NCBI GenBank assembly: GCA_009692005.1
Contig: SHZZ01000003.1
Coordinates: forward strand, 1 to 64,000
DNA length: 64,000 nt
DNA from: Gemmataceae bacterium
Lineage (GTDB): Bacteria > Planctomycetota > Planctomycetia > Gemmatales > Gemmataceae
Direction: 5' to 3'
This document shows positions 1 through 64,000 of the stretch, in pieces. The translations under genes and the position numbers were made by a program. Each line of letters begins with the position of its first letter. The stretch's first letter is position 1. The notes beneath the pieces were generated by a model. The model worked only from the letters and a program-made list of their open reading frames with translations, was not told where the DNA came from and searched no databases.

Positions 1-1
1 G

Positions 2-67
2 GGGGTCTCCAAGGCAATTGATCGTTTTCACGAAACATTCGGCTGGGGCGACCACTCGCTGAATTAA
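2..67 (+). CDS. C-terminal end of an unidentified protein (partial)
   Basis: Frame 2 is open from the window edge to a TAA at 65-67. It encodes about 21 residues ending in FGWGDHSLN. It lies 89 bases before the next gene on the same strand, so it is probably the tail of an upstream gene, perhaps in the same transcription unit. Too little is present to name a family, and a chance open frame cannot be excluded. Confidence 0.45.
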   Translation, partial: GVSKAIDRFHETFGWGDHSLN

Positions 68-156
68 TTGAACAGGTGATTTTTCCACCTTGGCAGTTGA
101 ACTTTTTGGTAATTCCCCATTAGATTGAAACATACCCTGGACCAAGGAGTCTTCTC

Positions 157-1083
157 ATGAATGGCATAACCCGCAGAACACTTTTTGGCGCCGCGGCCTG
201 CGCGCTGGCTCCCTTGGCAGGCGAATCCCGGGCCAACGAGCAAGTCAAGCCTTTCCACTTCATGCTGAACACCAGCACCATCATGGGCCAGAAATTGCCT
301 TTGATGCAGCAAATTGAAGTGGCGGCGAAAGCAGGCTACGACGCAATTGAACCCTGGGTCCGCGACATTGAACAATTCCTCAAGGATGGAGGCAAGGCGA
401 CAGATGTGAAAAAGAAAATCGCCGACTCCGGCCTGACCATGGAAAGCGCCATTGGTTTTTTCGAATGGATTGTGGACGACGAGGGAAAAAGGAAAGCGGC
501 GCTCGAGCAGGCCAAAAAGACCATGGATGTTTTGAACCAGATGGGGGGAAAGCGTTTGGCGGCGCCCCCCAGCGGCGCGACAAACACGCAGCCGATCGAT
601 CTCCTGTCCGCGGCAAAACGCTACCGCGAACTGCTTGACATCGGCCAGTCTCAAGGCATCGTGCCCATGGTGGAGATGTGGGGATTTTCCAAAAATCTTT
701 CGCGGCTGGGGGAAGCGGCGCTGGTGGCGATCGAAGCCGGGCACAAAAACTCCTGCGTCCTGGCGGATGTGTACCACCTCTACAAAGGAGGCTCGGATTT
801 TGCCGGGTTGAAGCAGTTGGGCCAGGCCTCATTGCAAGTGTTTCACATGAATGATTACCCGGGCAACCTGGACCGGGCCATGATCCAAGACAAAGACCGG
901 GTCTACCCGGGCGACGGCGCAGCCCCGTTGGGAACCATGCTCAAAACCATGAAGGATGCCGGGTTCAACGGTTTTCTTTCTTTGGAATTATTTAACCGTG
1001 AATACTGGATGCAAGACGCCAACCTTGTGGCGAAAACGGGATTGGAGAAGATGAAGAAAGTGGCCAACAAGGCGCTATCCTAA
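157..1083 (+). CDS. Secreted TIM-barrel sugar isomerase/epimerase-like protein
   Basis: The 308-residue protein opens with a twin-arginine-type leader (ITRRTLFGAAACALAPLAG), so export in folded form is likely. The rest reads as an AP-endonuclease-2/xylose-isomerase-like TIM barrel: an early AKAGYDAIEPWV segment, a central MVEMWGF with a metal-ligand Glu, then VLADVYHLYKGG, QVFHMNDYPG and a late LSLELFNREYW. Hydroxypyruvate isomerases and sugar-phosphate epimerases share this layout, and such genes are abundant in planctomycetes beside Gfo/Idh dehydrogenases. An AAGGAG site precedes the ATG. The substrate cannot be read from sequence. Family is secure, exact reaction is not. Confidence 0.85.
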   Translation: MNGITRRTLFGAAACALAPLAGESRANEQVKPFHFMLNTSTIMGQKLPLMQQIEVAAKAGYDAIEPWVRDIEQFLKDGGKATDVKKKIADSGLTMESAIGFFEWIVDDEGKRKAALEQAKKTMDVLNQMGGKRLAAPPSGATNTQPIDLLSAAKRYRELLDIGQSQGIVPMVEMWGFSKNLSRLGEAALVAIEAGHKNSCVLADVYHLYKGGSDFAGLKQLGQASLQVFHMNDYPGNLDRAMIQDKDRVYPGDGAAPLGTMLKTMKDAGFNGFLSLELFNREYWMQDANLVAKTGLEKMKKVANKALS

Positions 1084-1251
1084 ATTACCCAGGATTTAAT
1101 TTTCGCAGATCCATCCCGAATCCCTCGCCCCAGGGGATGCCAGCCCCCCCCATTCCGCCACCCCGTTCCTCTATTGACTCCCGCCACTCTTGCGTTATGG
1201 TCCTCGCCCTTCGGGGTCGCGCCCTGATGACTTTTTAGCCGGGAGTTTGCC

Positions 1252-3129
1252 ATGCGCCACGCGGGTATCCATCGGACCACACAATTTTCTCTCATCTTGG
1301 TTCCAGCCATGTTGCTGGCGCTGTTTACCTTGATGCCAGGTTGCATGCATCAAACGCCGCGATTGCAAGCCGAGGACGAGACAGAACGCGACCGCTATGG
1401 GGTGCGCACGGTCGGGGAGTTTTGCACAGTGGGCAATGCCGAACCGCTGGCCCTGGGCGGCATCGGGCTCGTGGGCGGTTTGGAAGGCTCCGGCGGCGAG
1501 CCGGCTAACGACGCCAATCGAACCATGCTGGAAGACGATCTCAAAAAACAAGGCGTGAGAAATATCAAAGAAATGCTGGCCAGTAAGGAAGTGGCGCTGG
1601 TGCTGGTGTCGGCGGGGATTCCACCGGGAACTCGCCGAGGGGAAACCATTGATGTGGAAGTGCGCCTGCCTCCGCGAAGCAAAGCCACAGGGCTGCAGGG
1701 CGGTTTTTTGAAAGAATGCATCCTTTACAATTACAACTTCGCCAAGAACCTATCTCCCGATTACACCGGGCCGCGCAGCACATTGCGTGGCCACCCGGTG
1801 TCTCGGGCCGAGGGGCCGTTGCTTGTTGGTTTTGGCAAGGATAGCAGCGATGAAGAGGGCCGGGTCCGCTCGGGAAAAATCTGGGGCGGCGGCCGCATTG
1901 CCATCGATTGGCCCTTTACCCTGGTGCTGAACCAAGACCAGCAATTCGCACGGGTGGCGGGCATGGTTGCCGACCAGATCAACGACTCCTTCCAAATGGG
2001 CAAGGGGGATCCAGGGTCGACGATTGCCAACGCCAAGAACAATGTGGCGGTGTCAATTCGCGTGCCACCGCAATACAAGTTAAATATGCCGCGGTTTTTG
2101 CGGGTAGTGCGGTTGGTGCCAACGCGAGAAAACGACGCTGGCAAAGGCGGCCAGGGCCGCGCCAATTACCAGAAAAAACTGGCTGAGGACCTGGTCGATC
2201 CCGCCCGCTGCATTACCGCCGCCTTGCGCTTGGAAGCGCTGGGGGCGGAGTCGATCGCGGTTTTGAAAAAGGCCTTGCTAGCGGAGCATCCTCTTGTGCG
2301 GTTCTCCGCGGCGGAATCCCTCGCCTACCTGGGCAGCCCCTCGTGCGGGGAGGAACTGGCACGGTCCATTTTGGAACAGCCGGTTCTTAGAGCTTTTTCC
2401 CTTACAGCCATGGCTTCGCTCGACGAAGCCATCTGTCAGGTCAAGCTGCGGGAGATTCTCTATTCAGCAACGGATGATGAAACGCGTTATGGGGCCTTCC
2501 GAGCCCTGCGCACTCTGGATGAAAGAAATGATGCCATCCAGGGAGAATATTTGAATGAATCCTTTTGGCTGCATCGGGTCTCGCCGGATTCTCCCGGGTT
2601 AGTTCATATCTCCACCAGCAAGCGCGCGGAAATCGTCCTGTTTGGAAAACTCCCGGGTTTGAAGCCTCCTTTCTCCATCCTGGCCGGCGAGTACACCGTG
2701 ACCACGGGCGAGGACGATACCCGCTGCAATATTTCCCGCATCCCCTTGCGCGGGGGAAAGTCGGCGCGCAAATCCTGCAGCCTTGGACTTGAAGAAGTGA
2801 TCCGTACATTGGCCGATATGGGCGCCACCTATCCTGATGTGACGGAGCTACTCAGGCAAGCCGATCAGATCCAGGCTCTTACTTGCAGGGTAAGAAATGA
2901 TGCCCTGCCCCAGGCGGTTTCTGTGTATGATCTCGTGAAGGCCGGAAAGGGCAAAAGCGGCAAAGGTGGAGAAGCCCTGGTTTTTGAAGGCCAGGTCGAT
3001 CTATCGGCAACGCCAAATTTGTATGCCAAGCCCGGAGCCAGCCGCAGGCCAGCCAGCCCGGAGGGCGACCTGTTGGCGCCAGGAAAAGCCATCAAGGATA
3101 AAGGCGCCGCCCAGGCGAAATCGGACTAA
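1252..3129 (+). CDS. FlgI (P-ring)-like lipoprotein with HEAT-type C-terminal region
   Basis: The 625-residue protein begins with a hydrophobic segment ending in a lipobox (LMPGC, Cys31), so it should be lipid-anchored. Residues about 50-330 resemble the flagellar P-ring protein FlgI: LALGGIGLVGGLEGSG, a statement-like LVSAGIPPGTRRGETIDVEVRLPP, and VSIRVPPQYK. From about residue 320 helical repeats rich in Leu, Ala and Glu resemble HEAT repeats (SAAESLAYLGSP, YGAFRALRTLDE). Flagellar FlgI is about 370 residues, has a cleavable Sec signal and no such extension, and no flagellar gene lies nearby. An envelope ring or scaffold role is inferred. GGGAG precedes the ATG. Confidence 0.72.
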   Translation: MRHAGIHRTTQFSLILVPAMLLALFTLMPGCMHQTPRLQAEDETERDRYGVRTVGEFCTVGNAEPLALGGIGLVGGLEGSGGEPANDANRTMLEDDLKKQGVRNIKEMLASKEVALVLVSAGIPPGTRRGETIDVEVRLPPRSKATGLQGGFLKECILYNYNFAKNLSPDYTGPRSTLRGHPVSRAEGPLLVGFGKDSSDEEGRVRSGKIWGGGRIAIDWPFTLVLNQDQQFARVAGMVADQINDSFQMGKGDPGSTIANAKNNVAVSIRVPPQYKLNMPRFLRVVRLVPTRENDAGKGGQGRANYQKKLAEDLVDPARCITAALRLEALGAESIAVLKKALLAEHPLVRFSAAESLAYLGSPSCGEELARSILEQPVLRAFSLTAMASLDEAICQVKLREILYSATDDETRYGAFRALRTLDERNDAIQGEYLNESFWLHRVSPDSPGLVHISTSKRAEIVLFGKLPGLKPPFSILAGEYTVTTGEDDTRCNISRIPLRGGKSARKSCSLGLEEVIRTLADMGATYPDVTELLRQADQIQALTCRVRNDALPQAVSVYDLVKAGKGKSGKGGEALVFEGQVDLSATPNLYAKPGASRRPASPEGDLLAPGKAIKDKGAAQAKSD

Positions 3130-3202
3130 CCCGCTCTGCTGGCCAGGACGCGGGAGCGAGTAGCGGCGACCAGGAATACGCCGTGACAGGAATGAATCCC
3201 GC

Positions 3203-6200
3203 ATGCTGAAACGACTGGAAATGCTCGGTTTCAAGTCCTTCGCGGACAAGACCGAATTTGACTTCTCCCAGGGTATTACCGCCATAGTCGGCCCGAATGG
3301 CTCCGGCAAAAGCAACATCGTAGACGCCGTGCGCTGGGTCCTGGGCGAGCAAAGCCCGCGCAGTCTTCGCGGCGGAGAAATGACCGATGTCATTTTCAAC
3401 GGCTCCGCCACCCGGAAAAGCCTGGGCATGGCCGAAGTCTCTCTCATTTTCGATAACTCCAAAAAACTTTTCCCCATGGATGCCGACGAAATCCAGGTCG
3501 GCCGCAGGGTCTACGCCAACGCCGATGCCGAATACCTCATCAACCGCCAGGTCTGTCGGCTAAAGGACATCAAAGACTTGTTCATGGGGAGCGGCGCGGG
3601 CGCCGACGCCTACTGCATCATCGAACAGGGCAAGGTCGATAGCCTGCTACAGTCTTCCCCCAAAGACCGGCGAATCATTTTTGAAGAAGCCTCGGGCATC
3701 AGCCGCTTCAAGTCGAGAAAAGTGGAATCTCTACGCCGGCTGGAACGGGTGAACCAGAATCTGGAACGGCTTAAGGATATCCTCGACGAGGTGGAGGGCC
3801 GGTTAAAAACGGTGCGGTTGCAAGCGACCAAGGCCCAGAAATGGAAGGAATATTCCGACAGGCTGAAAGACCTCCGGCTGGCTCTGGGCCTGCAGGAGTA
3901 TTCCCAACTGACGGAAAACCTCGACGCCGAACATGTCAAACTCACCGAGCTAAAAGCCGGGCTGGAACAAAGTTTGTCGGCCACCGGGGCCCTGGAACAG
4001 GCGATTCAAGAACTGGAAACTCGTGGGACAAGCCTTAACACCGAGATCCACCAGCAAGAACAATCGATCGCCCTGGCCCGTGAGCGAATCGCGGCGGGGG
4101 AAGCCTCTTTGCGCCACGGCCGATCGCGCGGCGCCTCTTTGGATCTGGAAATTCTCCAGGCGGTGAAAACTGTTCAGGAGCAAGAGACTCGCCTGGCCGC
4201 GCTGATGGAACAATTCCACATTGTTAGGGATGCCGCCGCCCGCCTGGACCTGGCGCGCCAGGAGCATCAGGCGCGGGTTTCCACTTTAGAAGAAGAGGAA
4301 TCGCTGGCCCAAGACCAGGAAAAAACTCTGCGGGGGAAATTGGCGGCTGAAAAAGTGGCCCACCTTGATTCCATGCGCAACCTCGCCCGGATGCAAAACG
4401 CCATCACGGCGGCGCGAGCCTCTGTCGATACCCTGGCCCGGGAAATGGGCAAACTAAAACAGAAAAGCGACCAGGCCGTCAGCCATCTGGCCATGATTGA
4501 TTCCAACCTGAGTGAACTGGCCGTCGCTGACGAGGTTCTGCAAATCCGGCTTGCCGCCGCCAAAACCATCCTCTCCGACCTGGGCAAGGAACGCGAGGAA
4601 TTGGAAGGGGAAAAGGACAGGCTGGCCGGGGTCCTGGCTGATCTGCAAGCGGGAAGAAGCGGAGTGGTCACGCGCATCGAGGTTTTGCAAGGCCTGGAAA
4701 AGAATCTGGAAGGGCTAGGCGCCGGACCGAAGGAAGCGTTGGCGCTGGGCATGGGAGAAAACCCCGGCCCTTGGCAATCCCTGGTGGGAATGGCCGCCAG
4801 CCTTTTAGAAGTCTCCAGTGAATACGCCTCGTTGATTGACTTGGCCCTGGGCGACCGCGCCCAACGCCTGGTGGCAAAAAACCCTGAAGTCATTGCCGCG
4901 CTGCTGGCTGCGGGGGAAACGAAACTCAGCGGCCGCATTTCTCTCCAGGGGTTTCTTTACCAATCCGAAGCTAGCGAACCATTGCCCGATTTGTCTCCCT
5001 TCCAGGGAATTGCCGGTTGGGCCTGGGAATTGGCCCGCTGTTCTCACCCGGATTATCCCCATCTGTCGAAAATGCTCTTGCGCGATACCCTGGTGGTGCG
5101 TGATCAGTCCGTGGCCCGGGAAATCGCCTTGGCCTTTCCCCGCCTGCGACTCGTCACCCTGCAAGGCGATATCCTCGAACCTGATGGAACCTTTACCACC
5201 GGCCCGCATCATGCCGAGGGCGGATTCCTTTCTCGCAAGGCCGAACTGAAAGACTTGCAGCTTTCTCTCTTGCGGCTTGAGGACTCCCTGGCCCAAGTTT
5301 CCTTGGAACAACAAGGAGTAAAGACGCGGGTCCGCGAGAATGAATCGCGTCTGGAAGGCCAAAGGCGTGATATTGAAGTGCTATCTGAGCAATTGACCGA
5401 CTTGCGCGGCCGGATCGGCATGCAAAAACAAAAGCGTGAAGGGCTGGATGAGGAGTTGAAACTCAGCGGCCGCGAGTTGCAAGGGATTCAGGAAATCCTG
5501 CAGAAAGAGGAGGAGGATTTAAAGACGGCCCTGGTGCAGGGCCAGGGATTGGAAAAAACCTGCCAGGATTATGTTCAAGAAGTGGCCCGAATGGAAGCGC
5601 TGGCGCTGGAGTTGGAAATCACCCGCGCCACCCTGGCCGCCACACTCACCCAGGCCAAGGTCGCCTTGGCGCAAATGAGCGAGAGGGCCGATGCCGCTGG
5701 TCTGCGCCATAGCGATATCCAGGCCGAAGTCACTTCCCGCCACGAGGAAGTCGGCCAGGCCCGCGGAGTTTTGCAAGAGGGAAAGGGCAAGCATGAGGAC
5801 ATCTCCCTGGCCATTTTGAACACCACCTCCGAAACAGCCCTCTGGCATCTGCGCAAGGAATCGGCCGATAAAAAACTCAAGGAGTTGGCCGCCGAGCGCT
5901 CTGCCGCCTTTTTGGAAAAAGAGGAAATTGCCCTGCGCGTTCACGCCGATCGCGCCCATTGGCGCTCCAGGCAAGAACTGGTGCACGGCCGCGAACTCGC
6001 CGTCAATGATCTGCAGGTCCGTCGGGATTCGCTATGTGAAAGAATGCGCGACGACTACCAGATTCACCTGGGCGACCTTTACGCCAAGGAACAATCTGGA
6101 GAGGATAAAGATCCTTCCATGCTTCTGGATGGCCTGGTGGTGTCGGAAGAAATTGCCGAGCTCAAGAAGAAAATCCATCGCCTGGGCAGTGTCAATCTGG

Positions 6201-6817
6201 AATCCCTGGAAGAATTGGCAGCTTTGGAAACCAGGCATTCCGGTTTGAAGATTCAATACGACGACCTGATAGCCGCCCGCAAGACACTGGAAGAGATTCT
6301 GGCCCGCATCAATAACGACAGCAAAACCATGTTCATGGAAACGCTGGGAAATGTCCGCGGACACTTCCAGGACCTATTTCGGAAATTGTTCGGCGGAGGC
6401 ATGGCCGATATCCTGTTGGAAGATGACCAGGATGTTTTGGAATGCGGTATCGAGATCAAGGCCCGTCCGCCCGGGAAGGAACTGCGCAGCATTTCGCTGA
6501 TGAGCGGCGGGGAAAAAACCTTGACCGCAGTGGCCCTCCTGCTGGCCATTTTCCGCAATAAACCCAGCCCTTTCTGTTTGCTGGATGAAGTCGATGCCGC
6601 CCTCGATGAGGCCAACATCAGCCGCTTTACCGAGGTGCTAAGGGAATTCCTCGACCGCAGCCAATTCATCTTGATCACGCATTCCAAGCGGACCATGGCT
6701 TACGCCGATGTTTTGTATGGCATCACCATGCAGGAATCTGGAATCTCGCGACGAATGTCGATCCGCTTCCAGGACTGGCCCGCGGAAGAAAAGAAACAAG
6801 ACGAACCCGCCGCCTAG
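3203..6817 (+). CDS. smc: Chromosome segregation protein SMC
   Basis: The 1204-residue protein is full length for bacterial SMC. Walker A lies at residues 30-37 (GPNGSGKS) after the usual [10 protein letters not shown] start. Long coiled-coil segments flank a central hinge around residues 500-660. The C-terminal head carries the ABC signature LMSGGEKT and Walker B with the catalytic Glu ([15 protein letters not shown]). SMC dimers with ScpA and ScpB organise and help segregate the chromosome. No scp genes occur in this window. It starts 73 bases after the FlgI-like gene with a weak AGGA site. Confidence 0.98.
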
Positions 6818-7118
6818 TGGGGTCATCGCGGTTACCCAAGGGGCCGGGGTTTTCCATCTTACTAAGGATCTTGTCCACAACCGCCAGTCCTTTTCCAGGT
6901 GGTCTTCACCTGAATCCCCGCTGTGGCTATTATCCGGCCGGTTTGCGAATAACCCCCGAGGGTGGCCCGTGGACTTCCCCTTCTGGTTAAAAAAAATGTT
7001 GGTCGATGCTGGCCTGGGACATTGGCTTCCAGGTTCGGAAAATATTTCCTCCAGCGCCCATACCATCGCGCAGTGCAGCAACCGCGTCCTCACGGCGCCC
7101 TTTTCCTGTTTGAACAAC
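6818..7118 (+). other. 301-base spacer: leader or N-terminal extension of the next gene
   Basis: No separate gene is visible. The downstream reading frame stays open through the whole spacer and back into the 3' end of smc, with an ATG at 6996 and a GTG at 6969. The translated segment is low in family-like features and the aminotransferase fold begins only after 7119, so I treat this as untranslated leader. A longer protein starting at 6969 or 6996 remains possible. No convincing promoter or terminator was recognised. Confidence 0.4.
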
Positions 7119-8249
7119 ATGGAGGAAAGCGACACTCCCCCGGCCCCGGATTTTCTCAACCTGGCCGGCGGGTACCTGCAAGGATTCTCGCCCCCTGGCG
7201 CCAGCCTGCCTCGGTCGCTGCCTGAAGCGGTTTGCCAATTACCCGAAGGATCCCCCGGGTTAAGAGAAGAATTATCTCGCTACATGGCGAGTGAAAACCA
7301 GGCGGTTTATTCTTCTGAAAAAGAAATCGCAGTCACCAACGGCGCCACGCAGGCGATACAACTAGCCCTGGATTCGCTGGTGAATCCAGGCGAGCAAGTT
7401 ATGCTGCCCGACCCCTGCCCGGCTTTACATGAACATCTGGTCCGCTGCCATGGGGCCCGGCCCATCTGGCTGCAAACGCGTCAGGAAGAAGGCAACCTCT
7501 GTTTTTCCCTGAAAGAGTTTTCCTCGCAGTTGAAAAAATGCCGTATGGCCCTTTTCGCCAACCCGGGCAATCCCTGTGGCGGAGTAATTAGGACCCCGCG
7601 CCTGCAAGAGATGACCTCCCTGGCCCGAAAAGCCAACGCGATTATTCTCTGGGATTGCACTCTGCACGAACTGCAATTTGATGGCCCTCCGGTTCACCCT
7701 GGATCGCTGGAAGATTGCCGGAATTATTCCCTAATTGCCAACAGCCTGAGCGTCAGCCACGGTCTATCGCCAACCCGGGTGGGCTGGCTGACAGGGCCGG
7801 AGTTTCTTCTGTCTCCGTGCAAGGCGCTGTTGAAAATACAACGGAACGGAGCCAGCGAATTGGGCCAGCGGATTCTTTTGGATCATTTACACTCCTGGTC
7901 GCGTGCGGATTGGAACCGCACCCTGGAAAGGCTGGACCAGAACCGCCATCAAGCATATCAACGGCTCTGCGGCATGGGCTTGGATCCATTCTGGCCGGCC
8001 GGGGGAATCTGGTTCTGGCTGCCGGTCTGGCGCAGGCAATCCGCAGAGGATTTTTGCCAACAACTTTCCCAAGGGTACCAGGTTCTCCTCCGCCCTGGCG
8101 AGGGCTTTGGCCCATCGGGGCCGGGTTATGTGCGCTTATCGTTCGGGGTGGAAGAAGGGCGTTTGGATGAAGCTCTTCGCCGGATGGAACTTTATTTGGA
8201 AAACAAGCCATTTGAAGCGCGCGGTCCGCTGTTGCGCGCCGTCGCTTAA
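7119..8249 (+). CDS. Aminotransferase class I/II fold protein lacking the PLP lysine
   Basis: From ATG 7119 the protein is 376 residues, close to the usual 380-400. It follows the class I/II layout: VTNGATQAIQLALDSL near 73, NPGNPCGG near 148-154, a WDCTLHELQFDG strand at 178-189, ANSLSVSHGLSPTRVGWL at 207-224 and a substrate-binding-type Arg in GYVRLSFGVE near the end. The position of the Schiff-base lysine (SxSK in active enzymes) reads SLSV, with Val212. The Tyr of DEIY is Leu182. The protein is therefore probably not a standard PLP transaminase; a binding or regulatory role is inferred. The start is uncertain because the frame is open further upstream. Confidence 0.75.
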   Translation: MEESDTPPAPDFLNLAGGYLQGFSPPGASLPRSLPEAVCQLPEGSPGLREELSRYMASENQAVYSSEKEIAVTNGATQAIQLALDSLVNPGEQVMLPDPCPALHEHLVRCHGARPIWLQTRQEEGNLCFSLKEFSSQLKKCRMALFANPGNPCGGVIRTPRLQEMTSLARKANAIILWDCTLHELQFDGPPVHPGSLEDCRNYSLIANSLSVSHGLSPTRVGWLTGPEFLLSPCKALLKIQRNGASELGQRILLDHLHSWSRADWNRTLERLDQNRHQAYQRLCGMGLDPFWPAGGIWFWLPVWRRQSAEDFCQQLSQGYQVLLRPGEGFGPSGPGYVRLSFGVEEGRLDEALRRMELYLENKPFEARGPLLRAVA

Positions 8250-8575
8250 AGATAATCCTCGCGAATGGGATGAAAGATATCGAGAGCCTCAGCGCCTTCA
8301 GCCAAGGCCCGCACTTGATGGGTGACCTGCGAAGGAATCCGATACATATCACTGGGGCCAAGTTCTTTTTCCTCGGCGCCAATGCGAAAAACGGCTCGCC
8401 CTTTTAGCACAATGCCCACCTGCTCATGGGGATGTTGATGCGGGGCCACCACGGCCAAAGGCGCCATGACGACATGCGAAAGCATCATCTCCTTACAAGC
8501 AGAAGTGGAAATTTCCACTCCTGGGAAGATAGTGTGACGGCTTTTCTCGTCCGGGCCGGGGAAAAATAAACTCAT
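8246..8575 (-). CDS. Small cupin-domain protein
   Basis: The 109-residue product is a single cupin barrel. Motif 1 is seen as APHQHPHEQVGIVLKGRAVFRIG, read here as HxHPHEQ with the Glu-Gly spacing, followed by GPSDMYRIPSQVTHQVRA, which gives the motif 2 His. These His and Glu residues normally bind one metal ion. Substrate is unknown. I chose the ATG at 8575 because it leaves a 16-base gap to the upstream gene; an ATG at 8611 would add 12 residues and overlap it. The stop overlaps the convergent aminotransferase-like gene by 4 bases. Confidence 0.8.
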   Translation of the reverse strand: MSLFFPGPDEKSRHTIFPGVEISTSACKEMMLSHVVMAPLAVVAPHQHPHEQVGIVLKGRAVFRIGAEEKELGPSDMYRIPSQVTHQVRALAEGAEALDIFHPIREDYL

Positions 8576-8591
8576 GCGCGTCCCTGGTCTA

Positions 8592-9902
8592 TCAGCGGAT
8601 ACCGCTTCCAATCATGAAGTGGAATTCCGCCGGTTGACGGATAATCAAGGACATAGTACCCGGCTCAAACACGATTGAGCCATTTCCTTCGGGTTGCCAG
8701 CTTTGCGGATCAATGGCCTTGATGGAATTGATGATGTTCTGGACATTTTGCATGAAGCGCAACTGGTTGTATTGCATCGCTTCCAACTGGGTTTGCCAGG
8801 GTAACTGGTTGTAAAACGCGGGAAGTTGGTAATTAACCATGCCGAGGATATCGCCAACGGGATAGGCGCGAGTGGTCATGGTTTCCTTGGCGCGGTCCGG
8901 CGTGGTGATATGAATGGATTTTTCCTTCACAACATAAGCCAAGCCAAGATCGGACAAGACTTTTCTTAAAACGGTGCGGGAACTCCAATTCCTGGCGTTA
9001 AGGGAAACCTGGGTATCGCCGTTCACATTGGCCAACTGCAAGGCTTGCTGATCGAGAATGAAGGGTTGGCCGAACTGCTTTTCCATGTAATCGAGAAAAC
9101 CCTGAAAAGGCTCGTTTTTCAAAGTCAAGGTCATGGGCGATGACATGGACTTGAGAATTTTCTTGTCTTCCTCGCTAATTTTGGCGGAAGGTAGACGGCG
9201 CTTGGACCGTTCAACCCAATCATCCGGGAAAGTAATTTCCCCGCTGATGGGAATGGAACTGCGAAGGACCTCCCGTTGCAGGGCCAAAGTCATGTCACCG
9301 CGTTGCGCCCGGAGATTGGATTCAGCATCAATGTTGGCCTGGGTGCGGCCAATGGCGCCCATGGCTCTTACTGCAGAGTTATCGGGGTACTTCCTGGCCA
9401 GTTCGGCATAGCGACGGTTGGCCTCGTCAAAATTTTTATCTTTACGGAGGTTGCGAATGCCGTCGAGAGACCGGGCCAGCGCCTCGGCATCGCGGGTTTT
9501 GGCATCAAGCGCTGTTTGCCTCCCCTGGGCTTCGGCTTGCACCTGAATGCTGTTTTCATTGCGGGAGTTACCCCGTTTGGCATCGTTCTCGTACTGGCGG
9601 ATTTGATTTTGCAACAAGCGGGCCAGGGATTCCTTCTTGGCGGAAGGGATCTGCGTATCGCCTTCCAAATCACCCAGAATGGGTTTCAAATGCTCGGCGG
9701 CGCGGACCGGTGATATTTTCGACAGTCGCAAGGCCTCGGCCAGGCCCTGGCGCGTTTCCGCTTCCCGTTTTTGAACGGCAAGCTCCCGCAACTGACGGGC
9801 GCGGTCAACCAGGTCATCCGCAAGGGAGAGCGCAGGCAGAGCCGTGGTGACAAGAAAATAAGTGGTGAAAAAAACCTTGGCGAAACCCCAGTTCTTTTCC
9901 AT
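8592..9902 (-). CDS. Exported STN/secretin-N-like domain protein
   Basis: The product is 436 residues from ATG 9902, with a signal peptide of about 28 residues ending near ALSLADD. Residues about 30-210 are charged and helical, with coiled-coil-like stretches. The region LTLKNEPFQGFLDYMEKQFG through the following 70 residues resembles the STN/secretin N-terminal fold: a short beta-alpha unit, then SSRTVLRKVLSDLGLAYVVKE and IHITTPDRA. No secretin pore domain follows, so it is not a complete secretin. Planctomycetes carry many such free-standing proteins of unknown role. ATG 9926 would add eight residues before the signal peptide. Confidence 0.65.
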   Translation of the reverse strand: MEKNWGFAKVFFTTYFLVTTALPALSLADDLVDRARQLRELAVQKREAETRQGLAEALRLSKISPVRAAEHLKPILGDLEGDTQIPSAKKESLARLLQNQIRQYENDAKRGNSRNENSIQVQAEAQGRQTALDAKTRDAEALARSLDGIRNLRKDKNFDEANRRYAELARKYPDNSAVRAMGAIGRTQANIDAESNLRAQRGDMTLALQREVLRSSIPISGEITFPDDWVERSKRRLPSAKISEEDKKILKSMSSPMTLTLKNEPFQGFLDYMEKQFGQPFILDQQALQLANVNGDTQVSLNARNWSSRTVLRKVLSDLGLAYVVKEKSIHITTPDRAKETMTTRAYPVGDILGMVNYQLPAFYNQLPWQTQLEAMQYNQLRFMQNVQNIINSIKAIDPQSWQPEGNGSIVFEPGTMSLIIRQPAEFHFMIGSGIR

Positions 9903-10052
9903 GGCAATGGCCTCCCGGGCGAACACGAATTCCCTTCACCAATTAGTATACCTTCTCACAGTTCCCTTGGGGATGCAAGAGTTTAGGGGTACGAAAACGA
10001 GACGCGCATTAGAAGGAAACTTGCGCCAAAAGGGAGCCCCGGGGCTGCTTTT

Positions 10053-11405
10053 TCAGGAAGATGGGAGGGAAGCCATGAGGGAATGGAATTCACCAGCGAG
10101 GAAAACCGATCCAGCAATGCAGATCATGCCATCGGCCGGGGTGATTTCCTTGGCCAGCCTGAGCGCAATTTCTAAAGAATCGGCCATTCGTGGCATGGCG
10201 CTGCTGATTTTCACCCACAATTTGGCCAACTCTTCAGGTTTTGCCGCCCTTGGGCTTTTTGACGATTGGGTGAAGATCACCTGATGAAAATTGCCAGCAA
10301 GTTCCTGAAACATCGCCGAAATGTCCTTGTCGAAGCTGGCGCCAAAGATAAGAGTGCGGGAAACCGGGGGGAAACTCTCCTGCAAACAGGCGACCAGCCG
10401 AGCGATGGAATCGCTGTTATGGGCGCAATCCAGGACGACCAAGGGGTTGGTCGCTGCCAGTTCCATGCGGCCGGGCCAAACCGTATCCTTCAATCCTTGT
10501 CGGACGAAAGCGGCGCCGAGTTCCCATCCCTGTTGTTTCAACCAATCAAGTGAAGTAACCGCCAGGGCCATATTGGCAGCCTGGTGCCTTCCCAACAGCG
10601 GCATTTCCATGTCGTCCCATTTCCCCAATGGTGTGACAACACTTGCCCGTGATGGAACATTCACCATTGCTTCCACCCGACCCGGGGAATAACTCCAGGA
10701 GAAGTCCTTCCCGTCTTGCAACAAGGGAGCCTGGCAATCCCCTGCCCGTTGGCGAACGACTTCCGCCGCCTCGCCTTGTGCGCCGCTGATCACCGGCACC
10801 CCCGGCTTGATGATCCCGGCCTTTTCCCCGGCAATCTCAGCCAGAGTATTGCCCAGCTGCTTCTGATGATCAAAACTGATGCTGGTGATAATCGTGACAA
10901 TGGGCTGGCAGACATTGGTGGCGTCGAGACGACCGCCGAGTCCGGTTTCCATTACCGCCAGGTCCACTTTCTTTTGGCGAAAGTGAAGGAACCCGGCAGC
11001 GGTGGCGACCTCAAAATAAGTGGGCACAAAGCCCAACCGCTCGCAGGCGGGAAAGCCAATGCGGTCGCGGATCTCCTCCAGGATTTGGTCCAGCTCCAGA
11101 GGGGAGATTTCTTCCATTCCCACGCGAATGCGCTCCTCAACCTTTTTCAAATGCGGCGAAGTGAACAACCCGGTTAAAAACCCGGAGGCATGCAAAGCGG
11201 AATGGAGCATGGCAGAGGTAGACCCCTTGCCCTTGCTGCCTGCGATGTGAATGACTCGGAGATTCTTTTCGGGATTATCCAACAGGGCCAGAAGGCGTCT
11301 CATGCGATCGAGTTTGAAATCGGCCGGTGTGGGCAAGCGATGTTCAAAATTGATCAGGCTATGCCAAAACCCCCGAGGGGAATCGTCAAAAGGAAGGGAA
11401 GCCAT
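10053..11405 (-). CDS. folC: Dihydrofolate/folylpolyglutamate synthase
   Basis: The 450-residue enzyme has the Mur-ligase-like ATP site HIAGSKGKGSTSAML, the conserved SPHLKKVEERIRV omega-loop region, TGLGGRLDATN and TIITSISFDHQKQLG. The C-terminal domain shows LDCAHNSDSIARL. FolC ligates glutamate to dihydropteroate and/or adds gamma-glutamyl residues to tetrahydrofolate using ATP. GTP cyclohydrolase I for the same pathway lies at 27.9 kb but is not linked. Length and motifs are complete. It lies between the STN-like gene and the ATPase module on the same strand, with spacers of 150 and 65 bases. Confidence 0.95.
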   Translation of the reverse strand: MASLPFDDSPRGFWHSLINFEHRLPTPADFKLDRMRRLLALLDNPEKNLRVIHIAGSKGKGSTSAMLHSALHASGFLTGLFTSPHLKKVEERIRVGMEEISPLELDQILEEIRDRIGFPACERLGFVPTYFEVATAAGFLHFRQKKVDLAVMETGLGGRLDATNVCQPIVTIITSISFDHQKQLGNTLAEIAGEKAGIIKPGVPVISGAQGEAAEVVRQRAGDCQAPLLQDGKDFSWSYSPGRVEAMVNVPSRASVVTPLGKWDDMEMPLLGRHQAANMALAVTSLDWLKQQGWELGAAFVRQGLKDTVWPGRMELAATNPLVVLDCAHNSDSIARLVACLQESFPPVSRTLIFGASFDKDISAMFQELAGNFHQVIFTQSSKSPRAAKPEELAKLWVKISSAMPRMADSLEIALRLAKEITPADGMICIAGSVFLAGEFHSLMASLPSS

Positions 11406-11470
11406 GGATGAAAGAATCCACCCGGGTGGAAAGAAATTTAAACCCTGTCCCAGAAAAGCCAGACATCAAC

Positions 11471-13720
11471 TTACCCATAATGGACCGGCATGCAAATCTG
11501 TTCCAGGAGTTTTTCGCATTTCTCTTGCACCAGAGTTGCCAGTAAAGGCATCGGTTCCCCCAAGGGCAGCCCTTCCGTCAGGTTGGCCAGAATGCGTGGA
11601 AAGGCGTAAAGCGTGGCGCAAACTTCCAGCGCCAAGGGTTCCAAACGGCTGTGCCGGCCCTTCTTTTCCATTTCTTGCCAGCACTGTTTTCCCTTGCCCG
11701 ACAGGATTAAATCGTCCTCAGGCCGAAGCAAAATCAGGTGATCGATAACGCAGGGATCCTGATCCCAGGCGGACATTTTCACCAGCAGATCACGGGATTT
11801 CGCCAGATTCCTACCCAGAAATAAGCCGATCCCAACTTTCCATGGTTGGCCATCGCGGCAAACCCAATGGCCCAGGGTAAGTGAGCCATAAGTTGGATGA
11901 TCGCCAAACGAATATTCCGCAACTACATGCTGAAGCCTCCAGGGGCCGACTTTGACTCCTTGGTCCAGGCACAACTGCAAGAGCGCCCCCAGACCAGCTT
12001 GAATTTCCTTCACGGCGCCGCAGACGGCGCCTTCCGGCTGGAGCTGTTCTCGGGCGGCTTGAACTTCGTGGTCCCAAAATTGTGCCAGGGAAACGGCATG
12101 AAGAGGGGAAGCGGGTTTGGCCGAAGGGGATTGCTCTTTGGAAACCGCGGGCACGGGGCCTGCCTCTGGGGCATGATAATTAACCGGCATTGGCTTCGGC
12201 GCAAACAAGGGTTCCACAGGCACCTGCACGATGACCATCGACTTCACTTCCTCGGGGAGATCCTCTTTTTCGACTTTGGTTTCCACTGGGATTGAAATCG
12301 TTTCTCCGCGCAGGGAATACCCGGTCGCCACAGGCGTAGTCACCGGGAGAATGTCGGGTTCTTCCCCATAAACTAGCCTGTCAAACAGGTGACGGAATTG
12401 CTGAAGCATGTCGCGCAAGGTCGGTTCGGTCAGGGAAATTTTCTCCACCTGCTCGAGTGTGAAGGGAAAGAGACCGGGCAATTGGTCCTGGCCGGGAAAG
12501 TTCCTTAATGCCGGTTCCAAACGGGCCACAACGACCTTGGCAACCAGCTCTCTTGGCGGGGATTCCAGCTTCAGCGCATTGATCGTGCCATACCCCGGCA
12601 CATGCACTGGGTTATTTAAGCGGTCTTGAATGTAGCCATCAAGGGAAGGGATAAAGCGGTTCCACAGTCCGCGCTCGGCAAAAATCAAAAAGCTGATGCC
12701 ATCCAACTGGTGCATGACTTTGACAATACCCGCGAAAAAGGTCTCGGCCGTTTTGTGAGTCTCCTCGTTGCGCCGGGCTAACAGCAGGTCTTCCAACTGG
12801 TCAAAGGCAATTACCACGGGAATTCGAAGTTCCTGGAATATGGACATTACAGCCTTGAAAAGCGCCAATACCAGATCCTGCCTGCCAGGGCGGACCTTGA
12901 AATCCAATTCCGCGAAACCGTAGGTGAGGAAACCAGCAAGTTCCCCGTCGTCTTGAAGGAAGACGGCGCGGGAAAAACCCCGCAGGATCGCGTGCCGCAT
13001 CATCGAAGCGGCATCATGCCCAGTAACCTTGTCGAGAAAATCGCACATGAGCTTATGCGCTTTTCCCAGGCTCAGCCCCGCTTCCTCGCACAGGCGTAGA
13101 ACCCGGCCAGGATTGCCTCCTTCTTTACCCGTTCGCCCAAGTTCATCCACCAGCCAATTGGTCCGCTCCACGGCCTGCGCTGCGCCCAGGCCGAACGCCC
13201 GAGACAGCCAGCCTAACCCCTGGGAAGGAAAAAGTTCCAGGCCCTGCTCGGGTTGGAGTTCACCCAGTGCCCGGCCCAAATAAAGACGCATGAGTTGCTC
13301 GCCAGCGTAATCTTTTGGCCGCCAGGATCCTTGCTTGGCGCCTCCAAGCAATTTGTCCAGCACCTGGAAGAGCAGATATTCCAGAAAATCGGTGTCGCGT
13401 TGGTAGGAACCTGGCGTCACCAGGAGTTGCCAATTGCCAGCATTGGCATGTTTGATGGAATGGAGCAGGTGAGTTTTTCCCGCTCCCTTGTTGCCCAGCA
13501 CGGGGACCACCTCGGAATGGGTGGTTGGATGATATCGATACTGGTCAACTACGCGCAGAAGCTGCTCCCTTTCGCGGGAGAAAAGCTCAGGCACATGGTA
13601 AATGGCGCAGACTTCATCGTCGGAGTTTCTGGCAAAGTAATTGCGGAAAGGGTTGCCTGAACGGCGCAGCCAATCCAAGGCTTGACCAGTGATTTCCAAA
13701 GGAAAAATGGCTGATTTCAT
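11471..13720 (-). CDS. STAND/AAA-like P-loop ATPase with a separate C-terminal domain
   Basis: The 749-residue protein is not one I can name. Walker A is at 76-83 (GNKGAGKT, followed by HLLHSIKH). Walker B is at about 301-311 (PVVIAFDQLEDL), like the DQxEEL of STAND-type NTPases, and is followed by FLIFAERGLW as a candidate sensor strand. Residues about 470-540 are rich in Pro, Val and Glu and look like a flexible linker. A distinct alpha/beta domain fills 545-749, containing WKVGIGLFLGRN and VIDHLILLRPEDD. The start codon overlaps the upstream gene's stop by 4 bases (ATGA), so the two are translationally coupled. DNA-linked or defence functions are possible but unproven. Confidence 0.7.
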   Translation of the reverse strand: MKSAIFPLEITGQALDWLRRSGNPFRNYFARNSDDEVCAIYHVPELFSREREQLLRVVDQYRYHPTTHSEVVPVLGNKGAGKTHLLHSIKHANAGNWQLLVTPGSYQRDTDFLEYLLFQVLDKLLGGAKQGSWRPKDYAGEQLMRLYLGRALGELQPEQGLELFPSQGLGWLSRAFGLGAAQAVERTNWLVDELGRTGKEGGNPGRVLRLCEEAGLSLGKAHKLMCDFLDKVTGHDAASMMRHAILRGFSRAVFLQDDGELAGFLTYGFAELDFKVRPGRQDLVLALFKAVMSIFQELRIPVVIAFDQLEDLLLARRNEETHKTAETFFAGIVKVMHQLDGISFLIFAERGLWNRFIPSLDGYIQDRLNNPVHVPGYGTINALKLESPPRELVAKVVVARLEPALRNFPGQDQLPGLFPFTLEQVEKISLTEPTLRDMLQQFRHLFDRLVYGEEPDILPVTTPVATGYSLRGETISIPVETKVEKEDLPEEVKSMVIVQVPVEPLFAPKPMPVNYHAPEAGPVPAVSKEQSPSAKPASPLHAVSLAQFWDHEVQAAREQLQPEGAVCGAVKEIQAGLGALLQLCLDQGVKVGPWRLQHVVAEYSFGDHPTYGSLTLGHWVCRDGQPWKVGIGLFLGRNLAKSRDLLVKMSAWDQDPCVIDHLILLRPEDDLILSGKGKQCWQEMEKKGRHSRLEPLALEVCATLYAFPRILANLTEGLPLGEPMPLLATLVQEKCEKLLEQICMPVHYG

Positions 13721-14439
13721 GATGGTTGCTCCAAATAGACATCCAGTGTTTTTTCACAGGACGGGCTGGTGGAATACTCTTTCACCTCACCTGAGGCTGA
13801 AGCGTAATAAGCAATTTCGTGACCGGTAAGCAGGGCCAATTCCGGCGAAGGAATCTGGTAGAGTGGGCCGGTCCAGGGGTGCAACTCAATGAATTTTTCC
13901 CTGGCCAGTTGCCGAAGGGCGTCATGGAATGCGCCGATAGGCAAGCCAGGAAACCGGTCGCGAATAATTTGAAACAGGCGGTCCAGGGGGAAATCTCCCA
14001 AAGCGCGAGAATTTCGCCAGAGATGCAACTCCTTGAGCACGGATTGTGGCAAACCGGCCTGGCCCTGTTGATCCTTGCCAGCAAAGAAAAGCCTCAAAGC
14101 ATTTTGCAAAGGGGTCAAGACTTTCCCTGTTTCGGAATCTTGGTTCACCTTTGGTAAGAAGGCCAAGCAGGCTTTTAAAATGGGAACCACGCAGTTCGAT
14201 TCCAAAAGCCAAGCCAAACCCCTTGGGGCAGGTTGAAAAAGGAAACCTTCGTCCTCACAACCGTGTTTCTGAGTAATCCAAATTTGCGAAAGAGCGGCCT
14301 TTGCCGCTTGTTTTCCCAAAGAGTTTTTGGGGAACAATCCCAATCCCTGGCCCGTGGGAAACAAGGGTAGGCCTTGCGGGTTTTCCAGCAACAACAACAA
14401 GGCCAAGCGGATTAATTCATGCTGGGTCTGCACAACCAT
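13717..14439 (-). CDS. Unknown protein with winged-helix-like C-terminus, partner of the ATPase
   Basis: From ATG 14439 the product is 240 residues; the frame is open to another ATG at 14487. The N-terminal MVVQTQHELIRLALLLLLENP looks like an amphipathic helix rather than a signal peptide. The C-terminal part (LDRLFQIIRDRFPG, AFHDALRQLAREKFIELHP, LYQIPSPELALL) reads as a winged-helix or PCI-like fold: helices, a recognition-type helix and a two-stranded wing. Its stop overlaps the ATPase start by 4 bases, which implies stoichiometric co-production. A role as adaptor, DNA-binding partner or regulator of the ATPase is inference from fold and coupling. I recognise no named family. Confidence 0.6.
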   Translation of the reverse strand: MVVQTQHELIRLALLLLLENPQGLPLFPTGQGLGLFPKNSLGKQAAKAALSQIWITQKHGCEDEGFLFQPAPRGLAWLLESNCVVPILKACLAFLPKVNQDSETGKVLTPLQNALRLFFAGKDQQGQAGLPQSVLKELHLWRNSRALGDFPLDRLFQIIRDRFPGLPIGAFHDALRQLAREKFIELHPWTGPLYQIPSPELALLTGHEIAYYASASGEVKEYSTSPSCEKTLDVYLEQPS

Positions 14440-14929
14440 CCTTGGTGTTCTTGGAAAAGGCGCCTTGGAGGCGCAGTTCAGGGACAATCCCCTTCCCCAA
14501 ATTGAAAAATTACCCGTAACCCGCCTTACGAGACAAGGTCACCCTGGCAGGAGCAATCCGGAATGGTAAGAAAGGTAGCGCCGAGGGACTGGGGGATTGG
14601 AAAGGACAAGGCGATTCGCCAAAGGAATGGTTTTTCTTTAGCGCCAAGGGTTCAAGCGTGATTTGTTCTTCGCTGGGATCGCCGCGCTCCAGCGCGGCCA
14701 ATCTATCTGCCAGGCTGGAGCCTGGCGTTCCCAGGGAGAAAAAAATCCGCACCCGTTGAACGGATGTTCCGTTGGACCCACCTTTCTGCCCGTGGCATCC
14801 ACAGCCAGCAAGCAACCTCCTTGTCGCATCTTTGCCATGAACTCCCTGAGACCTTGGTTCCACCTAAACTAAAGTTTTCACCTGGCCGGGACTTATGGTC
14901 AAGTGAACGGTATTGCCCCCTGCCCTGAC
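14440..14929. other. 490-base gene-free stretch holding a REP-like element
   Basis: Six-frame translation gives only short frames with no family resemblance. The stretch carries the paired hairpins described separately at 14677-14735 and otherwise looks like simple spacer. A promoter for the minus-strand ATPase module presumably lies near 14440-14560, but no clear -35/-10 pair was found. Confidence 0.55.
14677..14735. repeat. REP-like element: two adjacent perfect hairpins
   Basis: Two perfect inverted repeats lie 10 bases apart: an 8-base stem GCCGCGCT/AGCGCGGC at 14681-14688 and 14691-14698, and a second 8-base stem GCCAGGCT/AGCCTGGC at 14709-14716 and 14719-14726. Each has a 2-base centre. 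Paired GC-rich palindromes in an intergenic space are the hallmark of REP/BIME elements mobilised by REP-associated (Y1, RAYT) transposases. No transposase gene is in the window, and no second copy was noticed here. Confidence 0.6.
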
Positions 14930-15517
14930 TTAAGGTTCCAATTCCATCAGCGGGTGCCTAAGGGGAACTTCTTCCTTCAGTAATTCCAATAACCCGGCTG
15001 GAGAGTCATCTACTCGAAGGAGCGCGCGATTGGCGGGCTTAACCAAACCTTCCTCAACCATGTGATCGACCCAGTTCAAAAGCGGCTGAAAAAACCGTTC
15101 GGTGTTTAGCAAACCAATGGGCTTATTGTGCATCCCCAGTTGGGCCCAGGTTAGGATTTCGAACAATTCATCACAGGTGCCAAACCCGCCAGGGAGGGCC
15201 ATAAAGGCATCGGCGCGAGAAGCCATCAAGGCTTTTCTTTCGTGCATCGAATCCACCACGCACAATTCGGTGACATCCTGATACGCCAGTTCCAACTCGG
15301 CGAGGCCTCCCGGGATAACCCCAGTGACTTTTCCCCCAGCTTGAAGGCAAGCTTGGGCCAGCACGCCCATCAAACCGATATGTCCTCCGCCGAATACCAA
15401 GGTGATATTCCCCTTGGCGAGCAATTGCCCCAATTCGGCCGCAGCCCGGGAATACTCGGGGCGGTTACCTTTTCTCGAACCGCAAAAGACGCAAAGAGAC
15501 CGTATAGTTAGACTCAA
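14930..15517 (-). CDS. LOG-family nucleotide phosphoribohydrolase (TIGR00730-type)
   Basis: The 195-residue protein starts SLTIRSLCVFCGSRKGN and carries VFGGGHIGLMGVLAQA, a GGKVTGVIP strand and the signature PGGFGTCDELFE, matching PGGxGTxxE. Bacterial LOG proteins cleave nucleoside 5'-monophosphates to base plus ribose 5-phosphate; in plants the same fold activates cytokinins. Length is normal. It is the last gene of a minus-strand run, 19 bases after the sensor kinase stop. Older annotations call this family lysine decarboxylase, which is wrong for this motif. Confidence 0.92.
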   Translation of the reverse strand: MSLTIRSLCVFCGSRKGNRPEYSRAAAELGQLLAKGNITLVFGGGHIGLMGVLAQACLQAGGKVTGVIPGGLAELELAYQDVTELCVVDSMHERKALMASRADAFMALPGGFGTCDELFEILTWAQLGMHNKPIGLLNTERFFQPLLNWVDHMVEEGLVKPANRALLRVDDSPAGLLELLKEEVPLRHPLMELEP

Positions 15518-15536
15518 ACAATCCTCCCCTATCCGT

Positions 15537-17114
15537 TTATTTATCGGGCCGGGTGTCCCTGGGGAAAATGAGCTTGAAAGTAGCTCCCTGCCAGCGAATG
15601 GATTGGATTTGCAAACGCCCTTGCATACTTTCCAACACCGTCTTGACGAAGGAAAGGCCCAATCCCATGCCGGAACTCATTCCTTCATAGATAGCGCTGT
15701 CCCTGCGGGTGGAATAGTAAGCATCGGTGCAATGGGCCAAAGACTCCGCCGTCATGCCGGCGCCAGTGTCCGTTACTGCCAGAACGGCGCACTCCCCTTC
15801 CTGATAAAGTCTCAACTGAATTTCGCCCCGCCAAGAAGCGGCGGCAAGCACCGCCTGCCGGATAGTCTCGGAATCCCGTTTAGTTGAATTCCGCGCCTCT
15901 TCCCGCAAGTGGTTTCGTTGTTCGAAGGTGGCGTCACGAGCGTTAAAAATCAGATTTTCCAGAACTTGCTGGACATGCGACGGATCTCCCTCGGCCTGAA
16001 TTTCCTCGGGAGGCAAAGTCAGGGACAAATCGAGTTTCCATTTATCCCCTGCAATTTGACTCCAGGCGTTGACTGTTTCGCGGACCAGTTGGCAAAGGTC
16101 ATAACGCGACCGGAGCAAGTTGCCGGGTTCTCTGCGAACGGCTGCAAGAATCTGCTGCAGCCGGGCGGTCACGGCCGACAGGGTATCACCCACTTCCCCC
16201 AGCAGTTGGCGCAGGGCGCCATTGCCACCCGATTCTTCCTGGCATCGCCGCAGCAAATCCATGGGTCGGACCAGCAAGTTCTTGATATTGTGGGCATAGG
16301 AACCGGCCATGATGCCAATTCCGGCGTACATCTGGGAACGGAGTTCCAAGGCTTTTTTTTGGGCCTCCTCGGTGGCCAACTGCTGACTCAGAAGTTGCTT
16401 TTCCGCTTCCAGCCTTCGATAGTCGGCATCCTCGGCCGCTTGGCGCGACTGCTCGGTCATTTTTCTTCGCGAGCGCTCCCGGGCGGCAGAAACCAAGGCT
16501 TGAATGGCAACTCCCAAGGAAACCAACGCCGCCAGGATGCCCAGCCACCAGGCCCGGGAAACCGCCTGCTTTTCCTGGGCAGTCCGCCGATCGTAAGCAT
16601 GAACCTGGTAATAAACCCGGGCCAGGGCTCGGGGATGAATCCTGTGTTCCAACCTTTGGACCTGGTTCGCCTGATAGGGAAACCCCGCAACCCAACGGAT
16701 CGGCATGTCGGGTTCATCATCCAGAATGACAAGGATTTCAAAAAAATGGGGAAAGAGCGGCAATTGGCCAGAAAAGACTTTGGTGGGCGGTTCACCCAGG
16801 GCGCGCAGGTGCTCGCGGATTTCCTCACGGCGGACCAACGCTTGCTGACGGGTTAATTCATCCGCTGGCGAGGCCTTGGCCAACTCCAGGTAACTTTCCA
16901 CCAGTGCGGGCAATGGCTTCCTCGAAGCGCGCGCCTCTTCCAGCCATTCACGCAAAATGTCCTGTTCATAACGAGATTCGCCAGAAAGCCACCCGGCCAG
17001 AGGTTCCTTCAAGGCAATCAAGGCAACCAGCCAAAACCCCAAGGGGAGTCCCAAGATGAGCAAAACACCCAAGGGCCCTTTTTTTATCCTGGGAAACCAA
17101 ACCGTCTGGATCAT
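15537..17114 (-). CDS. Membrane sensor histidine kinase
   Basis: The 525-residue protein has two membrane segments (about 14-36 and 189-210) bracketing an extracytoplasmic domain of about 150 residues, then a coiled coil to about 260. The likely phospho-acceptor is His275 in SYAHNIKNLL. The ATPase domain shows the N box (QQVLENLIFNARDA), G1 (VTDTGAGM) and G2 (GMGLGLSFVK). No response regulator lies beside it. ATG 17114 overlaps the upstream gene's stop by 4 bases, so kinase and the binding-protein-like partner are coupled and probably form one sensing unit. The longer frame to 17198 runs deep inside the neighbour. Confidence 0.9.
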   Translation of the reverse strand: MIQTVWFPRIKKGPLGVLLILGLPLGFWLVALIALKEPLAGWLSGESRYEQDILREWLEEARASRKPLPALVESYLELAKASPADELTRQQALVRREEIREHLRALGEPPTKVFSGQLPLFPHFFEILVILDDEPDMPIRWVAGFPYQANQVQRLEHRIHPRALARVYYQVHAYDRRTAQEKQAVSRAWWLGILAALVSLGVAIQALVSAARERSRRKMTEQSRQAAEDADYRRLEAEKQLLSQQLATEEAQKKALELRSQMYAGIGIMAGSYAHNIKNLLVRPMDLLRRCQEESGGNGALRQLLGEVGDTLSAVTARLQQILAAVRREPGNLLRSRYDLCQLVRETVNAWSQIAGDKWKLDLSLTLPPEEIQAEGDPSHVQQVLENLIFNARDATFEQRNHLREEARNSTKRDSETIRQAVLAAASWRGEIQLRLYQEGECAVLAVTDTGAGMTAESLAHCTDAYYSTRRDSAIYEGMSSGMGLGLSFVKTVLESMQGRLQIQSIRWQGATFKLIFPRDTRPDK

Positions 17115-18802
17115 TGGGCGCCCCGATGGTTGACTTTGAGTCGGCTGGTTCTTACAGGAACCAATTGGCCTCCATCGGGATTTTCCCTCAGGGACCATAT
17201 TTCGATGAGGGATTCAACTAGGCCGCCTTCCTTTCTGGGCAGAGGCCGGACCACGCCCATGAATTCTCCGGTGCCAGGATTGCGGCCGCCCCGAGGATCG
17301 AATAAGGTTTTCCCCGACTTGCTGGAAATCGCGCCCCCGTCCCAACGGAGTGACTGCATAAAGGATTTCAAAGATAGCGTATAAGGATATTGTGTGGATT
17401 CAAAAACCGCCCTGGCCAGGCATTCCAGCATTTGAGAAGAAAGGATCAATTCGTCCGTGGCTGTGGCAGAGGTCCCATCCGCGGATTCCCGCAAGCTGCC
17501 GAGAGTGGAAAACCCCGCCTCCTGGGCCACGGGGTTGGCATGAGAGAAAAAAACCAAGCGAAAAGGCAGTTCTGGAATGGGCCAGGATACCTCCGCGTCG
17601 CGGTAGACCGCGTTTAGGGAAATGGTATCTCCCACGACAACCACAAAGCGGGAAGGCAGATCCCGGCCAGATTGGGCCAGCTCTTTTAAAAACCTCTTGG
17701 CCGGAGTCATCCCTCCACCCAAGACAAACAAGCCCGAACTCTGGCCAGGATTTCTATCCAGGTCTTGCAGTAGGTAGCGCAGGGCATCCCTTTCAAATCG
17801 ATTGGGTGCATAGGGAACCCCAACGCTGGAGTCAATCACCTGAGGAACCGGCGCCACCGTCATGCGGTATGAGGCAGCGTTGCGCCCAAGTCTGCCAGCG
17901 GGGAAGATTCCATTGAAGAAAGGGAAATGCCCATTCAACCGGGTGGAACTAATCCATAACCAATCCGTGGCGGCTTCCACAGCCAAGGGAAAGCGCAGTT
18001 CGTTCCAAAAGGAATCTACAAAATCGCGGGAATAGGAATCATCATCCCATAGCGCCAGGTGGACCGCGTCGAACCCCGCGTGTAAATCCGGGTTCGCCCA
18101 AATGAGCTTGACCATGGCCTGACCCATTCCCTGGTTGTCAAACCCAAACCGAAAAGTCTTCCCGGGATAAATATCCAAGAGGGAAACAAATTCCTGGCCG
18201 ACCTGCCTGTTAGGTCCTGAAACCTGAACCCGTAAGGCTGTAGCCGTGGATAAGAACAGAAGCGGTTTCTGGGATTCGGCAACTTGCCTGGTTTCCGCTT
18301 CCAAGGCCAAGGCCAGATCGCGGGCGTCGTCCGAATTCGCCCCGCCCAGAATGGCAACCGGCGGGCGCGTTTTTTTCATCAAACTTCGGATCCAGTCCTG
18401 GTAGCCTGCCTCGCTGGATATTTTCAACCAACGGATCGTAATCTTTCTTGGATCGTTTAGGCGTTTCATGGAGAAGCAAGGAATCGAGGCGGTTTGGCCT
18501 GGGAAAGCTTTTTGCCCAGCATCCACCTGAAGTCCCGCGGCCCAACCGGGATTGGTTTTCTCCAGCAATTTGGCTGCCGACACCATTCTTTCCCAAGAGG
18601 TAGAGTCCCCCGCGGGAAACATCCAGACAACCGTCACTTCCGATTCCTGGGAGTCGGGGAATTCGAGAATGATGCCGCGCGGAGCAAACAAGAAGTTTCC
18701 GGCTGCCAAGGCGGCCAAGATCAAAACCCCCGTAATGAGTACACCTTGTCTCAAGTCTAGACTCCCTGGAAATATTCCAAATGCAAAAATCCCCGCTACC
18801 AC
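17111..18802 (-). CDS. Membrane-anchored periplasmic-binding-protein-like protein
   Basis: The 563-residue protein has one N-terminal membrane segment (LITGVLILAALAAGNFLF) and then an extracytoplasmic body. Alternating alpha/beta stretches such as RPPVAILGGANSDDARDLALALE, KPLLFLSTATALR, FDAVHLALWDDDSYS and SSGLFVLGGGM suggest a type I periplasmic-binding fold like that of branched-chain amino-acid binding proteins. The stop overlaps the histidine kinase start by 4 bases. I infer it binds a ligand and signals through the kinase. Translation could start at GTG/ATG-type codons near 18802 or at TTG 18754. Family assignment is by fold impression only. Confidence 0.65.
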   Translation of the reverse strand: MVAGIFAFGIFPGSLDLRQGVLITGVLILAALAAGNFLFAPRGIILEFPDSQESEVTVVWMFPAGDSTSWERMVSAAKLLEKTNPGWAAGLQVDAGQKAFPGQTASIPCFSMKRLNDPRKITIRWLKISSEAGYQDWIRSLMKKTRPPVAILGGANSDDARDLALALEAETRQVAESQKPLLFLSTATALRVQVSGPNRQVGQEFVSLLDIYPGKTFRFGFDNQGMGQAMVKLIWANPDLHAGFDAVHLALWDDDSYSRDFVDSFWNELRFPLAVEAATDWLWISSTRLNGHFPFFNGIFPAGRLGRNAASYRMTVAPVPQVIDSSVGVPYAPNRFERDALRYLLQDLDRNPGQSSGLFVLGGGMTPAKRFLKELAQSGRDLPSRFVVVVGDTISLNAVYRDAEVSWPIPELPFRLVFFSHANPVAQEAGFSTLGSLRESADGTSATATDELILSSQMLECLARAVFESTQYPYTLSLKSFMQSLRWDGGAISSKSGKTLFDPRGGRNPGTGEFMGVVRPLPRKEGGLVESLIEIWSLRENPDGGQLVPVRTSRLKVNHRGAQ

Positions 18803-18943
18803 TTGGGGCCTCGGTTAGTAAAATTCTCCCTGCTTGTTGCGCGGATTGCAACGCCGGACCAGGATCTCCCTCGCTGGACCAGTTTACCTTGATACTGCCA
18901 GGGGTGTTACATTCCTGTTCCCTTGAGTTTTTTGAAAGAAAAA

Positions 18944-20443
18944 ATGGGTTCGACGGCAACGACAATTGTCATATTCGGGGCCTCCGGCGACTTGACCGCC
19001 CGCAAACTGATTCCATCTCTTTACCGCCTGGACCGCAAAGGCCGCTTGCCGGACGGAGTTAGAATCCTTGGGGTAGCCCGCTCGCCCTTTAACGATGACT
19101 CGTTCCGAGCCAAGATGGAAGAGGCGATTCAGAATTTTTCCCCCGAAGATTGGAACCAGGAAGCCTGGAACCGCTTTGCCCAGCGAATTGGCTACGCTCG
19201 TGGCGATGCCACCCAGGATGGCGGCCTGGAAAACTTAATTCAAAGGCTGGGAGAAATCGAGGGCAATCAGGTGGGAAACCGCCTCTATTACCTCTCGGTG
19301 GCGCCACAACTTTACCCGGAAATTGTGGCCCGGATGGGCAGCCTGGGCCTGGCCCCTTCGGCCCAGGGTAGCGCTTCCGCCCAGGGTAGCGCTTCCGCCC
19401 CAGGTTGGCGCAGGCTGATCATTGAAAAACCCTTTGGCCACAACCTGGAATCCGCCAGGGAACTCAACATAGTTTTGCGCACCCATTTCCAAGAAGACCA
19501 GATTTACCGCATTGACCATTACCTCGGCAAGGAAACTGTGCAAAACCTGCTGGTCTTCCGCTTCGCCAACATTTTGTTTGAACCGCTGTGGAACAGCAAC
19601 TACATCGAACATGTGCAAATCACCGTGGCAGAAACGGTAACCATTGGCAACCGCGCCGATTACTACGACCGCGCCGGCATCCTCCGCGACATGTTTCAAA
19701 ACCACCTGCTGCAACTCCTCTGCCTGGTGGCCATGGAAGCCCCGGCCCGGTACGCTGCCGACCCCTTGCGCAACGAAAAAATCAAAGTCCTCGACGCCAT
19801 GCCCGTTTACTCCCCCGAGGAAGCCAGCCAGAAACTGATCACCGGCCGCTACCAGGGCTACCTGGGAGAACGGGGTGTCGGCCCAGGTTCCCGCACCCCA
19901 ACTTACGCCGCTCTCGAACTGGGTATCGACAACTGGCGCTGGCGGGGCGTTCCCTTTTTCCTCCGTTCAGGAAAAGCCATGACCCGGCGTTACAGCGAAG
20001 TGGTGATCCAATTCCGCTGCCCGCCCCACTTGATGTTCCCCCTGCCCCCGGGATCCTCCATGCAATGCAATCGACTGGCCATTTGCATTCAGCCGGACGA
20101 AGGCATTCACCTGAATTTCATGTCTAAAGAACCCGATCGCGACGGCACGATCCTGCGGCCCTCGGATATGGAGTTCCATTACCGCAACGCTTTTGCCAAC
20201 ATCCGCATTCCTGAAGGCTATGAAAGGCTGCTGCAGGATTCCCTGAATGGAGATGCCTCATTATTCATGCGCAGCGATGAGATCGAACGGTCGTGGGAAT
20301 TGATCGAGCCGTTCCTGATCGCTTCGGAAGCCAGCCATGCGCCCCAGCCGCATGAATATGAAAAGGGTGGCATGGGCCCAGCGGCGGCGGACCAGTTCAT
20401 TGGCCGCCAGGGCCGGTCCTGGATTTCCATGGGCCTCAAGTAA
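18944..20443 (+). CDS. zwf: Glucose-6-phosphate 1-dehydrogenase
   Basis: The 499-residue enzyme catalyses the first oxidative pentose-phosphate step, making NADPH. Motifs: coenzyme loop GASGDLTARKL at 12-22, IIEKPFGHN, the active-site RIDHYLGKE and RAGYYD-like NRADYYDRAGILRDM. The C-terminal dimer region includes FFLRSGKAM. ATG 18944 is chosen; an in-frame TTG at 18923 would add seven residues. The oddity is an in-frame 18-base tandem repeat just before the WRRLIIEKPFG segment, adding Ser-Ala-Gln-Gly-Ser-Ala units. The gene diverges from the binding-protein-like gene. Confidence 0.97.
   Translation: MGSTATTIVIFGASGDLTARKLIPSLYRLDRKGRLPDGVRILGVARSPFNDDSFRAKMEEAIQNFSPEDWNQEAWNRFAQRIGYARGDATQDGGLENLIQRLGEIEGNQVGNRLYYLSVAPQLYPEIVARMGSLGLAPSAQGSASAQGSASAPGWRRLIIEKPFGHNLESARELNIVLRTHFQEDQIYRIDHYLGKETVQNLLVFRFANILFEPLWNSNYIEHVQITVAETVTIGNRADYYDRAGILRDMFQNHLLQLLCLVAMEAPARYAADPLRNEKIKVLDAMPVYSPEEASQKLITGRYQGYLGERGVGPGSRTPTYAALELGIDNWRWRGVPFFLRSGKAMTRRYSEVVIQFRCPPHLMFPLPPGSSMQCNRLAICIQPDEGIHLNFMSKEPDRDGTILRPSDMEFHYRNAFANIRIPEGYERLLQDSLNGDASLFMRSDEIERSWELIEPFLIASEASHAPQPHEYEKGGMGPAAADQFIGRQGRSWISMGLK
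19356..19404 (+). repeat. 18-base tandem repeat inside zwf, about 2.7 copies
   Basis: Units at 19356-19373 and 19374-19391 differ at one base, and a partial third runs 19392-19404. The unit CTTCsGCCCAGGGTAGCG keeps the frame and encodes Ser-Ala-Gln-Gly-Ser-Ala. It falls in a loop between the first Rossmann part and the EKPFG strand, where extra residues are likely tolerated. Confidence 0.9.
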
Positions 20444-20551
20444 CCTGATTTCAGAACAATCCCCTGTGTCGATTGGCCTTGTGCAGATTTGCCAAACCGC
20501 TAGGCTTGGCTCCGAGCGGGGTGTTTTTCTCCCAGGAACGGGTAATTTTCC

Positions 20552-21259
20552 ATGGAATGGATTTCAAGCTTCATTGAGATCATTCGCCATCTCGATGTGC
20601 ATCTCAATCAACTGGCGCTGGATATCGGACCATGGTTTTACCTGGCCATGATGGCAATCATTTTTTGTGAAACCGGGTTGGTCGTGACCCCTTTCCTCCC
20701 GGGCGATTCCCTCCTCTTTGCCTTGGGAGCCTTGACCGTGTCGAGCGGGTCGGGAATCAACCCCTGGTTCCTGGGTTTGCTTTTGTGGGTCGCGGCTTTT
20801 GCAGGCGACGCTGTCAACTATGCCATTGGCTACTGGTTCGGCCCAAAAGTTTTTAAATACGAGGACTCTCTCCTTCTGAACAAGAAGCACTTGCTCAGAA
20901 CGCAAGAATTTTACGAAAGGCACGGGGGCAAAACTATTGTCCTGGCGCGCTTCATTCCCATCATTCGCACCTTTGCCCCTTTCGTTGCCGGCATAGGAAA
21001 AATGAATCATGGAATATTTTCGATTTATAACGCGGCGGGAGGACTGGCCTGGGTAAGTGTATGCTTGGGGGCGGGGGTGTGGTTTGGCCAAATCCCCTGG
21101 GTTAAGGGAAATTTTGAACTGGTGGTGATTGGTATCATTGTGGTTTCGATCCTGCCTTTGGTTGTGGAATTTTTCAATCAAAGGAGGCAAAACCAGGTGG
21201 CCAGAGCAGCGGAAAATCCTCACCAGCCACTCCCTTCGGTCAAGGAAAAAGCCGGCTAA
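20552..21259 (+). CDS. DedA-family membrane protein
   Basis: The 235-residue integral membrane protein has the DedA/VTT (SNARE-associated) layout: re-entrant-type segment FCETGLVVTPFLPGDSLLFALGAL, then GDAVNYAIGYWFG, a FYERHGGKTIVLARFIPIIRTFAPFVAG motif with the conserved Arg pair, and a C-terminal membrane helix. DedA proteins flip phospholipids or polyprenyl-phosphate carriers and support membrane potential and drug tolerance. Length and motifs are typical. It follows zwf by 108 bases, so co-transcription is possible. Confidence 0.93.
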   Translation: MEWISSFIEIIRHLDVHLNQLALDIGPWFYLAMMAIIFCETGLVVTPFLPGDSLLFALGALTVSSGSGINPWFLGLLLWVAAFAGDAVNYAIGYWFGPKVFKYEDSLLLNKKHLLRTQEFYERHGGKTIVLARFIPIIRTFAPFVAGIGKMNHGIFSIYNAAGGLAWVSVCLGAGVWFGQIPWVKGNFELVVIGIIVVSILPLVVEFFNQRRQNQVARAAENPHQPLPSVKEKAG

Positions 21260-21400
21260 CGGGCTAAATTAGCAATCCTTGCAAAATGGCCCTTTCCCTT
21301 ATTGGTTTTCATCAAGAAAAACACGAAAGGTTCTTGACTTAAGTCCAGGGTCAAGCGAATTTAGATTAATTACGGCTAATCAATACCCATGGAGCCCTGA

Positions 21401-22831
21401 ATGGCCCTTCCCAAGCTTGCAGCGGAACAATGGATTTTCCTGTTGGCAATTTTGGCCGTCTTGGTTCCTTTGGGCGCCTACACTTTGCGATTAGCCTGCT
21501 CCATTTGCAAGGAAGACTATCCGACCTACAAACGAGCCATGATCGGTACGGTCTTAATAGTGGTGGCGGGGTTTTTCACCTTTAGCCTCGTTTCTTACCT
21601 GGTCCTCTTGGGAACGCGTGAAAGCGCTGCCATTCAACGAACTGTTTTGGGCCATCCCAATTTTGGTTTTTTGAATTGGCTCATGGTTCCCATTGTCATC
21701 AAATGGGCTGTCATTTCCATTCTGCCCATGGTTCGCCAACTGGTCGTACTGGTCACTTTGGCCGTGGTTGGCATCATGCAGGTGTTCATCATTGAAGTCC
21801 CCTTCCGCAAAGCCATGCTGATTTTTCTGCTGAACTGGGGCTTCAACATTATTTTGCTGGTTTTGTTTCAAATCCTGATCCCCATTGCCACCACAGTTTT
21901 GGATAAGTCCTTCCATCTGCATATCGATTTTGCCACTTTGAATGTGGAAAACCACAATGTCACTGTGCCTGACAATCACCCCCCGCACCACCCCATTCCC
22001 GGAAAAGATGAACCCAAAGGGAATTTGGACAAACTTCACCACCTGGAAGACGAACTAAAAGGTTCTTGGAGAGAAGTCCATCACTTTGTGGACCCCTATT
22101 TGCACGACATTAAAGTTGGGATGTCGCCGGTCCTGAGTCGCCTGCCAAAATCCGTTAACGATTGGCTGGACCATGGCGGTTGGTGGTTTATTATTGGCCT
22201 CTTGACCTTGGTGTTTTTCCTTTGGGCTTGGCGGTTATCCAAGCGGGTAATCAGGGCTTTATTCGGCATTGGCAAATCCAGACCAAGAAAAGTCAAAAAG
22301 GTCAAACCTGGAGAAATGACCGCTTTGCTGGAAGACCTGGGCAAATATTCCCCGCCCTCCTTTTCCCCAGGGCGGAAGCGAATTGCCATCAAAGGGATTC
22401 CTTGCAGAACTTGCCTGGTGGTTATCGCCACCACGGATAGCAAGGCCGAGGATTTCAGCATCGATCAGGCCGATGTGATCCTGGACTGGATCCGGCCTGG
22501 CCTGGGAAGCCTCGCCATGTCGGATGGACCCAGGGTCAGGGTCTGGGAGACGCAATACAGCCCCGGTGGATTTAACCAAATGATCTTGCAGTTCATACGG
22601 ATCCCAGAACCCAAAGGAAAAGTATCTCAATGGGTGGTGGCTTCAGGGCAGGTAAAAATGGGTCCGCGGAAAGCCTATTTGGGAATTGCCTTCTATGCCG
22701 ACGATGGAAACCAAATCCGGAATATTACCCTCAACGATGACCACTGGCTGGATGTGCTTACCGTGGTGGAAAACAAACAAGTTGAAGAGGACGACGATTC
22801 GGGCGGAGTTTACGGCATAAAACGGGGCTAA
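21401..22831 (+). CDS. Polytopic membrane protein of unknown function
   Basis: The 476-residue product has about four N-terminal membrane segments (for example WIFLLAILAVLVPLGAY, MIGTVLIVVAGFFTFSL, LVVLVTLAVVGIMQVFII and LIFLLNWGFNIILLVLFQIL). A His/Pro-rich stretch follows near 185-235 (NHPPHHPIP, DKLHHLEDEL). One more membrane segment lies near 265 (WWFIIGLLTLVFFLWAW), and then a soluble C-terminal half. I do not recognise the family; the arrangement resembles planctomycete-specific proteins. The His-rich segment could bind metal, but this is a guess. It converges with the pseudokinase gene, leaving 9 bases between stops. Confidence 0.7.
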   Translation: MALPKLAAEQWIFLLAILAVLVPLGAYTLRLACSICKEDYPTYKRAMIGTVLIVVAGFFTFSLVSYLVLLGTRESAAIQRTVLGHPNFGFLNWLMVPIVIKWAVISILPMVRQLVVLVTLAVVGIMQVFIIEVPFRKAMLIFLLNWGFNIILLVLFQILIPIATTVLDKSFHLHIDFATLNVENHNVTVPDNHPPHHPIPGKDEPKGNLDKLHHLEDELKGSWREVHHFVDPYLHDIKVGMSPVLSRLPKSVNDWLDHGGWWFIIGLLTLVFFLWAWRLSKRVIRALFGIGKSRPRKVKKVKPGEMTALLEDLGKYSPPSFSPGRKRIAIKGIPCRTCLVVIATTDSKAEDFSIDQADVILDWIRPGLGSLAMSDGPRVRVWETQYSPGGFNQMILQFIRIPEPKGKVSQWVVASGQVKMGPRKAYLGIAFYADDGNQIRNITLNDDHWLDVLTVVENKQVEEDDDSGGVYGIKRG

Positions 22832-22840
22832 CCGGGGAAA

Positions 22841-24253
22841 CTAGTCAGCGGCGGGCGTAGCTTCCTCCTCCGTACCACCAGCCAATTTCCTTTCGCGCCA
22901 TTCCAGCAACTTTTCAACGCTGAAGGAAATCACCCCGCCAAGAATCAAGCAAACAAGGTTGATGAATTTCCACCCGGTCAAAATATGCAGGAAAGCCACG
23001 ACAAGCAATATCCCAATACAGCCCAGTCCAATGAAAACCAAATCGCGGTAATTGGGCTGAAACTCTTTTAACAGTTGTTCTAAAGTCGCGGGTTCTTCTG
23101 AAGCCATATCCTGTGCCGCGGCCACCCGGGCTACGGGCGCTACTTTACGCACCAAGGCAACATCCGGGCCACCGGTCATCGGTTCCCTAACATTGGTTTC
23201 CGATACGCCAAAGGTTTCCTCCCCCTTGCCCGCCGACATATCCTCTTCGGACAGCAATAGGACCTTCAAACCCTTGGCAATGTTAGCGATTTTTTTCGGC
23301 CTTTGATCAACGGCTGGATTGATCAGGAGTTCAATGATGGAACAAATTTCTTCCGGAACCTCGGGCACATAAGACTGCACCTTGGGAGTCGCCACCTGGT
23401 GGGTAAAATCTTTCAGATCCTGCCCTGTCACCGCCTTGAAAAATAAGGCGCCCACCTTGTAGTTTTCCTCTTCCGGCGGAGGGCTTACGGGGGGTGGGGA
23501 AGTATCCAGATGCATAACACGGCTTGGCATGACGGCGCCGTTTTCATCCATCTCCAAGTCGGCGGATAACAGTTGGGGAGTAATTCCACCCTTCATGATT
23601 TTGACTATCCGGGGCCCGCGCGGGTTTTTCTTGTTCAATGCCAGGACAATTTGATTAGCAGTCAGTGGTCCGCAAGTCAGATTTTTCTGCTGGTAAGCGC
23701 TCATTCCAGCCATGAGGGAAAGAAAAATTCGCGAAGCTTGCAAGTAAGGCAATTTGCCCTTGCGAGCCATGAGCGAGGCCAGCGTTTCCCCTTCAACCAA
23801 TTCCCGAATCACGAAGTTTTGCCGATTGCCAATCCCGATTTCCACAATCCCCTGGATATTCGGGTGGTGAAGGTCCATCGAGGCAACCGCTTCGTCCTTG
23901 AATTTCTGCACCGCTTTAATGTTCAATCTCTTGGAGCTATCGACGAACTGCATACCGCAAATTTTCCCCGCCGGGTCTTGAACCTTGACCGTGCCCGACA
24001 TAACCCCCGTACGGATGATTTCCAATGTCGTGTACGAGCCGATTTGCAAGGCATTGGTTTTTCCCTGCACCAGCATTTTGCCTTGAAAGTCGGTGACATA
24101 TTTATTTAACACCAGCCACTTGGTGAATTGCTCGGCGTCATCTTTTCCCTGCCGTTCAGGGGTGAACCACCGCTTGCGCAGTGTTTCCAGTTCCGTGGAT
24201 GGGATAATGCGCTTCTCTAGCAACAAGCCAATAATCGTATCAACAGTTCCCAT
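22841..24253 (-). CDS. Membrane-anchored pseudokinase (Ser/Thr kinase fold)
   Basis: The 470-residue protein opens with the helical module typical of planctomycete kinases (LLEKRIIPSTELETL, FTKWLVLNKYVTDFQGKMLVQG). A kinase-like core follows at about 70-330. Catalytic positions are lost: the beta3 Lys position reads Gln102 (CGMQFV), HRDLKPxN is replaced by LTCGPLTANQ at 192-201, and the DFG position reads KIMKGG near 218-223. Glu121 of the C helix remains. Two membrane helices lie near 400-450. A scaffold or regulatory role is inferred. It diverges from the acetolactate synthase small subunit gene. Confidence 0.8.
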   Translation of the reverse strand: MGTVDTIIGLLLEKRIIPSTELETLRKRWFTPERQGKDDAEQFTKWLVLNKYVTDFQGKMLVQGKTNALQIGSYTTLEIIRTGVMSGTVKVQDPAGKICGMQFVDSSKRLNIKAVQKFKDEAVASMDLHHPNIQGIVEIGIGNRQNFVIRELVEGETLASLMARKGKLPYLQASRIFLSLMAGMSAYQQKNLTCGPLTANQIVLALNKKNPRGPRIVKIMKGGITPQLLSADLEMDENGAVMPSRVMHLDTSPPPVSPPPEEENYKVGALFFKAVTGQDLKDFTHQVATPKVQSYVPEVPEEICSIIELLINPAVDQRPKKIANIAKGLKVLLLSEEDMSAGKGEETFGVSETNVREPMTGGPDVALVRKVAPVARVAAAQDMASEEPATLEQLLKEFQPNYRDLVFIGLGCIGILLVVAFLHILTGWKFINLVCLILGGVISFSVEKLLEWRERKLAGGTEEEATPAAD

Positions 24254-24411
24254 GGATAAACCCTGCCTGGAGGAAAATTGCTTCCAAGATACTACCTTTT
24301 TTTTATCCAGGAGTCGAATGATTTTGGAAGATTACCTCACTCCCTTGGAAGTTGCTCCTGGCCCAAAATCTTCATATACAAACACTATTGACACGACTTG
24401 GAGGCCAATTC

Positions 24412-24909
24412 ATGCGGCATGTTCTATCCGCGCTTGTACAAAATCAGCCAGGAGTACTGGCACACATTTCCGGCATGCTGGCCTCACGGGGCTTTAACAT
24501 TGAAAGCCTCGCTGTTGGCGAAACGGAAAATCCGAACCTGTCCCGCATCACTTTTGTCGTTCAAGGCTCCGATTCCGAACTGGAGCAGGTCCGTAAGCAA
24601 CTTGATAAAGTCGTGACCGTGGTCCGCGTACAAGACATCAGCAGCGAAAATTTTGTCGAACGCGATCTCATGCTGGTAAAAGTACAGGCGCCGGCCCCCC
24701 AGCGAGTCGAAATCACCATGCTGGTGGAAATGTTCCGCGGCCGGGTGGTTGATATTGGAGTCGATACCCTGATGATTGAAATCAGCGGGCAAGAGTCAAA
24801 GGTGGAGGCTTTTATTGACCTGATGCGCCCCTATGGCATCTTGGAACTGGCGCGAACTGGAAGAATTGCCCTGGTCCGTGGCAAAGGGCTGGTGGAGGGT
24901 AAAAATTGA
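24412..24909 (+). CDS. ilvN: Acetolactate synthase small (regulatory) subunit
   Basis: The 165-residue protein has an N-terminal ACT domain (HVLSALVQNQPGVLAHISGMLASRGFNIESL, shown only in its key parts) and the usual C-terminal domain ending in LARTGRIALVRG. It stabilises the catalytic subunit and gives valine feedback control in branched-chain amino-acid synthesis. ATG 24412 follows GGAGG by 8 bases, which decides this start over 24352. The large subunit is not in this window, unlike the common ilvB-ilvN pairing. The stop overlaps a small downstream gene. Confidence 0.95.
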   Translation: MRHVLSALVQNQPGVLAHISGMLASRGFNIESLAVGETENPNLSRITFVVQGSDSELEQVRKQLDKVVTVVRVQDISSENFVERDLMLVKVQAPAPQRVEITMLVEMFRGRVVDIGVDTLMIEISGQESKVEAFIDLMRPYGILELARTGRIALVRGKGLVEGKN

Positions 24910-25217
24910 ACCAGGAAAACACCAGAATTCCCTCGTCCACCCGTGACTTGGATGCCAATTTGTCACGGCTGCTAAAGGAATTAAAGAATGGAGACCGGAT
25001 TCGGGTTTCCCAACAAATCCGCATTGGCAGCACCGCTACCTGGAACGCCGTCGTTGAAGGATCTTTCCGCCATTTTGACTTCCTCGCCACCGGCCTGGCC
25101 ACCGACCGCGTGCCCGAGGACGACATCGTAGTGGTTTGCGTGCATTTCACCAAAGACAACGGCGAACTCACCAGTTTCACTGTCGATGAGTTTTGCAAGC
25201 TGGAAAAAGTTGGGTAA
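24906..25217 (+). CDS. Small protein of unknown function coupled to ilvN
   Basis: The 103-residue product starts with TTG inside TTGA, sharing 4 bases with the ilvN stop. It is soluble, with an RIRVSQQIRIGSTATWNAVVEG beta-rich core and a DDIVVVCVHFTKDNGELTSFTVDEF segment. I do not recognise a named family. The coupling to ilvN suggests co-expression, but a link to branched-chain amino-acid synthesis is only inference. It converges with the RNase HII-like gene with 6 bases between. Confidence 0.7.
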   Translation: MNQENTRIPSSTRDLDANLSRLLKELKNGDRIRVSQQIRIGSTATWNAVVEGSFRHFDFLATGLATDRVPEDDIVVVCVHFTKDNGELTSFTVDEFCKLEKVG

Positions 25218-25223
25218 ATTCCC

Positions 25224-26159
25224 TCAACGGTTTCGCCAAATCATCGATTTTTCCATACAGAGTTCCCGCGCCTTGTCCGTGATGGCGGAAAAAAATCTCG
25301 GGGCATCGGCAGGATAACCGGCCGTGGGGGCCAGATCAGGAACCTTTTCTTGCCAGTAGCGATTGAATTGAGCCATCAATCTTTCACGCGTCCATTTTGC
25401 CACCATGGAAGACAAACCCACCAGAGGAAACAACGAATCCGCCTTCTGGGAAACATGAAAGCGCCACTGGACTTCGGAACCGACGCTTTTGTAAAGGCTC
25501 TCTATTGGGCTTTCGGATTCCGATAGGAAAAAGCCGCGGTCGAGAATGGTCTGCAGGACCGGTGCGTATTGATTCCTTCCCCCATGCTTGTCGGCGAGAC
25601 CAAAGACTTTATCTCCGGAAGAAAAGTCGGCGGCAAAAGCCCGGCACAAGGTGCTCAGGGCATGGGAAAGGAGCAAGCCCTTGTTGCCCAGACGGTCGGT
25701 CATCTCGTTAAACAACCGAGGCGATAAAACCGCCAGGCGGAAATCAAATTGCTCAAATCCTGGAAATACCAGGGGTTCATCGGGCTGATTTTCCTTGAGA
25801 AACGCCTGCTCGCTGGCAAGGAACCAGGGTTCAGCCGACAATTCTTCAAAACCGAACTCACAATGTTTTTTCAGGAAGTCGCCCAGGTTGGCCTGGGAAG
25901 GGAAAAACCGAGCCACGGTTCTTTCCAAGCCTTCCACCCCTTCCTTCAAGTAGGCCTTTTTGGAATCATCCACTAGGGGCAGGGCTTTGTTTTTCCCGCG
26001 AATGCCGCGAGAATGCTTTTTGAAACTGGCTTTCCAATCGCCGTCGCCCAGCCAGCGGACCCGCACCGCAGCCACCACCAGTGGCCCCAGGTTGGGGCCG
26101 TACCCGGCTTCATCCAGACCAATCAGCCAGGGGGGCGTTTCCCCAGTTTGCACATTCAT
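25224..26159 (-). CDS. RNase HII-like protein with altered GRG motif
   Basis: The 311-residue protein starts its fold with LIGLDEAGYGPNLGPLVVAAV, matching the RNase HII signature GxDEaGrGPlaGP. Later acidic positions are plausible in GLADKHGGRNQ and QKADSLFPLVGLSSMVAKWTRERLM, matching the KgD...AAASivAK...RD region of the family. Two features are odd: it is about 100 residues longer than RNase HII, with a large insertion between these blocks, and the GRG motif that senses the ribonucleotide reads GYG. Cleavage of RNA in RNA-DNA hybrids is likely but the specificity may differ. ATG 26159 is preferred over 26174. Confidence 0.8.
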   Translation of the reverse strand: MNVQTGETPPWLIGLDEAGYGPNLGPLVVAAVRVRWLGDGDWKASFKKHSRGIRGKNKALPLVDDSKKAYLKEGVEGLERTVARFFPSQANLGDFLKKHCEFGFEELSAEPWFLASEQAFLKENQPDEPLVFPGFEQFDFRLAVLSPRLFNEMTDRLGNKGLLLSHALSTLCRAFAADFSSGDKVFGLADKHGGRNQYAPVLQTILDRGFFLSESESPIESLYKSVGSEVQWRFHVSQKADSLFPLVGLSSMVAKWTRERLMAQFNRYWQEKVPDLAPTAGYPADAPRFFSAITDKARELCMEKSMIWRNR

Positions 26160-26223
26160 ATTGTTCCAACCCATTTGGCCAATTATTTTGAAGGCTCGAA
26201 ATCACACCCGGAGGAAACGAGTC

Positions 26224-26568
26224 ATGATGCTTGAAAATATCTTCTTAAAGATCCTTTCCAAGGAAATCCCCGCAAGAATTGCCCACGAAGACAACCTTTG
26301 CCTTGCGTTTCATGATATTAACCCACAGGCTCCGGTTCATGTCCTGATCATTCCAAGAAAAGTCATCCGCACTCACGCGGACATTACCGATAGTGACAAG
26401 GAGCTCCTTGGCCACCTGCACTGGGTAGCGGCAAAGCTGGCCCAGGAGCTGCAAATTGAAGACGGCTATCGGATTGTCATCAATTGCCTGGAAAAAGCGG
26501 GGCAAACCGTGCCCCACATCCATATGCATTTATTGGGGGGCAGAAATCTGGCCTGGCCTCCAGGGTAA
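26224..26568 (+). CDS. HIT-family nucleotide hydrolase/transferase
   Basis: The 114-residue protein is a complete HIT domain. It starts FLKILSKEIPARIAHED and ends with the catalytic triad motif HIHMHLLGGRN. DINPQAPVHVLIIPRK is the typical substrate-side strand. HINT-like enzymes hydrolyse adenosine phosphoramidates. GGAGG nine bases upstream of ATG 26224 sets the start; the longer open frame to 25960 is antisense to the RNase HII-like gene and is rejected. It converges with the sulfatase-fold gene, with 3 bases between stops. Confidence 0.95.
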   Translation: MMLENIFLKILSKEIPARIAHEDNLCLAFHDINPQAPVHVLIIPRKVIRTHADITDSDKELLGHLHWVAAKLAQELQIEDGYRIVINCLEKAGQTVPHIHMHLLGGRNLAWPPG

Positions 26569-26571
26569 AAA

Positions 26572-27777
26572 TTATTCAACTTTGACCGCTTGGACCGACA
26601 AACCAAAAATGGATTCCACCCCGCGCAATTGGTTTCGGTGGTTTTCCACCAGCGCCATTTCCGTTTGAACCAAGTTGTTCATTTCCAGCCGATCATCTGG
26701 GTAAACAAAAAACTTTTCCTCAGCCTCCTGACCCGATTGAACCAGGTACGCCCCTTCGCCGGTGCGAAAAGCAACCTGAAACTTCTCTCCCTGGGCCGCA
26801 TAACGGGTAAGGGCATAGGGTCGGGCCCCTGCCAGAAAGCCGCGCGTGGAGAAAACGGATTTTCCTTGAAGCATTGGAACGGGCAAGCGAGCCATTTCCA
26901 GCAAGGTTGGAGCCAGGTCGATATCCTGGAAAAAACCCAAACGCCTTTGCCCCTGCCAGCCTTGCGAAGGGAAATAGCAAAGGAAGGGCAACTGAACAAA
27001 TTCCCGGTGCAGCCACTTCGGGTTCCTGCCGAATAATCCATGGGATCCAGGAGAAACCGGCCTGTCGCCGAGGAAAACCAGTCCCCAATCCTCATCCCCG
27101 TATTCTTTTTGAATTCCGACAACTAAGTTGCCAACGAACCGATCCACTTCGGCCCAAGCAGCCAGGCATCCGGCTTGAATCGCCAGAAAACGGGAATCCT
27201 TTTCGACGGGCTCCCCTTCCTGAGGATGGCTCTCGGGAGAAATTTCCTCATCCTCCTGGGCAAACTCACAGCGACTAAAAAAGCTGGCAAAATCCTCCGT
27301 AATCGCGGGCCAATGCGGTTCGCCCACATTCCAGGGAGGAAGCAAGGTGGAAATCTCCAGCCAAAGCAAGGAATTTTCACCCGGGGAACAAAAGGCCTTG
27401 GATTGAGAAACCTGTTGCAATAAGCCATCTAGTGAAAGTGAAATATCCCCTTGTGAATGGATCTGGTCAAAATCCCTGAGAAAAAAGCGCTCGGGTTCCG
27501 CCAGGGTGGAATCCGAAAAGAAATGGCTATTCCAACCAAGACGTCGCAATTCCTGAAAAAGGGAGAAGCCTCCCTCTTGGAGCGGAGTGAAGGGGAAATT
27601 TCCGGTTTTCCACGCTTGCCTAATAGAAGCATCGCTCAAGGTAGAAGCGAAATACCTGTCCAGTACCAACCCTTGGGATGCCAAGTTTTCCAGGTTGGGC
27701 TGCTGGGCCCCTTCGTGGCCATAGAGGGACAGGAAATCAACACTGGCGCCTTTAGCCACCACAACGAAGATTTTCAT
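26572..27777 (-). CDS. Sulfatase/alkaline-phosphatase-fold protein with altered active site
   Basis: The 401-residue protein follows the sulfatase layout: SLYGHEGAQQPNLENLASQGLVLDRYF near 17-43 and FLGDRPVSPGSHGLFG later, where active enzymes have a DHG...G.HG motif. Key residues differ. The first Asp pair of the metal site is replaced (VVVAKGAS), the formylglycine Cys position reads Asp49 (LSDASIRQAWKTG), and the DHG histidine reads Arg. Hydrolysis by the standard mechanism is therefore unlikely. No signal peptide is seen from ATG 27777, so it may be cytoplasmic. It diverges from folE. Confidence 0.7.
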   Translation of the reverse strand: MKIFVVVAKGASVDFLSLYGHEGAQQPNLENLASQGLVLDRYFASTLSDASIRQAWKTGNFPFTPLQEGGFSLFQELRRLGWNSHFFSDSTLAEPERFFLRDFDQIHSQGDISLSLDGLLQQVSQSKAFCSPGENSLLWLEISTLLPPWNVGEPHWPAITEDFASFFSRCEFAQEDEEISPESHPQEGEPVEKDSRFLAIQAGCLAAWAEVDRFVGNLVVGIQKEYGDEDWGLVFLGDRPVSPGSHGLFGRNPKWLHREFVQLPFLCYFPSQGWQGQRRLGFFQDIDLAPTLLEMARLPVPMLQGKSVFSTRGFLAGARPYALTRYAAQGEKFQVAFRTGEGAYLVQSGQEAEEKFFVYPDDRLEMNNLVQTEMALVENHRNQLRGVESIFGLSVQAVKVE

Positions 27778-27826
27778 ACCACACCTTGCAAGCAATCAAA
27801 CACGGAAAAAGCCAGCATGAACCTCA

Positions 27827-27883
27827 TATAATAGCGTTTCGCCAGGCAATTGCGGTGAAACTTCAGGGGATTTGACCCTGAAG
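27827..27883 (+). promoter_or_regulatory. Candidate folE promoter -10 box and leader hairpin
   Basis: A perfect TATAAT lies at 27827-27832, 96 bases before folE, with no good -35 box. A perfect 8-base inverted repeat CTTCAGGG/CCCTGAAG follows at 27861-27868 and 27876-27883, in the presumed folE leader. It could be an operator or an RNA hairpin; no T-run follows, so it is not a standard terminator. Confidence 0.35.
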
Positions 27884-27927
27884 GAAACTCCTTAATTGCC
27901 AGGGAAATTCGTCAGGACCTAAAGCTG

Positions 27928-28563
27928 ATGGCCAAAAAAATCACTCCCCCCGCGCCGAACTCCAAAGGGCATGATATTCCCAAGGGAAATCCCTTTCCCC
28001 ATCCGGTTGATCACGAACGGATCGAGGCGGCGGTTCGTGAAATACTTGCGGCAGTGGGGGAAGACCCCAACCGGGAGGGCTTGCGCGAAACGCCGGCCCG
28101 GGTGGCCCGGATGTACGCCGAGCTTTTTTCCGGCTTGCGAGGCGACCCCGCTTCCTTTCTGAAAAAAACCTTCACGCAAAAATACAATGAAATGGTCGTG
28201 GTCAAGGACATCGGTTTTGAAAGCATGTGCGAGCATCACCTGTTGCCTTTCATAGGCAAGGCGCACATCGCCTATTTGCCCAACGGGAAAATAGTCGGCT
28301 TGAGCAAATTGGCCCGGGTGGTGGAAACCTTGTCGCGGCGGCCGCAAGTCCAGGAGCGGATGACGGAGGAACTGGCTGACCTCCTGGTGGACGAATTGAA
28401 CGCGCGTGGCGTCGCCGTCGTGCTGGAAGCATCGCATTCCTGCATGACCATCCGGGGAATTCGCAAACCCAATAGTGTTTGCACCACCTCGGCCATGCGT
28501 GGGGGTTTTCGCGACAGCCCTTCCACCAGGTCGGAGTTCATGTCCTTGGTATTCGGGAAATAA
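27928..28563 (+). CDS. folE: GTP cyclohydrolase I (type IA)
   Basis: The 211-residue enzyme converts GTP to 7,8-dihydroneopterin triphosphate, the first step toward folate, and also feeds queuosine-type pathways. Zinc-site motifs CEHHLLPF and SHSCMTIRGI are present, as are NREGLRETPARVARMY and VVETLSRRPQVQERMT. The N-terminus has a 30-residue Pro/Lys-rich extension before the fold, common in this family. Length is normal. It stands alone between the divergent sulfatase-fold gene and the FAD/Fe-S operon. Confidence 0.97.
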   Translation: MAKKITPPAPNSKGHDIPKGNPFPHPVDHERIEAAVREILAAVGEDPNREGLRETPARVARMYAELFSGLRGDPASFLKKTFTQKYNEMVVVKDIGFESMCEHHLLPFIGKAHIAYLPNGKIVGLSKLARVVETLSRRPQVQERMTEELADLLVDELNARGVAVVLEASHSCMTIRGIRKPNSVCTTSAMRGGFRDSPSTRSEFMSLVFGK

Positions 28564-28665
28564 CCGGGCTAAAGCAGTTGTTCCGCCCGCCCGCCCGCCG
28601 CATAATGAACCCGCCAACACGCTAGCCTTTCTTGCGCTATTCCACGCAAGTGGGAAGGGGAATTC

Positions 28666-31611
28666 TTGGCCAGAGATAAAGCACTTTCCGAACGGATACA
28701 CGACGACTTGAAGGGAATTCTAAAGGGAGAAGTCCGCGTAGACCTTTTGACCCTCCTTTTGTTTTCCACCGACGGCTCTCCATTTGAATTAATGCCCTTG
28801 GCCGTGGTCAACCCGCTGGATGCCAACGACTTGTCCACCCTGGTAAAGTACGCCAGCGAAAACAAGATCGCGCTGACTCCCCGAGGGGCGGGGACCGGCA
28901 CGGCTGGCGGCGCACTGGGCCAGGGAATCATCGTGGACCTGTCCAGGAATTTCCGCAAAATTCATGAACCGGCGAGTAGCGCCATCCGCGTGGAGGCCGG
29001 GGCGACTTTGCGGGAACTCAAGGCCTTCCTCGGCCAGCGCCAAGCCAGGGTCCTATCGGAGCCCTGGAACGAGGAAAGAACCGTTGGGGGTTGGTTGGCG
29101 TCCGACGCTGTTGGACCCACCCTTATGGAAGACGGTCACCCGCGCCATCATGTCGAGGCCCTGCAGGCGGTCTTAAATGACGGCACCGTGGCCTGGTTAG
29201 GCAATCCAGCCTATTTCCCCGAAGGAGTGTCGCAGGAACCTTCTTCCAGGCTGGAGGCATTGCAAGAGGGAATGGAAACCCTGCTGGGGGAAAACCAAGC
29301 GGCGCTGAAGGCTTTATGCGGGAAAACTCCATTCCCCCGGGGAAATTACAATCTCCAAGAAATTGCACGGGATCCGGAATCGCTGGCAAAAATATTCCTT
29401 GGCGCCGAGGGATCTTTGGGAATCCTCGTGGAAGCCGTGTTGCGAATTCAGGGGAAAAAACCGAACGAAACCTGGGCTCTCTATTGTTTCAACCAGTTCA
29501 ACAACTGCCTACTCGCTGGCCAGGCCGCCCTTTCCTTCTCTCCTCATGCCTGTGAAATTCTCGACCACCGCATGCTGAGCATGGCCCGGTCGAGCGACAA
29601 CCTTTGCGCCGAGTGGATTCACCCTGCCACCCAAGGAGCGCTACTGGTTGGCTTTCGCGATCAGGGCCTTGGGAACAAGGGAAAGGAATTGGAATTCACC
29701 CTGGGGGAAAAGGGGTTGGCGCCTTTGCGCACCTATGTCACCCAGGGAGGAGACCTGCCATCTCCCTGGCGGATTCGCGAATTTGCCCTGAAAGGGGTTG
29801 CCCGGGTCAAGGGGCCAGAGTATTTCCTACCACTGCTAGAGGATTTAGCCCTTCCCCCAAGCAGCATTCCCCAATTCTTGGAGAAAGCGACTTCCATCCT
29901 GCAAAGCCACGAAGCAACGGCAGTGCAATCGATTCGCCCTGGCACCGGCCAGGTGCAAATGCGCGTATTGGGCTCGCCTTGGAAAAGGGAAGAGGCCGGT
30001 CGGCTCTGGTCACTGGCGGACCAAATCAATTCACTGGTCATTCAATTGGATGGCAGTTTGTCCTGCCAGGAAGGCCTGGGCCTGGCGCGAATCCCCTGGC
30101 AGGCCAAGATTACAGGTCCCGGGTTTTCCCTGTTGAAAAAGGTCAAGGATTTATTCGACCCGTTAAATGTGTTCAACCCCGGGAAAGTGGTTGGCCCGTC
30201 GCCTGAGATCCCCGTTTGGCCTTTTCGCACCCACCCAGGGTTGGAAAACCCTGAAAACGCCTCCGGCGAACCGGGGGATGGGCCCAGGCTGAATTTGGAA
30301 TGGTTGGGCAGACAGGCAGGCGCTGCCGCGGCTCAGTGCAATGGCTGCGGATTATGCCGAACCAACTCGCCAGGCAAAAGAATGTGCCCGGTGTTTCATG
30401 TTCGCGGAGAAGAACAGGCCACCCCACGGGCCAAGGCCAACCTTTTTCGGTTGTTGCCTGGGCTAAAGGAAGAAGGATTGGACCTGTCATCCCCTGAAAC
30501 CCGGCGCATCGCGGACCTTTGTTTCAATTGCAAAATGTGCGGCCTGGAATGTCCCGCGGGAGCGCAAATTCCTGCCCTGATGCTGGAAGCCAAAGCAGCC
30601 AATGTGGAAAAACACGGCCTGGAACGAAACGACTGGGTCTTGGCGCGAATGGAATTGTTATCCCAGGTAGGAAGCGCGCTGGCGCCTTTGGCCAATTGGT
30701 TTTTGGGCCATTCCCTGACGCGATGGCTGCTGGAAAAATTCCTGGGTATCTCTCGTCATCGTTCGCTGGCCAAGTTTTCCCGGGTCAATTTTCTTCACCG
30801 GGCCCGGCAAAAAGGCTGGACAATCCCCCCCCGCCCGGGCCGACCCAGAGTGGCTTATTTTCTCGACCCGTTTGCCAATTACAACGAACCGGAAATCGCT
30901 GAAGCGGTGGTTGGCGTCCTGCATCATAACCATGTAGAGGTACTCATCCCGCCGGGACAAACCGGCTCGGGCATGACTCCCCTGGCCCTGGGAGATGTGG
31001 AAACAGCACGGGAAAACTTGAAAACCAACCTGCGAGTTTTTGCTGACCTGGCCCGCGAAGGTTATCCCATTCTCTTTTCCGAACCCGCCGCCGCCCTATT
31101 TTTCACGCAAGACGCTTCCCGTCTATCCACCGATCCCGATGTCAAAATTATTGCCGAAAAATCTGTGGAGTTTTGCAGTTTTCTTTGGGATATGCACCAG
31201 CAGGGAAACCTGCGGACTGATTTTAAGGAAATGGCGTTGCGCGCTGGCCACCACATCCCCTGCCATGTCAAAGCCCTTGGGCAGGGTGTTCACGGACCCA
31301 ACCTGCTTGGACTAATTCCCAAGTTGGAATTGGAGGTCATCGATCGCTCTTGTTCAGGCATGGCGGGGACTTTTGGGCTGAAAAAAGAGAATTTCGAGCT
31401 TTCACGAAAAATCGGCCGGCCCATGCTGGAAAGGCTTGGCCAGCCTGATTTGCAACTTGGTTCAACGGAATGCAGTTGGTGCAAAATGCAGATGGAAGAC
31501 GGGACAAAAAAGCGGACCTTCCACCCAGCGCAAATCCTCAGTCATGCCTATGGGTTAAGCAACCACCTGGAAAAGAAAATGCAAATCCCGGTGGGACGAA
31601 TGTTGCTATGA
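28666..31611 (+). CDS. Large FAD-linked oxidase with 4Fe-4S and CCG domains
   Basis: The 981-residue protein fuses three modules. The first is an FAD-binding type-4 domain (ALTPRGAGTGTAGGALG near 66-82) with its C-terminal FAD-oxidase half. The second is a two-cluster ferredoxin-like region: CNGCGLC near 558 with a fourth Cys in MCPVF, and CFNCKMCGLEC near 620. The third is a CCG-type cysteine-rich domain ending in TECSWCKMQ. This is the architecture of respiratory D-lactate, glycolate and related 2-hydroxyacid dehydrogenases (YdiJ/GlcD-F-like). The second cysteine block (CFNCKMCGLECPAG) has non-standard spacing. TTG 28666 follows GGAAGGGG. The stop overlaps moaD by 4 bases. Confidence 0.9.
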   Translation: MARDKALSERIHDDLKGILKGEVRVDLLTLLLFSTDGSPFELMPLAVVNPLDANDLSTLVKYASENKIALTPRGAGTGTAGGALGQGIIVDLSRNFRKIHEPASSAIRVEAGATLRELKAFLGQRQARVLSEPWNEERTVGGWLASDAVGPTLMEDGHPRHHVEALQAVLNDGTVAWLGNPAYFPEGVSQEPSSRLEALQEGMETLLGENQAALKALCGKTPFPRGNYNLQEIARDPESLAKIFLGAEGSLGILVEAVLRIQGKKPNETWALYCFNQFNNCLLAGQAALSFSPHACEILDHRMLSMARSSDNLCAEWIHPATQGALLVGFRDQGLGNKGKELEFTLGEKGLAPLRTYVTQGGDLPSPWRIREFALKGVARVKGPEYFLPLLEDLALPPSSIPQFLEKATSILQSHEATAVQSIRPGTGQVQMRVLGSPWKREEAGRLWSLADQINSLVIQLDGSLSCQEGLGLARIPWQAKITGPGFSLLKKVKDLFDPLNVFNPGKVVGPSPEIPVWPFRTHPGLENPENASGEPGDGPRLNLEWLGRQAGAAAAQCNGCGLCRTNSPGKRMCPVFHVRGEEQATPRAKANLFRLLPGLKEEGLDLSSPETRRIADLCFNCKMCGLECPAGAQIPALMLEAKAANVEKHGLERNDWVLARMELLSQVGSALAPLANWFLGHSLTRWLLEKFLGISRHRSLAKFSRVNFLHRARQKGWTIPPRPGRPRVAYFLDPFANYNEPEIAEAVVGVLHHNHVEVLIPPGQTGSGMTPLALGDVETARENLKTNLRVFADLAREGYPILFSEPAAALFFTQDASRLSTDPDVKIIAEKSVEFCSFLWDMHQQGNLRTDFKEMALRAGHHIPCHVKALGQGVHGPNLLGLIPKLELEVIDRSCSGMAGTFGLKKENFELSRKIGRPMLERLGQPDLQLGSTECSWCKMQMEDGTKKRTFHPAQILSHAYGLSNHLEKKMQIPVGRMLL

Positions 31612-31856
31612 TAAAAATTAGAGTGCTGTTTTTTGCCAGGGCAAAAGACCTGACAGGTTGCGGCGAGTTCGAAGCGGCTTTGGAATCTCCAGCCACGATT
31701 CGCGAATTGAGGGCAAGCTTGGCCATGCGGTTTCCACCCCTAATTAGCCTTCTGGCCGGGTGCCGGTTGGCCCGCAACCGGGAATTGGGAACCGATGAGA
31801 CTCCCTTGTCCCAGGGGGACGAGGTTGCCATCCTGCCACCGGTTAGCGGGGGATAA
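31608..31856 (+). CDS. moaD: Molybdopterin synthase small subunit
   Basis: The 82-residue beta-grasp protein begins IKIRVLFFARAKDLTG and ends VAILPPVSGG. The C-terminal Gly-Gly becomes the thiocarboxylate that donates sulfur in molybdopterin synthesis. ATG 31608 overlaps the oxidoreductase stop (ATGA), which sets the start and implies translational coupling. moaE follows after 15 bases. Confidence 0.96.
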   Translation: MIKIRVLFFARAKDLTGCGEFEAALESPATIRELRASLAMRFPPLISLLAGCRLARNRELGTDETPLSQGDEVAILPPVSGG

Positions 31857-31871
31857 CCCGCCGAGAAAAAA

Positions 31872-32336
31872 ATGGTTTACTTAACCCATGACCCAATCGA
31901 CTACACCCGATTGATGGAAAAAGTGCGCCACCCTTCCGCAGGAGGAGTGGTGACCTTTCTGGGAACCGTGAGAGATATAACCGGGGTGGAAATCACCAGC
32001 GCCTTGGAATACGAAGCTTTTGGGCCAATGGCAGAGAGTTTGCTGGAAAGAATCGCCCAGGAAGCCCGGGAACAATGGAAATTGTTTGGCCTGGAAATCC
32101 TGCACCGCCTGGGGTTTTTAAAAGTCGGGGAGATCAGTATCGCCGTGGCTGTCTCCGCCCCGCACCGGGCCGCCGCTTTCCAAGCCTGCCAATTTGTGGT
32201 TGACCGGGTGAAACTGGAAGCGCCCATTTGGAAGAAAGACCACTCCCCCACAGGGCAATCCAACTGGGTTCACCCTGGCCTGAGGAAAAGCCCTTTGGAA
32301 AAGGAACAGACTTCGAAAGGACCAGGCTTAACTTGA
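31872..32336 (+). CDS. moaE: Molybdopterin synthase large subunit
   Basis: The 154-residue protein shows GGVVTFLGTVRD near the N-terminus, LEYEAFGPMAE, and AAFQACQFVVDRVKLEAPIWKKD, with the catalytic lysine region. It pairs with MoaD to add two sulfurs to cyclic pyranopterin monophosphate. Residues after SNWVHPG form a short charged tail. Its stop overlaps the moaA TTG start by 4 bases. Confidence 0.96.
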   Translation: MVYLTHDPIDYTRLMEKVRHPSAGGVVTFLGTVRDITGVEITSALEYEAFGPMAESLLERIAQEAREQWKLFGLEILHRLGFLKVGEISIAVAVSAPHRAAAFQACQFVVDRVKLEAPIWKKDHSPTGQSNWVHPGLRKSPLEKEQTSKGPGLT

Positions 32337-33364
32337 GTTTCCCCCTTGTTAGTTCACCTGGCGACCCCTTGAGTAAAACTGGCCTTTTACAGGACAGTTT
32401 CGGCCGCACCCACAACAATTTGCGCATCAGCGTGACCGACCGTTGCAACCTGCGATGTGAATATTGCATGCCGGAGGAAGTGGAATTCCTTGATCATCGT
32501 GAACTGTTAACCTTTGAGGAAATATCGGAGGTGGCCCAGGTTGCAGTCGGTTTAGGCATCAACAAAATCCGCCTGACCGGGGGCGAGCCCCTTTTAAGGA
32601 GAGACCTGCCTGTCCTGGTAAAATTCCTGACCGGAATTCCCCAGATAACCGACCTGAGTTTAACAACCAATGGCTTGCTCCTCAAAAACCAGGTAAAAAA
32701 GCTGAAAGAGGCTGGCCTGCGCCGTTTGACAATCAGCCTCGACACGCTCGACCCGGGCCGTTTCCGCCAGCTCTGCAAACGGGACGGCCTGGACCAGGTT
32801 TTGCAAGGAATTGAAGCCGCCTTACAAGAGGGGTTTGAAAAAATCAAACTCAATACGGTGTGCATCAAGGGGATCAATGACCAGGACATCGTTCCGTTGG
32901 CGGAGTATGCCCGGTCCAGGAAAATAGAACTGCGATTTATCGAATACATGCCGATTGGCGCCAACCCATGGGAAAGGAACAAAGTTCTATTTGCGCATGA
33001 AATCCTGGAAATCCTGGAAACCCAAGTAGCCAAGCTGTTTCCCGGCGCCGCCTATGACCCAACCGCCCCGGCCATGGAATTCACTTATCAGGATGGCCAG
33101 GGGAGTATTGGGATTATTGCCTCCATTTCCCGGCCATTTTGCCAGCATTGCAACCGTGTCCGGTTGACTGCAGAGGGTAAGTTCCGCAATTGCCTGTTTG
33201 CTCTGGAGGAAGTGGACCTGAAACCGTTGATCCGGCCGGACTTTCAACCCGAGGAGATTCGGAAAGCGATGATTTCAAGTGTGGAAGGGAAATGGGAAGG
33301 CCATGAAATCAATACGGCCCGGTTTATAAAACCAGGCCGTACGATGCATACCATTGGGGGATAA
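32333..33364 (+). CDS. moaA: GTP 3',8-cyclase, radical SAM
   Basis: The 343-residue enzyme makes the first molybdenum-cofactor intermediate from GTP. The radical-SAM cluster motif is CNLRCEYC, preceded by NNLRISVTDR. The second cluster site is CQHCNRVRLTAEGKFRNC, and the protein ends in the conserved Gly-Gly (TMHTIGG). TTG 32333 gives a TTGA overlap with moaE and a short N-terminal lead; the longer open frame lies inside moaE. No moaC, moaB or molybdoenzyme gene is in the window. Confidence 0.95.
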   Translation: MSFPLVSSPGDPLSKTGLLQDSFGRTHNNLRISVTDRCNLRCEYCMPEEVEFLDHRELLTFEEISEVAQVAVGLGINKIRLTGGEPLLRRDLPVLVKFLTGIPQITDLSLTTNGLLLKNQVKKLKEAGLRRLTISLDTLDPGRFRQLCKRDGLDQVLQGIEAALQEGFEKIKLNTVCIKGINDQDIVPLAEYARSRKIELRFIEYMPIGANPWERNKVLFAHEILEILETQVAKLFPGAAYDPTAPAMEFTYQDGQGSIGIIASISRPFCQHCNRVRLTAEGKFRNCLFALEEVDLKPLIRPDFQPEEIRKAMISSVEGKWEGHEINTARFIKPGRTMHTIGG

Positions 33365-33376
33365 GCGTTTGCCCCG

Positions 33377-33931
33377 TTAGGAAACGGAAGATTGGCTGAA
33401 GATTTTATCCCAAGGTGTAGAGGAATAGACCCCATACTTCCCTTCCCGTCCCACTTTCCGGACCTTTTTCTTTTCGGTGAAATCCGCTTCGGAAAGGGTT
33501 GCCCCCAGGTCGAACCACTGCAGTTCGCCCTCACCTAAGTTGGGTATTCCCAGCCAGTTAATCACATCGGCTTCATCCCTGCCGATTTCGGCAACGACAG
33601 TAGTCGGTGTTCCATCCATGAAATGAATTCGGCCCTGGTTGCCACTCCTTTGGACAAAGAACCTACGAATCCGGTGCCCAGGCAACCTGGTCAGGTTATC
33701 CTCCCTGGAAACAAGTGGGAAAAACTTGAGGTCGATAAGTTTTTCCGAGCAATCCTTGAGGTATTTACCCAGGCCGAGAAGCCTTTGGCCATGTTTACAA
33801 AGGGCATCCACCGCCACCTGTGCTGGCAACCCGTCCGGCCACATAATTTGATACCCCTCAAAGGGGATTTTTTCTTCGTGGCGGTCGCGAGAAGGATCCC
33901 GGCGAAAAAGCAATGTGAGGGTTCTTGCCAT
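33377..33931 (-). CDS. Hypothetical protein
   Basis: The 184-residue product begins ARTLTLLFRRDPSRDRHEEKIP and is soluble, basic and without signal or membrane segments. Segments IMWPDGLPAQVAVDALCKHG and GRIHFMDGTPTTVVAEIGRDEADVINWLG look like ordinary folded protein. I do not recognise the family. It converges with moaA with 12 bases between stops. A perfect hairpin (GTTCCG/CGGAAC) sits about 30 bases upstream of the start at 33961-33982. Confidence 0.65.
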   Translation of the reverse strand: MARTLTLLFRRDPSRDRHEEKIPFEGYQIMWPDGLPAQVAVDALCKHGQRLLGLGKYLKDCSEKLIDLKFFPLVSREDNLTRLPGHRIRRFFVQRSGNQGRIHFMDGTPTTVVAEIGRDEADVINWLGIPNLGEGELQWFDLGATLSEADFTEKKKVRKVGREGKYGVYSSTPWDKIFSQSSVS

Positions 33932-34139
33932 TCAGGTATTCCATTTAAAGGGCTAACAATGTTCCGCTTACGCAAACGGAACTTACCTTGCTTTGCCTGA
34001 GGCACCCCCAGCCGAATTTGGGAACGTCATGACCGATCCCCACGAAAGGCATTCAACAAGATAGGCAAATTCTACGCAGAATACGGGCAATGACTAGGAA
34101 AAAGTTGACTTGTTAGGAGAAAATTTGATCAAATGTTCA

Positions 34140-35195
34140 CTACTTCACAAACAGGTCTTTTTGGTTTTCCGGATCCCCTGGCCCGGCTTCCTTCCTCACT
34201 TCGTATTTCCTTCCCAAGAGTTCGTAAGCCTTTTGGGTCCCCACCCGGCCGCGACCGGTGCGGATGATAAACTGCTCCCTCAGCAAGAACGGTTCAATTT
34301 CATCACTCAGGGTATCGGCGGGGAGATTCATGGTGGCGGCCAAGGCATCCACCCCCACCGGCCCGCCAGCAAACACCCCAGTCAAGGTTTCCAAGTATTT
34401 GCGGTCCTGTTTATCCAGGCCGGCAGAATCGACTTCGGCCATGGCCAGGGCAGCTTTAGCCGTAGGTAAATCGATGTTTCCTGCGGCTTCGCTGGTGGAA
34501 AAATGGCGACACCACCACAACCGCGAATTGGCAATGCGAGGGGTTCCCCTGCTGCGAATGGCGATCTCTCGGGCCGCTTCAGGCGTGATCGGGGTGTTCA
34601 ATTTCCGGGCGTTGATGGTCAGGATTTCTGACAGTTCCTCGGGGGAATAAAACTCCAAATGCTCATGCATTTTGAAACGGTCGCGCAAGGGGCTGGAAAG
34701 CATGCCGCTGCGCGTGGTTGCCCCGATCAGGGTGAACCGTTTCAATTGCAGACTGATGGTTCGGGCGCTCATGCCTTCCCCGAGGATGATATCCACGCGA
34801 AAATCTTCCATGGCAGGATAGATAAACTCCTCCACGGTTTTGGGCATGCGGTGAATTTCGTCGATAAAAAGGATCGACCCTTCTTCCATATTGGTCAAAA
34901 AGGGGAGTAAGTCAGCTGGTTTGGTAAGGGCCGGACCCGAGGTCACTTGCAAAGTTGTCCCTAACTCATTCGGCAACACCATGGCAAAAGTAGTCTTACC
35001 CAACCCGGGAGGCCCGTCAAAGAGTATGTGCGACAAGGGCTCTTTTAACTTTTTGCAGGCGTTCAACACGATTTGCATCCGTTGCACCACAGCCTTTTGA
35101 CCAATGACCTCGCGAAGCCATTTTGGGCGTAAAGCAACATCACGCTCTTTTGAGTTTTCCGATGAATCGGGTTGAACGATGGGTTGTCTGGCCAT
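34140..35195 (-). CDS. ruvB: Holliday junction branch-migration ATPase RuvB
   Basis: The 351-residue AAA+ motor has Walker A GPPGLGKTTFAM, Walker B ILFIDEIHRM, sensor motif IGATTRSGMLSSPLRDRF and the C-terminal winged helix GTQKAYELLG. It drives branch migration on RuvA-bound junctions. The segment after RSRGTPRIAN reads SRLWWCRHF where many RuvBs have RLLRRVRDF, a divergent form. It is the last gene of the ruvCAB run and of the whole minus-strand block, 21 bases after ruvA. Confidence 0.97.
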   Translation of the reverse strand: MARQPIVQPDSSENSKERDVALRPKWLREVIGQKAVVQRMQIVLNACKKLKEPLSHILFDGPPGLGKTTFAMVLPNELGTTLQVTSGPALTKPADLLPFLTNMEEGSILFIDEIHRMPKTVEEFIYPAMEDFRVDIILGEGMSARTISLQLKRFTLIGATTRSGMLSSPLRDRFKMHEHLEFYSPEELSEILTINARKLNTPITPEAAREIAIRSRGTPRIANSRLWWCRHFSTSEAAGNIDLPTAKAALAMAEVDSAGLDKQDRKYLETLTGVFAGGPVGVDALAATMNLPADTLSDEIEPFLLREQFIIRTGRGRVGTQKAYELLGRKYEVRKEAGPGDPENQKDLFVK

Positions 35196-35216
35196 GAATT
35201 CCTTGGTGAAAAAACC

Positions 35217-35837
35217 TCAGGTTTTAAACATCAGGGTGATGGCCTTCTCCACGGTATCGGGAAAAAGGCCGGAGGCAAGCAACCTATCCAGGCGTGAGCG
35301 CGCCTCGGCGGGCCCCAAACCCAAGCCTTGGAGCCCCGCCAAAACTTCCCCGTAAAGTTTTTCTTTGCCAGGGTCTTGGGTTGGCGCCTGACCATTGGTC
35401 GCTGGAATTGCAAATACACCGGCTTTTTTCTTTAGGCTGCCGAGGATCTTGTCCGCCATTGCCGGGCCAATTCCAGGAAGCGTTACCAGCCATTTGGCAT
35501 CGCCCCGCTGGATGGCATCGGCGATGGTAGCCACCGGCGCCACCATCATGCGCATGCACTTGCGGATACCAATGCCGTCCACCGTGCAAAACAGTTCAAA
35601 AAACGCCAGGTCCACCTGGTTGAGAAAACCCAGCAAACGGGGAATCATCCGCCCCTGCTGCACGGGGTTGCCCTCAAAAAAGTGGAGAGTGACAAACGAG
35701 ATTTGCTCGCCGACTTGCGATTGCACAGCCCTGCGGACCACTTCCGGGACCAAGACCTGGTACTCCAAAGGCCCCACTTGCAAGCGGATCTCATCCTCAA
35801 GCACCGCGGTCAAGACGCCCTGAATCCTGGTGATCAT
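35217..35837 (-). CDS. ruvA: Holliday junction DNA-binding subunit RuvA
   Basis: The 206-residue protein begins MITRIQGVL, with an OB-fold N-terminus, then helix-hairpin-helix motifs (LVTLPGIGPAMADKIL is one) and a flexible linker rich in Ala, Gly and Gln before domain III (AEARSRLDRLLAS). RuvA tetramers bind the four-way junction and load RuvB. The start codon shares 4 bases with the ruvC stop (ATGA). Confidence 0.96.
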   Translation of the reverse strand: MITRIQGVLTAVLEDEIRLQVGPLEYQVLVPEVVRRAVQSQVGEQISFVTLHFFEGNPVQQGRMIPRLLGFLNQVDLAFFELFCTVDGIGIRKCMRMMVAPVATIADAIQRGDAKWLVTLPGIGPAMADKILGSLKKKAGVFAIPATNGQAPTQDPGKEKLYGEVLAGLQGLGLGPAEARSRLDRLLASGLFPDTVEKAITLMFKT

Positions 35838-36352
35838 TCCTGCTCCTGTCGATCCAATACCAAGGCATACAAGTGAGTAAGCGCCACAGCCATGGCATCG
35901 GCAACATCGGGCGGGTCGGGTAAGGTTTTCAAAGCCAACTCCCTTTGAATCGCCATTTGCATCTGGATTTTAGGGGCGCGGCCATTACCCGTCAGGGTCT
36001 TCTTAATCCGGGTTGGGTTGTAGCTAGTCACGGGAATGCCGTGTTGGCCCGCCCCCAAGAGAAGCACGCCCCGGGCATGGCCCATCAAAATGGCCGTCCG
36101 TGGATGCTTGTAATGGACAAAGAGTTGTTCCACTGCCATGGCCCCGGGTTTAAACAAATCCAGAATCTCCTGCAGGCCGGCGTAAAGCACCTGCAACCGG
36201 GCCGCTAGATTTTTTCCCGCTTCCTTGGTGGAAAGGATGCCGCCTTCCAATAGCCGGATGCCCTGGCTGGTTTTTTCCAGCACCGCATACCCGGTAATTC
36301 GCAACCCTGGGTCAATTCCCAGCACCCGGGACTTGTTTCCTTGATTCGTCAT
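35834..36352 (-). CDS. ruvC: Holliday junction resolvase RuvC
   Basis: The 172-residue nuclease shows the four acidic catalytic positions in context: VLGIDPGLRITGYAV, AVEQLFVHYKHPRTA, and DPPDVADAMAVALTH. It cuts Holliday junctions symmetrically after RuvAB migration. ATG 36352 is chosen because residues before it in the longer open frame do not resemble the family. The order ruvC-ruvA-ruvB is intact, with 4-base and 21-base junctions. Confidence 0.96.
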   Translation of the reverse strand: MTNQGNKSRVLGIDPGLRITGYAVLEKTSQGIRLLEGGILSTKEAGKNLAARLQVLYAGLQEILDLFKPGAMAVEQLFVHYKHPRTAILMGHARGVLLLGAGQHGIPVTSYNPTRIKKTLTGNGRAPKIQMQMAIQRELALKTLPDPPDVADAMAVALTHLYALVLDRQEQE

Positions 36353-36381
36353 CCTGGTTCCTTCCTGGAAACCCATTCCAA

Positions 36382-37857
36382 TCACCCTTGCCGCCAGGTC
36401 GTTTCTCCCTGGCGGTCTTCCAAAGTGATATTCAATTCCGTCAAGCGTTTTCGAATCTGGTCGGCCAGGGCAAAGTTTTTGTTTTTTCTGGCGTCGGCGC
36501 GTAGGTCGATCAACAAACGCACCACGCCATCCAGGGTTTGGTCTGAGGCAGCGGCCGGGGTGGAAATAGGTTCCAGAAATAGCCCCATCAAGCTGAACAA
36601 CTCCCGTAAACAAAGAACCCCTTGATGAAATTCCTCACGGGCGCGGGCAGCCGGGCCCGCGGATTCCAACCCTGCCTGATCGGCAAATCGGTTCAGGATT
36701 GGGAGCATTTCATGGAGGATGCCCAGCGCCCCGCCGGTGTTGAAATCATCCGCCATGAACTCCAAAAAAGACTGGCGAAGGGGAGCGATTTTCCCCATCA
36801 GCCCCTCACCACCTTGCACTGGTTCAGATTGTTTGGCTGTGACTGGAAGTGAATAATAATCCAGGCCGGTGATTCGTTTAAAGCGGTCAAAGAATCGATA
36901 AAAGGATTCGAGGCTTCTGCGTAATTCCAGCAAACGGTCTTCGCTGTATTCAATTGGGCTGCGGTAATGCGAGGAGAGGAGGAGATAACGAAGGGTCTCG
37001 GGGTGGTGTTTTTTCAAAAGCTCAGTGACGACGATTTCGTTCCCTTCGCTTTTGGACATTTTTTTGTCGCCGGTTTTCATCAGGCCATTGTGCAGCCAAA
37101 ACCTGGCAAAAGGCAATTGCGAGAATGACTCGGATTGGGCGAGTTCGTTTTCGTGATGGGGAAATTGCAAATCGAGCCCGCCGCCATGGATATCAAAAGA
37201 AGGGCCAAGGAGTTTCATGCTCATGGCAGAACATTCAATATGCCATCCAGGTCGACCAGGCCCCCAGGGGCTTTCCCATTGGGGTTCCCCCGGTTTGGCT
37301 CTTTTCCACAGGGCAAAGTCGCCCGGATTGCGCTTCAAACCACTGACCTCGATCCGAGCGCCCGCCTCAAGCTGTTCGGGGTCGCGATTACAAAGTTTCC
37401 CATAATCTTCGTCCCGGGTAACATCGAAATAGACATCGCCGCCCGAGGGATAGGCGAAGCCTTTGGCGATCAATCCCTGGATCATGTCGATTATTTCGCG
37501 GATGTGGGCGGTGGCCCTGGGGAAATGGTCGATGCCATCCACGCGCAAGAGGCGCAAATTCGTCAGGTAATCCGCGGTAATGGTTTCGGCCAACTGCGTC
37601 ACCGAAAAGCCTCTTTTTGCAGACTCAACTATCAACTTGTCATCCACATCGGTGATATTCACCACCAGGGTCACCTGGTAGCCAAGGAAGGAAAGGAAGC
37701 GCTTGATGGTATCGAAAATGACCGGGCCGACCATGTGGCCGACATGGCTCGGCTTGTAAACCGTGGGGCCGCAAACATACATGCCCACCCTACCCTCGGC
37801 AACGGTTTTGAAATCCTCCTTTTGCCTGGTCAGGGTGTTGTAAACTCGAACTCGCAT
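36382..37857 (-). CDS. cysS: Cysteinyl-tRNA synthetase
   Basis: The 491-residue class I synthetase has the HIGH-like motif in VCGPTVYKPSHVGHM, the zinc-site region WHIECSAMS followed by FDIHGGGLDLQFPHHENE, and KMSKSEGNE. It charges tRNA-Cys. ATG 37857 (MRVRVYNTL) is the family start; the frame is open to 37902. It lies 31 bases after ispF and 29 before ruvC, consistent with one operon. Confidence 0.98.
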   Translation of the reverse strand: MRVRVYNTLTRQKEDFKTVAEGRVGMYVCGPTVYKPSHVGHMVGPVIFDTIKRFLSFLGYQVTLVVNITDVDDKLIVESAKRGFSVTQLAETITADYLTNLRLLRVDGIDHFPRATAHIREIIDMIQGLIAKGFAYPSGGDVYFDVTRDEDYGKLCNRDPEQLEAGARIEVSGLKRNPGDFALWKRAKPGEPQWESPWGPGRPGWHIECSAMSMKLLGPSFDIHGGGLDLQFPHHENELAQSESFSQLPFARFWLHNGLMKTGDKKMSKSEGNEIVVTELLKKHHPETLRYLLLSSHYRSPIEYSEDRLLELRRSLESFYRFFDRFKRITGLDYYSLPVTAKQSEPVQGGEGLMGKIAPLRQSFLEFMADDFNTGGALGILHEMLPILNRFADQAGLESAGPAARAREEFHQGVLCLRELFSLMGLFLEPISTPAAASDQTLDGVVRLLIDLRADARKNKNFALADQIRKRLTELNITLEDRQGETTWRQG

Positions 37858-37888
37858 GCGATTCCTTTCGACTACAAAAGCGGCGGGG

Positions 37889-38428
37889 CTAACCCCGAAC
37901 AAGGAGCACCACGGCCTGGCAACTCATGGCCTCGGCACGGCCAATGTGCCCGACCCTCTCTCCTGTTTTTGCTTTAACATTGACGCGGTCAGACTCCAGA
38001 CAAAGCAAGCGGGCCAGGTTGTCTCGAATAGCCAGTTTGCCCGGCCCCAATTTGGGTTCCTGGGCAAAGATAATGACATCGAGGTTTCCCGGACGCCATC
38101 CTAATTTGCCGGCCTGTTCCAAAGCAACGGCTAAAAACTTGGTGGATTCCGCCCCGAAATTCGCCGGGTCACCATCGGGAAACCAATCGCCAATGTCCCC
38201 CAAGCCGGCAGCGCCCAGTATGGCATCGGTGACCGCGTGAAGGACAATGTCCGCATCGCTGTGGCCTGCCAGGCCGCGGGCGTGGTCGAAAGCAATTCCC
38301 CCGAGAATCAAGTTGCGTTGAATTTCCAAGCGGTGCGTGTCATGGCCAATCCCGACGCGGATATCCGGCAGGCCGCCCGCGCTTGAAATGTTAGTTGTCA
38401 AAGGGGACTCCAACCTGATAATTCTCAA
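37889..38428 (-). CDS. ispF: 2-C-methyl-D-erythritol 2,4-cyclodiphosphate synthase
   Basis: The 179-residue enzyme of the MEP isoprenoid pathway has the metal site DIRVGIGHDTHRLE and SDADIVLHAVTDAILGAAGLGDIGDWFPD, then VNVKAKTGERVGHIGRAEAM near the end. From ATG 38428 it overlaps the dnaB stop by 38 bases; an in-frame TTG at 38401 would shorten this to 11. It converts CDP-ME-phosphate to MEcPP. The MEP partner ispD is not seen here. Confidence 0.95.
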   Translation of the reverse strand: MRIIRLESPLTTNISSAGGLPDIRVGIGHDTHRLEIQRNLILGGIAFDHARGLAGHSDADIVLHAVTDAILGAAGLGDIGDWFPDGDPANFGAESTKFLAVALEQAGKLGWRPGNLDVIIFAQEPKLGPGKLAIRDNLARLLCLESDRVNVKAKTGERVGHIGRAEAMSCQAVVLLVRG

Positions 38429-39749
38429 AACGCATGTAATTCTTGATAAAGGCCAGGTTTATTTCCCCAATGGGCCCGTTACGCTGCTTCCCCACAATCA
38501 CCTGGGTAAGACCTTCTTGCTCGCCGGGTTCGTACCTTTCTGGGCGGTGCAACAATAAAACGGTGTCGGCATCTTGTTCAATACTGCCCGATTCTCGCAA
38601 ATCAGACAAACGGGGTTTGTGGTCTTGGCGGTCTTCCGAGGCCCGATTGACCTGGGCCAGGGCGACCACCGGAATTGTCAACTCCCGGGCCAGCGCCTTA
38701 AGGCGGCGGCTGATTTGCGCCACTTGTTCCTGGCGTGGGTCCCGGCGGTTTTCCGGGTCGATCAGTTGCAAATAATCGATGACGACAATGCCAATGCCAT
38801 GGCGGAATTTCATGCGCCGGGAATTGGCCGCGATACGCAGCATGCCTTGCCCGGGAGAATCGTCGATAAAGAGCTTGGCATTTCTTAAGACGCCGCTGGC
38901 GTTGATCAGTTTTTCCATGTCATCGGCGTTGAGAGAGCCCTTGCGGAGTTTTTGCCCATCCACGCCGCCTTGGCAGCACAAGAGGCGCTCGACGATTTCA
39001 GTCCGCGACTGCTCCAGGCTGCAAAAAAGGGCGGGGGTTTTTTCATCCACCACGATGTTGCGGAGCAAGTTCAGGGCAAAGGCGGTTTTACCCACGGACG
39101 GGCGTGCTGCAACAATGACTAATTCGCTGTTTTGAAAGCCAGCGGTGATTTCATCCAGGTCGTGAAACCCAGTGCTGAGGCCGCTGATGGAATGCCCTTG
39201 GCGGGTTTGCCGATGGTCGATCCGATCAAAGGCCTCGGACAGGACCTCATCCATGGGGAAAACTTTGCCGGTGATGCCCTTGTCGGCGATTTCCAACATT
39301 TTACCCGTGGCCTGGTGCAGCAACTCGTCGGCGGGAACTACTTGGTCGTAAGCATCGCGAAGGATTTCGTTGCCTGCAAGGATCAGGGAACGCACCAGGG
39401 CCTTGTCGCGGACAATATGGGAATAATGGACGGCGTTGACCGCTGTTGGCGCCGCGTCCCAAAGCTGGGCCAGCACCCCATAACCGCCAATATCCTGGAC
39501 TTGATTCCGCTGCTTGAGTTCCTCGGCCAAAACCACCACATCGACAGGCTTGCCCTTTTCATAAAGGGAAACCATGGCCTGGAAGATCTTTTGGTGAGAG
39601 TCGGAATAGAAATTGTCGTGGTGAATGACCTGGACGATGTCGCCGATTACCGTGTTGTCCCGCAACATGCTCCCGAGAACCGACCGTTCAGCCTCAAGGC
39701 TTTGCGGCAGGGTATGGCCGGACAACCCATTGGGAAATCCATTAGACAT
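38391..39749 (-). CDS. dnaB: Replicative DNA helicase DnaB
   Basis: The 452-residue helicase has the N-terminal primase-interaction domain (LPQSLEAERSVLGSML), Walker A AARPSVGKTAFALNL, Walker B GIVVIDYLQLI, and the DLRESGSIEQDADTVLLLHR segment with the arginine finger region. It unwinds DNA ahead of the replisome as a hexamer. No intein was seen. It follows rplI by 40 bases, a common bacterial pairing. Confidence 0.98.
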   Translation of the reverse strand: MSNGFPNGLSGHTLPQSLEAERSVLGSMLRDNTVIGDIVQVIHHDNFYSDSHQKIFQAMVSLYEKGKPVDVVVLAEELKQRNQVQDIGGYGVLAQLWDAAPTAVNAVHYSHIVRDKALVRSLILAGNEILRDAYDQVVPADELLHQATGKMLEIADKGITGKVFPMDEVLSEAFDRIDHRQTRQGHSISGLSTGFHDLDEITAGFQNSELVIVAARPSVGKTAFALNLLRNIVVDEKTPALFCSLEQSRTEIVERLLCCQGGVDGQKLRKGSLNADDMEKLINASGVLRNAKLFIDDSPGQGMLRIAANSRRMKFRHGIGIVVIDYLQLIDPENRRDPRQEQVAQISRRLKALARELTIPVVALAQVNRASEDRQDHKPRLSDLRESGSIEQDADTVLLLHRPERYEPGEQEGLTQVIVGKQRNGPIGEINLAFIKNYMRFENYQVGVPFDN

Positions 39750-39789
39750 GGGAATCCTCCCGGCAGCCGGTGGGGTTAGTTTCCCTTGG

Positions 39790-40305
39790 CTATTTCCCCG
39801 GGATGACGGCCACCGTCAGTTCCGTCTCGATATCGTACCCAAGGTTTAATTTGACGGCGTAGATCCCGGTTTCCTTGATAGCCCCTTCCATAAGGACCAT
39901 CTCCGATTCCACCATCAGGTTTTTCCCTTTAAGGGCTTTGGAAATTTCCGCGGCCCCTACGGAACCATAAAGATGGCCCTCGGGATTGACCTTGGCCTCG
40001 ATATTCACCCCGCCGAGGCGGTTGATTTGCTCGGCCATGGCGCGTATATCCGCAATCTTGGCGTCGCGGGCCTGTTGCAGCTTTACTTTGAATCTTTCCA
40101 CCAAGCGCAGATTGTGCTGCGTGGGAACAGTTGCCATTCCGCGAGGCAGGAGGTAATTGCGGCCGTAGCCGGGGCTGATCTCGACCACCTCTCCTTGTTT
40201 CCCCACATGTTCCAAATCTTGGGTTAAGACCAATAGCATTCCCCCGTGTTTTCCCTTGGGGGGTGCAGATCTTCGACGCTTGGTTTTCTCGCTCACCGTA
40301 ACCAC
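39790..40305 (-). CDS. rplI: 50S ribosomal protein L9
   Basis: The 171-residue protein matches L9 from MLLVLTQDLEHVGKQGEVVEISPGYGRNYLLPRGMA on. About 22 basic residues precede this (KTKRRRSAPPKGKHGG), an N-terminal extension not present in E. coli L9. The long connecting helix (LRLVERFKVKLQQ) and the C-terminal domain are intact. The gene order ssb-rplI-dnaB is conserved in many bacteria. Confidence 0.95.
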   Translation of the reverse strand: MVTVSEKTKRRRSAPPKGKHGGMLLVLTQDLEHVGKQGEVVEISPGYGRNYLLPRGMATVPTQHNLRLVERFKVKLQQARDAKIADIRAMAEQINRLGGVNIEAKVNPEGHLYGSVGAAEISKALKGKNLMVESEMVLMEGAIKETGIYAVKLNLGYDIETELTVAVIPGK

Positions 40306-40326
40306 CTTCTACTCTTCAAGGGCAAA

Positions 40327-40821
40327 CTAAAAAGGCAAATTTTCTTCATCGCGAGGGGCAGCTCGGCTGCCTGTTTCCTCGCCAAAGCTATCACCTTCGA
40401 CTTCGAAGGATTCCCCCGCCGAGGGGTCTTTGTATTGTCCCGAGCGGCTACCCTTTTCCCCATCTTCAGGGAAGTCGGCGCGATTATCCAAAAACTGCAT
40501 GCTATCCACTACCACGCGCAGGGCATTCCGTTTTTCACCAGCTTGCGATGTCCATTGTTCAAAAACCAAGTGCCCTTCAAGGTAAACCTGTTTTCCCTTG
40601 GAAAGGTACTGCTCAACCCGGTCGGCCATCTTCCCGTAATCGCCCCGGTTATATGCCTGGCAATCCAGGAATACCGGTTCGTTCACCCATTCCGCGCCTT
40701 TTTTTGCGCGATTATTCACCGCGAAACCAAACTTGGCGACTTTACCACCGTTACTGAAAGTGCGAATTTCGGGATCCCGCGTCAGCCTTCCAATCAACAT
40801 TACTTTGTTCAAATTGGCCAT
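40327..40821 (-). CDS. ssb: Single-stranded DNA-binding protein
   Basis: The 164-residue protein has an OB fold (LNKVMLIGRLTRDPEIR, FAVNNRA, VYLEGHLVFEQW), a Gly/Ser/Glu-rich linker and an acidic tip EENLPF like the DDxxPF tail that recruits partners. A GGAGG site lies about 8 bases before ATG 40821. It lies between rpsF and rplI where rpsR is often also found; no rpsR is present. Confidence 0.97.
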   Translation of the reverse strand: MANLNKVMLIGRLTRDPEIRTFSNGGKVAKFGFAVNNRAKKGAEWVNEPVFLDCQAYNRGDYGKMADRVEQYLSKGKQVYLEGHLVFEQWTSQAGEKRNALRVVVDSMQFLDNRADFPEDGEKGSRSGQYKDPSAGESFEVEGDSFGEETGSRAAPRDEENLPF

Positions 40822-40929
40822 GGTCAGGTTCCTCCGAAAGGTGCCGCCCTGGGTAATCTACTTAGGGCATTGCTGACACGATAACCTGTTCACAGCCTAA
40901 TTCAAGGCTGGCAGGGGGAGAAAAAGGAA

Positions 40930-41373
40930 TTAATCCCTGGAGTCGGCAAAGCGGCGGCCGCCCCGCCTGGAATCCCGCATATCAGGGGCGTAGCCAATAT
41001 CTTCCAGCGGTTCGGTATGCACCGTTTGCATGATCGTTGGCCGTTCTTCCCGAGCCAAGGCCAACATGACCTCTACATGCTTGGGATCAACCTTGATGAA
41101 GAGATGTCGAAGGATATTCTCATTCAACAAAAAATCATGTTTGATGGGTGTTATGGCGGAGCCATTGGCCCGCACATAGACAAGGTAATAAAGCCCTTTT
41201 TTGCTGCGGTTAATGGGGTAGGCCAACTTACGGTCATCCCAAGTCCTGGCCACCAAGACCTCACCTTTGTGTTTTTCAATGAGAGCGCGAACCTGCGCTT
41301 CCAATTCCTCTACATTTCCCGCCAAATGGCTGGTGTCAAGGATCAACATGCATTCATAGACATTGGTTTGCAT
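40930..41373 (-). CDS. rpsF: 30S ribosomal protein S6
   Basis: The 147-residue protein starts NVYECMLILDTSHLAG and shows RTWDDRKLAYPINRSKKGLYYLVYV, typical of S6. A 40-residue charged C-terminal tail (DMRDSRRGGRRF) is longer than in E. coli. Sited between pth and ssb. Confidence 0.96.
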   Translation of the reverse strand: MQTNVYECMLILDTSHLAGNVEELEAQVRALIEKHKGEVLVARTWDDRKLAYPINRSKKGLYYLVYVRANGSAITPIKHDFLLNENILRHLFIKVDPKHVEVMLALAREERPTIMQTVHTEPLEDIGYAPDMRDSRRGGRRFADSRD

Positions 41374-41420
41374 AAAATTTCACCTGTTCCCAAAACTCCA
41401 AGGAATCCAATTTTATTCAG

Positions 41421-41987
41421 CTATTCATTTCCCGGCCCGTTATATCGGTTCATGCAGGCATCAATCCCGTCGGTTAGCCAGCACAAAACAGCATCGGCGG
41501 CAGTGGCTATCATCTCCCCCGCCCCGGTTTTTTCATCCGGTTTGAAACGGCCAAGCACATGGCCGGTCAAATCGGGTTTCTCGCCTCCTCCGACTCCCAA
41601 GCGCAACCGGGGATAATCCATTCCCAACCGGTTTTGTATGTCCCGGAGGCCATTTTGCCCACCGTGACTTCCGCTCGGACGGACCCGCAACTTCCCCAGG
41701 GGCAAATTCACCTCATCACAAACCACCAGGATTTCCGTCGGTTCCACCTGGTAAAAGCCAGCGGCCAAGGCCACACATCCGCCGCTCAAGTTCATAAAGG
41801 TTAGCGGCTTCACCAGGAGCGTTTTTTCGCCCCCAAGTTGCAGGAGACAAACCGCCCCCTGGAATTTGAGCGCATACTTTGCTCCGGGCTCCTTCGCCAA
41901 CAACCGATCAACCACTTCGAAACCGACATTGTGTCGGGTGTTGTCGTAATTCGATCCCGGATTTCCCAGCCCAACCACCAGTTTCAT
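41421..41987 (-). CDS. pth: Peptidyl-tRNA hydrolase
   Basis: The 188-residue enzyme releases peptidyl-tRNA from stalled synthesis. It has LVVGLGNPGSNYDNTRHNVGFEVVD, with the catalytic His, then LVKPLTFMNLSGG, CDEVNLPLGKLRVRPSGSHGGQNGL and RLRLGVG. ATG 41987 gives the family start; the frame is open to 42017. It lies 33 bases after rplY. Confidence 0.97.
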   Translation of the reverse strand: MKLVVGLGNPGSNYDNTRHNVGFEVVDRLLAKEPGAKYALKFQGAVCLLQLGGEKTLLVKPLTFMNLSGGCVALAAGFYQVEPTEILVVCDEVNLPLGKLRVRPSGSHGGQNGLRDIQNRLGMDYPRLRLGVGGGEKPDLTGHVLGRFKPDEKTGAGEMIATAADAVLCWLTDGIDACMNRYNGPGNE

Positions 41988-42020
41988 CCAAGCGCTCCGG
42001 CCAGAGACACCGGGCAAGGC

Positions 42021-42665
42021 TTACTCCTCGTCCTCTTCCGCAACCGGCTTGGCCTTCTTGATCACTTCGGGTTCTGTACCTTCGGTAACAGCGCCTTCCA
42101 CAGGAGCGGCCACCTCGGCCTTTTGTTGGATCACATGCACCACGATGGCATCGGCATCGGCCAGGAAGCGGATTCCCGCCAACGCCACCAGATCCTTCAC
42201 ATGAATTACGCTGCCGATTTGCAACTCGGTAATGTTAATTTTGATCGATTCGGGAATATCAAGAGCCAGGCACTCAATTTGGACAGAGTGCATCGGCATA
42301 TCCAGCACGCCGCCGGAAAGGACGCCTGGGGCCACCCCCTTCAATTCAAGAGGCACGGTGACTTGGATTTTTTCATCCGCGCTAACGCGGGAAAAATCGA
42401 CATGAATTACATCCTTGCCAAGGAAATCCCATTGCACTTCACGGATCAGAGCTTTCTCCAATTTCCCGTCGGTTTCGAGATCAACCAGCCGGGTGCCATG
42501 TGTAACGGCTTTAAAAAGCTCATCATGGCTGGTGGAAATGCTGATGGGTGTTTCCTTATGGCCGTAAAGGATACCCGGCACTTGACCGGTTTTCCTCAGG
42601 CGGGCAATTCGATTTGCCCCTTTTTCAGGCCGGGATTTGGCGGTGATCTTAACTGTTTGTGCCAT
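42021..42665 (-). CDS. rplY: 50S ribosomal protein L25 (TL5/CTC form)
   Basis: The 214-residue protein has the 5S-rRNA-binding N-terminal domain (GANRIARLRKTGQVPGILYG) and the C-terminal TL5/CTC domain (VTVPLELKGVAPGVLSGG, VLDMPMHSVQIECLALDIPE), then an acidic Glu-rich tail. The long form is usual outside enterobacteria. It leads the translation part of the operon, preceded by a hairpin 26 bases upstream. Confidence 0.95.
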   Translation of the reverse strand: MAQTVKITAKSRPEKGANRIARLRKTGQVPGILYGHKETPISISTSHDELFKAVTHGTRLVDLETDGKLEKALIREVQWDFLGKDVIHVDFSRVSADEKIQVTVPLELKGVAPGVLSGGVLDMPMHSVQIECLALDIPESIKINITELQIGSVIHVKDLVALAGIRFLADADAIVVHVIQQKAEVAAPVEGAVTEGTEPEVIKKAKPVAEEDEE

Positions 42666-42677
42666 AACAACTTACCT

Positions 42678-42718
42678 GCTAAAAATTAACAAACTCCCGT
42701 TCTCAACCGGGGGAGTTT
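42678..42718 (-). terminator. Terminator or attenuator hairpin before rplY
   Basis: Read on the minus strand, AAACTCCC pairs with GGGAGTTT across a 12-base loop (arms 42711-42718 and 42691-42698), and the RNA continues into GTTAATTTTTAG, a U-rich run. The hairpin ends 26 bases before the rplY start. It could terminate the upstream pseudo-BY-kinase transcript or attenuate rplY. There is no known L25 leader motif to compare. Confidence 0.5.
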
Positions 42719-42800
42719 ACCCAAGTTAAAAGTCGCAAACCTTTATTATCAGAATCTGAGGGGGGAGGAGCAATAGGCGAAGGCAAAAAAAGGCAGCATT

Positions 42801-43736
42801 TTAAGCTGCTTTCTTGGCCTTGGTTTCCGGAACATTCCGTGGGAGGACCAGCAAACCCGCCAAGTTAATGCCGCTATCCTCAATCCGGGCAAGGATTTCC
42901 TCCACCATGGTGGAGCCAACCTTGGCAGCCGGGACCAACAGGCAAACCCCGTCGCATTCCCTGGCCAAACCAATTCCAGAGGCTTCTTCGGACCAGACAC
43001 CGCCATCGATCATGACCAGGCGGTGGCCCTTGCGGAGGGCACGCAATGTGCCCCGGGGGGAACGGGAAAACAGTTTGATGCTTTTTCTTCCCAACTGAAC
43101 TTTTCCCGCGGTAATGACTTTTAACCCTTCGACACCAGCATCCTTCAAACAATCCTCGAGCTCCGCTTTGCCTTCAAGGATATCGATCCAGCCAGGGCGC
43201 CCTTTCAATCCTGAAGGCCCATTCCCCTGAACCTCTTTGGTTTCCACCAGGACCACTTCTCCTTGGGAGGCGGCTTCTTTCGCCAATTGGAAAACCGTTT
43301 CCCCGCTGCGCACGGAAGGCAGGGTGACAAAAAGCAGGGCTCCTTCTCTGGGAGAAGGAAAGTCCTTGAGCAACTGTTCCAGTAAGTGGGAATAGGAATT
43401 TTCTTCAGGTGGTTCTGGGGTTTCCGCCGCTGAAGTGGATGACATGGGGAGGGCAGGAACCGGTTGAGCCTCGGCCACAATCATTTCATCGTCAAGGGAA
43501 CAGGCCAAGACATCGGCCGAGGCGCTATAAAAACCTTGCGGTCCTACTTCCACAAAGGACATCTCATCGTGAATTTCCTGAACGGGTTCAGGAGCCGCCG
43601 CCGGTAGCGGCGCGGGTAGTGGAGCAACCGACGCGGCCGCGCTTGGCTGCGCCGGGGGTTTACCCTTCAACTTGGAACTTTTCCTTGGGGTCTTTCCTGA
43701 ATCTTCAGAACGAAGCGCGTCAAACAACCTGGCCAT
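42801..43736 (-). CDS. Degenerate BY-kinase/MinD-like protein
   Basis: The 311-residue protein has a basic start (ARLFDALRSEDSGK), a Pro/Ala-rich linker (about 25-110) and a P-loop-fold domain from 130. The fold order matches bacterial tyrosine kinases of the CpsD/Wzc type: LLFVTLPSVRSGETVF, VVLVETKE, GRPGWIDILEGKAELEDCL, LKVITAGK and HRLVMIDGG. But Walker A (EGKST in active proteins) reads RSGET at 143-147 and the Walker A' Asp reads Glu, so ATP hydrolysis is doubtful. No Tyr-rich tail exists. It follows the ExeA-like ATPase by 21 bases. A polysaccharide-export or scaffold role is inferred. Confidence 0.72.
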   Translation of the reverse strand: MARLFDALRSEDSGKTPRKSSKLKGKPPAQPSAAASVAPLPAPLPAAAPEPVQEIHDEMSFVEVGPQGFYSASADVLACSLDDEMIVAEAQPVPALPMSSTSAAETPEPPEENSYSHLLEQLLKDFPSPREGALLFVTLPSVRSGETVFQLAKEAASQGEVVLVETKEVQGNGPSGLKGRPGWIDILEGKAELEDCLKDAGVEGLKVITAGKVQLGRKSIKLFSRSPRGTLRALRKGHRLVMIDGGVWSEEASGIGLARECDGVCLLVPAAKVGSTMVEEILARIEDSGINLAGLLVLPRNVPETKAKKAA

Positions 43737-43757
43737 AAATCCCACCTCCATAAATTT

Positions 43758-44627
43758 TCACTTAGCGGATTGGTTCCAGTCCGCCTTGGTAAGGAGCCTG
43801 ACCTCGGGCCCGGTAATCCCTTCCCAACTCAAGGTTTCCGAAGAATGTGCTGAAGGGGAAGTCCGGCAAGCATCCAAGCTATCCTGATCATCCTGGCGAC
43901 CTTGCAGGACCACCCTGGCAAAATGATTCAACAAACGGGGAACGCCTTTTCCCTTGGAGAGTATCCAATTTAATTGTGTCTGGTTAAATAAGGGGTGCAA
44001 AAACCCAGCCAACCGCCCATGGAATAGCAGGTAATCAACTGCTTCAATAGCCTCCAGGGGCTTCAGGAAATTCCTGGCCAGGCGTTGCTCCAAAGAAACG
44101 AGCTCCGGTGCGGTCAGGGTAATTTCCATGAGGGGATGGGCCAGAAAAATGATTTGGGCGGCCCGTTTCCTACCCGCCTCCAAGTTGCCCAAAAGCCGGT
44201 ATTCCTCCAACACTGAATGGGCCAGCAGATGTGCTTCGTCTTGAATGATCAAAGTGGGCCCGCCCTGGGCAAAGTTATTCAAAAGGCTGTCAGCGATCAG
44301 GAGGCGCAAATCAGCAAGTGTCAATCCCTGGTGAGGAATGCCCAAATCAAAAAGGATTGCTTTCAAAATCGCATCGGGAGAATCAAAATGACCATGCTGG
44401 ATAAAGACCACCTGGGGCAATTCGGCCAGACGCTCCAATAGCACCTGCACCAACAATGTTTTGCCTGAACCGGCATCCCCAAGCACCAGGCTGAACGGGT
44501 TGCCGTTGGCAATATCTTGAAGAATATTTTGTGCCACCCTTTCATGGCTGGTCGCCGGGTAGTAAGCCCGGGGATCAGGAGAAGAGGGGAACAAATTCAA
44601 AAGGTCCAAATTCGCAAGGCCATTCAT
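43758..44627 (-). CDS. ExeA/XrtA-type AAA ATPase
   Basis: From ATG 44627 the protein is 289 residues; the frame is open to 44684. Walker A is at 50-57 (GDAGSGKT), Walker B is PTLIIQDEAHLL, and sensor region IIFLAHPLME follows. This resembles the AAA core of GspA/ExeA and the ATPase that accompanies XrtA exosortase clusters. The peptidoglycan-binding tail of ExeA is absent. Pairing with a BY-kinase-like gene is also seen in XrtA/PEP-CTERM loci, but no exosortase or PEP-CTERM gene is in the window. Confidence 0.78.
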   Translation of the reverse strand: MNGLANLDLLNLFPSSPDPRAYYPATSHERVAQNILQDIANGNPFSLVLGDAGSGKTLLVQVLLERLAELPQVVFIQHGHFDSPDAILKAILFDLGIPHQGLTLADLRLLIADSLLNNFAQGGPTLIIQDEAHLLAHSVLEEYRLLGNLEAGRKRAAQIIFLAHPLMEITLTAPELVSLEQRLARNFLKPLEAIEAVDYLLFHGRLAGFLHPLFNQTQLNWILSKGKGVPRLLNHFARVVLQGRQDDQDSLDACRTSPSAHSSETLSWEGITGPEVRLLTKADWNQSAK

Positions 44628-44741
44628 GGCCAATTGTCTCCTGGCTCCCAAAGTTAGGAAGGGAACCAAGGAAATCATCGGCAATTAGCCAAATCCCCTT
44701 GAAGGAAGGATTGGAAAATCAAGGAATTCCCACAGAACCGC

Positions 44742-45386
44742 TCAGGTTTTCCCAACCTGACCATAGCGGACCCGAAAGACTTCACGACTTTGTTCCAGGG
44801 ATTTCTTTTCATAATTGGTCAGGTGTCCCTCGGCATCCACGGGAGGAGCGCCTTCGGCCCAGGGGTGGGGCGACAAATTGGGGGCATGGAGAAGGAATAA
44901 CTGGGTCAATTCATGAAAATAGGATTCCACATCGGTGGCAACATTTACCCACCCACCCGGGGCCAAGCACCTTTCCAAAGCGGAAACAAATGGCCCTTGA
45001 AAAAGCCGCCTTTTATGATGGCGTTGTTTCCACCATGGATCGGGAAAAAAGATGTGAATGGCGGAAAGGGAAGCAGGGGGAATCAGGTTTTCCAAAATAG
45101 TTCGCGCATCGCCACAACAAAGCCTGGCATTGGTTATTCCCCGTTTGACCAGGCGGGTTGCGGTCAGCAGGTGGTATTTACGGTCAATCTCAATGCCAAG
45201 GAAATTCCGTTCCGGGTATTGCTGTGTAGCGTGGACAAGGAATCGCCCTTTGCCAAAACCAATTTCTAATTCCATTGGATGGTTGTTGCCAAAAAGCGCC
45301 TGATAGTCCCAGGGAACCGGTGGATTGGAAACTTCCACCAGGCAAGGGGCCAGGGATTCGAGAGAGAGTTTTTTGGGTTTTCGCAC
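44742..45386 (-). CDS. trmB: tRNA (guanine-N7-)-methyltransferase
   Basis: The 214-residue SAM-dependent enzyme makes m7G46 in tRNA. Motifs: MELEIGFGKGRFLV, NFLGIEIDRKYH, and IHIFFPDPWWKQRHHKRRLF, which is characteristic. A 30-residue N-terminal lead precedes the fold. It follows the FabZ-like gene by 3 bases. Confidence 0.96.
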   Translation of the reverse strand: MRKPKKLSLESLAPCLVEVSNPPVPWDYQALFGNNHPMELEIGFGKGRFLVHATQQYPERNFLGIEIDRKYHLLTATRLVKRGITNARLCCGDARTILENLIPPASLSAIHIFFPDPWWKQRHHKRRLFQGPFVSALERCLAPGGWVNVATDVESYFHELTQLFLLHAPNLSPHPWAEGAPPVDAEGHLTNYEKKSLEQSREVFRVRYGQVGKT

Positions 45387-45389
45387 AGT

Positions 45390-45896
45390 TTAACTTTTAA
45401 CCGATTCACCCAAATTCATTTTCAAGGGGACGCCAATGACATCGCAATGGAAAGCCATGGTGTCGCCAACAAACCCTTGCACATTAAAAATGGTTTGCCG
45501 CCGGTGGAGCTTGACTGGTTTGGCCACCATGACAAGGCGGTCCCCTGGTTTAACCATGGAGCGGAAACGGGCATTGTCCAGGCCAAAAAACCCGACAAAA
45601 TCGCCCGAATTAAGGCCCACTCTCTCAATGTAGTAAGAGCACATTTGCGCGGCGGCCTCGCACATAAGCACAGCGGGAAGGATAGGAAAACCCGGCATGT
45701 GCCCGCGCACCCAGAATTCATCGGCGCGAACATCCTTGTAACCGACAAATATATGGGCCTCGCTGTCGATGTAGACAACACCATCCAGGTGTTCCATTTC
45801 ATGGCGCTGCAGATTACTTTTCCGAATAGTTTCCTTATCCGCGACCAAGGTATTAAAGTCGAGTTTGGAAAAATCAAATATGGCTTCAGGAGGCAT
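45390..45896 (-). CDS. FabZ-like 3-hydroxyacyl-ACP dehydratase
   Basis: The 168-residue hotdog-fold protein carries VRGHMPGFPILPAVLMCEAAAQM, which matches the FabZ active-site His and Glu in HFPGxPxxPGVLxxEaxaQ. It begins with about 30 extra residues. Dehydration of 3-hydroxyacyl-ACP in fatty-acid synthesis is likely, though planctomycetes have several FabZ/FabA-like paralogues. It shares a strand with trmB and diverges from the ketopantoate-reductase-like gene. Confidence 0.87.
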   Translation of the reverse strand: MPPEAIFDFSKLDFNTLVADKETIRKSNLQRHEMEHLDGVVYIDSEAHIFVGYKDVRADEFWVRGHMPGFPILPAVLMCEAAAQMCSYYIERVGLNSGDFVGFFGLDNARFRSMVKPGDRLVMVAKPVKLHRRQTIFNVQGFVGDTMAFHCDVIGVPLKMNLGESVKS

Positions 45897-45951
45897 GGTT
45901 TAGTATTCCAGATCGTAATTCAGCCCGGATTCGGCCTTACCAGCATGCAAC

Positions 45952-45966
45952 GGGGAACAGTTCCCC
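45952..45966. promoter_or_regulatory. Perfect palindrome, candidate operator
   Basis: GGGGAAC and GTTCCCC flank one central base, a 15-base perfect inverted repeat 56 bases before the FabZ-like start and 81 bases before the divergent reductase-like start. The size and position suit a dimeric repressor or activator site. A TTTATAT follows on the plus strand at 45967-45973. Confidence 0.45.
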
Positions 45967-46046
45967 TTTATATCGGCTCCTTGGCATGATTCAATTTACA
46001 CGAGCAAACGGGGCTGGCCAGCAAATACCCACAACCTGGAGAAAAT

Positions 46047-47039
46047 GTGAAGAGAATTCATGTGGTCGGGGCGGGGGGCATTGGAATAGCCCTGGCTCGG
46101 GCCCTGCTTACAGCCGGCCACAATTCCCTTCTCCTGGTGGAGTCCTGCCCAGAAAAGCTCGAATATGGCGCCCGCCATGGCATTCAAGTCAACAACTCTT
46201 TGCCGCAAAAAATAGATCTGGCTCCCTTCCAAAACTGGCGACCAGAACCCAATGAAATCGTTCTGCTTTGCGTCAAGTGCTACGACAATCCACCAATTCT
46301 ATCGCGCCTTCCCGGGGACTGTTTTCTCGTCCCAGTTCAAAATGGATTTGACCCCGTGTTAGAATCACAGGCCCCCCCGGGGGAAGGCATTGCTTCCTTT
46401 ATTAGCGAATGCGAGCAGGGGACAACCCGCACGCGAATCACTCGCAAAGGGATGCTCCATTTGGGGCCGTTAAAACCTTGGGCCAACCTCGAGCGGCTTG
46501 CAGAATTGCGGGATTTGTTCCGCGCCGGGGGAATCCCGGTGAGTTTGGTTCCGGACATCCTGCCCTACAAAAACAGCAAGCTCCTATTCAACGCAGCCAT
46601 TAGCCCCTTGACCACGGCGGGCGGGTTGGATAACGCCGCCCTGTTAAGCTCCGGCCCCCTCAGAGATTTGTTTTTCGACTTCCTTTTGGAAAACCATCGA
46701 ATTTTGAAAACCGCCCGCCAACCGATGGAAACTATCGGGCCTTTTCATCCCGACCAGGTTGCCTTCCTTTTGAAACAGCGCTTTCTCGCTTACGCGCTTT
46801 CACCCTTCTTTCGCCTTTCCTTGCGGCAAACCTATTGCTCCATGTATGGGGATTTGAAAAAGGGGATTACTGAAGTGCGGAATTACAATGGGCGGCTGGA
46901 GCAGCTAGCGATCCAGGCCGGTGCGCCCTGCCCGCTCAATTCTTTTGCCGTCCAAATAATCGAGTCGCTCGCAGCCTCCGGAGAAAGCCCTTCCCCCTCG
47001 CATCTCCAAGGATTTCACATCTCTTCGGCTGGCTATTGA
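46047..47039 (+). CDS. 2-dehydropantoate 2-reductase-like protein
   Basis: The 330-residue protein has an NAD(P)-binding start HVVGAGGIGIALARALL and the family helix KNSKLLFNAAISPLTT with the catalytic-lysine context. Middle segments (LLCVKCYDN, LVPVQNGFDPVL) fit PanE. PanE reduces ketopantoate in pantothenate synthesis; broader family members act on other 2-oxoacids, so no symbol is given. The start is GTG 46047; no ATG lies closer in frame before the fold. Confidence 0.85.
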   Translation: MKRIHVVGAGGIGIALARALLTAGHNSLLLVESCPEKLEYGARHGIQVNNSLPQKIDLAPFQNWRPEPNEIVLLCVKCYDNPPILSRLPGDCFLVPVQNGFDPVLESQAPPGEGIASFISECEQGTTRTRITRKGMLHLGPLKPWANLERLAELRDLFRAGGIPVSLVPDILPYKNSKLLFNAAISPLTTAGGLDNAALLSSGPLRDLFFDFLLENHRILKTARQPMETIGPFHPDQVAFLLKQRFLAYALSPFFRLSLRQTYCSMYGDLKKGITEVRNYNGRLEQLAIQAGAPCPLNSFAVQIIESLAASGESPSPSHLQGFHISSAGY

Positions 47040-47104
47040 CAATTCCCTGGTTTCCCCTCCAGGCGCGTTGCTATATTGAACGATGCCACCCGGGAGTAAC
47101 AAAA

Positions 47105-47470
47105 ATGTCGGCAGATCCCAAGCGGGCCGTACCCGTTTCCCTGAGCCGGGAAGGAAGTGATTTTCTGACTATCACCTGGCAGGATGGGCATGTCAGCCGC
47201 CTGGCCTGGAAGCATCTTCGTTCCCATTGCCCGTGCGCCACCTGCCGAGAGGAAAAACTGAAAAAGCCCGACCCTTTCCAGATATTATCCCAAAAAGAAT
47301 TGACCCCGCTGAAGGCGGTGGCCATGGTTCCTGTCGGTCATTACGCCTACCGCATAGGCTGGGCAGACGGACACGACGCCGGGATCTTCACCCTGGAAAA
47401 TTTGCGCTCCTTGTGCCAATGCCCGGAATGTACTTCCCAGTCCAAGGCCCCGTCTTCCACGGGCCATTAA
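47105..47470 (+). CDS. DUF971 domain protein
   Basis: From ATG 47105 the protein is 121 residues. It is a GBBH-like DUF971 domain: ITWQDGHVSRLAWKHLRSHCPCATCREE, then HYAYRIGWADGHDAGIFTLENLRSLCQCPEC. The Cys clusters (CPCATC, CQCPEC) may bind a metal. The domain often sits next to or is fused with Mrp/ApbC Fe-S carriers, and here the Mrp gene follows by 24 bases, suggesting a shared Fe-S-related role. Confidence 0.9.
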   Translation: MSADPKRAVPVSLSREGSDFLTITWQDGHVSRLAWKHLRSHCPCATCREEKLKKPDPFQILSQKELTPLKAVAMVPVGHYAYRIGWADGHDAGIFTLENLRSLCQCPECTSQSKAPSSTGH

Positions 47471-47494
47471 TTCTTTTTCTTAACGGAGTCCTTC

Positions 47495-48310
47495 ATGCAA
47501 CCCCCGCAGAGCCAGCCGAAACTTCAACTCCCGGGAATCAAACAAATCTTGGCCGTGGCCAGCGGAAAAGGCGGCGTGGGTAAATCCACCGTAGCAACGA
47601 ACCTGGCATTGGCGCTTGCCTCTTTGGGCAAAAAAGTCGGTCTTCTCGACGCCGATATTTATGGACCCAGCATACCCACCATGCTGGGCATCCCGGGCAT
47701 CGTGGACCAGGCGACCACCCCCCTGCCCCTGGAACGCCATGGGCTAAAAGTTATGTCGATGGGATTCCTGGTGCCCCCCGCCCAGGCCGTGATTTGGCGC
47801 GGGCCCATGGTTCACCGGGCCCTTACACAATTCCTCACTGACCTGGACTGGGGCAATCTGGACTTTTTGGTGCTTGACCTGCCCCCCGGAACGGGAGACG
47901 CCCAACTCACGATCACCCAAACCGTGCCCCTCACGGGTGCGATCATTGTCACCACGCCCCAGGAAGTTAGCCTGGTCGATGCCAGAAAAGGGTTGGAGAT
48001 GTTCCGTCAAGTCCGCGTGCCGGTTTTGGGAATCATTGAGAACATGAGCTATTTCCTTGGCGACGATGGCAAGCGCTACGAAATCTTCCGCCATGGGGGT
48101 GGAAAAAAACTGGCCCGCGAGACTCAGGTGCCTTTCCTGGGAGAAATCCCCATCGACCCGCTGGTAGCCCAGGCCGGGGACGAAGGTCTACCCATTGTTA
48201 GGAAGTTGCCTGAGAACCTGGTATCAAAGGCTTACCAGGAATTGACCCAAAGGGTGTTGCAGGAGCTGGGGAGTTTGCCCGCCCCGAGTGAATTGCCTTC
48301 GTTGACCTAA
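47495..48310 (+). CDS. apbC: Mrp/ApbC iron-sulfur cluster carrier ATPase
   Basis: The 271-residue protein has the deviant Walker A ASGKGGVGKSTVATNLALAL, VGLLDADIYGPSIPTMLG, DLPPGTGDAQLTI and a GIIENMSYF segment. The CxxC normally near the C-terminus for cluster binding is not visible; MRP proteins usually carry CPxC after NMS. The N-terminal DUF59 domain is absent. It is expected to bind and transfer Fe-S clusters as a dimer, but the missing CxxC makes this less certain. Confidence 0.9.
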   Translation: MQPPQSQPKLQLPGIKQILAVASGKGGVGKSTVATNLALALASLGKKVGLLDADIYGPSIPTMLGIPGIVDQATTPLPLERHGLKVMSMGFLVPPAQAVIWRGPMVHRALTQFLTDLDWGNLDFLVLDLPPGTGDAQLTITQTVPLTGAIIVTTPQEVSLVDARKGLEMFRQVRVPVLGIIENMSYFLGDDGKRYEIFRHGGGKKLARETQVPFLGEIPIDPLVAQAGDEGLPIVRKLPENLVSKAYQELTQRVLQELGSLPAPSELPSLT

Positions 48311-48350
48311 AAAAAGAAACCCGCGCCTCGAGGGGGATCTTGGCGCGGGT
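48311..48350 (-). terminator. Rho-independent-type hairpin, U-tract on minus strand
   Basis: ACCCGCGCC (48319-48327) pairs perfectly with GGCGCGGGT (48342-48350) across 14 bases. On the minus strand the stem is followed by TTTCTTTTTTTA, a good U-tract; on the plus strand no T-run follows. No minus-strand gene lies upstream of it, so it would end an unannotated transcript, or serve the plus-strand apbC gene poorly. Confidence 0.6.
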
Positions 48351-48737
48351 CGAATCCCATGATGGGGTTGGGGGTGCGTACAAACCAAATTAGGGGGGGA
48401 AAGTTTGCTACGCGGTCATGGGTTTTTCTCTGGTTGGGAGTCCGGCCCGGGGATACTCATAAGCAACTCCGGGCGGACCTGCCTCTTCTCTGTTCCGGCC
48501 CCAAGCCCTCTGTTCCAGGGCCAAAGACCGGCTGATATAAGCTTAAAGCAAAGGGCGTACCAAAACCCTTGATGGGCCGGCGACATTCCCTAAGGCATTA
48601 TTTGAAAAGGCTTTACGGAAAAAGAAAAATCCTTGCCGGTTTTTCTCTTCTCCAGATTTGGTACTTTCTACAATCCTGGCCCCCTTTTTCTGGTAAATTT
48701 TTCCTTTCCACCTGGTAACTCTTTCACGAGGTTTTCC
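48311..48737. other. 427-base gene-free region with several RNA-like hairpins
   Basis: No frame of coding character is present. The 5' part holds a GC-rich stem with a U-tract on the minus strand (48319-48350), a bulged stem at 48440-48478, a short stem at 48497-48522 and a direct repeat CTCTGTTCC at 48488-48496 and 48508-48516. This density of inverted repeats is unlike the neighbouring spacers and suggests a structured RNA. No match to rnpB, tmRNA, 6S or SRP RNA was recognised. Confidence 0.5.
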
Positions 48738-49628
48738 ATGTCCAATCCATGCAAGAGATTTCGTTCCTTGCTCAATTCCCCCGGCATTATCCGCAGTTTG
48801 GGCGCTCATGATGTTTTCTCCGCCCGCGTGGTGGAATTGGCCGGGTTGGAAACCGTGTTCCTTGGCGGTTTTGGCGTTTCCGCCAGTTTGCTGGGACTTC
48901 CAGATGTAGGGCTTACCACACTTTCCGAAATGGTGGACGCCGTGGCTCGAATGGCCAAACGAGTCAATATTCCGGTAGTGGCGGATGGCGACACCGGCCA
49001 TGGCGATCTGCACAATGTGGCCCGCACCGTGCGCGAGTTTGAAGCTGCCGGCGCCGCAGGTATTCTCCTCGAAGACCAGACCAATCCCAAGCGCTGCGGC
49101 CATTTCCAAGGAAAGCAAATTGTCCCCACCCGTGAGTGGATTCTCCGCCTCAAGGCCGCCCAGGATGCTCGCAAGAACCCCGACTTTGTCATCATCGCCA
49201 GAACCGATTCCCTGGCCATTGATGGGGTCAATGCCGCCATCGATAGGGCCAACCAGGCTGCCGAGGCGGGCGCCGATGTTTGCTTCATTGAAGCCCCGCA
49301 AACCCGCGAGCAACTCGAGCGCATTCCCAGAGAAGTGCCTCATCCGCTTCTGGTCAACATGCTAACCGGAGGAGTAACCCCCATCCTGCCAGCCCAGGAA
49401 CTGGAAAAACTCGGTTACAAAATCGTTGTATGTCCGATTGAAAGCCTCATGGTGGCGGGGGCGGCCATCCAGCAACTGGTAAATACTTTTTTGCAAACCG
49501 GCCGCGTCGATATTCCCCAAGCCGGGCCAATGTTCTCCTTCAAGGAATTGAAGGAAACTCTTGGGTTGGCAGACATTGCTGGATTAAAAGACCGTCTCGA
49601 CCCCGTTGTGGAATCAGCGGCAAAGTAA
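48738..49628 (+). CDS. Isocitrate lyase/PEP-mutase family enzyme
   Basis: The 296-residue protein shows AHDVFSARVVELAGLETVFLGGFG, the metal-binding VADGDTGHGD, EDQTNPKRCGHFQG and RTDSLA, all typical of the superfamily that includes methylisocitrate lyase, oxaloacetate decarboxylase and carboxyphosphonoenolpyruvate phosphonomutase. The KRCGH segment favours a 2-methylisocitrate- or dimethylmalate-lyase-like enzyme. Substrate is not certain, so no symbol. ATG 48738 is chosen for its family-like start. The last 15 bases overlap the convergent glycerate kinase. Confidence 0.87.
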   Translation: MSNPCKRFRSLLNSPGIIRSLGAHDVFSARVVELAGLETVFLGGFGVSASLLGLPDVGLTTLSEMVDAVARMAKRVNIPVVADGDTGHGDLHNVARTVREFEAAGAAGILLEDQTNPKRCGHFQGKQIVPTREWILRLKAAQDARKNPDFVIIARTDSLAIDGVNAAIDRANQAAEAGADVCFIEAPQTREQLERIPREVPHPLLVNMLTGGVTPILPAQELEKLGYKIVVCPIESLMVAGAAIQQLVNTFLQTGRVDIPQAGPMFSFKELKETLGLADIAGLKDRLDPVVESAAK

Positions 49629-50954
49629 TATTCGAAGGTCCATGACATTAGTTCCGGTTGGTCCCGGTTTGAACAAGCCGCCAGCTTTTTCAAAAAAAGA
49701 ATAGGAGTCATGCCTTTGCAGAAAATTCCCGGGTTCCAGCCCCAACACGAGCGCCTTTTCCCAAATCCCCTTATGGGCAAAAGCTCCAGCCGCATCGGTC
49801 GGACCATCCTCGCCATCCGTTCCTCCTGCCAGATAAACGCAATTCCTTAAACCCCGTTGACTCATTAAAACCAGCATTTCTAAAGCCATTTCCTGGTTGC
49901 GGCCTCCCTTTCCAGGGTTCGGGCCCAAATCCACAGTCGTTTCCCCGCCAGAAAGCAGGCACAGGGGCCGACCAGAAAGATGCCGGAATTTTATTGCCGA
50001 CTCTTGGGCCTGCATTTGCAAGCTGGCGGCATCGGTGGTGGCGCCAGCCAAACCCGGCCCCAGGTTGATGACATCAAAGCCCAAATCCACCGCCGCTTGC
50101 ACCGCGGCACCTAAAGCCTTGGCGTTATTGCCAATCAAGTGGGTTTCAAAATTGGGCCAGCCTTCCTTGGGTGTTTCCGCAATTTTTCCCTCCATTCCCA
50201 ATCGCAAATGATTCATTACAGAAGCGGGTAATTTTTCTATCAGCCCATGAGACTGGATAACTTTGTGGGCGTCCGCAAAAGTGGTTGGGTCGGGAACAGC
50301 AGGGCCAGATGCAATGACATCCAAAGGATCGCCCACTACATCCGAAAGAACCAAGCCAAGAAAAAGCCCTTTCCCTCCGGGGCTTTTGACAAATGTTTCA
50401 CCCAATCGGCCGCCTTTGAATTCGCTCAGGTGCTTGCGAACGCAGTTCAACTCGTTGATTGTCGCCCCGTGAAGGGACAATAGCGCGGTCGCGAGTCGTT
50501 TTTCCTCGAGGCTAATGGAGGCAACCGGAGAGACCAGCAAAGCCGACCCGCCTCCGGAAAGCAGGCAAATAACCCCATCTCCAGGCTGGGAATTTTCCAC
50601 AAGGGAGAGCATTCGTCGAGTTTCCAAAACGGCCTTTGGGGTCGGCTGATTCTCTCCCACTGGCCTGACTTCTTGGATCATGATTTTTTTTAAGGAAGGG
50701 TAATTTCCTTCGGGAACATTAACTTGGCCCTGCCAATTGGCTTGGGAGGCCAAAAGAAATCGCTCTAACCCCAGGGCCATGGCTGCACAAGCCTTGCCCC
50801 CGCCAATTACTAAAAGGCGGTTGGTTTTGTTTAGGGCGGCTGCTAAAGCGGGGTTAAGGGTCAAGAAATCAAAGACCGCCGGGGCTGGGTCAACAGCTTT
50901 AACCCCTTTTCTCCAAATAGCTTCCGCCATTTCTTCCAGCGATTTTTCCATCAT
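49614..50954 (-). CDS. Glycerate 2-kinase (MOFRL family)
   Basis: The 446-residue enzyme has RLLVIGGGKACAAMALGLE near the start, CLLSGGGSALL in the middle and the C-terminal MOFRL motif region LSGGETTVDLG...GRNQEMALEML followed by AGGTDGEDGPTDAAGA. It phosphorylates D-glycerate to 2-phosphoglycerate, in glyoxylate or serine-type pathways. Length is normal. It overlaps the convergent isocitrate-lyase-like gene by 15 bases. Confidence 0.95.
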   Translation of the reverse strand: MMEKSLEEMAEAIWRKGVKAVDPAPAVFDFLTLNPALAAALNKTNRLLVIGGGKACAAMALGLERFLLASQANWQGQVNVPEGNYPSLKKIMIQEVRPVGENQPTPKAVLETRRMLSLVENSQPGDGVICLLSGGGSALLVSPVASISLEEKRLATALLSLHGATINELNCVRKHLSEFKGGRLGETFVKSPGGKGLFLGLVLSDVVGDPLDVIASGPAVPDPTTFADAHKVIQSHGLIEKLPASVMNHLRLGMEGKIAETPKEGWPNFETHLIGNNAKALGAAVQAAVDLGFDVINLGPGLAGATTDAASLQMQAQESAIKFRHLSGRPLCLLSGGETTVDLGPNPGKGGRNQEMALEMLVLMSQRGLRNCVYLAGGTDGEDGPTDAAGAFAHKGIWEKALVLGLEPGNFLQRHDSYSFFEKAGGLFKPGPTGTNVMDLRILLCR

Positions 50955-51089
50955 TACCTGCTTTGCCTACGGCCCTTGGCTTCCTTAATTAAAAGGCATT
51001 TGTTGATAAAATACCTGAGGTTGGTAAGGCGGTGGAAAGGCAATTTGATAAAAAAGTGGATTTTATGGAACTTCCAGACCGAAAAAATC

Positions 51090-51102
51090 ATCTAAGCTAG
51101 AT
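51090..51102. promoter_or_regulatory. Short palindrome upstream of the DUF1501 gene
   Basis: ATCTA and TAGAT flank AGC, a perfect inverted repeat 121 bases upstream of the DUF1501 start. The core AAGCTAGATA recurs at 61789-61798 upstream of the DUF3179 gene. A shared regulator is possible but unsupported beyond these two sites. Confidence 0.2.
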
Positions 51103-51223
51103 AGGGATGGAGATTAGAAATCGCCCGATGTAGACCAAGATATTGGTTGACAGTGCGAAGTTTCTAATGGAAAATAAGTGGGCGGTTTTTCACCCCGGTG
51201 GCCTTATACAGCAGGAGGAATCC

Positions 51224-52540
51224 ATGTCAGGAATGAATCGAAGGCATTTCATGCAGCATATGGCCGGGGCATCAGGCTTGATGCTTCCCGGAAGTCACTT
51301 CCTGCAAGGGCTTCGCGCCGCTGAAACTAAACTTAAGAAAGAAAACAAAAGCCTCATCATTTTCTGGATGGGTGGCGGTCCTAGCCACATGGACCTGTGG
51401 GATTTGAAACCCGGTGAACAAACCGGTGGAGAATTCAAACCGATCAAAACCTCCGCGTCCGGCGTAGAAATCTCCGAGGTTTTACCGACTGTCGCTTCCC
51501 AATTCAAAAACTTGGTTGCTATACGCTCCTTGGTTACCAATGAAGGCAGCCACGAACGCGGCACCGTTTTAATGAACACTGGCAAGCAACCCAACCCAGT
51601 GGTGCAATACCCGGCTATTGGCTCGGTGGCTTCCTCATTGCTCACTCCCAAAGAACTTGCGTTACCTGGGTTCATTGGCATTGGCGGAACCGCCCAAAGG
51701 ATCGGGCCAGGGTTTTTGGGTATGATGAATGCCCCCTTCACTGTGCAAAATGCCGGCCAGCCCCCAGAAAACATCAAGGCCCCCTCTTCCCTGGGAGATG
51801 AAAAGACAACTGAGGAAAGGCAACGCCGAAGGCAACGCCTTTTTTACACCGTCGAAGACGGCTTTTCCGAATCGAGTTTCCCCCACATTCGTAAAGCGGA
51901 AGATCGTGAAGCTGCTGGAAGTTTTGCCCAATCGCATACTTCCATTTACAAAAAGGCTTTCGACCTGACTATTTCCCCCCTCAAAACAGTTTTTGAAGTT
52001 TCCAAAGAACCCACCTCAGTAATCGATGCCTATGGCGGCCGCGCGAATGGATTTGGCATGGGTTGCCTCCTAGCCAGGAAACTGGCGGAAAAGGGTGTAA
52101 CCTGTGTTGAGATCGACCTGGGTGGCTGGGATAACCACAATGGAATTTTCAACACCATTCGCACTGGCAACGGACCGCGCCTCGACAAGGGCATGGGCAA
52201 CCTGGTGAAAGAATTGGTTGAACGGGGCATGTGGAAAAACACCGTGGTCATGTGGATGGGTGAATTCGGCCGCACGCCGCGCATTAATCAAAACGGCGGT
52301 CGCGACCATTGGGCCCGTTGCTGGTCGGTGGTAATTGGAGGCGGCGCTATCAAAGGTGGCCAGGCTTATGGTTCCACCAGCAAGGATGGCATGGATATCA
52401 AAGACAAGCCTTGTTCCATTGGCGACCTTTTCGCCACGGCCTACAAGGGGCTTGGACTCGATCCGGCGACGCCCATTCGCGACAATCTCGGTCGGCCGAT
52501 GCCCATTGGCGATGGCAAGCCGCTCGAAAGTCTTTTCTAA
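51224..52540 (+). CDS. DUF1501 protein with twin-arginine leader
   Basis: From ATG 51224 (GGAGG five bases before) the protein is 438 residues. Its leader MNRRHFMQHMAGASGLMLPG is Tat-type. DUF1501 features follow: LIIFWMGGGPSHMDLWDLKPG, SEVLPTVASQFKNLVAIRS, GHR-like shorthand in ARKLAEKGVTCVEIDLGGWDNHNGIF, and MWMGEFGRTPRINQNGGRDHW. The fold is sulfatase/alkaline-phosphatase-like. In planctomycetes these genes usually pair with PSCyt/DUF1549 genes; this one stands alone. Function unknown. Confidence 0.95.
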   Translation: MSGMNRRHFMQHMAGASGLMLPGSHFLQGLRAAETKLKKENKSLIIFWMGGGPSHMDLWDLKPGEQTGGEFKPIKTSASGVEISEVLPTVASQFKNLVAIRSLVTNEGSHERGTVLMNTGKQPNPVVQYPAIGSVASSLLTPKELALPGFIGIGGTAQRIGPGFLGMMNAPFTVQNAGQPPENIKAPSSLGDEKTTEERQRRRQRLFYTVEDGFSESSFPHIRKAEDREAAGSFAQSHTSIYKKAFDLTISPLKTVFEVSKEPTSVIDAYGGRANGFGMGCLLARKLAEKGVTCVEIDLGGWDNHNGIFNTIRTGNGPRLDKGMGNLVKELVERGMWKNTVVMWMGEFGRTPRINQNGGRDHWARCWSVVIGGGAIKGGQAYGSTSKDGMDIKDKPCSIGDLFATAYKGLGLDPATPIRDNLGRPMPIGDGKPLESLF

Positions 52541-52560
52541 ACTGCCCAAACCGCATAAGG

Positions 52561-52590
52561 AAGCCCGGCCCACGGCCGGGCTTTTTGCTT
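52561..52590 (+). terminator. Rho-independent terminator after the DUF1501 gene
   Basis: A perfect 10-base stem AAGCCCGGCC/GGCCGGGCTT encloses a 3-base loop (arms 52561-52570 and 52574-52583) and runs into TTTTTGCTTTT. It lies 20 bases after the DUF1501 stop, in the right orientation. Confidence 0.92.
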
Positions 52591-52698
52591 TTCCAGGGAA
52601 AAAGCTTTTATGCGTGAATTTCCTTGGTAATTTTGTATCTTTAAGGGTCATCTCTTTTACCCGAGTGAACTGGGGCAGGCACGGCCAAGAGAAGGTGG

Positions 52699-53790
52699 AT
52701 GATCCAATTCGTTGAAAAATCGAGGCTGGCCAGAAATGTGGCAGGGACCTTGCTGCGGGTTCTAGGTCAAGGCTTGATTTCCCAGGAAAAAGACCCGGTT
52801 TTTCTGCGAGCGCATTTTGAGGGGACCATTTCCCGCCTGGTTCAAAAGCAAAGGAAAACCCGCTTTGGCTCAGCGCATGATTTTGCCCGGGTTCGAAGTT
52901 CGGCGGATTACCAACGGCTGGTACCCACACGGAACGAATCTCAGCTGGAAGATTTTCACGATTTCCTCCACGGCAATACCAGCGATCCCTTAAATCAAAA
53001 ATTCCCCACAGCCACTTTTGCCCCGGATAAACTTACTCGCCAAGATGCCCTCAACCATATTCTGAAATTCCTGGCAGGGAGATTTTCCTGGAATTTACTT
53101 TACTCCCAGTGGGTGATCGCCAGCGACATATATGATCCACGGTTTTCCTGGGCCGACTTTCCCCCATGGTTCAAGTTTTTTTCCCGTTCCCCCGGAGAAA
53201 AGGTCCGGGAAGACTGGTCGGGCATTTGGACTACTTGGGCCAACCTGCAAAGTGACGCTTTGTTCCACCTGGTGGAACAAAGAAAGAAATCCACCGCATC
53301 CAGGCCCGCAGTCATGGTTGTTGAATGCCATGCGGAAAACCTGCCAGAGGCATTGGCTTACCGCCAAAAAATGCTGCCACTGTTCCAGGTAATTCCCGTG
53401 TGGTCTCAAAGGCCCGGACCGGTGGCCTTTCTCGACCCCGAAACCAGTCAATTTCAATTTGTTTTGGCCAAGCAATTGCTTATTGAATTTGCACCGCTCC
53501 ATGGCCCGAACAAAGAGCGGCTGGCCCTTTGTGATTTCCTTCCTGAACAGGACTATGCCGTTATCCTTACCGCGCCAGGTGGATTGTGGGCTTGCGAAAC
53601 CAGCATGACTGCCAGAACCTCAGGCCAAACCCACCGCTTTCACTTGCTTCCACTTTCCATGCGCCATTCCAAGATTAAGCTGCCAAAACCGCTTTCATTT
53701 ACCACTGCCCCCACTCCCTTTCCTCATCATCCACGAACAGCCGACACTCCGGCAAAGCTCGCAGAAACCAGGCGCCATACCGTTTCGTAA
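52699..53790 (+). CDS. GH3-like (auxin-responsive promoter family) protein
   Basis: The 363-residue protein has an N-terminal stretch like bacterial GH3 acyl-adenylate enzymes: VQKQRKTRFGSAHDFARVRSSADYQRLVP. Later parts (AFLDPETSQFQFVLAKQLLIEFAP) are weaker. The nucleotide-binding TSGTTG-type motif was not found and the protein is shorter than GH3 enzymes of 500-plus residues, so it is probably a degenerate or partial family member. Its last 92 bases overlap the DinG-like gene on the other strand. Confidence 0.6.
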   Translation: MIQFVEKSRLARNVAGTLLRVLGQGLISQEKDPVFLRAHFEGTISRLVQKQRKTRFGSAHDFARVRSSADYQRLVPTRNESQLEDFHDFLHGNTSDPLNQKFPTATFAPDKLTRQDALNHILKFLAGRFSWNLLYSQWVIASDIYDPRFSWADFPPWFKFFSRSPGEKVREDWSGIWTTWANLQSDALFHLVEQRKKSTASRPAVMVVECHAENLPEALAYRQKMLPLFQVIPVWSQRPGPVAFLDPETSQFQFVLAKQLLIEFAPLHGPNKERLALCDFLPEQDYAVILTAPGGLWACETSMTARTSGQTHRFHLLPLSMRHSKIKLPKPLSFTTAPTPFPHHPRTADTPAKLAETRRHTVS

Positions 53791-55717
53791 GTAGGCGGGG
53801 ATCCAAGACAACTACCATCCCTTGGTCGTGCGCCGAACGGATCAAACGCCCGAACCCTTGCTTCAACTTCAGCACCGCGTGAGGGACCTGCCAATCGAAG
53901 AATGGATTCCCCCCTCGGGCCTGAATGGCTTCTTGCCTGGCTTCGTTCAAAGGGAGGTCGGGCACGACAAAAGGCAGGCGCGTAATGATGACATTGGAAA
54001 GCGCCTCCCCTTGCACATCCACTCCTTGCCAGAAACTGTCAACCCCCAAGAGGACGGCGTTTCCCGATTGACGAAAGGCATCCAGCATTCGGGTCCGCGA
54101 CACTCCCTGTCCCTGGATCATTAGCGGGAACCCCTTGGCTTCGCACCAGCTTTCCAGGGCCTTTCCCGCCCGTCGCATGACCTGGATATTGGTGAACAAA
54201 ACAAAGGCCCTGCCCTGGCTTTTGTCCAGATAATGTTTGATTTTTTCCAGACAGGCTTCCTCGAAAAGGCCTGGATCGCCGGCCGGGTCGGGGATTTCTC
54301 GAAACAAATGCAGGCGCACTTGCCTGGGAAAATCGAACGGACTCGGCAGGCACAATTCCTCCGCATCCTGGATGCCCAGTTTTTCCTTGATCGAGGCAAA
54401 CCCGGCCTTGCCCCCCACCGATAAAGTGGCGCTGGTCAAAATGACTGGGATTTTTCTTTGGAACAACCTCTCGGCCAGCAGAGGGCCGACCTCCACTGGG
54501 GCGCTGCGCAAATGAAGAATAGGTTTCCTTAACCCGCCGGATTCAATCCAGAAAACATTTCCTGAACCTTCTTGAGCCAGCCAGGCGCGAAGCCTTTTGG
54601 CCAAATCCTCGGCGCGCAATGCCATCGATTCAAACTCAATTTTTTCCTCGTCGGGCAGAGATTCGGCCCCCGCCCCCAGGCGCGACCCAAGCAGCGCCAA
54701 TTCCGTCGACAGAGTTTCCTCGATTTCAATTGGCTGCCTCACACGCAGGGCCAGCGATTGGTTCTGCGGAACTTTTTGCCGCGCCAGCCAGTGCGTTAAT
54801 TGATGGAAAAAAGCATCGGCGGCATCCCGTGTCTTTTGCAATTGCACCCGGGCCGCGGGATATTTGCCCCCGGCTAACAAGCCGCGCTCCTTCCTCCCCA
54901 CATGCAGCAACTTTTCAAATTGGTAATGAATTCCACCCTGGCTCAGGTGTTCTCCAAACTGATCGAAAGCCACTTCCTCGAAAGTGTGGGCTTCATCCAG
55001 GATGACCGCCTGGTAATCAGGCAGGATGGCCGACCCCCGGCCGCGCAACGCCAGGTCGGTGAGGAACAAGGCGTGATTGACCAAAAGGATATCCGCCTGA
55101 TCCACTCCCCTGCGCGCCTTGAAATAAAAGCAGCGGGAAAAATCCTTGCACGAGCGCCCCAGGCAATTGCTCGAATCGCTTTCAACCAGGTTCCACACAT
55201 CAGGATCGGGTTCCCAGTCAAGATCGGACTTGCTTCCGTCCAGCGTGGACAGGCTCCAACGGCCGGTCCGGCTCAATTGCTCGAGAAAATCCGGATCCCC
55301 CAACAGGGTGGGCGCCTTGAATTGGGCCACTTTCAGACGACGCAAGCTGAGATAGTTGCTCCTTCCCTTCACCAGCCTAGCGTGAAAAGGAACAGGGACA
55401 ATTTTCCCCAAAGCGGGAAGGTCCTTGGTAAGAAGTTGTTCCTGCAAGCTAATGGTGTGGGTGGAAATAACAATGGGCTTTTTGATGCCTGAAAGGGCGG
55501 CCAGAACTGCGGGAATCAAGTAGGAAAAACTTTTCCCCACGCCAGTACCGGCTTCGAGCAGAAGTTGACCACTCGAGGATAATTTCTTCCAAACCTCGCG
55601 AGCCATGTCCGCTTGCTGGGCCCGTGGTTCAAAGCCGGGGAAATTTTTGGCCAACAATCCGGATTCACCAAAGAAGTCCGCCAAGGCTGGAAGCGAGGCG
55701 GAACTTTGGATTTTCAT
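53699..55717 (-). CDS. DinG/XPD-type ATP-dependent DNA helicase
   Basis: The 672-residue SF2 helicase has Walker A EAGTGVGKSFSYLIP, DEAH box ILDEAHTFEEVA, and late motifs SATLSVGGKAGF, FVLFTNIQV, LGVDSFWQGVDV and GFGRLIRS. A Cys-rich segment CLGRSCKDFSRC lies where related helicases hold an Fe-S cluster, with three clear cysteines here. It likely resolves R-loops or repairs DNA. It overlaps the convergent GH3-like gene by 92 bases. Confidence 0.93.
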   Translation of the reverse strand: MKIQSSASLPALADFFGESGLLAKNFPGFEPRAQQADMAREVWKKLSSSGQLLLEAGTGVGKSFSYLIPAVLAALSGIKKPIVISTHTISLQEQLLTKDLPALGKIVPVPFHARLVKGRSNYLSLRRLKVAQFKAPTLLGDPDFLEQLSRTGRWSLSTLDGSKSDLDWEPDPDVWNLVESDSSNCLGRSCKDFSRCFYFKARRGVDQADILLVNHALFLTDLALRGRGSAILPDYQAVILDEAHTFEEVAFDQFGEHLSQGGIHYQFEKLLHVGRKERGLLAGGKYPAARVQLQKTRDAADAFFHQLTHWLARQKVPQNQSLALRVRQPIEIEETLSTELALLGSRLGAGAESLPDEEKIEFESMALRAEDLAKRLRAWLAQEGSGNVFWIESGGLRKPILHLRSAPVEVGPLLAERLFQRKIPVILTSATLSVGGKAGFASIKEKLGIQDAEELCLPSPFDFPRQVRLHLFREIPDPAGDPGLFEEACLEKIKHYLDKSQGRAFVLFTNIQVMRRAGKALESWCEAKGFPLMIQGQGVSRTRMLDAFRQSGNAVLLGVDSFWQGVDVQGEALSNVIITRLPFVVPDLPLNEARQEAIQARGGNPFFDWQVPHAVLKLKQGFGRLIRSAHDQGMVVVLDPRLLTKRYGAWFLRALPECRLFVDDEEREWGQW

Positions 55718-55793
55718 TTCATGGATAATGGGCTGATCCTCGAGGGCCGTTTCCCCTTAACCCATTCCCTGGAAATGAAACCCGAACTCCGGG

Positions 55794-57590
55794 TTAACGC
55801 AGGTTCAATCGCATGGGTATCAAGGTCCAAACCGGTTCCTGGCGCAACATCAAGAGCCCGCCAAGCCCCTGGAGTTCCTTCTTTAAAAGGGAAACTCCGG
55901 GAATGGCTTCCAGGTGTTTCAAGCTGGCTTCTGGCCTGGGATCGAGAAGGGCGTCGATGAAACTTTTGCTCTTGGGAAGAAGCAGCAACTCCGGTTCGCT
56001 GACATCGGGCAGCCCGCCTTGCTTGGCGGCATAGGCCAAGGCTTCCTTCATGCCGCCCAATTCATCAATCAGGCCATTTTCCTTGGCTTGCCTTCCGGTC
56101 CAAACTCTGCCCCCTGCCAGGCTTTCAAGGGTTTTGCGGGTCATGGCCTGGCCGGCTTTCTTGCGCCCTTCCAGCGCCTTGGTGAGGAACTGGTCGTAGC
56201 AATCCTCAATCAACCTGGTCATGGCCAGTTTTTCGGACTCGGAAAAACCATGTGAGGTGGAAAAGAGGTTGGCATTTGCGCCACGCGTGATCACCTCGGT
56301 TTTGACGCCCAGTTTGCCATAGGTGCCGCCGAGATTGATTTTCCCACCAAAGACCCCAATGCTGCCTGTCAGGGTGCCTGGGTCGGCGAAAATGCGGCTG
56401 GCGGCCATGGCGATATAATATCCCCCGCTTGCCGCCACATCCGACATGGATGCAATGATCGGTTTCTTGCAACGCTTCAACTCGGCCCAAATCAAGTCGC
56501 TGGCCAGCGCCGACCCGCCTGGGCTATCGATCCGCAGAACGATGGCCTTTACGGTTTTGTCGTTTTCGGCCTGGCGAATGGCCTGAATCATGCTGGTGGA
56601 GCCGACGGCTTCATCGCCAAGGAAATCCATGCCCCCGCTGCCGGTGGTGATTACGCCGGAGGCATAAACGACCGCGACCTTTGGTTTGTTGTTGGAAGCC
56701 GCCGTTTTGGGCCCAGCGAGCAACTTTAACAAGGCAAAGGGGTTTGAAAGGTCGATTTCCTCGGCTTTGGATTTGCCATAGTTTTTCAGCAGGGCCAGGG
56801 ATTCCGTGTTGAGTTCCTTTTTAAACGCTTCAATGAAGCCGGGATAATATTCCACCTGGTCCACCAGGCCAAGTTTCAGAGCATCCTTGGCGGTGTATGG
56901 CCCCTTGTCGATCAGGGCGCGAACTTTGTCGGCGGTCCATTGCGGTTTGCCTCGACCCGCAAGAATTCGTTTCACAATCGAATAATCAAAATAATCATCC
57001 AGCATTGACTCCATTTGTTTGCGGCTGCTTTCGCTCATGGAGGTGCGGGTGTAGGGTTCGACAGCGGATTTGAAATCACCCATTTTCAGAAACTCGGCCG
57101 AGGCCCCGACCAAATCCAGCAGTTCCTTGTAAAAGGTCACTTCCGCCCGCATCCCGGTCAACATCAGCCAGCCCGACTCAGGCACGAAAATCCGGTCGCA
57201 AGAAAGGCCCAAAAGGTAGTCCTTCATTTCACCCGATTGCAAGTAGCAGAAAACCTTTTTCCCTGACTTGCGAAAATCCTGAACAGCAGCGGTCAGCTCA
57301 TCCAGCTTGCCCCAGCCAACCCCGAGGTCCTGGATTTCCAGAATTAGCCCGGCAATTTCAGGATCTTTGGCGGCTTTTTTCAAACGGTCTAAACGGGATT
57401 TCAGCGTTTCCTGCATCGAAGACAGAAAGGGATCGGACGAACCGGCGGATTCGCTTAGAGAACCGCTGAACTTCAGGTGAGCTACCTGCGGTGGCTTCTT
57501 TTTTTCCTCGGCCTTTTTATCTTGGGCCCAGGCTGAATTGGAAAGTAAAGCTACCCCGATGAAAAACGAGGCCAAGTACCTGATATTCAT
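55794..57590 (-). CDS. sppA: Signal peptide peptidase SppA, long form
   Basis: The 598-residue serine protease has a signal/anchor segment (YLASFFIGVALLSNSAWA) and two S49 domains, as in the 67-kDa E. coli type. The N-terminal domain supplies the general-base Lys in GDFKSAVEPYTRTSMSE, and the C-terminal domain the nucleophilic Ser in DVAASGGYYIAMAA, preceded by LRIDSPGGSALAS. It degrades cleaved signal peptides at the membrane. Length is complete. Confidence 0.95.
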   Translation of the reverse strand: MNIRYLASFFIGVALLSNSAWAQDKKAEEKKKPPQVAHLKFSGSLSESAGSSDPFLSSMQETLKSRLDRLKKAAKDPEIAGLILEIQDLGVGWGKLDELTAAVQDFRKSGKKVFCYLQSGEMKDYLLGLSCDRIFVPESGWLMLTGMRAEVTFYKELLDLVGASAEFLKMGDFKSAVEPYTRTSMSESSRKQMESMLDDYFDYSIVKRILAGRGKPQWTADKVRALIDKGPYTAKDALKLGLVDQVEYYPGFIEAFKKELNTESLALLKNYGKSKAEEIDLSNPFALLKLLAGPKTAASNNKPKVAVVYASGVITTGSGGMDFLGDEAVGSTSMIQAIRQAENDKTVKAIVLRIDSPGGSALASDLIWAELKRCKKPIIASMSDVAASGGYYIAMAASRIFADPGTLTGSIGVFGGKINLGGTYGKLGVKTEVITRGANANLFSTSHGFSESEKLAMTRLIEDCYDQFLTKALEGRKKAGQAMTRKTLESLAGGRVWTGRQAKENGLIDELGGMKEALAYAAKQGGLPDVSEPELLLLPKSKSFIDALLDPRPEASLKHLEAIPGVSLLKKELQGLGGLLMLRQEPVWTLIPMRLNLR

Positions 57591-57949
57591 AAATTCCCCT
57601 TTCCTGAAAAATGTGCTGATATTCTAATAAGGGCGGCCTGGGAAATCCAAGGCGAAAACCGGCGCCTACACCATTTTCCAGGATTTTATCGATTGGACAC
57701 CTTCGGCGAGCAACTTTTCCAGGTAGTGAACAGAATAACCCGGATTGGACACAACCCTTACAGGGAAACAACATGCGGCAAGGAATAACAACGCCACCCA
57801 ATGCTTTCAGCAAGTTAACAGTTATCGATGATAAGGCGAAATTTGAATTGGGAAAGAAACAGCCGACTAACCCAGGGCGCGCGCCAGATATGCCGCGCGG
57901 GGCCCCTGGACCGTTACCGCTGGCCTTTCAACCAGGGGTTAAACGAGCC
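57591..57949. other. 359-base divergent spacer between sppA and the DUF11-type gene
   Basis: The frame of the plus-strand gene is open back to 57773, but the residues before 57950 lack a signal peptide and look non-coding. No clear promoter boxes, repeats or RNA genes were recognised. Divergent promoters for both genes presumably lie here. Confidence 0.4.
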
Positions 57950-59506
57950 ATGGCCTTGCTCGCGCTCTTTTTGCCCTGGTTGATTTTAGCTCCCGTTCAC
58001 TCGCAGCCGGAGCCTCCTTTGGCCGGAAGCGCACCAATGCCCCCCAGGGTAAGCGAAGAAGGTTCCTTGAAAGCAGGCGGGGCAAGGGAAAACACCACTG
58101 GCAATCCGGCCGATCCGCCAGCGCCCTTTGTTACCGTGCGGGTGCGCGTTTCTTCTCAAGCCAGCGTCAACGAGGAATTGGAATACCGAATTCTTGTGGA
58201 GAACCATTCTCCCGCCCCGGCGCACCAGGTTCGCGTGAGAAACACTATGCCCACAAACGCGAAATTTCTGCGCTCCACTCCCCCAGCGGAAAATCAGACT
58301 TCGGAACTTCTTTGGAAATTGGGCACCTTGGATGGGGGCGCGGCCAAGGAAATCCGCATGACGGTTCTCGTCTTGGGAACCGGCGAAGTCGAAACCTGCT
58401 CCCGGGTGCAGTATGAACATGGGCAAACGGTCAAGACGCAAGTAGCGGCGCCATTGAAGATGCGCCTGACGGCCCCGCAATCCGCCATGCTTTACGACAC
58501 CTTGACTTTTCAAACCGACCTGGCCAACTCCACCGGCGCGGAGGTCAACGGGGTGAGTTTGTCTCACCAACTACCGGAGGGAATTGAATTCCTGACCAGC
58601 AAACCAAGCACCACCGGGGACAACCCCATCACCTGGAATTCACTTTCCATTCCCGCAGGGCAGTCCAAGCGATTGGAATTTCAAGCCTCGGCCAAAAGGT
58701 CTGGGGAATTCACCATCCGCTCTACCTTGAAAGGTCCCACAGGTGTCTTGCAGGAAAGCGAGAGCAAGATTCAAATTGGAGATATCAAGCTTGGCCTGAC
58801 CGTTTCCGGGCCGCAAAAAAGGGGCGTCAACCGGCCAACTCCTTACCTCATCACCGTATTCAATAACGGGTCGCAAACTGCCAGGGGGGTTCGGGTCACC
58901 ACGCGTTTGGACCCATCAATCCAGGTTGTGTCCGCGAGCCAAGGCGGCCGGGTGGAAAAAGGAGACCTGACCTGGAACATCAGCCAGCTTTCACCGGGCC
59001 AGAAAATGATTCTTCAAGGGACGATGCAGGCCACCCTGGCAGGAACCTGGAAGAACCGGGTGGAGATGATCGCCGACAGGGTTAAGCAAGGCGTGCAGGC
59101 AGAAACCGCAACCCAGTTTGAAAGCCAAAACGGCTTAGTAATGGAAATCGATGCCAGCGCGGACACCGTGGAGCCCGGTGGCCAGACCAGCATGACTGTC
59201 CGTCTGGTCAATCAGGGAAAGGACGCGTTGCCCAAAGTTGCCTTGATCTTCACTCCGCCTGAAGAAATTGAAACCCTCAACGCGCTGGGGCCAACTCAGG
59301 GAACCAAGCAAGGAACGCAAACGGTTTTTGCCCCCGTAGAAACCTTGGAGCCAGGAAAAGAAGCCTCATTCACATTGACGCTAAAGGGTATCAAGGCGGG
59401 TGGCGGGCGAGGATCCGTGGAATGGAAAACGGAAAATAATCTGTCAGGAAAAGAAGAGTTCTCGCTTCCCGTCCTGGCCAATTCCGCAGCCCCGCCCCTT
59501 CCTTGA
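57950..59506 (+). CDS. Secreted DUF11-type repeat protein
   Basis: From ATG 57950 (AGGGG upstream) the protein is 518 residues with a signal peptide (ALLALFLPWLILAPVHSQ). It consists of about four immunoglobulin-like units with the DUF11/CARDB pattern, for example LEYRILVENHSPAPAHQVRVRNTMP, LTFQTDLANSTGAEVNGVSLSHQLP, YLITVFNNGSQTARGVRVTTRL and TSMTVRLVNQGKDALPKVALIF. Such proteins sit in the cell envelope or are secreted. No anchor or LPXTG-like end is seen. Confidence 0.85.
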   Translation: MALLALFLPWLILAPVHSQPEPPLAGSAPMPPRVSEEGSLKAGGARENTTGNPADPPAPFVTVRVRVSSQASVNEELEYRILVENHSPAPAHQVRVRNTMPTNAKFLRSTPPAENQTSELLWKLGTLDGGAAKEIRMTVLVLGTGEVETCSRVQYEHGQTVKTQVAAPLKMRLTAPQSAMLYDTLTFQTDLANSTGAEVNGVSLSHQLPEGIEFLTSKPSTTGDNPITWNSLSIPAGQSKRLEFQASAKRSGEFTIRSTLKGPTGVLQESESKIQIGDIKLGLTVSGPQKRGVNRPTPYLITVFNNGSQTARGVRVTTRLDPSIQVVSASQGGRVEKGDLTWNISQLSPGQKMILQGTMQATLAGTWKNRVEMIADRVKQGVQAETATQFESQNGLVMEIDASADTVEPGGQTSMTVRLVNQGKDALPKVALIFTPPEEIETLNALGPTQGTKQGTQTVFAPVETLEPGKEASFTLTLKGIKAGGGRGSVEWKTENNLSGKEEFSLPVLANSAAPPLP

Positions 59507-59535
59507 GCCTGGATTCAATAAAAACCGCCCCGATT

Positions 59536-61701
59536 TCATGGCAACAAGTGATTGCGCAACAGTCTTGGACCGCGCTCTTTTAAGAGTTCCTCAAGGATCT
59601 GCTGGTCGGTTTTCCCCTTGGCAATCAGAGCTGCGACTTCCTCGCGGGTACGCTTGGCCAGTCCACAGGGCGACGGGCCGGAATGCTGGCAGGCGCCAAG
59701 GGTAAAAGGTTGTCCCGCGCAACCATCATGCATTCCGCAAGTGCAGTAGGTTCCCGACAGAATCCACTCCAGCCGTTCTTCCGGCCTGGCGGACTTGCCC
59801 AGGCCCGGGGTTAATGATTCAACGCCAATGGGTAGTGGTTTTTTCAGCCGAAGAGAAATCCGCCGACCCGCCACCAGGGACGGGAAATCCGCGAGATCCA
59901 GGCTTAGAAGCACCTGGGTCCGTTCCCGCCAGGGCCGTATTCCCTGAACGGTTGCCGTGATTGGCTGGCCCGCGTGCAGGATGACCTTTTCCCCTGTTTC
60001 CAAAGTCCGGGCCCAGAACATCGATTCGTGATCCAGCATGATTTCAACCTCGTGTTCCTTGGTGCGGGAAAACACCAAGGAACCCGGCAATCCTTCCTCT
60101 ACCCAGCAATTCCGCAAAAAAGATTTTTGCAAGGCCCGGCGTTTCTCGAAGGCAACACCGTCGAGAATGAGGCGGGCCCCTTCCCCAGTGGATTGCAAAT
60201 GCACCTGGACGCCTGGCAACTTGCTGAAGTCAACTTTCGAATCACCCAAATAGAATTCGGCATTCCGCAAGCGAACCGCCCGCTCAGTTGCTTTACCCCC
60301 GCGTTTGCTTTCCAAGGTCGCAGTTCCCTGATCCGGGTTCACCGTTTTGACTTTGACGGACCCGTAGAGGTCCTGTTCACTCAGTTCATCAGCAAGAAAA
60401 GTGATCGCGACATTTTGCTTGGCAACATTCCTGTCGAACCAAACCCAGACCCGGTCGCCCGGGGAAAATTGTTCTAGCCGGCCCCACCAACCGTCGATGC
60501 GGATCTCGGCATCCAGGCTCAAGGGCCATACTTTCGCCTCCGCATCCCCTTCCAGTTGCAAAGTGACTCGACGCCGTGCAGGATCGGCATCTTTCAGAAT
60601 GGCAAACTGCCTGGCAGCGACATTGAGATTGCCAAGCGGACCGGCAGTAGCCTGGTTTTTCCCTGCCATCGGTTTGTAATCTCGTTTTGCCCCTTCCTGA
60701 CCGAAGATGGAAGTTTCCGGGTGTTCCGCCGACCAGGCAAACCACTTGACCTGGACGCTATCCATCCAAGCCAACCTCGGCCCTCCCTCCGCGGGGCGGC
60801 CGGTAATATCCCAATGCAAACCGGTTCTTTGATCAACGAAAGGCGCTCCTTCCAATTTTTTGTCTACACGAAAGATCCATCCCGCATCCCCCTGCAAGCC
60901 GGAGGTCCCCCACGGTTGGCGATAAGCGGCCGCGGTGCGAGTCGCCCCATCCCACAAAATGACTCGCGCCTGGCCATTGGCTGTGTCGTGAATGACACCG
61001 CCCTTTTCCAAAACATCAATCGGGTAAGCGCGAGCTTGTTTCCCATCCCAAACGCCCAAGACCAAGGTCTCAGCAGGCAGCCTTCCATCGGCGGGCCCAC
61101 GGCTTTTCTTGGAATCTTCATCCACTTTCGCGGGCAATTCCACTGGCTGAAACTTGTCGTACAGGGTAAAGGCAACCGCAAGCGGGTAATGTTTTTGCCA
61201 ATAACCCCAGGTGCTAACCAAAGTCGGCCGGGGTTCCAGCCGATGGCCCTTTTTGGGGCCGGAGAAAGCCAAGCCCGACAAGCAAGAATACAGCGAGCCA
61301 TCCTTGACGCTCTTCATAACCATGACGCCGTTACGCCAGCCATGGAAACGGAAAGGGCCGTCCTCCAGGGCAAAGCCACGGGCAAAGCCGGCATCCGGGT
61401 CGTAAACAAACTGGCCCCATGTGTCATCCAGAACCCGGTAAGGGTTGAGGAAAAAACGCAAGGGAATGACCCCATCGTTGATGTAACCGTCTGTGGCAAC
61501 CTGCATCCAGGCAAGCACGGGGTCGTTGGGCTTCAAATCAGCCTTGCGGCGGTTCCCTTCAACCTGACAGTGCGAACAATGGGGATGAACCAAAGTTTTG
61601 AAAGCCTCGGGCTTGGTGATCAAGATAGGTTCCTTGACCGGCTCAGCTCCCCAAGTCAGGCTGACTGCAAAAAACAGGGACAAGACCAATAGGCGCCGCA
61701 T
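59536..61701 (-). CDS. DUF3179 protein with CcmH-like C-terminus
   Basis: From ATG 61701 the protein is 721 residues with a signal peptide (RLLVLSLFFAVSLTWGAEP). The N-terminal half fits DUF3179: VLGVWDGKQARAYPIDVLEKGGVIHDTANGQ, AVVLWD-type IDs in ARVILWDGATRTAAAYRQ, and HWDITGRPAEG. It also has CSHCQVEGN, a possible haem or metal CxxC near the start. The last 70 residues (CTCGMHDGC, TLGACQHSGPSPCGL, LIAKGKTDQQILEELLKERG) resemble the CcmH/thiol-reductase hairpin of cytochrome-c maturation. Function is unknown; exported. Confidence 0.85.
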   Translation of the reverse strand: MRRLLVLSLFFAVSLTWGAEPVKEPILITKPEAFKTLVHPHCSHCQVEGNRRKADLKPNDPVLAWMQVATDGYINDGVIPLRFFLNPYRVLDDTWGQFVYDPDAGFARGFALEDGPFRFHGWRNGVMVMKSVKDGSLYSCLSGLAFSGPKKGHRLEPRPTLVSTWGYWQKHYPLAVAFTLYDKFQPVELPAKVDEDSKKSRGPADGRLPAETLVLGVWDGKQARAYPIDVLEKGGVIHDTANGQARVILWDGATRTAAAYRQPWGTSGLQGDAGWIFRVDKKLEGAPFVDQRTGLHWDITGRPAEGGPRLAWMDSVQVKWFAWSAEHPETSIFGQEGAKRDYKPMAGKNQATAGPLGNLNVAARQFAILKDADPARRRVTLQLEGDAEAKVWPLSLDAEIRIDGWWGRLEQFSPGDRVWVWFDRNVAKQNVAITFLADELSEQDLYGSVKVKTVNPDQGTATLESKRGGKATERAVRLRNAEFYLGDSKVDFSKLPGVQVHLQSTGEGARLILDGVAFEKRRALQKSFLRNCWVEEGLPGSLVFSRTKEHEVEIMLDHESMFWARTLETGEKVILHAGQPITATVQGIRPWRERTQVLLSLDLADFPSLVAGRRISLRLKKPLPIGVESLTPGLGKSARPEERLEWILSGTYCTCGMHDGCAGQPFTLGACQHSGPSPCGLAKRTREEVAALIAKGKTDQQILEELLKERGPRLLRNHLLP

Positions 61702-61762
61702 TGGCTTTCCTCCTAAAAAGGACATGACCCATGGATGGAATATCATTTCTCCCCCCACTGGA

Positions 61763-61793
61763 TATCAAGCTTGTCGATTCTATCTATCAAGCT
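61763..61793. promoter_or_regulatory. Direct repeat in the DUF3179 upstream region
   Basis: TATCAAGCT occurs at 61763-61771 and again at 61785-61793, starts 22 bases apart, about two helical turns. The second copy is inside the palindrome TATCTA/TAGATA (61781-61786, 61793-61798), which straddles the stop of the upstream Nif3-family gene. The pair is 62-92 bases before ATG 61701, a suitable place for a regulator. Confidence 0.3.
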
Positions 61794-62893
61794 AGATAAT
61801 TCACAGGATCTGTTTCAACATTAGAGGAAACAGTTTGGATGTTTGGAAACGCCAGGGAGAGTTGTTGCGCCAGGATCTCCATGCCGAATTTTTCCGAAGC
61901 ATAGTGGCCCAGCAAGAGTACGCCCAAGCCCCGCTCCCTCGCTTCCAGGCAGTCATGAAAACGCATTTCACCGGTAATGAACAGGTTGGCGCCGGCCCTG
62001 AGAGCGGCTGGCAGGAAAGAACCCCCGCTGCCGCATACGATCGCCGCGCGGGTCACCTGTTGCCCAGGGTTCCCCACCAAGGCCGCGGTGGCAAGACCGA
62101 GTGCAGATTTGCCCAGTTTAGCCACGCTGGACAAGGTGCTCCCTGGAGGAAGGTCACCCACCACTCCTTCTCCCCGTGGCAATGTTTTGCCCTGCAAAAG
62201 GAACAAGTCAAAAGCGGGTTCCTCGTAAGGGTGGTTTTTGCGCAAAGCTTGCACAACTTCAGGCAATTTCTCTTCCGGGCAGACCATTTCGAGCCGTTCC
62301 TCCGAGACGAACTCGCGCCTGCCCTTTTGGCCAACCACGGGGCTGGCAGCGTCCTCGCCAAAAAAAGTGCCAGTACCCGGCAGGCGAAAGCTGCATTCCC
62401 GATAGTTGCCAATCACTCCGGCGCCGGCTTGAAACATTGCCGCCGCCAATGCCTCTACATTTTCTTTGGGAACAAAAGTCGTGACTTTAATTTCCCGGTA
62501 GCCAGACAAAGTGACCAAGGGGGCCATCGAGGTCAAACCAAACATGGCGCCCAGGGATTCATTGATTCCCCCCTTGGCGTTATCCCAGCGGGTGTGGGGG
62601 GAATAAACCGCGATGCCTTTTCCCGCCAGCCTCCAGAGGATTTCTCCCTCGAGTGTTTTGGTCGTGATCTCCTTCAGAGGTTTGAAAGGCAATGGGTGAT
62701 GGGTGACGATCAAATTGCAGCCATTTGTAATCGCTTCCCCGGCTACATCCTTTGTCAGTGAGAGGCAAGTAAGCGCCTTGGCAACACCGATGGCGGGATC
62801 ACCAAGCAACAAACCGGTGTTATCCCAGTCCGCCGCCAGGGAATTTTCCAGGCGCAAATCGAACCAAAGCAAAATGTCGGCCAGGATGGTCAT
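61787..62893 (-). CDS. Nif3-like dinuclear metal-centre protein
   Basis: The 368-residue protein starts ILLWFDLRLENSLAADWDNTGLLLGDP and has LIVTHHPLPFKPL and GIAVYSPHTRWDN with the metal-ligand His and Asp, and a C-terminal ITGEMRFHDCLEARERGLGVLLLGHYASE repeating the ligand set. The middle carries the PII-like insertion domain (REIKVTTFVPKENVEALAAAMF) found in long Nif3 proteins. Often annotated as GTP cyclohydrolase 1 type 2; enzymatic role is unproven. ATG 62893 leaves 10 bases to the upstream gene. Confidence 0.93.
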   Translation of the reverse strand: MTILADILLWFDLRLENSLAADWDNTGLLLGDPAIGVAKALTCLSLTKDVAGEAITNGCNLIVTHHPLPFKPLKEITTKTLEGEILWRLAGKGIAVYSPHTRWDNAKGGINESLGAMFGLTSMAPLVTLSGYREIKVTTFVPKENVEALAAAMFQAGAGVIGNYRECSFRLPGTGTFFGEDAASPVVGQKGRREFVSEERLEMVCPEEKLPEVVQALRKNHPYEEPAFDLFLLQGKTLPRGEGVVGDLPPGSTLSSVAKLGKSALGLATAALVGNPGQQVTRAAIVCGSGGSFLPAALRAGANLFITGEMRFHDCLEARERGLGVLLLGHYASEKFGMEILAQQLSLAFPNIQTVSSNVETDPVNYLA

Positions 62894-62903
62894 GAAAGCT
62901 TTC

Positions 62904-64000
62904 CTAGGGCATGCCGGTAAACTGGCCAAGAAACGCGAGCAGGTGGGCCATTTCTCCAGGTGACAACTGTGTTTCTAGCCCGTCCGGCATGAGAGACTTA
63001 CTTGTGTTTTGAATCAGCTCCACCTGGTTGCGCAAGATGGTGTCTTCGGCGTTGTCGCCCCTGCGCAAGGTAATGGCTGTGCCTGTTTCCGCCGAGATGA
63101 TTCCGGAAAAAGTCCTGCCCTGGCGAGTTTCCAACAGATAATTGACATAGCGAGGATCGACTTCCCGGCTAGGGTCGAGGAGGGAAGTAAGAAGATAATC
63201 TCTTCCTTTGCCTCGGATAGCGGCCAAAAGATCGGGGCCCACCTGAAAGCCGATGCCATCCAGCCGGTGGCAAGTGGCGCAATTTTTCTGGAACAGCGCC
63301 CTGCCCTTGGCCACATCACCTTTTTCTTCTTTCCCCTTCAAATAGGCATCGACGATTTGTTTTCTCGGACTGGCAATGCCCGAACTCAGCAACCTGGCCA
63401 CCTTCTCTTTCAGCACCGGATCTTTCAACAATTTCAATTGCTCCAGTCGGGGTGGGTCCACTTGGGAAGGGGGCAATGTTCCTTTTTCCATGGCCAACAC
63501 CAGAGCGCCAATTCGCTCCGTTCGGGCGAAAAGAACCTCCAATGCTTCCCGGCGCAGGGTGGGGCTGAGACCAGCCCAGGCAGTCAAAACAATATCGCCA
63601 ACTTCCCTTTTGTTAAAAAGCGTTAGGGCCTGCAAGGCGGCGGTTTGCACAGCAGGAGGAGCTTTGGCGCTCAAAAGGTCCGGCGCGGCATTTGCAATGA
63701 GGGGGAATGGACCCCAGGCAAGGAAACGCACCGCCTCGACTCGCCTGGGAACGGTTTGCTTTTCCGATTTGGCCAGCTCCAAGGTGCGCTTGAACTGGGG
63801 GACAAACTTTTCCAGCACTTGCCTGGCGGGGCTGCTCAATCCCTTTTCCCAAAGTGAATGAAAATCCCGACCGCTGGAGGAATAACCCTGGGCAATCCCC
63901 TGCAGCACCAGCGATTGGCTGGCCAGACTTCCTTCCAGACCGACTACCCTGGCCAAGGTTTGGGCCAACTCCGCTTCCGTCAGAGTGGCGCCAGCGCTGG
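62904..64000 (-). CDS. PVC-type haem-binding CxxCH protein (5' end outside window)
   Basis: The frame stays open to the window edge, so only the C-terminal 365 residues are seen. They consist of helical HEAT-like repeats (TAALQALTLFNKREVG, LSPTLRREALEVLF) followed by a cytochrome-c domain: GRALFQKNCATCHRLDGIGFQVGPDLL, with haem-binding CATCH, and a C-terminal module LLETRQGRTFSGIISAETGTAITLRR then PDGLETQLSPGEMAHLLAFL. This tail is typical of PVC-specific membrane-bound dehydrogenase/cytochrome proteins. The in-frame TTG at 63968 is not evidence of a start. Confidence 0.9.
   Translation of the reverse strand, partial: SAGATLTEAELAQTLARVVGLEGSLASQSLVLQGIAQGYSSSGRDFHSLWEKGLSSPARQVLEKFVPQFKRTLELAKSEKQTVPRRVEAVRFLAWGPFPLIANAAPDLLSAKAPPAVQTAALQALTLFNKREVGDIVLTAWAGLSPTLRREALEVLFARTERIGALVLAMEKGTLPPSQVDPPRLEQLKLLKDPVLKEKVARLLSSGIASPRKQIVDAYLKGKEEKGDVAKGRALFQKNCATCHRLDGIGFQVGPDLLAAIRGKGRDYLLTSLLDPSREVDPRYVNYLLETRQGRTFSGIISAETGTAITLRRGDNAEDTILRNQVELIQNTSKSLMPDGLETQLSPGEMAHLLAFLGQFTGMP

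Follow-up and report, generated by a model that had tools for sequence, protein, structure and literature searches.

The window analysed here, a stretch of 64,000 nucleotides from a Gemmataceae bacterium, carries on its minus strand an upstream gene for a small protein, hereafter the partner (ATG at 14439, stop at 13717), and downstream of it, in the same direction, a gene for a P-loop ATPase that reads from 13720 to 11471 (Table 1). The reading frames and strand given in the original prediction, the GNKGAGKT and DQLEDL motifs at residues 76–83 and 306–311 of the ATPase and the ATGA overlap between the two genes were all found in the sequence as claimed. Both reading frames are genuine genes, as supported by full-length alignment (the ATPase can be aligned from end to end across ∼100 loci), shared motifs and strong purifying selection. 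Other genomes do not share the ATGA overlap, the gap between partner and ATPase there ranging between about −4 and about +200 bases; co-direction and adjacency are the conserved traits.

Table 1. Position, strand and supporting evidence of the features of the partner–ATPase pair in the window
Feature	Position	Strand	Basis
ATPase gene, P-loop, 749 aa	11471..13720	-	Open reading frame; orthologues in 41/44 Gemmatales
Partner gene, 240 aa	13717..14439	-	Open reading frame; next to the ATPase gene and in its direction in 71/75 loci that could be scored
ATGA stop/start overlap, partner stop with ATPase ATG	13717..13720	-	Sequence; overlap unconserved elsewhere
Walker A, GNKGAGKT, residues 76–83	13472..13495	-	G76, K78, G79, G81, K82 and T83 invariant in 20 orthologues
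Walker B region with DQLEDL, ∼residues 306–312	12788..12805	-	Invariant in 20 orthologues
Proline-rich variable linker, ∼residues 461–545	12086..12340	-	22% mean identity; recurring VKSVxxVETP in consensus
C-terminal domain, ∼residues 546–749, fold predicted to be restriction-endonuclease-like (alpha-beta(3)-alpha-beta), PD-(D/E)xK residues absent	11474..12085	-	AF2, Foldseek
Partner winged helix 1, ∼residues 6–98	14146..14424	-	AF2; Foldseek PadR/Fur/F-93/MarR-type
Partner helical connector, ∼residues 105–143	14011..14127	-	AF2; 24% mean identity
Partner winged helix 2, ∼residues 148–216	13792..13998	-	AF2; 56% mean identity; best-conserved part

Motifs, family tests and predicted folds

In an alignment of 20 orthologues GNKGAGKT is near-invariant and FDQLEDL is invariant, the counterpart of the latter motif in divergent ATPase relatives being DNLE, DQLED or DQFED. 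The best Pfam signal for the ATPase is AAA_16 (8.8e-6), which at 26.7 bits lies below the cut-off of 32.6; among the divergent relatives, matches of AAA_16, nSTAND and ORC-CDC6-like type are weak, with AAA_16 scores of 32.5 and 33.3 bits against the same cut-off. A Pfam scan of the ATPase detected none of the sensor repeats (TPR, WD40, LRR) of canonical STAND proteins. The earlier label ‘STAND-like’ is therefore only loosely right, being carried by the Walker A and Walker B motifs but not by the sub-threshold AAA_16 score or by sensor repeats.

Scans of Pfam, NCBIfam, PADLOC and PHROGs placed neither protein in a family above cut-off; the partner drew nothing from Pfam, and PADLOC was empty for both proteins even at E ≤ 1. 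A housekeeping assignment for both proteins, which would have spoken against the original prediction, was thus not obtained, and its description of a coupled pair without an assigned family stands, with no curated cut-off passed and the partner lying beside the ATPase in most loci (see below). Profile searches against PDB sequences gave no match for the ATPase or its C-terminal domain, and the matches of the partner, to coiled-coil or designed proteins, were rejected as noise.

The prediction of a separate C-terminal domain is borne out by the AF2 model of residues 540–749 (56-row alignment, pLDDT 90.1, pTM 0.89), in which the order helix-strand-strand-strand-helix-strand-helix-strand-helix is that of a restriction-endonuclease-like core. 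The best Foldseek match is EcoT38I (E 0.0028, prob 0.99, TM below 0.4), and the other top matches, which include Cap4, Mus81-Eme1, EcoO109I, EndoMS and BamHI, are mostly nuclease folds. A restriction-endonuclease-like fold is only probable, because no Foldseek match reached E ≤ 0.001 and the TM-scores were below 0.4. The strand-2 acidic residue and the strand-3 (D/E)xK of PD-(D/E)XK nucleases are absent from the domain in both alignment and model, strand 2 reading (V/S)LT(I/L)xHW and strand 3 WKVGIGL. Since the invariant residues of the domain (H598, H608, Y611, K641, D644 or a neighbouring L, and K648 in full-length numbering) fall near the expected position of the nuclease site, the model leaves room for a different chemistry or a binding pocket.

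For the partner, AF2 predicts two winged helices linked by a helical connector (pLDDT 86, pTM 0.56), so that the earlier mention of a winged-helix-like end captures the fold but not its extent. A predicted winged-helix fold agrees with the Foldseek matches, which are to domains of the PadR, Fur, MarR and F-93 types, with prob as high as 0.99 but E no better than 0.087 and low TM-scores; the PadR/Fur/MarR likeness is that of the N-terminal domain. Invariant columns in the second winged helix are G169, FHD, W189–G191 and GH.

A second, unlinked paralogue of the partner occurs in most Gemmatales with no ATPase relative adjoining, and in the tree these paralogues form a group apart from the core partners, save for one long-branch row. 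In the source genome the paralogue lies at G000:C88:28224-28952 (L188, L234), near an ORF that by eye reads as tryptophanyl-tRNA-synthetase-like; proximity of the unlinked paralogue to a TrpS-like gene was seen in at least two genomes.

Distribution, linkage and descent of the pair

Run on 59 relatives, the ATPase profile matched 41 of the 44 Gemmatales genomes, with a single copy per genome, and none of the 15 Planctomycetia that belong to a different order or family. Searched against 246 genomes sampled across the phylum, it recovered the window's own copy and two weak fragments, with no clear match in the 245 other genomes. With two conserved peptides as seeds, a search through 84,980 species genomes yielded 78 loci, all of Gemmatales type by record title and sequence, and nothing matched in the plasmid and phage collections. 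Contigs labelled Candidatus Kuenenia or Bacteroidales (L147, L153, L162) also encode a Gemmatales-type pair and are probably mis-named genome bins.

Three of the 78 loci lacked enough upstream sequence, and in 71 of the 75 that could be scored the partner is immediately upstream and co-directional (69 called automatically, plus L102 and L156, in which the ATPase frame is broken). The survey of joint conservation and neighbourhoods proposed in the original prediction thus finds the two genes staying together while other neighbours change: FolC, downstream, was found in 37 of the 78 loci, LOG in 16, and the kinase and other neighbours in fewer loci than FolC. A third gene recurring in most core loci was looked for and not found. 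As functional partners, FolC downstream and the LOG, kinase and substrate-binding-like genes upstream were rejected, their linkage being unreliable. Upstream in the window (15537-18802), a histidine kinase gene overlaps that of a 563-residue protein with an N-terminal hydrophobic segment and no Pfam match, and these two are linked in several Gemmatales.

Occurrence of the ATPase without an adjacent partner, which if routine was named beforehand as evidence against coupling, is seen in four loci (L126, L132, L137 and L155) and is rare. In the genomes concerned (G282–G285) the only partner-family gene found is the unlinked paralogue. These paralogues group in the tree with the one from G013, where no ATPase was found; this would fit a loss of the ATPase following loss of the partner, as read from that one case. 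G026 and G298 (82% complete) likewise gave no ATPase and solely a solo-type partner match.

In the same genomes the mean identity is 62% for the ATPase and 50% for FolC, and pairwise distances correlate at 0.94 between ATPase and FolC and 0.83 between ATPase and partner (Mantel p 0.001). In close pairs the dN/dS of the ATPase is often 0.03–0.1 and mostly below that of FolC, reaching ∼0.3 in a few pairs, and that of the partner is ∼0.09–0.39; these ratios are rough because synonymous sites are near saturation in many pairs. Mean identity by region is 63% for the N-terminus of the ATPase, 66% for its ATPase part, 22% for the linker and 67% for the C-terminal domain, and in the partner 41%, 24% and 56% for winged helix 1, connector and winged helix 2. 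Identities, distances and dN/dS argue for one constrained core function that is vertically inherited, and speak against an effector domain of variable kind. It is the linker that varies, and the C-terminal domain, described as variable in the original prediction, is conserved as strongly as the ATPase part. The pair is a vertically inherited core pair and not an arms-race locus.

Divergent relatives and known systems

A wider-family search, using a profile of core and divergent ATPase sequences, revealed sporadic divergent relatives in other planctomycete families. At L230, L264, L265, L268 and L271 the gene directly upstream of the ATPase relative encodes a product that matches or resembles the partner profile (for L268 the match is weak, E 6e-4). 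A second, divergent pair exists inside the Gemmatales in G003, G293 and G294, with a further one in G016, and these pairs have a third gene whose product carries C-terminal hydrophobic segments; only the third genes of L228 and L229 are clearly related to one another. The divergent ATPase at L268:4035-6350 ends in a SAP domain (31.5 bits against a Pfam cut-off of 23.9), a motif of DNA-binding type. The ATPase relative of G250 adjoins McrBC-type and GHKL-like genes and the L265 pair shares its locus with genes of HSDR_N and FRG type, so that the surroundings of the divergent relatives are partly defence-like, which is suggestive only. At L231:127-7247 the genes next to an ATPase relative are McrB-like, McrC-like and GHKL-ATPase-like.

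Proteins of archaea and bacteria that combine ATPase_2 (PF01637) with DUF234 join an ATPase, a winged helix and a nuclease-type C-terminal fold and in this resemble the pair as modelled; however, Pfam found no match in the window's ATPase or in members of its C-terminal domain, and here the winged helix is encoded by a separate gene. In BREX and related systems ORC/Cdc6-STAND ATPases with winged-helix modules are a recurrent theme, and a scaffold-on-DNA model has been proposed for ATPases of this type (PMC12839542). The BREX ATPases BrxC, BrxD and DUF499 are alike in being AAA_16 or ORC-STAND P-loop ATPases that work with winged-helix domains, but our pair has no PADLOC match, no PglZ, methyltransferase or other BREX gene was seen beside it, and in the Gemmatales its winged-helix modules reside in a separate protein and it is an order-wide core gene. 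The MADS mad8-type and Avs-type defence ATPases of PADLOC show weak P-loop similarity to the divergent relatives (E ∼1e-2 to 4e-5), whereas the window's ATPase has no PADLOC match at the permissive threshold given above. Condensin adaptors of the ScpB/MukE type share the use of tandem winged helices as an adaptor to an ATPase, and ScpB stands at Foldseek rank 11 for the partner (E 0.22, prob 0.21); however, the ATPase of the pair is not an SMC, and ScpA is separately present in Gemmatales. By the tests applied, the pair shares the ORC/Cdc6-STAND and winged-helix theme and falls outside these systems.

Possible functions of the pair

The pair looks like an unstudied core machine of the Gemmatales, not a variable phage-defence cassette; our search of the open literature, with subscription papers outside its range, found no description of it. 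The reading that we favour, for which we hold belief and doubt in about equal measure, is that of a two-protein machine acting on the cell's own chromosome. Judging from the fold types, the partner, with its two winged helices and connector, would most likely bind DNA and recruit the ATPase into a complex, and the AAA_16 or ORC-STAND-like ATPase would most likely switch its assembly state upon ATP binding and hydrolysis. The nuclease-type C-terminal domain without catalytic residues, together with the low-complexity linker, is a probable DNA- or protein-docking module, and the site of action may be the organisation, protection or regulation of the cell's own chromosome. In favour of this reading are the near-universal presence of the ATPase in the order and its absence from the other Planctomycetia sampled, the lasting linkage to the partner, the vertical descent under purifying selection, and the modelled winged helices and nuclease-type fold. 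A two-protein machine is also consistent with the three genomes in which no ATPase was found (G013, G026 and G298), which have only a solo-type partner match, and its association with DNA with the SAP ending at L268. Against it count the four genomes that have the ATPase without an adjoining partner, some distant relatives near McrBC, HSDR_N or FRG genes, Foldseek E-values that are weak for both the C-terminal domain (0.0028) and the partner (0.087), low TM-scores, and the fact that winged helices sometimes bind proteins and not DNA. Nearly all Gemmatales have both the condensin kleisin ScpA and the helicase loader DciA, so the pair is no stand-in for either of them, and its use as a substitute for ScpAB or DciA was rejected; no specific chromosomal role is indicated.

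Alternatively, the pair may be a resident anti-phage or anti-plasmid system that has become fixed in the Gemmatales, in which a winged-helix sensor is combined with a STAND/ORC-type ATPase and activation harms the cell or the invader. The sporadic divergent pairs in other Planctomycetota and the second type in three Gemmatales would agree with this, as would the third gene of several divergent pairs, which could encode an effector, and the G250 and L265 neighbourhoods; ORC/Cdc6-type ATPases with winged-helix (wHTH) domains also recur in defence systems (PMC12839542). However, the core copy is near-universal, present once per genome, vertically inherited and subject to strong purifying selection, it has no defence-family match in PADLOC and no effector gene recurring beside it, and its C-terminal domain neither retains nuclease residues nor varies. 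A present-day defence role for the core copy, as entertained in the original prediction, is accordingly less likely, and we consider such a system improbable, if still deserving of serious attention.

It is also conceivable, if improbable, that the pair is an ATP-dependent transcription regulator comparable to the MalT-type STAND regulators, with the ATPase as a signal-sensing switch that controls the DNA-binding partner; the unlinked paralogue of the partner might then compete for this ATPase. The resemblance of the N-terminal domain of the partner to PadR, Fur and MarR winged helices points in this direction, as does the second paralogue, which is found in most Gemmatales, forms its own tree group and is the sole partner-family gene found in G282–G285. 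Against a regulator stand the Pfam scan of the ATPase, which found no known sensor repeat (TPR, WD40), and the strong conservation of the pair, which is nevertheless accompanied by no conserved neighbourhood of target genes. That the adjacency is purely historical, a matter of vertical synteny between two proteins not acting together, would agree with the common ancestry of all Gemmatales and with the four genomes lacking an adjoining partner but is very unlikely, given that other neighbours are lost or shuffled while the pair stays and that several divergent relatives outside the orthologue group show the same order, partner then ATPase.

A more specific version of the chromosomal core machine, which we offer as speculation, is an order-defining chromosome-associated ATPase whose nuclease-fold domain has been repurposed and whose loaders are tandem winged-helix adaptors (the two paralogues). 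Its origin would lie in a conflict system of sporadic occurrence among planctomycetes, which the Gemmatales would have taken over to organise or protect the nucleoid as a core task. This order is noted for its unusual cell organisation, and to our knowledge few of its specific core genes have been characterised. Being single-copy, slow-evolving and near-universal in Gemmatales, with only divergent relatives elsewhere, the pair is a direct target for knockout, for which cultured members such as Zavarzinella and Limnoglobus are suited as hosts. Should the divergent three-gene relatives prove to be defence systems, the pair would represent such a module recruited to a core role. Operons of this kind, in which genes for a winged-helix protein and a divergent ATPase are joined by a third whose product has hydrophobic segments at its C-terminal end, were observed at L229:593-4232, L228:8623-12216, L081:2677-6266 and L097:3523-7810, and are possible accessory systems missing from PADLOC.
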